Source: Verrucomicrobiota bacterium (GTDB lineage: Bacteria; Verrucomicrobiota; Verrucomicrobiia; Opitutales; Opitutaceae). Taken from it: DNA of 33,295 bases. Position 1 is the first letter of the stretch. Every line of letters starts with the position of its first letter. A model generated the notes under the pieces. That model worked only from the letters and a program-made list of their open reading frames with translations, did no database searches and was not told the origin of the DNA. Made by a program: the position numbers and the translations under genes. Positions 1-33,295 of this stretch are shown here, piece after piece. The DNA is taken from NCBI GenBank assembly GCA_026398135.1, contig JAPLTN010000083.1, positions 1-33,295 of the forward strand, read 5' to 3'.

Positions 1-189
1 ACCAACCTTCCGCCTCCGGCTGCTCCCCACCCCGCCTTGCGGCGACGCAGTTGCCTTCGACTGCCCCGCGCTCTCTGTCTGCGCGAGGGATTAGACTTTC
101 ACTTTCTGAGTTCATGGTTTCATGGACGCACTAGGGCGGGGACTCCGCTCCCCGCCTCCTCCGCCATCCCCCATAGCCCGCTCCTCCCC
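1..189. other. Non-coding left edge
   Basis: I see no supported gene in this stretch. It holds one short hairpin element at 135-156 (listed separately) and pyrimidine-rich sequence leading to the first start codon at 190. An open frame continues upstream of 190, but its residues do not look like protein. Confidence 0.5.
135..156 (+). repeat. REP-like short hairpin, copy 1
   Basis: A 22-base near-perfect hairpin with the core GGGGACTCCGCTCCCC and GGCGGGGA/TCCCCGCC arms. Closely similar copies occur at 1931-1952 (19 of 22 bases) and, on the other strand, at 18112-18133 (20 of 22). This suggests a dispersed extragenic palindrome family. Confidence 0.55.
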
Positions 190-633
190 ATGCCCGCCAT
201 CCCCGGACTCCGCAGCCCTTACGAAAAAATCGGCGGCCTCGTCCATTTCGGACGCATGATCGACAAGATCCGCCTCCACGCCTATGGACGCCTGCCCGCC
301 GATTACCACGGCGGCCTCGGTGCCGGCCACGATCGCCTGCTCTGCTCCTTCCTCCAAATCGCCTACGTCCGCCTGCGAGAGCATGTGCTCGAAAACAACC
401 TGGCCTCCGAAGAACACATTCTCGAATGGGCCTACTGCCACGGCCGACGCCTCACCCCCATCGACCAGCTCGTTTTCAACGAATTCCTGACCAAGCGCGG
501 CTGGCGCGACGAAGCCTCCGACCACCTCGACACCTGGCTTGCCGCCGCCCGCCTGCGACCCGGTTACCTGCTCACGGTTTTCGACTTCATTGAGCTGGAC
601 GAGGAACGCCCGCCACGACACCCGCCCGGCTGA
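190..633 (+). CDS. DUF5069 domain protein
   Basis: A 147-residue protein. The segment beginning PYEKIGGLVHFGRMIDKIR, followed by a glycine-rich stretch and a helical region with LQIAYVRLREHV, is what I recognise as the DUF5069 family, small soluble proteins of unknown function common in Verrucomicrobiota and Planctomycetota. No signal peptide or membrane segment is visible. I chose the ATG at 190 because the family match begins a few residues after it; the frame stays open back to 37 but reads as low-complexity residues. The next gene follows after about 70 bases on the same strand. The family assignment is from memory; the molecular role is unknown. Confidence 0.72.
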   Translation: MPAIPGLRSPYEKIGGLVHFGRMIDKIRLHAYGRLPADYHGGLGAGHDRLLCSFLQIAYVRLREHVLENNLASEEHILEWAYCHGRRLTPIDQLVFNEFLTKRGWRDEASDHLDTWLAAARLRPGYLLTVFDFIELDEERPPRHPPG

Positions 634-704
634 TTGCCCCCCCGGCCATCCAGCCCCAATGCAACTTTCTCACTCCGGCTGCTCCGCCCCCTGGCCGTAA
701 CCAC

Positions 705-1958
705 ATGTCCGCCTTCGCCGCCCTCCACGTCACCGCCTTCCGCCGCGTCTTCCTTTCCCAATCGTTTTCCCTGGTGGGCAACTGGCTGTCCCTCACCGCC
801 GCCGCCTGGCTGGCCTACGACCTCACCGGCGATGCCTTCTCGCTCGGCGTGGTCGTCTTCGCCCAGCAGCTGCCCGTGCTGTTGCTCGCGCCGGTCGCCG
901 GGGTGCTGGGCGACCGCACCGACCGCCGCAACCTCTTCACCGCCCTGCAAGCGGCCTGCGCACTCCACGCCACCCTGCTCGCCACCCTCAGCTTCACCGG
1001 CCATCTGCTCTTCCCTGTTTTGGTCAGCCTGTCGGTGTTGCGCGGTATCATCAACGCCGCCGAATGGCCCACCCGCCAGGCCATCGCGCTTGATCTGGTG
1101 GGCGACCGCTCGCTGCTGGCCAACGCCATCGCGCTCAACTCCTCCCTCTTCAACGTCGCCCGCATGATCGGCCCGGCCGTCGCCGGACTGCTCATCGCCC
1201 GTTTCCACGTCGGCTGGTGCTACGCGCTCGACGCGGCCAGTTGCCTGCCGACCATCGGCGTCATGCTCTTCGGGCTCGCCCCCCGGCCCGGGACTCCGCC
1301 CCCTCCCGGCCCCCCGACCCACCCCTTGCGCGCCCTGCACGAAGGCTTCCGCTACGCCGCCCGAGAACCCGGCCTGCGCAACCCCCTCCTGCTCATCGCC
1401 CTCACCGCCTTCTCCGGCTTCGCCGCCGGCACCCTGGCCCCGCTCATCGCGCGCGATCTTCTGCATGGCGACGCCCGTCTGCTCGGCCTGCTCAACGCCG
1501 CGGTGGGCCTGGGCGCGCTCACCAGCGCGCTGGCCCTGGGATCGCTGCGCCCGGCCCCGGATCGTCTGGAACGCTGGGTTGGCGGCGGTGCCCTCCTGCT
1601 CGCCGTCGGCCAGACCCTCTGCGCCCTCAGCCCCGCCCGCCTGCCGACCCTTGCCGGCATGGTCGTGTGCGGAGCGGGCATCGTGCTCACCTACGCCGGG
1701 GCCAACACCCTGCTTCAACTCCGGGTGGACGACGCCCGCCGCAGCCGGGTGATGGGACTCTTCACCACCGCGCAAAGCATCTACCCCGTCGGCAGCCTGC
1801 TCATCGGGGCCATGGCCGCCTCCGCCCTCGGCCCGCGCGCCACCATCGCCGCCCACGCCCTGGTGTGCGTTTTCGCCGGCTGGTTTTTCCTGCGCACCAT
1901 CCGCCACCGGACCCCAATTGCATCCGGTGGGGCGGAGACTGCGGTCCCCGCCACGTGA
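705..1958 (+). CDS. MFS transporter (EntS-like)
   Basis: A 417-residue inner-membrane protein with about 12 hydrophobic segments. The loop between helices 2 and 3 carries the MFS motif A (GVLGDRTDRR, residues 66-75). The overall pattern, including an RGIINAAEWPTRQA segment near residue 120, resembles the MFS_3/enterobactin-exporter (EntS-like) branch, so an efflux role is likely, though the substrate cannot be told. A proline-rich central loop (about residues 193-208) and the last residues are encoded by GC hairpin sequences resembling the short repeat at 135-156, which suggests that small repeats have been captured into coding sequence. The length is normal for the family. Confidence 0.85.
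   Translation: MSAFAALHVTAFRRVFLSQSFSLVGNWLSLTAAAWLAYDLTGDAFSLGVVVFAQQLPVLLLAPVAGVLGDRTDRRNLFTALQAACALHATLLATLSFTGHLLFPVLVSLSVLRGIINAAEWPTRQAIALDLVGDRSLLANAIALNSSLFNVARMIGPAVAGLLIARFHVGWCYALDAASCLPTIGVMLFGLAPRPGTPPPPGPPTHPLRALHEGFRYAAREPGLRNPLLLIALTAFSGFAAGTLAPLIARDLLHGDARLLGLLNAAVGLGALTSALALGSLRPAPDRLERWVGGGALLLAVGQTLCALSPARLPTLAGMVVCGAGIVLTYAGANTLLQLRVDDARRSRVMGLFTTAQSIYPVGSLLIGAMAASALGPRATIAAHALVCVFAGWFFLRTIRHRTPIASGGAETAVPAT
1931..1952 (+). repeat. REP-like short hairpin, copy 2 (inside MFS gene end)
   Basis: Matches the element at 135-156 at 19 of 22 positions. It lies in frame over the last codons of the MFS gene, whose stop is at 1956-1958, so part of the C-terminal tail is encoded by the repeat. 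Confidence 0.45.
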
Positions 1959-2026
1959 GCACCTACGGTGCCCCGCCCGCTCGACAAACCCAAATGACAG
2001 CCGATACGGCCTCCCATGCCTGTCCG

Positions 2027-2052
2027 TGGCACCGGGATAACCCTTGGTGCCA
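2027..2052 (+). terminator. Hairpin after MFS gene
   Basis: TGGCACCGGG and CCCTTGGTGCCA pair around a four-base loop, with a two-base bulge, followed by AAAACTTTGG. It lies between the MFS stop and the GNAT start on the same strand. There is no clear T-run, so it may be a weak terminator or an RNA-stabilising hairpin. Confidence 0.45.
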
Positions 2053-2100
2053 AAACTTTGGCCCCGCACCATCGTGCTCCACGCTCACATACCACGTTCC

Positions 2101-2601
2101 ATGATCATCGCCCCCTGCACCCGCACCCACGCGCCGGAAATTCTCGCGATCTTCAACCACGCCATCCTGCACTCCACCGCGCTCTACGAATACGAACCGC
2201 GCACCCCGGATTTTATGACTGCCTGGTTCGACGCCAAGGAGCGCGCCAACCTGCCGGTCCTGGGCGCGTTTGAAGAAACCGGCGCCCTCCTCGGCTTCGC
2301 CACCTACGGCCCTTTCCGCGCCCTGCCCGCCTACCACCCCACGGCGGAACACTCCGTTTACGTCCGCGCCGGCCACCACCGCCAGGGCGTGGGCAAAGCC
2401 CTCCTGCGCGCCCTCATCGCCACCGCCCGCCAGCGCCAAATCCACACCCTCGTCGGCGTCATCGACTCCGCCAACCCCGCCAGCCTCGCGCTTCACGCCT
2501 CCTTCGGTTTCCAAAACGTCGGAATCCTGCGTGAAGTGGGCCTCAAATTCGACCGCCGCCTCGACGTCGCCCTCTGCCAGTTGCTCCTCTCCGAGGCATA
2601 G
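2101..2601 (+). CDS. GNAT N-acetyltransferase (PAT-like)
   Basis: A 166-residue GNAT-fold acetyltransferase. The acetyl-CoA pyrophosphate loop RQGVGKALL sits at residues 94-102, and the VGVIDSANPASLALHASFGF segment (about 118-137) is typical of the phosphinothricin/methionine sulfoximine acetyltransferase branch, which acetylates amino groups of small amino-acid-like compounds. The IFNHAILHSTALYE stretch near the N-terminus also fits that branch. I chose the ATG at 2101 because the conserved strand begins immediately after it; the frame is open to 2044. It is soluble and cytoplasmic. The true substrate cannot be read from the sequence. Confidence 0.85.
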   Translation: MIIAPCTRTHAPEILAIFNHAILHSTALYEYEPRTPDFMTAWFDAKERANLPVLGAFEETGALLGFATYGPFRALPAYHPTAEHSVYVRAGHHRQGVGKALLRALIATARQRQIHTLVGVIDSANPASLALHASFGFQNVGILREVGLKFDRRLDVALCQLLLSEA

Positions 2602-3055
2602 CCGCCGCCGCAACGCGCTTATTGCCAAACCTTGCGCATAATCTGTTATTTGTGATTCATAAGTTCATGTTTAAAAGCATTATGAGAAACCCTAATACCG
2701 GTCACCTCTCTACTTCATTCCTTTACTACACTGAATTAGTCTGAAATAGATCAGCCCGCTTGAACCGACCAGTCGCCTGGAGGAAACGCAGCCTTTCCTT
2801 CCACCATGACGACACTTTCTCCCTTTTTCCCATACGCCGCGCGCACCGCGTGGGCGTCCGGCAACACCCGATGTAGCCCGCTTTGAGCCGCGCCTAAGCG
2901 CGCCCGCTCACGTTCGCCAAACCGTCGGCCTAAGCCGCCGACACCGTCTCCGCCCTTAGGCCACGCCCTGTCCGGTCCCCGGCCGGAGGCATGCCCGCTA
3001 GGTCCGCTCTGCCCCTCCCAACTGTCCCTTCCCTTTCCCGTCCGTTCCAACAACC
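2602..3055 (+). promoter_or_regulatory. Long leader upstream of TonB receptor
   Basis: This 454-base gap has no supported gene. Roughly 2640-2750 is strikingly AT-rich compared with its surroundings and ends in a palindrome-like site (2728-2747), so the promoter is probably here. That would leave a leader of about 300 bases containing several possible stems, for example GTCGGC/GCCGAC near 2923-2941 and GCGC/GCGC arms near 2887-2902. I do not recognise a cobalamin, SAM or other known riboswitch. There is no Shine-Dalgarno motif before the ATG at 3056. Confidence 0.45.
2728..2747 (+). promoter_or_regulatory. IscR/Rrf2-like operator candidate (TonB unit)
   Basis: On the minus strand this site reads GACTAATTCAGT, matching the palindromic core ACTRWWWYAGT of the IscR type-1 consensus. 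It aligns with the site at 11331-11350 at 16 of 20 positions. It sits in an AT-rich island about 310 bases before the TonB receptor gene. Binding by the Rrf2 protein encoded at 28068-28658 is an inference. Confidence 0.5.
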
Positions 3056-5716
3056 ATGAAAACCAAGCAATACCGCCTAAACCGCCGGTCCCTGTCCGCG
3101 CCTAAATCCGCCGCCTCCGTGCTGCTCCTCGCCCTCGCCGCTCTGGAGCCCGCCTTCGCAGTCCGCGCCCAAAGCCTTCCCGCCGCCGCCCCGGAAAACC
3201 CCGAGGTCGTCAAACTCGACCCGCTCGTCATCACCGACACCAAGTCGCTCACCACCACCCTGCCCGTTCGCCCCGTCGCCGGTGTTTACGGTTTCGACAC
3301 CCAATATCAGGACGTCCCCCGCAGCATCACCCAGATCAATCCCGAGCAGTTCCAGAACGACGTCATCAGCAGCTACAGCGACTTCGCCCGCTACTCCCCG
3401 TCGGTCAACCAGCAGACCGGTGCCATCGCCAACTACGGCTCGCCCAGCGTGCGCGGCTCCCTCACTGACGTTTACCAAAACGGCGTGCGCATGCTCGTGC
3501 GTCAGGCCAACAACCGCCCTTTCACCCTCAACGCCTACGAGGGCGCCGACATCGTCGCCGGCCCCGCCCCCGTCATCTACGGGCCCACCGCCCGCACCTC
3601 CGGCTACGTCAACTATCTCACCAAGAAGCCCTACTTCGACGGCCAGCGCACCACCGTCACCGCCAAACTCGGCAAGTTCTACCTCGATGGCACCGGCTTC
3701 AAGGACAACGAAAACTGGCAGGTCGATAACGGCGGCCCGCTCATCAAAGACAAACTCGCCTACCGCATCAGCTACCAGGGCGAAAACATCAAGGGCTTCC
3801 AAAACAACACCGGAGACAGCTTCCACGACGTTTACGGCACCCTCGCCTGGCTGCCCAACGACACCACCACCGTGGATTGGAACTTCGAATACGGACACTT
3901 CGACTGGCTCCCCCAGGGCGGCTACAACCGCGTGACCAACGACCTCATCCGCGACGGCACCTACCTCTCCGGCCCCGCCACTCCCATCATCCGGCGCGGC
4001 TCCGGAGCTACCGCCACCTACTATTCCCCGGTCCTCAACTCCGCCGGCAACGTCACCAGCTGGATCCGCCGCACCCTCAGCGGAGGCCGCTACCTGCCCG
4101 GCACCGCCGTCGCCAATCCCTTCACCACCAACACCAGCGCCGCCGCCGGCACCATCGTCGGCTACGTGCTGGATCCGGCCAACGTCAAGGAGACCCAGCT
4201 CGACCCCCAGGCCGGCCTCAACGCCACCGGCTTCAAATCCTACACCGACGCCTTCAACACCCAGCTGCGCGGCAAAAAGAAATTCGGCGACGACTTCACC
4301 CTGCTCGGCAACGGCCTCTACCAGTATTACCTGACCGACAACCCCTCCAACGGCGGCACCTACAACTGGATCACCGACCACACCGGCGAATTCCGCGGCG
4401 AGGGCCTGCTCTCCAAGGAATACACCCTCGGTTCGCTCCCCATCAAACACGAGAGCAACACCGGCGTCTCCTACCGCTTCGAGCTGGTCGAAAATTACAA
4501 GGACAAGCAAAGCAGCCTGCTCGGGCCCACCGGCGATCAATACGATCTGACCAATCCTTCCACTTGGGGTCGCAACGCCTTCTTCGGCGCGACCGTTTAT
4601 CCGTTCAACCCCGCCGTCGCCAACCCGACCACCGTGCCGGTTAACACCAAATACGGCTACCTCAAGGGCTTCTACCGCTATCTCACCGTGCCCGACAGCC
4701 CGGCCAATTACGTCTCCCCGGGCGGCAACGACGCCGCCTCCCCCTGGCTCAGCTCCACCTCCAACGATACCGATACCCGCACCCTCAGCTTCTTCACCCA
4801 GCATCGCTTCGACTTTAGCGACAACGTGTTCCTCGACCTCGGCGCCCGCACCAGCAACGTCGAATCGAAGATCAAGAACCCGCTGCCCGATCCGTATCTG
4901 GCCGGCAACGACGCCATCACCGACTCCATCAGCACCTGGATTCCCGGCTACTCCGCCAGCCTGAGCTACAAACCCGTCTCCCGCGTCACCACCTACGCCA
5001 CCTACGCCTACGTCGTCGCCACCAACGGCATGACCACCGGCTCCCCCACCTGGGGCACCGCCACCGGCCAGGTCAACGAATACGATCCCGCCGCGTTCGA
5101 GAGCGTGAGCGAGCTGCGCGAGGTCGGCCTGAAGGCCGATCTTATCCCCAAGCAACTCGTCGGCGGCGTCTCCCTCTTCGAGCAGACGCGCGAACTCGCC
5201 CTCGCCACCGTGCCCGGCTCCGATCCGGTGCGCATCGTCGGCCTCTACAAGGGCATCGAGACCAACCTGCGCTACCAGCCCACCCGGGCCTTCAGCGCCG
5301 GTGTGAACTTCAGCTACCTCAAGGCCATCTCGCAGGACACCGCCGTCTCCGCGCCCAACGCCCTCGTGGCCGACAACGCGACCAACATCACCGGCTCCAC
5401 CGCCGCGACCACCCTCCAGGACTGGCGCCTGCCCAACCTGCCCTACCTCTCGGGCTCGCTCTACACCTCCTACGAGTTCGCCAACGGCTTCGGCATCAAA
5501 ACCGACGTCTGGGCGCGCGATTCGTATTGGGCGAATAACGACGGCTCCGTGACCGTGCCATCGGCCCACAACCTCAACGTCGGCTTCTTCTACAACCAGC
5601 CGAAGTGGACCGCCTCGCTCGACTTCCAGAACGTCACCAACCAGCGCAACTTCGCCGGCGGCAACACCCTCCTCGATCCCGCCTCCGTCTCCACGAAGAT
5701 CGTTTACCGCTTCTAA
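3056..5716 (+). CDS. TonB-dependent receptor
   Basis: An 886-residue outer-membrane receptor. A signal peptide covers about residues 1-39 (hydrophobic stretch, then AVRAQ). A plug domain follows: VPRSITQINPEQF around 84-96, then an FARYSPSVNQQ-type segment and the IVAGPAPVIYGPTARTSGYVNYLTKKP block typical of FhuA-like receptors. The remainder alternates like a 22-strand barrel, and the protein ends in YRF with a terminal aromatic residue recognised by the outer-membrane assembly machinery. Such receptors import siderophores, cofactors or other scarce solutes using TonB energy. Two Tat-exported amidohydrolase-like genes follow on the same strand, so the ligand may be processed in the periplasm. 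The ligand is not identifiable. Confidence 0.93.
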   Translation: MKTKQYRLNRRSLSAPKSAASVLLLALAALEPAFAVRAQSLPAAAPENPEVVKLDPLVITDTKSLTTTLPVRPVAGVYGFDTQYQDVPRSITQINPEQFQNDVISSYSDFARYSPSVNQQTGAIANYGSPSVRGSLTDVYQNGVRMLVRQANNRPFTLNAYEGADIVAGPAPVIYGPTARTSGYVNYLTKKPYFDGQRTTVTAKLGKFYLDGTGFKDNENWQVDNGGPLIKDKLAYRISYQGENIKGFQNNTGDSFHDVYGTLAWLPNDTTTVDWNFEYGHFDWLPQGGYNRVTNDLIRDGTYLSGPATPIIRRGSGATATYYSPVLNSAGNVTSWIRRTLSGGRYLPGTAVANPFTTNTSAAAGTIVGYVLDPANVKETQLDPQAGLNATGFKSYTDAFNTQLRGKKKFGDDFTLLGNGLYQYYLTDNPSNGGTYNWITDHTGEFRGEGLLSKEYTLGSLPIKHESNTGVSYRFELVENYKDKQSSLLGPTGDQYDLTNPSTWGRNAFFGATVYPFNPAVANPTTVPVNTKYGYLKGFYRYLTVPDSPANYVSPGGNDAASPWLSSTSNDTDTRTLSFFTQHRFDFSDNVFLDLGARTSNVESKIKNPLPDPYLAGNDAITDSISTWIPGYSASLSYKPVSRVTTYATYAYVVATNGMTTGSPTWGTATGQVNEYDPAAFESVSELREVGLKADLIPKQLVGGVSLFEQTRELALATVPGSDPVRIVGLYKGIETNLRYQPTRAFSAGVNFSYLKAISQDTAVSAPNALVADNATNITGSTAATTLQDWRLPNLPYLSGSLYTSYEFANGFGIKTDVWARDSYWANNDGSVTVPSAHNLNVGFFYNQPKWTASLDFQNVTNQRNFAGGNTLLDPASVSTKIVYRF

Positions 5717-5812
5717 GCGGCTCCCATCGGGCGGCGGCGATCCCACCCTCGCCGCAGCCCTTTTCCCTCCCTTCCGCCTGCTCTCTCCACCCGCCCGCCA
5801 CACCCGTTTCCC

Positions 5813-6982
5813 ATGAACAACCGCCGCCAATTCCTCCGCCGCGCCGCCCTCGGCGCCGCCGCCGCCACCGCCCTGCCCTCCCTCCTCCGCGCCGCCCCCG
5901 AGGCCGCCGCCTCCGCCCCCGCCGGAGCTCCCCCCGCCCTGGAAATCCCCATCGACTGGCACAGCCACATCGTCACCCAGGGCGAACTCGCCTACCTCGC
6001 CACCCGCTCCGCCCCGCCCCGCGTCACCACCAGCCCCGAGGGCAAAACCCTCTTTGAAAACGTCACCACCGTCTCCGCCTTAACTCGCGGCCCTACTCCC
6101 ACCTCGCCCTCCGACCTCGTCACCCGCACCCAGCACCTCGACGCCGCCGGCATCAAACGCCAGCTCCTCAGCTACACCGTGGCCCAGGGCTACGACGCCA
6201 CCCTGTCGATCGAGGAGTTGCGGGTGTTTTTCCGCACCCTGAACGACGACCTCGCCGCCGCCGTGCGCGCCCACCCCAAGCACTTCCTCGGCGTCGCCGC
6301 CCTGCCCACCGCCGACCCCGTCTGGGCCGCCGAAGAACTCCGCCGCGCCCACAAGGAACTCGGCCTCATCGGCGCCGCCCTCCCGCTCCACGCCTTCACC
6401 AGCCTCGAAGGCGCGCGCACCCTCGCGCCCATCTTCGCCGCCGGCGAAAAACTCAACAGCCACTTCTTCATCCACCGCGCCCCCGCCAGCGCCACCATCC
6501 CCGGCCAGCCTCCGCTCATCCTTCCCACCGACACCGACTCCGTGCGCTGGAGCCTGATCAGCAACACCCACCTCGCCAACGGCGCCATCACCCTCGGCCT
6601 CACCGATTTCCTCGATCCCTATCCCAACGTCTCCGTCCAGGTCATCATGCTCGGCGGTTTCCTGCCCTACCTGATCGACTCCATCATCGCCGCCGGCCCC
6701 CGCCTCGGCATCAAGGATCCCCTCGCCCGCCTGCGCCGCATCTACCTAGAACCCGGCCCCTACGCCGGCAGCTCCGGCGAGTGGGTCGCCCTGGCCGCGC
6801 GCAAGCTCGGTGCCGACCGCATCCTCTTCGGCACCGACTACGGCGTAGGGGGCGGCACCTCGGTGGATCGCCTCAAGCCGTCCCTCGTCACCCTCGATGC
6901 CGCCCTGCCCGCCGACCACCGCAAGACCATCTACGTCGATAACTCCGTCGCCCTGCTCAAAGCCAAGGGCATCAGCGTCTGA
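5813..6982 (+). CDS. Tat-exported ACMSD-like amidohydrolase, copy 1
   Basis: A 389-residue protein with a Tat signal (NRRQFLR at residues 3-9, hydrophobic to about 26), so it is probably exported folded with its metal. The TIM-barrel amidohydrolase_2 (ACMSD/gamma-resorcylate decarboxylase) family is indicated by the metal motif HSH (H50, H52), H221 in FIHR, and D342 in LFGTDYG. The histidine normally found in the HGG motif of the family is replaced by leucine (IMLGG, 278-282). It is a clear paralogue of the next gene, 26 bases downstream, and both share the LTDFLDPYP segment. It follows the TonB receptor by about 100 bases, so cotranscription is likely. The reaction is unknown; it could be hydrolysis, decarboxylation, or binding only. 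Confidence 0.85.
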   Translation: MNNRRQFLRRAALGAAAATALPSLLRAAPEAAASAPAGAPPALEIPIDWHSHIVTQGELAYLATRSAPPRVTTSPEGKTLFENVTTVSALTRGPTPTSPSDLVTRTQHLDAAGIKRQLLSYTVAQGYDATLSIEELRVFFRTLNDDLAAAVRAHPKHFLGVAALPTADPVWAAEELRRAHKELGLIGAALPLHAFTSLEGARTLAPIFAAGEKLNSHFFIHRAPASATIPGQPPLILPTDTDSVRWSLISNTHLANGAITLGLTDFLDPYPNVSVQVIMLGGFLPYLIDSIIAAGPRLGIKDPLARLRRIYLEPGPYAGSSGEWVALAARKLGADRILFGTDYGVGGGTSVDRLKPSLVTLDAALPADHRKTIYVDNSVALLKAKGISV

Positions 6983-7008
6983 ACCCCGCACGCCCAATTC
7001 GCCACACC

Positions 7009-8235
7009 ATGAAACGCCGCGATTTTCTCCGCTCCTCTGCCGTCGGCCTTGCCGCCGCCGGCACCCTGCCCTCCCTGCTCTCCGCCCAAACCGCCAAACC
7101 CCTCGGCGCACCCGCCATCGTCACCACGCCCAAAACCATCCCGCGCGGAGCCATCCTCGACTGGCACACCCACTGGATCGGGCCCAACGTGGTCAAACTG
7201 CTCGCCGCCCGCACCGTCGGCCCCCGCTTCGTGATCAACGAAAAGGGCGAACGCTTCCAGCTGGGCAAAGGCGAAACCGACCCGCGCCCCGGCCAAAAAC
7301 CCCAGGTCTCCATCTGGTATGACACCGACCAGCGCCTCGCCCACCTCAACTCGGTCGGCGTCGAGCGCCAGGTCATCGGCTACGTCGGCTTCGCCTACGA
7401 CGGCGTGCTCCCGCCCGAGGAAGCCGCCCCCTTCTGGCGCGCGCAAAACGACGACATCGCCGCCCTCGTGCGCGCCCATCCCAAGCGTTTTCTCGGCCTG
7501 GCCACCCTGCCCACCGCCGACATCCCCGCCGCCGCCGCCGAGCTGGAACGCGCCCACCGCGACCTCGGCTTGATCGGCGCCACCCTGCCGCTCGACGCCT
7601 TCATCCACCTCGAAAGCGCCCGCGCCCTCGCGCCCATCTTTGCCGTCGCGCAAAAATACAAGAGTCACCTCTACATCCACCGCGGCGCAGCCGCCCCCAC
7701 CATCCCGAAACAAACCCCCGAGGTCGGCGAAACCAACGCCTACTTTGGCCTGCCCCCCACCCGCCAGCCCAACGGCGAGACCCCCAACCTGCCCGGCGAC
7801 CACGCCTGGGCCCGCTCCACCCTCATCACCAGCACCCACCTCGCGGCCGGTGCGATCACCCTCGCGTTGACCGATTTCCTCGATCCCTACCCCGACGTCA
7901 CGGTGCAACTCACCATGATCGGCGGTTCCATCGCCCACTTGGTGGAAGCGGTCGAGCAACGCACCGAACGCGACGGCCTGGCCAGCCCCCTGCCCAAGCT
8001 GAGGCGCATCTACCTCGATACCGGCGCGACCGGCCGTGGCCCGCGCGGCATCGCCCTGGCCGCCAAAACCTTTGGCGCGGACCGGATTCTCTTCGGTTCC
8101 GACTTCGGCCCCTGGCCGACCATCGAGCCGTTCATCAAGGGTGTGGCCGACGCCGAGCTCTCGCAGGAGGACCGCGATCTGATCTACGTCGAAAACGGCC
8201 GCGCCCTGCTCAAAGCCAAAGGCATCACGATCTGA
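7009..8235 (+). CDS. Tat-exported ACMSD-like amidohydrolase, copy 2
   Basis: A 408-residue paralogue of the preceding gene. The N-terminus has a Tat motif (KRRDFLR, residues 2-8). Metal-site positions are H53 and H55 (HTH), H224 in YIHR, and D365 in LFGSDFG. As in copy 1, the family's HGG histidine is absent: the aligned segment is TMIGG (302-306) with isoleucine at the histidine position. A longer loop (about 233-268) distinguishes it from copy 1. The gene is preceded by CACACC directly before the ATG, with no Shine-Dalgarno. It ends just before a pair of strong hairpins. It is probably periplasmic and part of the TonB-receptor unit; the substrate is unknown. Confidence 0.85.
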   Translation: MKRRDFLRSSAVGLAAAGTLPSLLSAQTAKPLGAPAIVTTPKTIPRGAILDWHTHWIGPNVVKLLAARTVGPRFVINEKGERFQLGKGETDPRPGQKPQVSIWYDTDQRLAHLNSVGVERQVIGYVGFAYDGVLPPEEAAPFWRAQNDDIAALVRAHPKRFLGLATLPTADIPAAAAELERAHRDLGLIGATLPLDAFIHLESARALAPIFAVAQKYKSHLYIHRGAAAPTIPKQTPEVGETNAYFGLPPTRQPNGETPNLPGDHAWARSTLITSTHLAAGAITLALTDFLDPYPDVTVQLTMIGGSIAHLVEAVEQRTERDGLASPLPKLRRIYLDTGATGRGPRGIALAAKTFGADRILFGSDFGPWPTIEPFIKGVADAELSQEDRDLIYVENGRALLKAKGITI

Positions 8236-8262
8236 TCCGTCTAACTCCGGGATCCGGGGAGC

Positions 8263-8303
8263 GCCCCCGTCTCGGGGGCTGCGCAGGGCGTCCCGCCCTG
8301 CGC
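8263..8303. terminator. Tandem hairpins between convergent genes
   Basis: Two GC-rich stem-loops back to back: GCCCCCG/CGGGGGC (8263-8279) and a perfect ten-base stem GCGCAGGGCG/CGCCCTGCGC (8281-8303). They sit between the end of the amidohydrolase gene (+) and the end of the DUF2200 gene (-), where a bidirectional terminator is expected. There is no T-tract. Confidence 0.6.
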
Positions 8304-8333
8304 TTCTGGGTCAGGAATTCAAGCCGTCCAAGC

Positions 8334-8684
8334 CTACCGCAAAATCCTCTCCAGCGCCCACCCCTTGGCCAGTTCGTCCACCAGTTTGTCGAGGTAACGA
8401 ATTTCCCGCATCGTCGGGTCTGGCACCTCCTCGACCCGCACCCCGCAGACCACGCCTTTGATCGACAGGCGCTGCGGATTAAGAGCCGGGGCTTCGCGGA
8501 AAAACGTCTCAAAATCCGTCGCTTCCCGGAGCACTGTTTCCAGTTGTTTCTGGCGATAACCGGTCAACCAGCAGATCACCGCATCGACCTCGGCTTGCGT
8601 GCGCCCCTTTTTCTCCGCCTTGGCGACGTACAGGGGGTAAACCTGGGCAAAACTCGTGGTAAAAATTCGGTGTTTCTCAGGCAT
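8334..8684 (-). CDS. DUF2200 protein
   Basis: A 116-residue soluble protein. The [20 protein letters not shown] start and the following KKGRT-EVD-IxWLTGY pattern match what I recall of DUF2200, a small widespread family of unknown function. I chose the ATG at 8684 because the family match begins three residues later; an in-frame extension to 8762 reads as non-conserved. It lies 87 bases downstream of the aminotransferase gene on the same strand and converges with the amidohydrolase gene. Nothing visible ties it to sulfur metabolism, so it may simply be a neighbour. Confidence 0.8.
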
Positions 8685-8771
8685 CGGTTTTCTTGGGTAT
8701 ACACCGACAAGCACGATTCGTGACAAACCGTTTGATCTACCCCGGAACTTCTGGCCCGCCACTCCCTGCCC

Positions 8772-9929
8772 TTACGCCAACACCCGCCGCACCGCCTCGC
8801 GGGCGCGGGCGTTTTCCTCGGGCAAGCCGATGGAGATGCGTGCCCAGGTATCTAGCGGCGGAAAGCCACGCGCGATCTCCACTCCCTGCGCCGCCAGCGC
8901 GGCGGCGAAGGCTTTTTGCGGTCGCCCGGTCTCGAAAAACACAAAGTTGCCCTTCGATTCCGTGCGCCGCCGCCCGAGGCCGTCGATAAAGGCGTGCCAC
9001 GCGTCGCGCTCCGCCGCCACCCTGGCCTTCACGCCCGGAATAAAATCCCGGTCGGCCAGCGAAGCGGTGGCCGCCGCCAGCGCCAGGCGGTTGAGCGAAC
9101 GCGGCGCGCCGATGCCCGCCTTGCGCAGTTCCGCCGCCAGCCCGCGCGGCGCGATGGCGTAGCCCAGAGGCAGGGCCGCCAGCCCGTGCGCCTTGGAAAA
9201 GGTGCGGTAAACGATCACGTTTTCCCCCGCCCGGATCAGGTCGGTGGCGGTGCGCGCGTCGTAGTCGTCGGCAAACTCCAGATACGCCTCGTCCACAATC
9301 ACCGGCACCTGCTTGGAAACCTCGCGCACGAAGGTTTTGAATTCCGCCAGATCATGCACGAGCCCGGTCGGGTTGTGCGGATGGACCAAAAACAGCGCCC
9401 GGGTGCGCGGCCCCACCGCCGCGCGCAGGGCGGCGAGGTCGTCGCGCAAGTCGGCCCGCAGCGGCACGTCCACCGGCAAGCCGCCCACCGGCCGGGCGGC
9501 CTCGACCAGTGCGTTGTAGCCGGGGGTCGAGTAAGGAAACTCGCCGCCCGGCCCGCCGCGCAACCCGAGCTGCAGCCCGAGCGGCTCCAGCATGTTGCCC
9601 AGCACGATATGCTCGGCCGGCACCTTTTCATAGACGGCCACCGCCTGGATAAACGCTTCCGCCTCGTCGCCGGTATAGCGCGCCAACCCGCCCAACTCGC
9701 GGCTGATCGCCTCGATCGCGCGCGGGGATGGGCCGAACAGATTCTCATTAAGATTCAGCCGCAACACCCCTCCCGCGCCCGCCGCCGCCGGAGCTGGAGG
9801 CGTCGCCGCCGAGGCCACGGACGCACCGCGCCCGGCCAGGGCCAGACCGGCCAGCGAGGCGCCGCCGAGTTTTAACCACTCGCGACGGGTGAAACCAGCG
9901 GACGGCACGGACCGGGAGGAGGGGCGCAT
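8772..9929 (-). CDS. Tat-exported HisC-like PLP aminotransferase
   Basis: A 385-residue class I/II (fold-type I) aminotransferase closest to histidinol-phosphate aminotransferases: LNLNENLFGPSP near residue 55, HPHNPTG near 185, and the PLP-binding lysine K246 in FSKAHGLAALPLGY. Unlike HisC it starts with a textbook Tat signal (TRREWLK at 14-20, hydrophobic stretch, AxA near 42), which suggests folding with PLP before export. No his genes are nearby. The TlpA-like gene ends 21 bases upstream, so the two are probably cotranscribed. The substrate is unknown; a periplasmic amino acid or organosulfur amine is conceivable but not shown. Confidence 0.87.
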   Translation of the reverse strand: MRPSSRSVPSAGFTRREWLKLGGASLAGLALAGRGASVASAATPPAPAAAGAGGVLRLNLNENLFGPSPRAIEAISRELGGLARYTGDEAEAFIQAVAVYEKVPAEHIVLGNMLEPLGLQLGLRGGPGGEFPYSTPGYNALVEAARPVGGLPVDVPLRADLRDDLAALRAAVGPRTRALFLVHPHNPTGLVHDLAEFKTFVREVSKQVPVIVDEAYLEFADDYDARTATDLIRAGENVIVYRTFSKAHGLAALPLGYAIAPRGLAAELRKAGIGAPRSLNRLALAAATASLADRDFIPGVKARVAAERDAWHAFIDGLGRRRTESKGNFVFFETGRPQKAFAAALAAQGVEIARGFPPLDTWARISIGLPEENARAREAVRRVLA

Positions 9930-9950
9930 GGGAGCAGTGCGAGTGATCGC

Positions 9951-11189
9951 TTACAGGCTGGCGGTCACCTTCGGCGCGGGTTCGGCCAGAAGTTTTTCGA
10001 TGGTGGTGATAAAGTCGCGACGCAGCTCCTGGTGCAGCTCGCCGGTGGCGGGCGCGGCGAAACCGGCATGGGTGGCGCGCACCCGGCCGTCGCGGCCGAG
10101 CACGAAGGAGGCGGGCCAGGTGTTCAGGTTTTCCACCTGGGGCAGCTTGGCATTCACTTCCTTGCGGTCGCCGCCGAGCAGATAGGTGAAGTTGAGGTCA
10201 TACTTCTTGATATAGGCGCGCAGCCGTTTGGCCTCGGGCAACTGGGCCGCCTCCTCGAACGAGAAGGAAACCACCTCCAGACCGAGCGCACGATACTTGG
10301 CGTAGATCTCCTTCAAGAACGGAGCCTCGTCGTGGCAGTTCGGGCACCAGCTGCCGCCGACCGCGATCACCACCACCTTGCCCTGGAAACGCGGGTCGTC
10401 GTTGCTCACGATTTTGCCATTCAGATCGGGAAAGCTGAACCGGAAGGGCTCGTCGGGATTTTTGATGCGCAGATGATTCAGCGGATCGTTCGGCGGAGGC
10501 AGACCGCGACTGGTCGCCACCTCGGGCCGCAGGGCGGTCAACTTGGCCGCCGGGCGGGTGGCGGAGGAGCGCAAAGCCAGCGCGAGCGAGCCGTCGGCCA
10601 CGGGCGTGATGTCGAGGGTGTAGCCGCGCGCGCCGTCGAACTTTTGCAACGCGAAGCGCTCGCCTGTCCAGATGCCGTCGATGCTGCCGGTGTCGCCGTC
10701 GATGCGGTTGATGGCGGCGAAGACTTTGCCGCCCTCCTGGCGCACGATCAGGCTCCAGGCCTTTTCGCCCTTTTCGGATTCGGTGGGAATGGTCCACACC
10801 CCGCCGATCTGGGGCGCGTTGGGCGCGGGCACGGGCGCGACCTGCGGGCGGGCCTCGAAGGGCTTGAAGCCGCGCTGCTCGTTGCCGTAGCTGCCCTTGA
10901 GCACGCCGTTCTCCAAGGTGGCCTTGAGCGTGTTGCCGTAGTGGGCGAACTCGAGCTGGAGTTGGTTGTCCTTCAGCGAACCGCCGGTCGAGGAGACGGG
11001 GATGTCTCCGTTGAAAAAGCTGCCCGCCACCGCGTCGCCGTCGCCGGTGACTTCAAAGGGAAAGGCCAGTTCGTAGTTTTCGCCCTGGACGATTTTGCCG
11101 TCCCAGCGGACGACGGGCAGCGCGGCGGCGAGCGAAGAGACCCAGGCGGCCAGCGCCGCGCAGGTGACGAAGAAGTGAGGTGTTTTCAT
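9951..11189 (-). CDS. TlpA-like thioredoxin protein
   Basis: A 412-residue exported protein. A signal peptide spans about 1-23 (ends SSLAAA). Residues about 25-240 form an all-beta-looking region with two repeats of a GxW/GxY-rich pattern and no family I can name. The C-terminal 160 residues are a redoxin/TlpA domain with the active site WCPNC (C282, C285) and the WPASFVLGRDG cis-proline region near 360. TlpA-like proteins reduce disulfides or cytochrome c precursors in the periplasm. The gene is preceded by 188 non-coding bases with a palindrome (11329-11347) and no Shine-Dalgarno. The exported aminotransferase gene follows closely, implying a joint periplasmic task. Confidence 0.87.
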   Translation of the reverse strand: MKTPHFFVTCAALAAWVSSLAAALPVVRWDGKIVQGENYELAFPFEVTGDGDAVAGSFFNGDIPVSSTGGSLKDNQLQLEFAHYGNTLKATLENGVLKGSYGNEQRGFKPFEARPQVAPVPAPNAPQIGGVWTIPTESEKGEKAWSLIVRQEGGKVFAAINRIDGDTGSIDGIWTGERFALQKFDGARGYTLDITPVADGSLALALRSSATRPAAKLTALRPEVATSRGLPPPNDPLNHLRIKNPDEPFRFSFPDLNGKIVSNDDPRFQGKVVVIAVGGSWCPNCHDEAPFLKEIYAKYRALGLEVVSFSFEEAAQLPEAKRLRAYIKKYDLNFTYLLGGDRKEVNAKLPQVENLNTWPASFVLGRDGRVRATHAGFAAPATGELHQELRRDFITTIEKLLAEPAPKVTASL

Positions 11190-11328
11190 GGTGCGGTTCG
11201 GAAAAGATTAAACGCCGACAACCCGTCGTCGCGCAGGACGAACGGCACGCCACCTTTCCAGAGGACTGGTCAAAGCGGCGCGATTGGCCCCACCACCCAA
11301 GAAACAAAAAACGCCGACTCAATCCAAA

Positions 11329-11350
11329 TCATACTGATTTAGTATGAATT
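11329..11350 (-). promoter_or_regulatory. IscR/Rrf2-like operator candidate (tlpA unit)
   Basis: A palindrome TCATACT-GATTT-AGTATGA (11329-11347) in an AT-rich patch. On the minus strand its centre reads ACTAAATCAGT, an exact fit to the IscR type-1 core ACTRWWWYAGT. It lies about 140 bases upstream of the TlpA-like gene and closely resembles the site at 2728-2747. Confidence 0.6.
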
Positions 11351-11377
11351 AAATTCAAGGCACCTTGTGCCGCAGGT

Positions 11378-13141
11378 TTACCGTTGCTTCACCCAGGCGC
11401 CGTACCCGCCGGCCAGAGAGCGCACGCGAGTGTAGCCCATTTTGCCTAGGTTGTCCGCCGCCAGCGCCGAACGGTTGCCGCCCGCGCAGTAGAGCACGAT
11501 CGGAGTGGACGGGTTGGGCGCGATGTCCTCGATGCGCCCCTCCAGCAAGCCGCGCGGGATGTGTCGCGCGCTCGGGATCGCACCTTTGGCGACTTCCTCG
11601 GGCTCGCGCACATCGATCAGCAAGGGAGGGTGCGCGCTTTCGAGCTCAACGGCCAGATCCGCCTTTTCCACTTCGACAATACGGTTCTTCACCTCCGCCA
11701 CCAACACCTGGAACCGCGAGGCGGCGTTCCCGGCCTCGCCGCCCGGAGCCAGGATGGAGCCGCCGATCAACTGAGCCTGCACCCGGATTTCAGGTATGGA
11801 AGTGGATTCCCAAACCACGCCCTTGAGCGGCGCACCCAGCGTGTACAGCCACGGTATCTCCGCCCCGCGATAACGCCGCACCCGGCCGTCAGGAGTGGCC
11901 ACGATACCCAGCGCCAGCGGGTCGTGATCGATCAGCCCGCGCGCCAGCAGATTCACAAAAAGCGGATGCTGATACTTTGAGTAATCCGTGCGCGGTCCGG
12001 TGCAGTTGACCAGCTTGGCCACGTTGAGCACGGCTTCGGCCGCGCCACCGCGGGGGCGCCAGGTCACGCGCAGGCCCTCCGGCGTTTCCTCCAAATGTTG
12101 AAACCGTCCGGCCAGAAACTGCAGCCGCCCTTCGCTGACCAGTTGGTTCAGCCGGGTCTCGATCGCGGGCGCGTGCCGGTGACGATGCACCTCCCAGTAG
12201 GGGCGCACATGACGCATGAACCTCGCCCGCTCGCTCCAATCCAGCGCCGCCCACAGCCGCTGCGAATGCGGCCGGATGGCGTCGATCACCGCTCGCCAGT
12301 CGAACCCCGCGCCCAGCGCCACCCGGACCTCCGCCCGCACCCGATGCACCAGGCCGCGCACCGTGGCCGGAGCCGTTTCCCCGGCAAAAAAATCCCGGTA
12401 GGCCGGACCCGGCAGGTGTGGCAGGGGCCGCAAACCCCGCCGCGACAGACAACTGATGCGCCCGCGGTGCCCCCGCTCGGTCAGTTGGATGACAATGTCG
12501 GTCGCGGTCAGTCCCTGCCCCGCGATCAACACCTCCGCATCGGGGTCGATGCCGTCGATCACGCCCGGTGTCCAAGGCACGTGCACATAACGCCAGCTCT
12601 TGTAAACCTGCCGCCCCGAACGCACCGGATACTCGCCGGGCAGATTACCCAGCGCCAGCACCACTTGGTCCGCGACCAGAGTGGTGCCGTCGGTCAGGTA
12701 AACCCGCGCCGAACGTCCGCCCGCGAGTTCATCCAGATCATACACTTCGCCCACCCGCACGGTGAACGAGATCGAAGGATCGGCCTGCTGGCGCGCCTCG
12801 GTGAGCACGTAGCCGATGTATTCGCCATAGCGACAGCGGGGCAAGAAATCGCCCCTCGCCACTCCCGCCGGAAAGCCCGCCCGTCCCACGCGCTGCCGCA
12901 CCCACTCCAGAAAGTGGTCGGGCCGGTCGGGAAACGCACTCATGCGCTCCACCGGCACATTGAGCAGATGCGCGCAGGCATTGGTCGCATAGGCCACCCC
13001 GCGACCGATCGGCGGCGTGCGCTCCACCAAGGTAATCAAGGTCCCGGGAGGGGCGTGGCGGAGGAGATGCACGGCGACCAAAGTGCCGGATACACCTCCG
13101 CCGACGATAACGATGCGCGGCGGGGACGTGAGCTGGGACAT
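11378..13141 (-). CDS. FAD/NAD(P)-binding protein fused to rhodanese
   Basis: A 587-residue fusion. The N-terminal part is an FAD/NAD(P)-binding protein: dinucleotide motif GGGVSG at residues 14-19, an IGRGVAYAT segment near 50, and a second nucleotide motif AGQGLTATD near 210, typical of the NAD_binding_9 group. The last 90 or so residues are a rhodanese domain with LIDVREPEEV and the active-site loop CAGGNR (C552), which carries sulfane sulfur in this family. No signal peptide is seen. I chose the ATG at 13141 because the Rossmann strand starts soon after and the upstream extension would overlap the preceding gene. It follows the PHP gene by 20 bases. The position in a sulfur island suggests oxidation or transfer of reduced sulfur, as inference. 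Confidence 0.85.
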   Translation of the reverse strand: MSQLTSPPRIVIVGGGVSGTLVAVHLLRHAPPGTLITLVERTPPIGRGVAYATNACAHLLNVPVERMSAFPDRPDHFLEWVRQRVGRAGFPAGVARGDFLPRCRYGEYIGYVLTEARQQADPSISFTVRVGEVYDLDELAGGRSARVYLTDGTTLVADQVVLALGNLPGEYPVRSGRQVYKSWRYVHVPWTPGVIDGIDPDAEVLIAGQGLTATDIVIQLTERGHRGRISCLSRRGLRPLPHLPGPAYRDFFAGETAPATVRGLVHRVRAEVRVALGAGFDWRAVIDAIRPHSQRLWAALDWSERARFMRHVRPYWEVHRHRHAPAIETRLNQLVSEGRLQFLAGRFQHLEETPEGLRVTWRPRGGAAEAVLNVAKLVNCTGPRTDYSKYQHPLFVNLLARGLIDHDPLALGIVATPDGRVRRYRGAEIPWLYTLGAPLKGVVWESTSIPEIRVQAQLIGGSILAPGGEAGNAASRFQVLVAEVKNRIVEVEKADLAVELESAHPPLLIDVREPEEVAKGAIPSARHIPRGLLEGRIEDIAPNPSTPIVLYCAGGNRSALAADNLGKMGYTRVRSLAGGYGAWVKQR

Positions 13142-13161
13142 GACGAGGGGGGAAGTCGGGT

Positions 13162-15501
13162 TTAAGCGTGAAACGTGACGAAAAGCGGGCTGCTCCAAAC
13201 CTTGGCATCGGAGCGTTCGCGGGCAAAAAGGTAAACCGCGCGATGCCCCGCCGGACCCTGGCCCGGACTCACCTCGCAGGCACCGGTCAGCGTGCGGGGC
13301 AAGGCGAGATCGGTCAGACGTTCCACCGCGACGAACAGTTCCGCCCCGCCCAGTTCCCTGCGCACACCGCCATCCACGGAAGCCAAAAGCTCCGCCCCGG
13401 TGACGGTAAACGCCACCCCGGGCGTCACGGGGTCGGGATTCCGCGCCAGCGCGTCCCCGGTCTTGTTATAGGCGTCGATTTCAAAATTCAGGGTGAACAC
13501 CGCGTCCGCCAGCCCGGTCAAATCCAACTCCAGGTGATCGGCGTCGCCATAGGTATCGGTGCGGATGGCAAAAATCCCGTGACCGATTTCCGCCACGGTT
13601 TCCTCCGCGTGCTCCAGCCCGCGCGCCCGCCATTCACGCACACCCGCACCCTCGATCCGCACCGTGGCGTGCCACTCGGCCCAGCGGTAACGGTCGCGAA
13701 TCCTCGCCCCGCCCCAGCGAATGCGCACCCGGCCGGGTGCGTAACCCAGCTCGGCGTCCAGATCGCGCAGGAGGAGCACGGCTCCCTGATCATCGCGCAA
13801 CTCCACCCGCTCCCAGCCCTGCTCGGCATAAAGGGCGTAGTCCACCCGCAAAGGCCCCGTGTGCTCGAAAGCATCGCCCTGCCGAAACGAACCGGCCTGC
13901 AGGAGCGCCACCGCCCGACCTCCCGTGGTGGCCCAGGTATGCCGGGCGCGCAACGCCTTCGCCACCGCCTCGCGAGTCACGGTATCGGCCAGTACTCCAG
14001 TCAAGCCGCCCGCCGTGCCGAAGGATCCCACGCCCGGCGCCCCGCCGCCCGGGCGGCCGCGATGCTCGTCGCCGGCGGCGGAAGCGCCCACGAGCAGTCC
14101 GCGGGCGAGCGCGTCGCGGTAAAACCAATCAAAGTGCCCCCACGAGGACGCGACCTCCACCAGCCGTTCCAACGCGGGATCATGCCACTCAAAGAGCGCC
14201 CGGCGGCCACCGACATGGGGAATGAGCAAGGCCCGGTCGCCCTCGGCGAGGTCGCGATAGGCATCATGGAGATTCGCGGCGGTGGGCAGGCCGGGATCTT
14301 GCGGACGGCCCTTGGCGGTGTCCTCGTTCCAGTCAAACACCCGCAGGCTGCGTCCGTCGGCCGCGAGCGGGAAACGCACCTCGTCGCCGAGGAAAACCAC
14401 GTTGCGGTCGCCCCCCACCGCGCTGGCCCCGCACCACTCGGTGCCGGGAAAACACAGAAAACGGTCTTCCTCGTGCAAGTCACGGCAGACCGCCACGGCG
14501 GCGGCCCAGCGGTCGGCGCGCACGTTGAAATCGTTCGCGGTGTAGCCCGCGATATCCAGCCCGGCGGCATCGCGCGCGTAGTTGAGCACGCTGCGGGTCG
14601 GGTTCACGCCCACGGTGTCGTCGGAATGAATATGCAGGTCGGCGTAGAGGGCGCGCGGGGTAGGCGCGGATGGGGCCACCGTCACCCAGGCCACCGCCGC
14701 TCCGGCGACCAGCCGGTAATCCCCCGCCTGCTCCGGCAAAAACAGCTCCTCGCGCGCCCAGGCGCCGTCCGGTCCGCCCCAACGCAAAGGGCGAACCAGG
14801 CATGGCCGCTCCTCGTCACCCCGATACACTTCCAAAGCCGGCGCGTGGTGGTCGGCGGCCGCCAGATTGCCCCAGCTATCCTCGCGGCGAAAGGTCACGC
14901 CAAACCCCACGCCCGGCCGCACCAAGCGGGGCGCAAGCAGGCTGTCCCGAAGGCCGGGACCGGCGAGGATGCGGAGCGGCATTTCCCCGGGCACGGCGGC
15001 AAATTTGGAGGCCCCGACCGTATCAACAAACAGACGGAATAAAAACGCCTCCTCGACGAAGGTCTGGGCGCGGGTGCCGGGCCCGCCGAAGCGCCGGTCG
15101 CCGAGGCGCAGCACGATGCGGTCGCCGGGCTTGAGGTAGCCGTCCACCACGTCCACGATGACGGCCTTCTGGTAGGGTCGCTCGTGCCCCTTTTGATCAA
15201 AGCGGACTTTCAAGGAGCGCACGGTTGCGGGGCTTTCTCCCCGAAACGGTTCACGCGGCAGATACTCGGCGGTGAGGTAGTTGGCGGCGGCGGGATCGGA
15301 GGTCTGGAACAGCCCCCAATCGGAGTAGAATTTAAAGACCAGCTTCAGCCATGCACCGTCAGCCAGTCCGGCCGCGCCGACTTCGTAGGTGGCGAGCAAT
15401 TCCAGCCATTCCCCGGCGACAACTTCGTGACGCGAGAGAGTGGCGCGGCCAAGAAAGGGCCGCGTGGCGAGGTAGGCGGAGAATTCGACGGGATGAGGCA
15501 T
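13162..15501 (-). CDS. PHP-fold (DUF3604-like) protein
   Basis: A 779-residue protein. An N-terminal beta-rich region (1-280) precedes a PHP-type metal-binding segment YADLHIHSDD (H290, H292), followed by GYTANDFNV, a PGTEW block and HVGG/DEH motifs that resemble further metal ligands. The ATTGGR segment is characteristic of DUF3604-like PHP proteins, thought to be metallo-hydrolases. The C-terminal 200 residues look beta-rich. I see no convincing signal peptide. The frame opens at a TTG ten codons earlier, but the ATG at 15501 is the natural start. The FAD-rhodanese gene follows at once. The substrate is unknown; phosphate, sulfate or glycan ester cleavage are possibilities. Confidence 0.75.
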   Translation of the reverse strand: MPHPVEFSAYLATRPFLGRATLSRHEVVAGEWLELLATYEVGAAGLADGAWLKLVFKFYSDWGLFQTSDPAAANYLTAEYLPREPFRGESPATVRSLKVRFDQKGHERPYQKAVIVDVVDGYLKPGDRIVLRLGDRRFGGPGTRAQTFVEEAFLFRLFVDTVGASKFAAVPGEMPLRILAGPGLRDSLLAPRLVRPGVGFGVTFRREDSWGNLAAADHHAPALEVYRGDEERPCLVRPLRWGGPDGAWAREELFLPEQAGDYRLVAGAAVAWVTVAPSAPTPRALYADLHIHSDDTVGVNPTRSVLNYARDAAGLDIAGYTANDFNVRADRWAAAVAVCRDLHEEDRFLCFPGTEWCGASAVGGDRNVVFLGDEVRFPLAADGRSLRVFDWNEDTAKGRPQDPGLPTAANLHDAYRDLAEGDRALLIPHVGGRRALFEWHDPALERLVEVASSWGHFDWFYRDALARGLLVGASAAGDEHRGRPGGGAPGVGSFGTAGGLTGVLADTVTREAVAKALRARHTWATTGGRAVALLQAGSFRQGDAFEHTGPLRVDYALYAEQGWERVELRDDQGAVLLLRDLDAELGYAPGRVRIRWGGARIRDRYRWAEWHATVRIEGAGVREWRARGLEHAEETVAEIGHGIFAIRTDTYGDADHLELDLTGLADAVFTLNFEIDAYNKTGDALARNPDPVTPGVAFTVTGAELLASVDGGVRRELGGAELFVAVERLTDLALPRTLTGACEVSPGQGPAGHRAVYLFARERSDAKVWSSPLFVTFHA

Positions 15502-15555
15502 GGGCGGATAAAAGGCGGTGATTTTCCGCAACCTCCGGGGATCCGGTCGGTGCGC

Positions 15556-15572
15556 GATTTTTTAAAAAAATC
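15556..15572. promoter_or_regulatory. AT-rich palindrome upstream of PHP gene
   Basis: GATTTTTT and AAAAAATC arms around a single central base, standing out in GC-rich DNA between the vapC end and the PHP gene start. It could be part of the PHP promoter or, with its T-run, the end of the vapBC transcript. Confidence 0.4.
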
Positions 15573-15652
15573 ACGATCCGAGAAAGGAAGGCGGGCAAAA
15601 GCGAAGCAACCCCTAACCCGACCAACCCAGTTTAACGGACGCACGGCGGCGC

Positions 15653-16075
15653 TTAACGGTCCACCGTCAGCCCCTCGATCTCGGCGGCGTCGGCGAGGCG
15701 GGTGTCGGCGGAGAGGAAGGAAAGGCCGGGAAGCCCGGCTTGGGCGAGAGTGAGCGCGGCGGCGAGTTGCCGGGCGTCGGCGGAGCGCAGCGGGTGGGTG
15801 CGGAGAAGCCGAATCGCGAGCGTGCGCACGGCGGCGGTGGGGGCCACCTCGTGCCAGGCGGCGGCGAGGGCTGCGAGGCGCTCGCGGGCTTGGCGTGCGC
15901 CGGTCGCATCGAGCGCGCCCTCGCGCAGGCGGAGTTGCAGGGCGGACTCACACTCAATGGCCGTGCCCCACCAGACGGCGAGCGCGGAATCAGCCTGGAG
16001 CGCGACGGCGCGGCGCGCGGTGTCGCGCTCGGTGACGAGCAAGGGAACCAGGGCGGAGCTGTCCCAGAATTTCAC
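15653..16075 (-). CDS. VapC-type PIN-domain toxin
   Basis: A 140-residue PIN-domain ribonuclease. The acidic positions expected for metal binding are visible: D5 in FWDSSALV, E43 (or E41) in AIECES, D100 in RSADARQ, and D124 in SADTRL. VapC toxins cleave RNA, often tRNA or rRNA, and are held inactive by the partner antitoxin. The gene overlaps the antitoxin stop by four bases (ATGA), the usual arrangement. It is inserted between the second sulfate permease set and the PHP gene on the same strand. Confidence 0.9.
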   Translation of the reverse strand: MKFWDSSALVPLLVTERDTARRAVALQADSALAVWWGTAIECESALQLRLREGALDATGARQARERLAALAAAWHEVAPTAAVRTLAIRLLRTHPLRSADARQLAAALTLAQAGLPGLSFLSADTRLADAAEIEGLTVDR

Positions 16076-16377
16076 CGCCCCTCCTCCCGCTCGGCGAGGA
16101 TGGCGGCGGAGAGGGCATGGCCTTCCGGCAAGGTGGCCTCGGGCAAAGCGAGGAACGCGGCGACATCGAGGCCCGCAGAGGCGGGCGGCGTGAGCACACC
16201 GGCTTCGTAGAGGGCGGCGAGACCGGGTGAAGGCGCGTCTCCTTCTGTGGCGGAGAAGGGCTGAAGCTGGGCGATGGGGTGGTTGCGCTCGGTGATGATC
16301 ACCCGTTCACCGCGCTTAACCCGCCGGAGGAGGCGGGAGAGCTCGTTTTTAGCGGTAGCTACATTGGCGGTTAACAT
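16072..16377 (-). CDS. Phd/YefM-type antitoxin (VapB partner)
   Basis: A 101-residue antitoxin. The N-terminal NVATAKNELSRLLRRVKRGE and IITERNHPIAQL segments are the Phd/YefM fold that binds DNA and dimerises; the C-terminal part, rich in Ala and Leu, should wrap the toxin. It is paired with the PIN toxin by a four-base overlap. An inverted repeat immediately upstream of the start codon (16379-16393) is a likely autoregulatory operator. Confidence 0.88.
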   Translation of the reverse strand: MLTANVATAKNELSRLLRRVKRGERVIITERNHPIAQLQPFSATEGDAPSPGLAALYEAGVLTPPASAGLDVAAFLALPEATLPEGHALSAAILAEREEGR

Positions 16378-16378
16378 C

Positions 16379-16393
16379 TGGCTATACTAGCCA
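16379..16393 (-). promoter_or_regulatory. Antitoxin operator candidate
   Basis: Perfect six-base arms TGGCTA/TAGCCA around TAC, one base upstream of the antitoxin ATG and overlapping TATA-like sequence. This is where Phd/YefM antitoxins normally bind to repress their own operon. Confidence 0.55.
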
Positions 16394-16439
16394 TATTAAC
16401 GGCACGAGCAAGACTGACATTCTCGAATTTTGAGCCGGA

Positions 16440-17285
16440 CTATGGGGAATCGACACTCTCGCGGCGCTCGACCCAAGTTTTGATCAACAGGGTGACGAGC
16501 GCGAAGGAGGTAAGCACGGAGGCGACCGCAAAGGCGGCGGTCTGCACCTGGTCGTGGTAGAGCAGGTCAATCTGGAGTGTGAGGGTGTTGGTCTCGCCGC
16601 GCACCGCGCCAGAGACCACGGCCACGGAGCCAAACTCGCCGAGGCTGCGGGCGAAGCTAAGGGTAAGCCCGTAAAACAAGGCCCACTTTACGTTGGGCAG
16701 GGTCACCCGAAAAAACGTTTTCCAAGCGCCCGCGCCCAGGCTCACCGCCGCCTGCTCCTCCTGCGTGCCCTGCGCGAGCATGAGCGGGAGCAACTCGCGA
16801 AAAACGTAAGGGCTGGTCACGATGGTGGTCACGATCACCACCGAAGTGACGTTGAAGGCCATGCTGATTCCGTGGTCGTCGAGCCACGGCCCGAGCACGC
16901 CCTGCAGGCCGAAAACAAACAGGTAACCCACGCCGATGATGATGGGCGAAATCGAGAGCGGCAGCTCAATCAGGCTGATGAGCAGCCGCCGGCCGGGAAA
17001 GGTGAACTTCGCCAAGGCCCACGCGGCGCACAGCCCGAAGACGGTGTTGACCGGGAGCGCGACCCCGGCGGCGAGCAAGGAAAGTCCGATGGCGTGCCGC
17101 GTATCCGGCGCGAGGAGGTAGCCGAAATAGGCGGCCCAGCCCTCGCGCAGGGCGTAGTAAAACACCGCCCCAAGCGGCAGGCTTATCAAGAGGCCGACCG
17201 CACCCGCCCCGGTCAAGACCAGCGCGATGCGGCCGGGATGCCCGCGCAGGCCGGCGCGAGTGGTTTCCGAGACCCGCGCGCTCAA
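16440..17285 (-). CDS. cysW: Sulfate ABC transporter permease CysW, set 1
   Basis: A 281-residue inner-membrane permease with about six transmembrane segments. The EAA loop reads EQAAVSLGAGAWKTFFRVTLPNVKWAL (about residues 178-204), where the ATPase docks, followed by ARSLGEFGSVAVVSG and the RGETNTLTLQIDLLYHD block typical of CysW. The start codon appears to be TTG at 17285, overlapping the cysT stop by four bases; no ATG or GTG fits better. It is preceded by its own cysT and binding-protein genes. No ATPase gene accompanies this set, so it probably shares the cysA at 20470. Confidence 0.92.
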   Translation of the reverse strand: MSARVSETTRAGLRGHPGRIALVLTGAGAVGLLISLPLGAVFYYALREGWAAYFGYLLAPDTRHAIGLSLLAAGVALPVNTVFGLCAAWALAKFTFPGRRLLISLIELPLSISPIIIGVGYLFVFGLQGVLGPWLDDHGISMAFNVTSVVIVTTIVTSPYVFRELLPLMLAQGTQEEQAAVSLGAGAWKTFFRVTLPNVKWALFYGLTLSFARSLGEFGSVAVVSGAVRGETNTLTLQIDLLYHDQVQTAAFAVASVLTSFALVTLLIKTWVERRESVDSP

Positions 17286-18103
17286 CCGTGGAGCCTCCGG
17301 TAAAGCCGGCCCTGCCAGAGGTTCATCGCCACCAGCAAGGTAAGCGCGAAGGCGAGGATCGCGGTGGCCAGCGCGGCCGCGCCCACGTAGTCGAATTCAT
17401 CCATGCGGATATAGATCAACAGGGCGGCGATCTCGGTCTGAAAAGGCAGGTTGCCCGCGATGAAAACCACCGCGCCGAACTCGCCCAGGCTGCGCACCAG
17501 CGCGAGCGTGCCGCCGGCGATGATAGCCGGTCTGAGCTCGGGCAGGATCACACGGCGAAAAGTCGTGAACGGCCCCGCCCCCAGACTGGCGGCGGCTTCC
17601 TCCAGCGCGGGCTCCAGATCGGCGAGCACGGGCTGAACCGTGCGCACCACAAAAGGCAGGCTGGTAAACGTCATGGCCAGCACGATGCCGGGAAAGGCGT
17701 AGGCGATTTTAATCCCAAATCCGGCGAAGAGCGCCCCGACCGGGCCGGCGGGAACCGTAAGGGTGGCCAGGGCGATGCCGGCCACGGCGGTCGGCAGGGC
17801 GAAGGGCAGGTCGATCGCGGCATCCAGCAGGCGGCGTCCGGGAAACTCGTAACGCACCAGAATCCACGCGGTCAGCACACCGAGGACGAGGTTGAGAAAG
17901 GTCGCAGCGCCGGCCGCCAGCAGGGTGACGCGGTAGGCGGCCAGCGCGCGCGAATCGCTGATGTAGCCCCAAAACTCGGCCCAGGTCAGACCGGCAGACT
18001 TCAGCACGAGCGCGCCCAGCGGCAGCAGCGTGGCCAGCGCAAGGAAGACCACGGTGGTGCCGAGCGAGAGGCCGAAACCGGGGATGACGCGGGGGCGGGA
18101 CAC
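17282..18103 (-). CDS. cysT: Sulfate ABC transporter permease CysT, set 1
   Basis: A 273-residue permease with about six membrane segments. It carries [13 protein letters not shown] at the N-terminus, the [18 protein letters not shown] segment and the EEAAASLGAGPFTTFRRVILP EAA loop, all typical of CysT/CysU. It pairs with CysW to form the membrane channel for sulfate or thiosulfate. The start is a GTG at 18103; the gap to the upstream binding-protein gene is 38 bases and holds a hairpin (18112-18133). Confidence 0.92.
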   Translation of the reverse strand: MSRPRVIPGFGLSLGTTVVFLALATLLPLGALVLKSAGLTWAEFWGYISDSRALAAYRVTLLAAGAATFLNLVLGVLTAWILVRYEFPGRRLLDAAIDLPFALPTAVAGIALATLTVPAGPVGALFAGFGIKIAYAFPGIVLAMTFTSLPFVVRTVQPVLADLEPALEEAAASLGAGPFTTFRRVILPELRPAIIAGGTLALVRSLGEFGAVVFIAGNLPFQTEIAALLIYIRMDEFDYVGAAALATAILAFALTLLVAMNLWQGRLYRRLHG

Positions 18104-18111
18104 GTTGGGAA

Positions 18112-18133
18112 GGCGGGGAGCGAAGTCCCCGCT
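18112..18133 (-). repeat. REP-like short hairpin, copy 3
   Basis: On the minus strand this matches the element at 135-156 at 20 of 22 bases. It fills most of the gap between the binding-protein and cysT genes. A hairpin here could stabilise the upstream mRNA and raise binding-protein output relative to the permeases. Confidence 0.5.
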
Positions 18134-18141
18134 CCGGCGGG

Positions 18142-19149
18142 TTAGTTGATGCGCTCGGCGGCGACTTCCTTAAGCAGGGTGTCCACGAGGGCGCCGTTGT
18201 CGAAAAACTGCTTGGTCACCTTTTCCCAACCACCGAAGAAAGCATCGACTTCGACCGTCTTTACCGGGGTCAGCTTGGCGGCATAACGGGCGGCGACCCC
18301 GGCGTCGCGGGGGCGGTAGTGGTTTTTCGCGACGATTTCCTGTCCCTGGGGGGTGTAGAGAAAGTCGAGATACGCCTTGGCCACGGCGGCGGTGCCGCGT
18401 TTGGCGGCGACTTTTTCCACCACCGCCACCGGGAACTCGGCCAGCACGCTGACCGACGGAGTAATGACCTGGTAGGCGGAGCCGGGCGCGGAAGCCAGGG
18501 CAAGGGTCTCGGCCTCGAAAGTGACCAGCACGTCGCCGATCTCGCGCTCGGTGAAGGTCGAGGTGGCGGTGCGGCCGCCGGATTCGAAGACGACGACGTT
18601 GGCCAGGATCTTCTTGGTCAGGGCGCGCGCCTGGGCGGCGTCGTTGTTAAAGGCCTGAAGCCCGGCGGCGTAGTAGGCGAGTACGGCGTAGCGGCCGTTG
18701 CCGCCGGTCTTGGGGTTGACCTGCACGATGGTCACGCCCGCCTTGGCCAGATCGGCCCAGTCCTTGATGCCCTTGGGGTTGCCCTTGCGCACCAGGATGG
18801 AATGAACGCTGAAATAAGGAGAGCTGCCGTGGGGGAAACGCGCGGCCCAGTCCTTGGCGACGAACTTGTTGTCGGCAAGGAGCTGCACGTCGTTGACCTG
18901 ATTGAAGGTGACGACGTCGGCCTTGAGTCCTTCGAGGATGGCGCGGGCCTGGCGGGACGAGCCGCCGTGCGATTGCTTGATGGTCAATTCGCCGCCGCCG
19001 GAAGCCTTGTAGGCGGGAATGAACGCGGCGTTCACCTCGGCGAAAAGTTCGCGCGAAATGTCGTAGGAGGCGTTAAGGATTTCGGTCTGCGCGGAGGCGA
19101 CGGTGGCGGCAAGGCCGAGAATGGAGAGAAGAAGTGGGAAACGTTTCAT
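18142..19149 (-). CDS. Sulfate-type ABC binding protein, set 1 (atypical site)
   Basis: A 335-residue periplasmic binding protein of the Sbp/CysP family, with a signal peptide at about 1-20 (ends ASAQ). Family landmarks are ILNASYDISRELF, KQSHGGSSRQARAI (58-71), [13 protein letters not shown] and EREIGDVLVTFEAE. Compared with the second binding protein in this window, two classical sulfate contacts of Salmonella Sbp are changed: the NPKTSGG serine is Gly149, and the binding-site tryptophan is Phe211. The VVTFNQVNDVQ loop also differs. It may prefer thiosulfate or another oxyanion. I chose the ATG at 19149 because it directly precedes the signal peptide. A tRNA-Cys gene lies 99 bases upstream. 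Confidence 0.9.
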   Translation of the reverse strand: MKRFPLLLSILGLAATVASAQTEILNASYDISRELFAEVNAAFIPAYKASGGGELTIKQSHGGSSRQARAILEGLKADVVTFNQVNDVQLLADNKFVAKDWAARFPHGSSPYFSVHSILVRKGNPKGIKDWADLAKAGVTIVQVNPKTGGNGRYAVLAYYAAGLQAFNNDAAQARALTKKILANVVVFESGGRTATSTFTEREIGDVLVTFEAETLALASAPGSAYQVITPSVSVLAEFPVAVVEKVAAKRGTAAVAKAYLDFLYTPQGQEIVAKNHYRPRDAGVAARYAAKLTPVKTVEVDAFFGGWEKVTKQFFDNGALVDTLLKEVAAERIN

Positions 19150-19248
19150 GGCTGCTAAGTGGAAGGAATCCGTGCCTCCGGAGTGTACCCGGTGGGAAAT
19201 GGATCGGACTGATACTTGGCCATGAAGAGGACTTCTCTGGCTGAAATT

Positions 19249-19323
19249 TGGAGGCGGGGGTTGGAGTCGAACCAACTCATGAGGCGATTGCGGCGCCTGG
19301 CCTTCCCACTTGGCTACCCCGCC
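19249..19323 (-). tRNA. tRNA-Cys (GCA) with C33, CCA encoded
   Basis: A full cloverleaf on the minus strand: acceptor GGCGGGG/CCCCGCC, TA at 8-9, D-arm GCC/GGC with GG in the loop, anticodon stem AGGCG/CGCCT, five-base variable loop, T-stem GTTGG/CCAAC with loop TTCGACT, discriminator U73 and an encoded CCA. The anticodon is GCA, and U73 plus GCA are the main determinants for cysteinyl-tRNA synthetase. The anticodon loop is CCGCAAT, so position 33 is C rather than the nearly invariant U, and 38 is U. G15 faces A48. The gene sits between cysK and a sulfate-binding-protein gene, in the same orientation. It may be a specialised or decaying extra copy; the genome's ordinary tRNA-Cys is not in this window. 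Confidence 0.9.
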
Positions 19324-19340
19324 GAAAAGATTCGGAAACT

Positions 19341-19368
19341 TATTTAACGCTAAGGCGCAAAGACGCAA
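19341..19368 (-). promoter_or_regulatory. Possible promoter for tRNA-Cys/sbp
   Basis: On the minus strand, TTGCGT and TAAATA are separated by 16 bases and end about 18 bases before the tRNA 5' end. The -35-like box lies inside the dispersed repeat at 19344-19424. This is a fit by eye only. Confidence 0.35.
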
Positions 19369-19424
19369 AGGGCGCAAAGACTAATCAAAGAAGGTTTCTC
19401 CGCGCCTCTGCGACTTTGCGTTAA
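19344..19424. repeat. Dispersed GCGCAAAG-type repeat with inverted ends
   Basis: TTAACGC at 19344-19350 and GCGTTAA at 19418-19424 bound a segment with three imperfect direct units of GCGCAAAG/ACGCAAAG and a facing CTTTGCG. This resembles the small AACGCAAAGACGCAAAG repeats I recall from many bacterial genomes. It fills the cysK-to-tRNA gap and can fold into an imperfect hairpin. Confidence 0.55.
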
Positions 19425-19444
19425 AAATCTGAATCCGGCTGGCC

Positions 19445-20422
19445 TCAGGCCTGGGTGTAGAAGTCGGAGATGTCGTCCGACTCGGCGCTCACGTCGGCGA
19501 AGAGCCAGGTCGAGAGGTAGCGTTCGCTGGAGGACGGAATGATCGCGACGATGGTCTTGCCCGCGTTTTCCGGGCGCTTGGAGAGCTGGATCGCCGCCCA
19601 GGTGATCGCGCCGGAGCTGATGCCGATGGGCACGCCGTCGAGGGTGTTGACCTGTTTGGAGACGGGGCCGGAGTCGGCCTCGGCCACCTGGATGATCTCG
19701 TCGATCACACCCTTGTTGAGCACGGCGGGCACGAAACCGGCGCCGATGCCTTGCAGCTTGTGCGGGCCGGGCTGGCCGCCGGAGAGCACGGGCGACCCGG
19801 CGGGCTCGACCGCGACGATCTTCACGCCGGGCTTCTTCTGTTTCAGCACTTCGCCGACACCGGTGATGGTGCCGCCGGTGCCGACGCCGGCCACGACGAT
19901 ATCCACCGCGCCGTCGGTATCGCGCCAGATTTCCTCGGCGGTGGTGCGGCGGTGCACGGCGGGGTTATCGGGATTGGCGAACTGCTGGAGAATCACGCTG
20001 CCGGGGATCTTGGCCTGGAGCTCCTCGGCGCGGGCGATCGCGCCCTTCATGCCCTTGGTGCCTTCGGTCAGGACGAGCTTGGCACCGAGGATTTTCAGGA
20101 GCTTGCGACGCTCAAGACTCATGGTCTCGGGCATGGTGAGGATGAGTTTCAGGCCCTTGGCGGCGGCCACGAAGGCGAGGGCGATACCGGTGTTGCCCGA
20201 GGTGGGCTCGATGAGGACGGTCGAAGGCGTGATGCGACCGGATTTGAGCGCCTCGTCGATCATGGCGAAGCCGATGCGATCCTTCACGCTGGAGAGCGGG
20301 TTGAAGAACTCCAGTTTGAGCAGGATGGTGGCTTGGGCGCCATGGGCGGCGGCGGTGCGGTTGAGGCGGACCAAGGGGGTGTTGCCGATGGTCTCGGTGA
20401 TGTCGTTATAGATGCGGGACAT
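19445..20422 (-). CDS. cysK: Cysteine synthase A
   Basis: A 325-residue PLP enzyme of normal CysK length that makes cysteine from O-acetylserine and sulfide. It shows [10 protein letters not shown] (12-21), the PLP lysine K47 in SSVKDR, the substrate loop TSGNTG (74-79), and the phosphate loop GTGGTITG. The C-terminus lacks CBS domains, so it is CysK rather than cystathionine beta-synthase. It follows cysA by 47 bases and is probably cotranscribed. No serine acetyltransferase gene is in the window. CACC directly precedes the ATG, with no Shine-Dalgarno. Confidence 0.96.
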
Positions 20423-20469
20423 GGTGGGTGGGGGGAAATTTGGGCGGGGAGCGTGGAGGTGGGAGCGGT

Positions 20470-21558
20470 CTAGATGTCCCGGCCGGCGTCCACCACGGCG
20501 GGGGTGGCGTCGTCGGCGGCGACATCACGTTCGACGAAGGCTCCGGCGGGAAACAGGCGGATGTGGCGGAAAACCACGTGCGCCTCGTCGCCGGCGGCGA
20601 GGCCGAGCTCCTTCAAGCGCACACGGGAAAGCTCGGCGTCGATGGTGTCGCCGTTGTCGAGGCGCACGAGGGCGACGCGGCCGTAGTTGCCGGCCGAGAA
20701 GACGTGCTGCACCCGCACGCGTACGCCGTGTTCGCCTTCGTAATGGCGCTGGATGTCCACATCGTGCGGGCGCACATAGATCACGTCGGGACCCGCCCCG
20801 GGGAGCGGGTGGCCGAGGGCGGCGAAGCGGTTCACGTTGCCCAGAAACTCGATCACAAAGGGCGAGGCGGGTTGGTCGTAAACCTCCTGGGGAGTGCCGA
20901 CCTGCTCGATCTTGGCGTTGTTCATGACCACGACCTGGTCGGCCAGCTCCAGAGCCTCCTCCTGGTCGTGGGTCACGAAGACGGTGGTGATGCCGATCTC
21001 GCGCTGGAACTGGCGCAGCCAGCGGCGGAGGTCCTTGCGCACGCGGGCGTCGAGCGCGCCGAACGGCTCGTCGAGCAGGAGGACCTTGGGCTGCACGGCG
21101 AGGGCGCGGGCGAGGGCGACGCGCTGGCGCTGGCCGCCGGAGAGCTGGGTGGGGTAACGCGCGCCGAGGTCGTCGAGCTGGATGAGCTTAAGCAGCTCCT
21201 TGACGCGGGCCTGAATCTGCTCTGCGGACTGGCGTTCGCGGCGGGGCTGGACGGTGAGGCCGAAGGCGATGTTTTGCGCCACCGTCATGTGGCGGAAGAG
21301 CGCGTAGTGCTGGAAAACGAAGCCGACGCCGCGCTTGCCGGCGGGGATGTCGGTCACGTCGGTGCCGTGGAAGTCGATGCGACCGCTGCCGGGGTCGGAA
21401 AACTCCAGCCCGGCGATGATGCGCAGCAGGGTGGTTTTACCCGAGCCGGAAGGCCCGAGCAGGGCCACCAGCTTGCCCTCGGGCACGTCGAGACTGACGT
21501 CGTTAAGCGCGGTGTAAGCGCCGAAGGTTTTGGTGATGTTGCGGGCGATGATGCTCAT
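20470..21558 (-). CDS. cysA: Sulfate ABC transporter ATPase CysA
   Basis: A 362-residue ATPase. Walker A is GPSGSGKT (35-42), the Q-loop lies in FVFQHYALF, the signature LSGGQ is at 139-143, Walker B is LLLDEP (160-165), and the switch histidine is in VTHDQEEAL. The C-terminal third, beginning with [10 protein letters not shown], is a TOBE-like regulatory domain as in CysA. I chose the ATG at 21558 because the conserved [11 protein letters not shown] follows; the extension to 21630 is unlike the family. It is the only sulfate-type ATPase gene in the window and may serve both permease pairs. Confidence 0.95.
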
Positions 21559-21602
21559 GGTGAAGTGGCGAGGAGTGAGTAGCGGGTAGCGAGCATGGGC
21601 GG

Positions 21603-22517
21603 TCAGGCGGTGCGGCGGGCGTGGGCCCACTCGACCAGGGACTTGAGGACGAGGGTGACGAGGGCGAGCAGGGCAAGCACGGAGGCGGCGGCGAAGGCTC
21701 CTACGAACTGGTATTCGTTGTAGAGAATCTCCACGTGCAGCGGCAGGGTGTTGGTCTCGCCGCGAATGTGGCCGGAGACGACGGACACGGCCCCGAATTC
21801 ACCCATGGCGCGGGCGTTGCAAAGGATGACGCCGTAGAAGAGACCCCACTTGATGTTGGGCAGGGTGACGTTCCAGAAAGTCTGCCAGCCGTTCGCGCCG
21901 AGCGTGATGGCGGCGTATTCCTCGTCGTTGCCCTGCTGCTGCATGAGCGGGATGAGCTCGCGGGCGACAAACGGAAAAGTGACGAAGACAGTGGCCAGCA
22001 CGATGCCGGGGACGGCGAAGATGATCTTGAAATCCTGTTCGATCAGCCAGGCCTGCAAAGCGGGAAACCAAGGTGCCTCGGCGTTGAGATACTGCCCATA
22101 CCAACCCTGTGCGCCGAAGATCAGCACATAGATCAGACCCGAGATCACCGGGGAAACGGCGAAGGGCAGGTCGATGAGGGTTATAAGCACGCTCTTGCCC
22201 GGGAAAGTGAACTTGGCGATGCACCACGCCGCCGCGACGCCGAAGACGAGATTGGCCGGAACGGCGAGCGCAGCAGTGATCAGGGTGAGCTTGAGCGCGT
22301 GCAGCCCGTCGGGGTCCTTAAGCGCGGTAATATAAGCGCCCAGACCGCGCCGCAACGCCTCGGCAAATACCGCGACCAAGGGTAACAGTAGAAACAAAGC
22401 GAGAAAGCCCAACGCAACTGCCGTGAGAGTGTAACGAACCCAGGTCGCATCGCGCGTGGCCAGCGGACGCACGGCGGAACCGGAGCTGCGGGAGAGAGAG
22501 GAAACGGCGGAGGCCAT
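21603..22517 (-). CDS. cysW: Sulfate ABC transporter permease CysW, set 2
   Basis: A 304-residue permease with about six membrane segments. The EAA-loop region reads [27 protein letters not shown], followed by [15 protein letters not shown] and [18 protein letters not shown], all CysW landmarks. The N-terminal 30 residues are a serine-rich cytoplasmic tail. It follows cysT by 25 bases and precedes cysA by 44, a standard sbp-cysTWA order apart from the M14-like pair inserted upstream. Confidence 0.95.
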
Positions 22518-22542
22518 GGCGTTTAGTGGATCGAAGTGGGCC

Positions 22543-23433
22543 TTAAACGGCGTGGTGGCGGCGGCTCCATTTTTGGAGCAGGTTGATGATCAAGAGCAGG
22601 GTGAACGAAGCCACGAGCATGACGACCGCGATGGCGGTGGCTCCGGCGTAGTCGTATTGCTCAAGCTTGGTAATGATGAGCAGCGGGGTGATCTCGGTGC
22701 GCATGGGCATGTTACCCGAGATGAAGACAACGGACCCGTATTCGCCGAGAGCGCGGGCAAAGGCCATGGCGAAACCGGTGATGAGAGCGGGCAAAAGCTG
22801 GGGGAAAATGACCCGCGTAATCGTCTGCCAGCGGTTGGCCCCGAGCGAGGCCGAGGCCTCCTCAAACTCCGGCTCCAGCTCCTCTATGATGGGCTGCAAG
22901 GTGCGGACCACAAAAGGCAGTCCAATGAAGGTGAGGGCTATAAAGATTCCGGGGCGATCAAAGGCCAGCTTGGCCCCGAGTAAACCGACCCAGTCCACGA
23001 AAGGAAAAACATCCGCGAGTTTGTGCACAAAGCTCGACCAAATCGGATCCAGCCAATGCCCAAGCCAGCCGTTGGGCGCGTAGAGCGCGGTGAGCGCGAT
23101 ACCGGCCACGGCGGTGGGCAGCGCGAAGGGCAGATCGACCAAGGCATCGACCACCCGGCGACCGGGAAACGGATAGCGCACCAGCACCCAGGCGACGATC
23201 AAACCGAAAACGCAGTTAAGCGAGGCGGCCGCAAACGAAGCCAGAAAGCTGATGCGGTAAGAAGCCAGCACGCGGGGCGAAAACACCGCGGTTTTGAACT
23301 CTTCCCAGGTCAGCCCCGATGTCTTGATGAACGCGGCGGAAAGCGGCAGCAGGACGATCAGGCTCAGATAGGTGATCGTGAGGCCGAGCGACAATCCGAA
23401 GCCGGGTATGACGGAGCGGTGGGAGCGGGACAT
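22543..23433 (-). CDS. cysT: Sulfate ABC transporter permease CysT, set 2
   Basis: A 296-residue permease starting with [12 protein letters not shown] and containing [19 protein letters not shown], the [28 protein letters not shown] loop and the [23 protein letters not shown] block typical of CysT. I chose the ATG at 23433 over an upstream in-frame codon because homology to the set 1 protein starts there. An extra stretch at about 120-145, relative to the set 1 CysT, lies in a periplasmic loop. Confidence 0.95.
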
Positions 23434-23499
23434 GAAGAGCTGAGAGCGAGGAGCTAGAACGGCAGAGCACAAGCCGGGAATGCCGGAGCTACACCGGAG

Positions 23500-24312
23500 T
23501 TAAAGATTGGGGGCATAGGCGAGGAAGGCACGGTATTCGTCGAGCAGGGTTTCCAGGGCGGTGACGGCGGCCTCGACCTGGCGATCAATGGGCGCGAGGG
23601 CGGGGGTTTCAAAAATGAGGTCAAAGGGACGCGGGCGCTGTGCGGCGGGCGCGGATAACACGCCCTCGAAGCAGGCCTCGATCTTGGCATCGCGTGCCTC
23701 CCAGCCGTCGATTTTAGGGCGGGGATCGCGCGGAAGGATGTAGCTGGCGGAGCGGAGCGCGGGCTCGAGCAGGGCCTCGTTCAAAACGTGTCCCCGGGTG
23801 TAGCCGTAAATACCTTCGGCGGTATCATCGGCATGCAGAGTGATAAGCCCGTGAAACCGGTTTACCGAAAGTTCGCGTTCCAGGGCGCGGATTTCCGGCT
23901 GGCGGGAGTCGCTCCAGAACTCCCGATTGAGATCCAGGCCGGCACCGTTGTGGCGGGTATCGCGCACGTAGCCGACGGGGTTGCAGAGCGGGTAAACCGC
24001 CAATTCATAACCGGTGGCGCGGGCCGGATCGGCGGCAAGGCGTTCCAAAAAGGCCAGGGGGGCGAGCACGCTGGCGGGTTCGTCGCCGTGCAGCCCGCCG
24101 AAGATGGCGAGGCGGATCGGATCATAAACGGCGGGCGGCCCGGTGAAGACGATTCGCGGGATCGAATACGGCACGCCTTCGTGGTCGAACGCGCCCACCA
24201 TGGTCGTTTGCAGGGCCGGGTGCAGCTCGCCCGCGAGCACAATGGGATAGAGCAACGCGTGGAGATCGCGATGCACCCGGGTCCTGTTCGGAGCGTGAGC
24301 GAGCTGCACCAT
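23500..24312 (-). CDS. M14-family zinc carboxypeptidase-like protein
   Basis: A 270-residue protein with a complete M14/aspartoacylase-type active site: zinc ligands H75 and E78 in GGLHGDEP, substrate-binding N129-R130 in LDLNREF, third zinc ligand H160 in TLHADD, and catalytic glutamate E235 in FETPA. There is no signal peptide, so it is probably cytoplasmic. Such enzymes release C-terminal residues or cleave amide-linked acyl groups. It lies between the sulfate-binding-protein gene and cysT, directly after a degenerate paralogue with a five-base gap. Its presence in a sulfate operon is unusual; trimming of a cysteine- or taurine-containing amide is one guess. Confidence 0.82.
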   Translation of the reverse strand: MVQLAHAPNRTRVHRDLHALLYPIVLAGELHPALQTTMVGAFDHEGVPYSIPRIVFTGPPAVYDPIRLAIFGGLHGDEPASVLAPLAFLERLAADPARATGYELAVYPLCNPVGYVRDTRHNGAGLDLNREFWSDSRQPEIRALERELSVNRFHGLITLHADDTAEGIYGYTRGHVLNEALLEPALRSASYILPRDPRPKIDGWEARDAKIEACFEGVLSAPAAQRPRPFDLIFETPALAPIDRQVEAAVTALETLLDEYRAFLAYAPNL

Positions 24313-24317
24313 GGATC

Positions 24318-25139
24318 CTAGATGTGCTGCCCGTAGGACTGATGTCGCCGATACCGGAGCATGAGTTGTTTAAAAATATGGGAAACCGCCTCGCGATAGA
24401 GCTCAGGCGTCCATGATTCGGGCAGGATAATCGTGAGCTCCAAGGGCGCCCGGCCCAAGTCCTCGCTCAGGGTCAAGGGACCGCTGGCGAAACCGTCCAC
24501 CTCGGTTTCGAAGCGCACCGGGAAGGGCTCAAAATCAGCGGAGGTGAGAAACTCTTCCCCCAAATCGCTGAAACGTCCGGCCAAGTCGCCGCGCAGACGC
24601 ACGGTGACCAGATCGTCGGTCGATCCGACCAGGATGGGAGCGGCTTCCAGCCGGACATAAACGTCGTAGGCGCGTTGCCGGGCGTCGCGGGCCAGAAGCT
24701 CGATCTCGGGCGACGCCGGATTCAGCCACGACTCGGCGGCGAGGCCGCGAACTTCTCCCGAAATCTGGCCGAGTACATCGACCAAGGGAAAAAAGGTGAG
24801 GTTGATGCCATCGCCCAAGTCGGGTGAGAGCAGCAGGCGCTCCAAAAAGTGGAGCACCGCATCGGTCGAGCGTTCGTCGTAGTGGCCGTAGCCGGCATAG
24901 ATGGCGACGCGCAAGGTCTCGTCGGAGCCGTAGGGACTCAGGTAGAGAAATCGCGGCACGATGTGCTGGCGTCCGGGCGTGGCGATGAGGCCGAGCGGAG
25001 AGGCGAAGAGGGCGGGCGCGCGCTCGGAGCGGGCATAAAGCCGGTGGAGGCGGGCGGAGAAGGCTTCGGTGCGAAGCACTCCCGAGGGCACGAACGGCGC
25101 GACCGTGGCGTGCTGATGGTGGGGATGGATGGATTTCAC
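24318..25139 (-). CDS. Degenerate M14-like paralogue
   Basis: A 273-residue protein that aligns with the next gene: IYAGYGHYDE here against IFGGLHGDE there, and FPLVDVLGQI against YPLCNPVGYV. H86 and E89 may still form an HxxE pair, but the Asn-Arg pair is replaced by LAAESW (133-138), the third zinc ligand by Glu165, and the catalytic glutamate region by TIILPES. It is therefore probably not an active peptidase and may act as a structural or regulatory partner of its active neighbour. The relationship is my alignment by eye. It is preceded by a terminator-like hairpin after the binding-protein gene. Confidence 0.7.
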   Translation of the reverse strand: MKSIHPHHQHATVAPFVPSGVLRTEAFSARLHRLYARSERAPALFASPLGLIATPGRQHIVPRFLYLSPYGSDETLRVAIYAGYGHYDERSTDAVLHFLERLLLSPDLGDGINLTFFPLVDVLGQISGEVRGLAAESWLNPASPEIELLARDARQRAYDVYVRLEAAPILVGSTDDLVTVRLRGDLAGRFSDLGEEFLTSADFEPFPVRFETEVDGFASGPLTLSEDLGRAPLELTIILPESWTPELYREAVSHIFKQLMLRYRRHQSYGQHI

Positions 25140-25149
25140 GAGGGTGAAA

Positions 25150-25199
25150 AAAGGGGGGAAACGCCGCCGCCGACGGTCGGCCGGTAAGCGGCGGCGTTT
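25150..25199 (-). terminator. Intrinsic terminator after sulfate-binding protein gene
   Basis: On the minus strand, a perfect twelve-base stem (AAACGCCGCCGC with GCGGCGGCGTTT) encloses a 17-base loop and is followed by CCCCCC and TTTTTT. It lies just after the binding-protein stop, within the operon, so partial termination would yield more binding protein than transporter. Confidence 0.75.
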
Positions 25200-25213
25200 G
25201 GTTTTAAGGGGGA

Positions 25214-26227
25214 TTACTTCTTCAGGTAGATTTGATCGAAGAAGCCGCCGTCGGCGAAGTGGGTCTTCTGCGCCTTTTGCCAGCCGCCGAAAACCTCGTC
25301 GATGGTGATGAGCTTCACATTCACGAACTGGCCGGCGAACTTGGCCTTCGCCTCGGGAACGTTGGGACGATAGAAGTTACGGCCCGCGATCTCCTGGCCC
25401 TCGGGCGAGTAAAGGTATTCGAGGTAGGCCTTGGCCACTTCGGTGCTGCCCTTTTTCTTGGCGTTTTTATCCACCACCGTAACCGGGGGCTCGGCCAGAA
25501 TGCTCAGAGAAGGCGTGATGATCTCGAACTTGTCGGCCCCGAATTCCTTGAGGGCGAGGAAGGCCTCGTTTTCCCAGGAGAGGAACACGTCGCCAATGCC
25601 GCGTTGCACGAAGGTCGTAGTGGAGCCGCGCGCACCGGAGTCGAGCACGGGAACATTCTTGTAGAGATCGGCCACGAACTTTTTGGCCGCTTCCTCGCTA
25701 CCCCCGTTTTTTTCCAAGGCGTAGGCCCAGGCCGCCAGATAGTTCCAGCGCGCGCCACCCGAGGTTTTGGGGTTGGGGGTGATGACCGAGACGCCCGGCT
25801 TCACGATATCGCTCCAGTCCTTGATGCCCTTGGGGTTGCCCTTGCGGACCACGAAAACGATGGTCGAGGTGTAAGGCGCGGAGTTGTAAGGCAGGCGTTT
25901 TTGCCAATCGGCAGGGAAGAGCTTAGCCTTCTCCGAAATCTCATCTATATCGTAGGATAGAGCGAGGGTGACGACATCGGCTTGAAGTCCGTCGATGACC
26001 GAGCGGGCCTGCTTGGCGGCCCCGCCGTGGGACTGTTTTACGACAACGTCGTCGCCGGTCTTGGCCTTCCAGTATTTGGCGAAGGCGGCGTTGTATTCGA
26101 CGTAGAGCTCGCGGGTCGGATCGTAGGAGACGTTGAGCAGTTCGACCGACTTGGCGAAGGCCGAGCCGGTGAGAGCCAGCGCCAGCACGGAGGCGGCGAG
26201 GCGGGTGAGAATGCGGGAGGATTTCAT
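25214..26227 (-). CDS. sbp: Sulfate-binding protein, set 2
   Basis: A 337-residue periplasmic binding protein with a signal peptide at about 1-25 (ends SAFA). Classical sulfate-site elements are kept: [12 protein letters not shown] (64-75), S156-G157-G158 in NPKTSGG, the [10 protein letters not shown] segment, and W218 in [10 protein letters not shown], matching the serine, glycine and tryptophan contacts known in Salmonella Sbp. It is therefore probably a true sulfate binder. It follows the porin gene by 18 bases, implying one transcript from outer-membrane entry to periplasmic capture. Confidence 0.95.
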
Positions 26228-26245
26228 GTTAAGCGGGAGTTGAGA

Positions 26246-27700
26246 TTAGAAAGAGACTTGAACGCGGCCGACGACGGCCTGTTCGTTTTCGGAGATAACG
26301 GCGCCCTTGGCGGGAGCGGCACCGGGCGCGAGATCGTAATCAGCAACGAAGTAGTTCAGGCCGACGCGCACCGCCCGGGCGGGATACCAGTTAACGCCGA
26401 GACCGTAGGTGGTGACTTCCGAAGCGCTGGTATTGGGATTGGCGAGGCGGCGGGCGGCCAGCTGGGTGGCTTTGGCGGCGGGAGTGCCGGTGGTGGCGGG
26501 CAAGGCGGTGAAGACGGTGTCGTCGATGTCGAGCGCAGCGATGCGAGCGACGACTTCAAACGCGCCCCAAGTGCCGGCGGAGGGGTTGAACACGGTCTTG
26601 GGCGTCACGCCCCTGTAGCTGGCGTCTTCGCCAGTGAGCACGTAGCCGGCGGAGAGATTCCAGCCCACGTTCTCAACCTCCCGGACGGGCAAGGCGGCGG
26701 AGCGGCGCACGTCGGTGGAAGAGGCGACGTATTCAGCCAAGATGCCCAAGGGGCCGTAGTAGTAATAAGCCTGAGGCGAGATCGTGATGCCCTTACCATC
26801 GGCCAGCACGGTGCTCTCATAGCTGAAAAAAGTCTGCTGGCCGTCGGTGCGATAACCGCTGGCGCGAGCGCTGGTGCCGTCGTAATAACCTTGGCTGGCG
26901 GCGAGGCCGAAGCCGAGGCCCTTGAGCACGGAGTCCTTGTCATTGACGAAAGGCGTGGCGAAGAGGCGGGCGGCGACGGTCTTCTGGTTGTCGAAGTCCT
27001 GGGTGCTCTGCTGGGCGTTGCCGGCGTCGGGCACGCCGTTGAACACGCCGAGCTGGTAGGAGAGCGTATTGGTGGCAAAGGCACCTTCGAATTGCACGCC
27101 GACGTCGCGGTTCGGGGTCAGGTTGGTGGCCACCGAGCGTTCGTTGAAGAAGGCGACGGGGTCGGACTGAAGCTGCTCCAGGCCGATCGGGGTCTTGAAA
27201 CGACCGACGCGAACGTTGAAGGCGGGCTTGATCGAGGTCAGCACGTTGGCATCCAGAATGGAGACTGCGCTGCCCGCGAATTCGGTCTGCACCGTGTAGG
27301 AGAAGATGTTGCTAAATTTGCCTTCAAAGATGAGGCGTGCGCGGCGCAGCAGGAAGGTGTCGGTGGTGGCATTGGTGCCGTCCACGTAGTAGCGGCCGTC
27401 GGCCTGCACCAGACCGCGGAGGCGGATGGAGTTGGCACCGTCGGCGGAAGCGATTTCGAGGCGGCCATCCCCGACCGTGAGTTTGGGCTGGGCCTTGGCG
27501 GCGGCGGTGGCGGTTTCGTCTTTGAGTTCCAGATTCCGCTCCAGGACTCGGAGCTTCTGGTCGAGCTGGCGGATTTGCTCGCGCAGGGCGGCGACGTCGT
27601 CCGGGGCGGTGGTTTGAGCCTGGGCGGTAAAAGGCGCGAAGGCGATGGCGGTAAATGCGGCTGCGTAAGCGGCGGCGCGGGAGATGGTTGGGTTCCTCAT
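26246..27700 (-). CDS. OprP/OprO-like anion porin
   Basis: A 484-residue outer-membrane protein. A signal peptide spans about 1-29 (ends AQAQ), followed by a heptad-like coiled coil (DDVAALREQIRQLDQKLRVLE, about 34-54), then a barrel starting LTVGDGRLEIASADG and containing LRRARLIFEGKF, VGRFKTPIGLEQLQSD and FFNERS, landmarks of phosphate-selective porins O and P. It ends in QVSF with a terminal Phe. The coiled coil may trimerise the barrel. Its place directly before the sulfate-binding-protein gene suggests sulfate rather than phosphate selectivity, which is inference. I chose the ATG at 27700 because it precedes the signal peptide. Confidence 0.88.
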   Translation of the reverse strand: MRNPTISRAAAYAAAFTAIAFAPFTAQAQTTAPDDVAALREQIRQLDQKLRVLERNLELKDETATAAAKAQPKLTVGDGRLEIASADGANSIRLRGLVQADGRYYVDGTNATTDTFLLRRARLIFEGKFSNIFSYTVQTEFAGSAVSILDANVLTSIKPAFNVRVGRFKTPIGLEQLQSDPVAFFNERSVATNLTPNRDVGVQFEGAFATNTLSYQLGVFNGVPDAGNAQQSTQDFDNQKTVAARLFATPFVNDKDSVLKGLGFGLAASQGYYDGTSARASGYRTDGQQTFFSYESTVLADGKGITISPQAYYYYGPLGILAEYVASSTDVRRSAALPVREVENVGWNLSAGYVLTGEDASYRGVTPKTVFNPSAGTWGAFEVVARIAALDIDDTVFTALPATTGTPAAKATQLAARRLANPNTSASEVTTYGLGVNWYPARAVRVGLNYFVADYDLAPGAAPAKGAVISENEQAVVGRVQVSF

Positions 27701-27839
27701 GGTAATACTAGGGTGTTGGTTCGGTGCATGAGAACTTCCCGTGGACGGGTCAGTTGCTTGATTTACAGACAGTAAGGTAAAAATCCTCCGCGGGTGGCGG
27801 TGGGAAAAGGGGGACAAACGAAACGCGACAACGAGCGGT

Positions 27840-28028
27840 TTACTCGTCGCGGGATCCGGAACCACCGAGGCGGGTCTTTTCGGTGCGCTCGATTTGGGTG
27901 ACTTTGCCGTCGTGGACGACGATCTGCACCACGCCGAAGCGCAGGCCCTCGACTTTGGTGCGCACGATGGCGAGCCAGTCGGGCAGGCTGTTGGAGGAGG
28001 CGGTGGAAGTGGCGGAAAGGGAGCTCAT
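27840..28028 (-). CDS. YezD-family (DUF2292) small protein
   Basis: A 62-residue protein. Residues 17-55, with WLAIVRTKVEGLRFGVVQI and VVHDGKVTQIERTEKTRL, match the DUF2292/YezD family. These small proteins of unknown function often sit beside sulfate-assimilation genes, as here between the Rrf2 regulator and the sulfate porin. There is no membrane segment or signal. The serine-rich N-terminal 15 residues are probably disordered. Confidence 0.85.
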   Translation of the reverse strand: MSSLSATSTASSNSLPDWLAIVRTKVEGLRFGVVQIVVHDGKVTQIERTEKTRLGGSGSRDE

Positions 28029-28067
28029 GGGTGATTAGCACGGCCGGCGGCCGATAATCAGGGGGAA

Positions 28068-28658
28068 TCAAATGGCGTATTCGGGCAGGAGTTCGGAAAT
28101 CAGTCCCTCGACTGGCGCCAAACGGCGCGAATTCGAGGTGGAGCGGCGGCTGACCGCCACGCGTTTTACGCGCACGCCGGGTTTGGGCCGGGCGGCGGCA
28201 AAGGGCAGCGGGAGCGAGTCGCGACGCAGCTTGCGGAGGGTAACCTCCACAACATCGGCGAGGTTGTAGCGGTCCAGGATGCCCGTGATGGCGTTGCGCA
28301 CATCGAGCATGAGCATCCGCAGACCGCAGTGCTCCTCGTCGGGGCAACTACACTTTTCGTAGGCGGTGTGGCTCACGCAACCGATGGGAGCGAGCGGACC
28401 ATCCACAAAACGCACCACCGCGCCGATGGTGATTTCAGCGGCAGGCCGGGCCAGCCGGTAACCGCCGAACTTGCCGCGCTGCGCGATCACGAAACCCGCC
28501 GCCTTCAGCTCCTGCATGATCTGCTCCAAAAATTTGGCGGGGATCAGTTCCTTGTCCGCCAATTCGGTGACCTGCACCAACTCGCGACCCACCTCGCGGG
28601 CAATGCCGAGGTCGATCAGAGCGCGGAGGGCGTATTCACCTTTTTTGGAAAGCTTCAT
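28068..28658 (-). CDS. Rrf2-family regulator with cysteine cluster
   Basis: A 196-residue Rrf2-type winged-helix regulator. MKLSKKGEYALRAL starts the domain, followed by helix-turn-helix residues and the RGKFGGYRLAR wing (61-71). Cysteines at 94, 103, 105 and 111 sit where IscR/NsrR-type members hold an iron-sulfur cluster; CymR, the cysteine regulator of Firmicutes, lacks them. A basic tail of about 50 residues is longer than usual. It is the first gene of the sulfur string and so likely controls it. A perfect nine-base palindrome lies two bases before the ATG. The frame is open to 28688 through the palindrome, but family members begin MKLS or similar. Confidence 0.92.
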   Translation of the reverse strand: MKLSKKGEYALRALIDLGIAREVGRELVQVTELADKELIPAKFLEQIMQELKAAGFVIAQRGKFGGYRLARPAAEITIGAVVRFVDGPLAPIGCVSHTAYEKCSCPDEEHCGLRMLMLDVRNAITGILDRYNLADVVEVTLRKLRRDSLPLPFAAARPKPGVRVKRVAVSRRSTSNSRRLAPVEGLISELLPEYAI

Positions 28659-28660
28659 GA

Positions 28661-28679
28661 GTGTGGATTTAATCCACAC
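28661..28679 (-). promoter_or_regulatory. Palindrome at Rrf2 start codon
   Basis: GTGTGGATT and AATCCACAC arms around one base, occupying the ribosome-binding position of the Rrf2 gene. It may be an operator for autorepression or an RNA hairpin hiding the start. Its sequence differs from the ACT-AGT type sites at 2728 and 11331. Confidence 0.55.
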
Positions 28680-28742
28680 CAAAAGCACTGGGTTTAAATC
28701 TGCAAGCTCTTTTTCCTACTATTCAGATAGGGTTTAGGGTAA

Positions 28743-29525
28743 TTAAAGCTCCCGACGCCAGCCATCATACACAAACCCATTTATTTCAGGCATTAGTGAA
28801 TCACCGTAAACATGGTTAACGGCGTGTGCAATGTGGGTCAAATAGCTCTCCCGGGCTTTGATTTGAACCGCTTCCGCCTGCGCTTCGGAGATGCTGAGGT
28901 GGGTAACGTGCGGGGTCGGGCGCAGCCCGTCGAGGATGAGCAAATCCGCCCCCTGCGCGAGCTGACGGGCGGCGGGCGGCACGGTTTTGCAGTCGGTGTA
29001 GTAGGCGAAACGCGCGCCCGTGCTGCGCTCGGTAAACACCAGTCCAAGCGTCTCCACCCGACCGTGCGGCAAGAGGGTGCTTTCGATGGTTCCCTGCGGC
29101 AGTTCGAGGCGCGGCGGCATGGCGCGAAGGTCGAAGCGGGCGTAGCCGTCGGGTTTTTCGCCGCGTGGAGCCAGCGCGTAGGGATAAACCGCGCGGATCC
29201 GCTCCTCCCCTTCCCCGTTGCAGTAAACCGGCAGGGTTCCGTCCGGGCGCAAATCGCAGTAACGACGCAGGTCGTCCATCCCGAGCATGTGGTCGGCGTG
29301 GCCGTGGGTGAGGATAAACAGATCGATGGCGGGGATGCGTTCGCGCAGGACTTGCAGGCGGAACTCCGGCGTGGCGTCCACCTGGATACACAGCCCGTCC
29401 ATCACCACGTGAATGGATGCGCGGGTGCGCTGATCGCGCGGGTCGGCGGACGTGCAGACGGCGCACTCGCACGCGATCATGGGCACGCCATGCGAGGTGC
29501 CGGAGCCGAGGACGATGATTTCCAT
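28743..29525 (-). CDS. PhnP-like metallo-beta-lactamase-fold hydrolase
   Basis: A 260-residue MBL-fold phosphodiesterase-like enzyme. The metal motif THGHADH gives H74, H76, D78 and H79. The N-terminal LGSGTSHGVP plus a cysteine group at 19, 21 and 24 (CECAVC) match the structural zinc site of PhnP. PhnP acts on cyclic ribose phosphates in phosphonate breakdown, but no other phn genes are here, so a general phosphodiesterase role is safer. I chose the ATG at 29525 because conserved sequence begins there. It is transcribed in the same direction as the Rrf2 gene, which follows after 84 bases. Confidence 0.88.
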   Translation of the reverse strand: MEIIVLGSGTSHGVPMIACECAVCTSADPRDQRTRASIHVVMDGLCIQVDATPEFRLQVLRERIPAIDLFILTHGHADHMLGMDDLRRYCDLRPDGTLPVYCNGEGEERIRAVYPYALAPRGEKPDGYARFDLRAMPPRLELPQGTIESTLLPHGRVETLGLVFTERSTGARFAYYTDCKTVPPAARQLAQGADLLILDGLRPTPHVTHLSISEAQAEAVQIKARESYLTHIAHAVNHVYGDSLMPEINGFVYDGWRREL

Positions 29526-29569
29526 GCCGCCAGAGGGCCAAATTCCCGCGTCCTGGGCCACTCGTTATT

Positions 29570-29665
29570 TTAACCTGTGGTGCGCGGCGGCCAGAGCTCG
29601 TAATGGATCGCGTAGAGAAAACGGCGGAGATCATTCCCTCGCCACCACCGTATCGTACAACCCGT
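29570..29665 (-). pseudogene. Possible C-terminal remnant of an unknown gene
   Basis: Between the last recognisable helicase codon (29686) and the hydrolase gene, one frame reads GNDLRRFLYAIHYELWPPR and stops at 29570-29572. The amphipathic, aromatic pattern looks more protein-like than the other frames, so this may be the tail of a gene joined to the helicase by deletion. I do not recognise it. Confidence 0.25.
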
Positions 29666-29685
29666 AGTGCGTGAGCCCTGGATGG

Positions 29686-31065
29686 CAAATACGGCAGCAG
29701 GCGCACATCAGAATACGGGAACGGCGGGCGCGTGCCGGTCTTGAGCGACTCCACCGATTTGGAGACGTGATCGCCACGGATGATTTCCAGCCACTTTTGC
29801 ACGTCGCCCTTGTGCTTGAACTGCGCCTTCGCGCCCTCGCCCGACGCCTCGAAGAACGCGTTCAAATCAAACTCATCGAACTCGCCCGCGCTCGCCACCG
29901 CCACCAGCTCATCCGGCATCTGGTAGGTGAGCAGACGCATCTGCGGCAATGCGCCGTAGGGGTTCCACTTGCCGGGATTCTCCCGTGCAAACGCCTCCTT
30001 GGCCCGCTGCTCGTCGGTGTAGGTCCAATTAAAAATTTGCTCCTCGATAAACTCGCCCGTGGACAGCGCCTTGAACGGCGTGCCGGAGAGATAGAGGTAG
30101 GCCCGCGTGGTGATGGGCAAAAACTCCGTCTCCTGGGTCGAGAGTTCGCCGATGTCCTCGTTCACGGTCTCCAATCCGGCGGCGTATTCGAGCTTGGTCT
30201 CCTTCTTGGCGACCGACTCCTCCTCACCCTCAAACAACTCCTTGGCTGTGTCGCGCCACGCGCCGAAATGGTATTCGTCAAACACCACCAAGTCCCAATT
30301 CACCTGATGCAGCCATTCGTTCTTGGCCTTGATGTTTCCGGTGTCGTCGCGCCCGAGCAAATCCTGGAAGGAGCCGAAATAAACCACCGGCTTTTTACAG
30401 TCGATCTGGGTGGGATCGCCTCCGGAGGATTTTGACAGGTATTGCCAGCCGTCGAAGTCCGCGTGCGATTCGAGATCCGTCTGCCACGCATCCTCCACGG
30501 CGGGTTTAAATGTGACCACCAACACGCGTTTGGCCGCGAGTTTTTTGGCGAGCTGATAGCTGGTGAACGTCTTCCCGAAACGCATCTTCGCGTTCCAGAG
30601 AAAACGCGGCACGGCCCGTTTGTTCTCCGCCCAGATCGATTGGAAATAACCGAAAGTCTTATCAACCGCTTCGCACTGTTCGCGCCGCATCGCGAACGTC
30701 TCGTGGTGGGTGCCGGTCAATTTCTTGCCGGAGCGCAGTTCGGTGAGCACCGTTTTGACGTCTTTCACCGTGCAGCGCACCCACTCGAGTTCGGCGGTTT
30801 TAAAACCTTTCTTAGCCAACGCCGCGCGCACCGCGTGGTCGCTGAAAACCGAGCCGTCATCCCGCGCGGCGGATTCGTCGAGGACAATGGTGTAATTTTT
30901 GATCGCCGCCGTCTTGAGCTGTTCGGCGACGCGCTGCTTCACGTCGCGGGTGGTCTGGCCAATCTTGAGCAGCCCCGCGTGCGCCTTGTCCGCGATTGAG
31001 TAGGCGTAAATACGCGGCCGCGCCTCCGGCTTCGGCGAGAGGATTTAGTCGATGGTTTTACTCAT
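29686..31065 (-). pseudogene. Broken T5orf172/GIY-YIG-helicase gene
   Basis: The remaining 460 codons encode a T5orf172-like nuclease domain (RIYAYSIADKAHAGLLKIGQ near the start), then an SF2 helicase with motif I AKMRFGKT, motif II DEYH and motif III LSGTP, as in restriction-type defence helicases. Two lesions are visible. The natural start ATG (31065), overlapping the end of the RhuM gene, is followed after six codons by an in-frame TAA. At about 29686 homology stops after LLPYL and the frame runs into unrelated sequence, losing the C-terminal half. A GTG at 30942 could restart translation but without most of the nuclease domain. It is probably inactive. Confidence 0.8.
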
Positions 31066-32101
31066 CGCGCTTGTCGTCATCACGTTTCTCCAATGCCAAG
31101 AACGTGTCGAAATCGCTTCGGAAGAGCTTGTCCTGGATTACTCGGTATTTCTCGAACTCGCCCTCGGCGTGCTCCCGGGCGATTTCCGCGCTGATGCGTC
31201 CGGCGTCCTGCAGCACTTCCCGCTCATCCGCCGAGAGGAAAATATCCAGCCGCTTCGCCCAAGCCTCCATCGTCATAGGCACGCTGCGTTTGGCGCGGCT
31301 TTCCGCCAGGTCGAGGTAGGCGCTCACGATGCGGCCCAAGTCCGCGAGTTCCGCCTCAGTCAGATAATTTTTTGCCACCACGACATCGCTTTTGAGAATT
31401 TTCCCATCGGGGGCTTTGCCCCAAGTCGTCAACCCCATGCGTTCCTTGGTGTGGTCCGCACGCCGGACGATCAGCTCGGCGGCGGTGTGGCCGTGGACGG
31501 CGTAGTGCATCTTGTTCTGAACTTTGGCGAAAAACGCCTGGGTGATCGGCGCGTCCCGGTCGTAATCCATCGCCGTGGCATAGATATCGGTGATTTTTTG
31601 GTAAAAACGCCGCTCCGAAAGGCGGATTTCCCGGATCTCCTCAAGCAGGCGCTCGAAGTAATCCTCGTTGAGAAACGCGCCATTTTCCATGCGCTTACGG
31701 TCCATCACATAGCCTCGGAGCGTATAGTCTCGCAAAACGCCCGTAGCCCATTGCCGGAAGGCCGTGGCGCGCTTGGAATTCACGCGGTAGCCCACCGCGA
31801 TGATCGCATCGAGGCTGTAATGCCTTACATTATAGCATTTTCCATCTGCGGCAGTTACCGAGAATTCCTCGGTTACTGCCTCCGCGCTCAGCTCACCCTC
31901 TTTAAAAATATTTTTGAGGTGCAGTCCGATGTTGTCGCTGGAGGTCATGAATAGCTCCCCCATGTTTTTTTGCGACAGCCAGATCGTGCCCTGCTGCACC
32001 CGCACTTCCACGCCGTCGCCGCCGGTTTGGTAGGCGAAGGTAAGAAACTCTGCCGTGCTATTTCGGATGCGCACGCTGTTCGGCGATTTCTTTTTGGGCA
32101 T
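31058..32101 (-). CDS. RhuM-family protein
   Basis: A 347-residue protein of the RhuM (virulence protein) family: IWLSQKNMGELF near 53, NIGLHLKNIFKEGEL, then YNVRHYSLDAIIAVGYRVNSKRATAFRQWAT (about 90-120), followed by helical segments. RhuM genes occur on pathogenicity and defence islands, often beside restriction systems; the biochemical role is unclear, with possible DNA binding. The C-terminus is rich in charged residues and its stop overlaps the start of the broken helicase gene (ATGAGTAA), indicating former translational coupling. The frame is intact. Confidence 0.88.
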   Translation of the reverse strand: MPKKKSPNSVRIRNSTAEFLTFAYQTGGDGVEVRVQQGTIWLSQKNMGELFMTSSDNIGLHLKNIFKEGELSAEAVTEEFSVTAADGKCYNVRHYSLDAIIAVGYRVNSKRATAFRQWATGVLRDYTLRGYVMDRKRMENGAFLNEDYFERLLEEIREIRLSERRFYQKITDIYATAMDYDRDAPITQAFFAKVQNKMHYAVHGHTAAELIVRRADHTKERMGLTTWGKAPDGKILKSDVVVAKNYLTEAELADLGRIVSAYLDLAESRAKRSVPMTMEAWAKRLDIFLSADEREVLQDAGRISAEIAREHAEGEFEKYRVIQDKLFRSDFDTFLALEKRDDDKRDE

Positions 32102-32118
32102 GGTCGGCTTCAGTTTAT

Positions 32119-32157
32119 GGCCTCGGTGCGAGGATTTCGTCGATTGGTTTTACTCAT
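32119..32157 (-). pseudogene. Duplicate helicase gene start, frameshifted
   Basis: ATGAGTAAAACCA and the following 25 bases repeat the helicase start at 31065 (34 of 38 bases, one extra A). Without the extra A it would read MSKTIDEIL, with GAA where the downstream copy has the TAA stop. As in the downstream copy, the ATG overlaps an upstream reading frame ending DDE-stop. Confidence 0.65.
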
Positions 32158-32229
32158 CGTCGTGCGTTGATTCGATCAATTTCAGTGACGGACGGATTGG
32201 GCAACCAATGGCTGCCCAATCGGGCAGGA

Positions 32230-32313
32230 GTAGGCCAAAACCATGTGGGTGTTTACCGCCCGCACGACGTTGCCCCGCGCTTGATCCAGGATGGCGGCGA
32301 CGCGCCCGAAGAG
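32230..32313 (-). pseudogene. DUF1016 (YhcG-like) nuclease remnant
   Basis: 28 codons containing VAAILDQARGNVVRAVNTHM and VLAY, which I recognise as the N-terminal region of DUF1016/PDDEXK proteins common in restriction islands. The frame then breaks (SCPIG instead of the usual WLIGR), and the rest of the gene is missing. Confidence 0.65.
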
Positions 32314-32346
32314 CGCGTCAGGTTGGTTTGCGCATCGATCCGTCCT

Positions 32347-32388
32347 CTTCGCAGGTATTGGTTTTTATCACCCAACATACTTGCGAAG
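32347..32388. repeat. Imperfect inverted repeat
   Basis: CTTCGCAGGTATTGG and CCAACATACTTGCGAAG pair with one mismatch and a small bulge around an A/T-rich loop. It could be a terminator or an end of the decayed island. Confidence 0.45.
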
Positions 32389-32492
32389 TATCTCTTCGGA
32401 CGGAACGATGCTCTTCTAATCGCGGAATCCGAGTTAAATCACTCTAATGCACTTTTGCTGCACCTTTTCTTGCGGCCCGGCGATTTAAGTGC

Positions 32493-32522
32493 TTGAATCA
32501 TGAGCTATATATCGGGTAATAA
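32493..32522 (+). promoter_or_regulatory. Possible promoter of surface protein gene
   Basis: TTGAAT and TAATAA separated by 18 bases, ending 12 bases before the ATG, would give a very short leader. The area is AT-rich. Judged by eye only. Confidence 0.3.
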
Positions 32523-32534
32523 AAAATATTCACC

Positions 32535-33295
32535 ATGAATACATCATCACGAAACCCACTCGCGCTGGCTCTTCTTGCCTGCTTAACATCCGTCCAGTCA
32601 GGTTATTCCGCCTCAGCCACATGGCTCGCCACACCCACTGACGCGAATTGGGTGACCGGCGCTAACTGGAGCACCGCCGCGGCACCGGGCGATCTCCTGG
32701 GTACCACCAATACCGACACGGCAACGTTCAGCGCCACGGTGACTAACACTTTCGGCACCACCGCGCCAATCGTCGTCGATTCGGGCCGTAATCTGCAGAG
32801 CATCACCTTCAGCACATCAGCGGCCAGCGCCTATGTCCTCGGCACCACTGGCGGCAACGCGCTTCTGCTTTCCAGCGGGGGCACGATCCAGACCGTATCC
32901 GGAGTGGCGAATGTGCAAACGGTCAATGCGCCGTTGGTGCTTCAGCCCGCCACCTCCACCACTGCGGGAACTTATACCTTTTCCAGCAATGCGGCATCAG
33001 CCGCCCATGTCTTGAACTTTGGCGGTGCGATCAGCACCGGAACCACCACCTCGACGCAAACCCTGACTCTCACAGGCACCAATACCGGGGACAACACCCT
33101 CGGCGGGACGCTCAGCACCAGTGCAGCAGGAGGGTTGTTTTTGAACAAGACTGGCGCGGGCGCATGGACCCTCGGCGGAAATGGAACGTCCACTTTAGCA
33201 AAAGGGACTATCACCGCCACCGCTGGCACCCTCAACTTCGGCAGTGCCACGGAGTCGCCAACCGTGACGATCAATGGCCCTGCACACTCTCAAAA
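32535..33295 (+). CDS. Autotransporter-associated beta-strand repeat protein (partial)
   Basis: The frame is open from the ATG at 32535 to the window edge (253 codons). A signal peptide spans about 1-26 (hydrophobic ALALLACLTSV, then GYSASA). WLATPTDANWVTGANWST and the later LFLNKTGAGAWTLGGNGT are typical of autotransporter-associated beta-strand (PATR) repeat proteins, very long Ser/Thr/Gly-rich surface proteins frequent in Verrucomicrobiota. Codon use is less GC-biased than in the sulfur island. CACC precedes the ATG, with no Shine-Dalgarno. The end and any anchor domain lie outside the window. Confidence 0.85.
   Translation, partial: MNTSSRNPLALALLACLTSVQSGYSASATWLATPTDANWVTGANWSTAAAPGDLLGTTNTDTATFSATVTNTFGTTAPIVVDSGRNLQSITFSTSAASAYVLGTTGGNALLLSSGGTIQTVSGVANVQTVNAPLVLQPATSTTAGTYTFSSNAASAAHVLNFGGAISTGTTTSTQTLTLTGTNTGDNTLGGTLSTSAAGGLFLNKTGAGAWTLGGNGTSTLAKGTITATAGTLNFGSATESPTVTINGPAHSQ

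Follow-up and report, generated by a model that had tools for sequence, protein, structure and literature searches.

Few bases of tRNAs are as constant as U33. The locus described here raises the question of why a tRNA-Cys gene that carries C33 instead should stand within a string of sulfate-uptake and cysteine-synthesis genes, and whether it is kept there for a use of its own. The window, that is, the whole stretch of DNA that was analysed, comprises 33,295 nucleotides of a contig from an Opitutaceae genome of the Verrucomicrobiota (JAPLTN010000083.1, assembly GCA_026398135.1). The combination hints at a dedicated tRNA for sulfur scarcity. Our preferred reading, to which we assign a rough probability of 0.45 on the basis of sequence comparison, is that the gene may be a selectively kept second tRNA-Cys of an accessory sulfur-acquisition module, a conditional, chargeable and weakened decoder made with the sulfur-uptake transcript. 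The relevant features are as follows:

28068 to 28688, minus strand: Rrf2-family regulator, upstream in the cluster (PF02082, 128 bits; the CymR model gives 79 bits, below its cut-off of 195).
25214 to 26227, minus strand: sulfate-binding protein 1, SBP1 (NF008022, 531 bits; cut-off 288).
22543 to 23430, minus strand: cysT, sulfate permease (TIGR02139, 396 bits; cut-off 246).
21603 to 22517, minus strand: cysW, sulfate permease (TIGR02140, 404 bits; cut-off 329).
20470 to 21558, minus strand: cysA, sulfate ABC transporter ATPase (TIGR00968, 388 bits; cut-off 343).
19445 to 20422, minus strand: cysK, cysteine synthase A, the next gene upstream of the tRNA (TIGR01139, 436 bits; cut-off 351).
19249 to 19323, minus strand: tRNA-Cys(GCA) of the cys-operon type with C33, U38, G15, A48, U73 and an encoded CCA (ARAGORN; RF00005; type seen in 14 of 252 family genomes).
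19292, minus strand: C at tRNA position 33, counted on the sequence (C in 13 of the 15 genes of the set).
19150 to 19248, minus strand: spacer separating the tRNA from SBP2, containing the hairpin GCCA-GA-GAAG-NNNN-CUUC-A-UGGC at 19219 to 19241 (pairing comparison).
18142 to 19149, minus strand: SBP2, a second sulfate/thiosulfate-binding protein, the next gene downstream of the tRNA (TIGR00971, 359 bits; cut-off 155.5).
16440 to 18103, minus strand: second CysT/CysW permease pair, CysT2 at 17282 to 18103 (TIGR02139, 344 bits; cut-off 246) and CysW2 at 16440 to 17285 (CysW model, 317 bits, just below the cut-off of 329).
15653 to 16377, minus strand: PIN-domain (VapC-like) gene and Phd/YefM-type antitoxin gene, directly behind CysW2 (profile typing).

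On the minus strand, the genes follow one another in the order Rrf2 regulator, porin, SBP1, two ORFs (one of them AstE/AspA-like), CysT, CysW, CysA, CysK, tRNA, SBP2, CysT2 and CysW2; beyond CysW2, the PIN/Phd-YefM pair, a DUF3604 protein and a FAD-rhodanese protein are encoded on the same strand. The tRNA gene is separated from cysK by 121 nt and from SBP2 by 99 nt, and the matches to TIGR01139 and TIGR00971 bear out the initial annotation, which had placed it between cysK and a sulfate-type binding-protein gene of the same direction. Between 16440 and 26227, two permease pairs and two binding proteins were found together with a single typed CysA ATPase, and SBP2 was slightly closer to the CysP (thiosulfate) model (NF008106, 350 bits) than to the Sbp model (NF008022, 335 bits). 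CysK, CysA, SBP1, SBP2 and CysT2 contain no cysteine residues; the cluster proteins thus use little cysteine and the tRNA should not be needed for their translation. A search for sigma-70-like promoters found none at 18900 to 20500; this is weak evidence, since such a search does not cover promoters of other types. Considering also that at most about 60 nt lie between cysA and the tRNA in one relative (G005), read-through from the upstream genes appears plausible. In the gap between cysK and the tRNA (19324 to 19444), we observed imperfect inverted repeats of the AACGCAAAG...CTTTGCGTT type, and the same gap in several relatives, read by eye, has a different hairpin, which could mark the end of a message or belong to a repeat element.

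The gene was the single tRNA called in the window by ARAGORN. A cmscan of the whole window with fast filters listed nothing, and the Rfam search of 19100 to 19480 returned an RF00005 match of 51 bits, compared with a gathering score of 29. Read from the sequence, the tRNA has the acceptor stem GGCGGGG/CCCCGCC, the D-stem GCC/GGC, the anticodon arm AGGCG-CCGCAAT-CGCCT (that is, C32, C33, G34, C35, A36, A37 and U38), the variable loop CATGA ending in A48, the T-arm GTTGG-TTCGACT-CCAAC, U73 and an encoded CCA. Thus, the GCA anticodon, U73, encoded CCA, C33, U38 and G15/A48 pair described in the initial annotation were all confirmed on the sequence. Its statement that the tRNA folds perfectly holds for the cloverleaf model and not for the energy of the free RNA (z = -0.64; 53 of 200 shuffles reach an equal or better energy). 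U73 and GCA are tRNA-Cys identity elements, according to the available part of PMC7609411, and both were present here and in all 15 genes of the set described below; the U33 expected for the U-turn, on the other hand, was replaced by C here and in 13 of the 15.

The window genome (99.86% complete, 117 contigs) gave 43 RF00005 matches. At their loci, ARAGORN found 44 distinct tRNA sequences, one of which, a 94-nt call in L002, was taken as spurious; 43 had T33 and one, the window gene, had C33. Neither tRNA-Ile(GAT) nor tRNA-Ala(TGC) was listed by ARAGORN at these loci; both often lie within rRNA operons, which draft assemblies lose. An ordinary U33 tRNA-Cys with the loop CTGCAAA was located on another contig (L029), so that the idea of the window gene as the only tRNA-Cys of its genome was rejected and the comparison with an ordinary tRNA-Cys proposed by the initial annotation could be made. 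Pattern searches identified such an ordinary gene in 11 C33 genomes of the set and found none in the twelfth (G178, a 98% complete assembly). Only one cysteinyl-tRNA synthetase (CysRS) gene of the window genome exceeded the cut-off of the model, and the same enzyme would therefore charge both tRNA-Cys species. A second CysRS as a constant partner was also rejected: two genes over the cut-off were found only in G005 and G117 among 14 genomes, and in none of 11 comparison genomes. These pairs (G005:C1:373242-374618 and 5018920-5020368; G117:C34:9863-11215 and C120:4945-6315) were the only ones among the 25 genomes searched; matches were only partial in G516, G540 and G118 and only weak in G108.

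To define the set, pattern searches were carried out within the family. The last of them (acceptor and D-arm, one mismatch allowed) matched 15 of 252 genomes, and G162, with a 5' tRNA fragment, was dropped from these, as were G199 (likewise a 5' fragment) and G124 (not a tRNA) from the family count. The resulting 15 genes belong to 14 of the 252 genomes and to six genera (G000, G516, G518 and G520; G005; G108, with two genes; G035; G059 and G141; G041, G540, G097, G178 and G117), which is more than a chance occurrence. In G162 (L102 from 9912) and G199 (L106 from about 9785), the 5' part of a tRNA-Cys is followed by unrelated DNA, resembling integration at a tRNA gene. Position 33 was C in 13 genes (12 genomes and five genera) and U in G059 and G141, and this recurrence in 12 genomes rules out a sequencing error as the source of C33. 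The distribution was patchy, also within the genus of the window (4 of 15). An order-wide scan of 372 genomes with a strict pattern gave matches in 12; the four exact ones all came from the family of the window, and no C33 relative was found outside it.

The location was conserved. In tblastn comparison with the window proteins, the nearest upstream match was cysK for 12 of the 15 genes, cysA for two (G516 and G005) and neither for the second G108 copy, with gaps of about 20 to about 380 nt between the upstream gene and the tRNA. Two objections raised in the initial annotation, that the gene might be the only tRNA-Cys of its genome with U33 in its relatives, or that synteny might not be conserved, are thus answered by the ordinary U33 gene, the C33 of the relatives and the cysK or cysA match upstream of 14 of the 15 genes. 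The second G108 copy (L099, 2455 to 2529), also of the C33 operon type, lies between a 2-hydroxyglutaryl-CoA dehydratase-type (HGD-D) gene and a downstream gene for an NMT1-like binding protein; judged by eye, the stretch upstream of it resembles that of the other G108 copy. Downstream, an SBP2 gene was present in nine cases (G000, G516, G005, G041, G097, G178, G540, G117 and G035) and absent in six. A protein search independent of the tRNA detected SBP2 orthologues with more than 65% identity in 10 of the 252 genomes, eight of which had the tRNA in front, including G117, where SBP2 is divided between two contigs; of the two exceptions, G046 had none in front, and in G053 the contig edge is reached after 170 bases. 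With G035, which has 53% identity and was added after the fact, the ratio becomes 9 of 11 (hypergeometric 1e-11, relatedness uncorrected). Homologous sulfate clusters without the tRNA occurred in the five comparison genomes examined, two with cysK (G150 and G015) and three without a cysK match in the stretch (G098, G044 and G151). The tRNA thus belongs to the module as an accessory component.

Such a patchy presence (14 of 252) could also be that of a relaxed duplicate, an extra tRNA-Cys copy drifting in the gene string; C33 would then represent decay, as would the T-loop insertions described below. The ordinary tRNA-Cys found in 11 of 12 C33 genomes is in line with this possibility, and so is the top pair of the anticodon stem, which was broken in 4 of 11 distinct genes. 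However, the conservation of the gene argues against it. In 64 between-genus pairs of the 13 genes without insertion, the mean identity of the tRNA was 0.91 (least 0.87), partly by construction because the genes had been gathered by tRNA patterns, whereas the 75 nt upstream and downstream reached only 0.51 and 0.50, near the level of shuffled 75-mers (0.48). In the same 13 genes (11 distinct), 98.2% of 220 cells were paired and four pairs had changed on both sides; none of 500 shuffles reached this covariation score, although shuffles overstate it since the sequences are related. Even the elbow pair G19:C56 was replaced on both sides in G516 (A19:U56), the outcome to be expected for a tRNA that folds into an L-shape. 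U8, A14, G18, positions 34 to 37, A48, U54, U55, A58, U73 and CCA were invariant in the 13 genes, G15 was present in 12 of them, and position 33 was C in 11 and T in 2; U73, GCA and CCA were invariant in all 15. As judged from these sequences, the kept elbow bases speak for a normal L-shape and, position 33 aside, the 13 insertion-free genes look like working tRNAs. Considering the covariation and the identity relative to the flanks, a pseudogene in the window is unlikely.

The other two genes of the set, G117 and G035, belong to two genera and share a 25-nt T-loop insertion of the same kind at the same site, a hairpin of the sequence GAAATGCYTCGGGCTTYGCCCGGAA. Neither gene was called by ARAGORN. 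The insertion occurred as a single copy in both genomes and was absent from G000 and G097 with up to three mismatches allowed, and a dispersed repeat was therefore rejected. All four stems can be formed in G035, which has a six-pair anticodon stem and another structure as its minimum-energy fold; in G117, the T-stem contains an A-A mismatch. A simple intron is not obvious since removal of the insertion leaves no standard T-loop, and the insertion should spoil the normal elbow. For the relaxed duplicate, the insertion together with the mismatch in G117 is a favorable observation, but an insertion at one site that is common to two genera is not what drift would predict, nor are stems and an elbow pair maintained by two-sided changes, or C33 maintained in 12 genomes of five genera. 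Drift therefore appears improbable to us.

A tRNA-like control element of the operon would accommodate the insertions more easily. Recognized by CysRS and perhaps charged, it could be a cysteine gauge, or it could be a processing point that splits the sulfate/cysK part from the SBP2 message; it would have no decoding to do, and both C33 and insertions in the T-loop would then be tolerated or even favored. Several observations fit such an element, namely the place behind cysK or cysA kept by 14 of the 15 genes, the constancy of U73, GCA and CCA in spite of changes at position 33 and in the T-loop of two genera, the single-copy T-loop hairpin that G035 and G117 have in common at one site, with four formable stems in G035, and the tendency of SBP2 genomes to have the tRNA (8 of 10 orthologues, or 9 of 11 with G035, relatedness again uncorrected). 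On the other hand, six of the 15 genes are not followed by SBP2, and the elbow is kept in 13 genes, once by a paired change, which goes beyond what CysRS alone should demand.

The spacer behind the tRNA is relevant to the same possibility. A hairpin of the kind seen in the window was found in seven of the nine loci with SBP2, with an invariant GAAG/CUUC core, one unpaired A and varying outer pairs. In the seven sequences, 54 of 56 cells were paired and two pairs changed on both sides, which favors a control element; yet the hairpin was absent in G041 and G117, the covariation was modest (7 of 500 shuffles reached the score) and the hairpin may be either an RNA element or a DNA operator. Its core pattern occurred once in the window and at least once in 13 of 100 shuffles. 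In G540, a terminator-like hairpin with a T run, read by eye, lies between the tRNA and SBP2, and cis control there would need attenuation. Moreover, no T-box or other known cis-regulatory RNA matched near the gathering score in Rfam searches of window 19100 to 19480, L212 2380 to 2760 and L105 9800 to 10200; weak matches to Xist, snoRNA, miRNA and cobalamin models near the tRNA were read as chance. We regard a control element as possible, if rather doubtful. A bolder version, in which the tRNA no longer mainly decodes and is a CysRS-recognized, perhaps charged, cysteine gauge or processing switch in the sulfate-uptake transcript, kept off the ribosome by C33 and, in two genera, by the T-loop hairpin, seems unlikely. 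If true, a tRNA would have become a regulatory component of the very pathway that supplies it. For a use outside the ribosome, which the initial annotation had considered beside a cysteine-supply sensor and a second tRNA for stress translation, C33 and the insertions (2 of 15 genes) offer indirect support, and no evident partner enzyme was present among the 16 window genes typed.

We also searched for CCA-encoding C33 tRNA-Cys genes elsewhere. In a collection of 84,980 species, the pattern matched 41 stretches, 32 of which held an ARAGORN tRNA-Cys bearing C33. Six of these 32 belong to the family set (Rariglobus sp., L114; Opitutaceae bacterium C4_MAG_00072, L149; Opitutia bacterium fen_1432, L134 and L136; and two Verrucomicrobia MAGs, L112 and L143), and 35 of the 41 lie outside it. 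From the latter, L120, L126, L128, L130, L135, L137 and L138 were left out because ARAGORN did not identify them as tRNA-Cys, and L147 because its body resembles another tRNA in spite of a tRNA-Cys call, while L113 and L117 were kept though uncalled. The genomes of the remaining 27 were tested for U33 tRNA-Cys: nine also held such a gene by one pattern, and in eight, among them that of Paenibacillus caseinilyticus, which carries two C33 genes, none was found by two patterns, the second looser. It should be noted that these eight include the uncalled L117 and are mostly MAGs that may be incomplete, and that other forms of tRNA-Cys escape both patterns.

Among viral contigs, we found 32 C33 tRNA-Cys stretches (L262 to L293; 30 confirmed by ARAGORN, several with repeated sequences) and at least 120 U33 stretches (75 confirmed among 80 loci listed). 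The viral C33 genes nearly always have the CCGCAA core, in CCGCAAA or CCGCAAC loops and on several distinct bodies; the recurrence of these loops possibly reflects nuclease escape. Some cellular genes are identical to viral ones (L124 and L129 to L268, and L146 to L263) and may therefore be prophage genes. With regard to the window tRNA, an origin from a plasmid or phage was examined by DNA similarity, and blastn gave no match in phage and plasmid collections. As far as these sequences tell, C33 in tRNA-Cys is rare in cells and recurrent in viruses and by itself does not exclude use in translation; the viral recurrence, together with the 8 of 27 genomes in which no U33 gene was found, suggests that C33 does not bar the use of a tRNA.

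The viral genes also raise the possibility of a nuclease-proof isoacceptor, whose C33 loop (CCGCAA) would resist an anticodon-loop ribonuclease that attacks the ordinary CUGCAA loop, so that cysteine decoding would be kept under toxin, phage or oxidative stress. Besides the recurrence of the CCGCAA core in viral contigs (30 of 32 C33 stretches confirmed, compared with at least 120 U33 stretches), two reports agree with this idea: changes in the anticodon loop of phage tRNAs were predicted to allow escape from VapC and other nucleases (available part of PMC10264068), and VapC4 of Mycobacterium tuberculosis targets tRNA-Cys (as cited in the available part of PMC10945364). The PIN/Phd-YefM pair at 15653 to 16377 of the window could be considered in the same light. 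However, this pair was unmatched in 13 other loci searched, some of which do not extend that far, and in G041, G097, G178 and G516 the genes that flank it here stand less than 100 nt apart; a toxin-antitoxin pair as a constant partner was thus rejected. Furthermore, the available text of PMC10264068 contains no mention of position 33, U33, C33 or tRNACys, and the strict tie of the gene to sulfate genes would be left unexplained. Nuclease resistance is, in our opinion, quite improbable as the reason for this gene.

In the preferred reading, that of a conditional second tRNA-Cys, the tRNA would be made when transcription of the sulfate/cysK genes reads through, its amount would consequently follow sulfur limitation, and RNase P and 3' nucleases would excise it from the transcript. 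The single housekeeping CysRS would charge it, as may be expected from the intact U73, GCA and CCA. C33 would make it a slow, detuned decoder of UGC and UGU; changes of U33 are said to degrade translational efficiency in yeast work (available part of PMC3664417). At low sulfur, a dedicated Cys-tRNA pool might then hold or pace the use of cysteine beside the fast ordinary tRNA-Cys. The T-loop insertions in two of the 15 genes, U33 in two others and the patchy presence speak against this conditional isoacceptor, as does the scarcity of cysteine in the cluster proteins.

A C33 isoacceptor that is found across five genera within the supply string of its own amino acid represents a clean natural case for the role of position 33. 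It bears on whether detuned tRNAs are retained by cells for a purpose, and on whether amino-acid supply can be read from charged tRNA in ways other than the known T-box and attenuation systems. Genes that carry a T-loop hairpin sharpen this question, as their products should not fit the normal elbow.

Judged by titles and the beginnings of abstracts, we found no description of a C33 tRNA-Cys in a sulfate/cysK string in the open-licence literature. The initial annotation had considered tRNA genes in biosynthetic strings for their own amino acid to be rare; no cysK case was found in this search, and the claim has to be qualified by the clade VII SepCysS loci, for which tRNA-Cys genes beside sulfur genes have been described (available part of PMC5424206). 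These SepRS/SepCysS operons are the nearest known case, with a tRNA-Cys gene inside a cysteine/sulfur gene group, but they serve RNA-dependent cysteine synthesis, whereas the genes typed around the window tRNA are those of sulfate transport and cysK, with SepRS or SepCysS in 0 of 16. The selC* tRNA-Cys (available part of PMC7609411) is likewise an extra isoacceptor that combines the identity elements of tRNA-Cys with something unusual; it has, however, an 8/4 body and a long variable arm like tRNA-Sec, and the window tRNA has a 7-bp acceptor stem, a 5-bp T-stem (7/5) and a short variable loop of five bases.

Compared with the ordinary tRNA-Cys of its own genome (L029), the window tRNA shares GCA, U73, the encoded CCA, a near-identical D-arm and the cloverleaf, and differs in C33, the GGCGGGG acceptor, a third D-loop G, the five-base variable loop ending in A48 and the sulfate/cysK location. 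The viral C33 tRNA-Cys genes share the CCGCAA loop core, GCA, U73 and CCA, but many occur in stretches with several tRNAs, and they have bodies unlike that of the operon tRNA. Natural replacements of U33 also occur elsewhere, and Candida tRNA-Ser(CAG) has G33. C33 is present in eukaryotic initiator tRNA-Met, according to the available part of PMC9023262. Both resemble the window tRNA in this replacement, but belong to another domain, amino acid and role and have no tie to a biosynthetic gene string. Finally, the inducible tRNA operon of Anabaena under TrcR is a bacterial tRNA set for special conditions (available part of PMC10272220). It is similar in that tRNA genes are expressed only under particular conditions, as the preferred reading would predict here; it comprises 26 genes on a megaplasmid, whereas the window holds one isoacceptor in a biosynthetic string.
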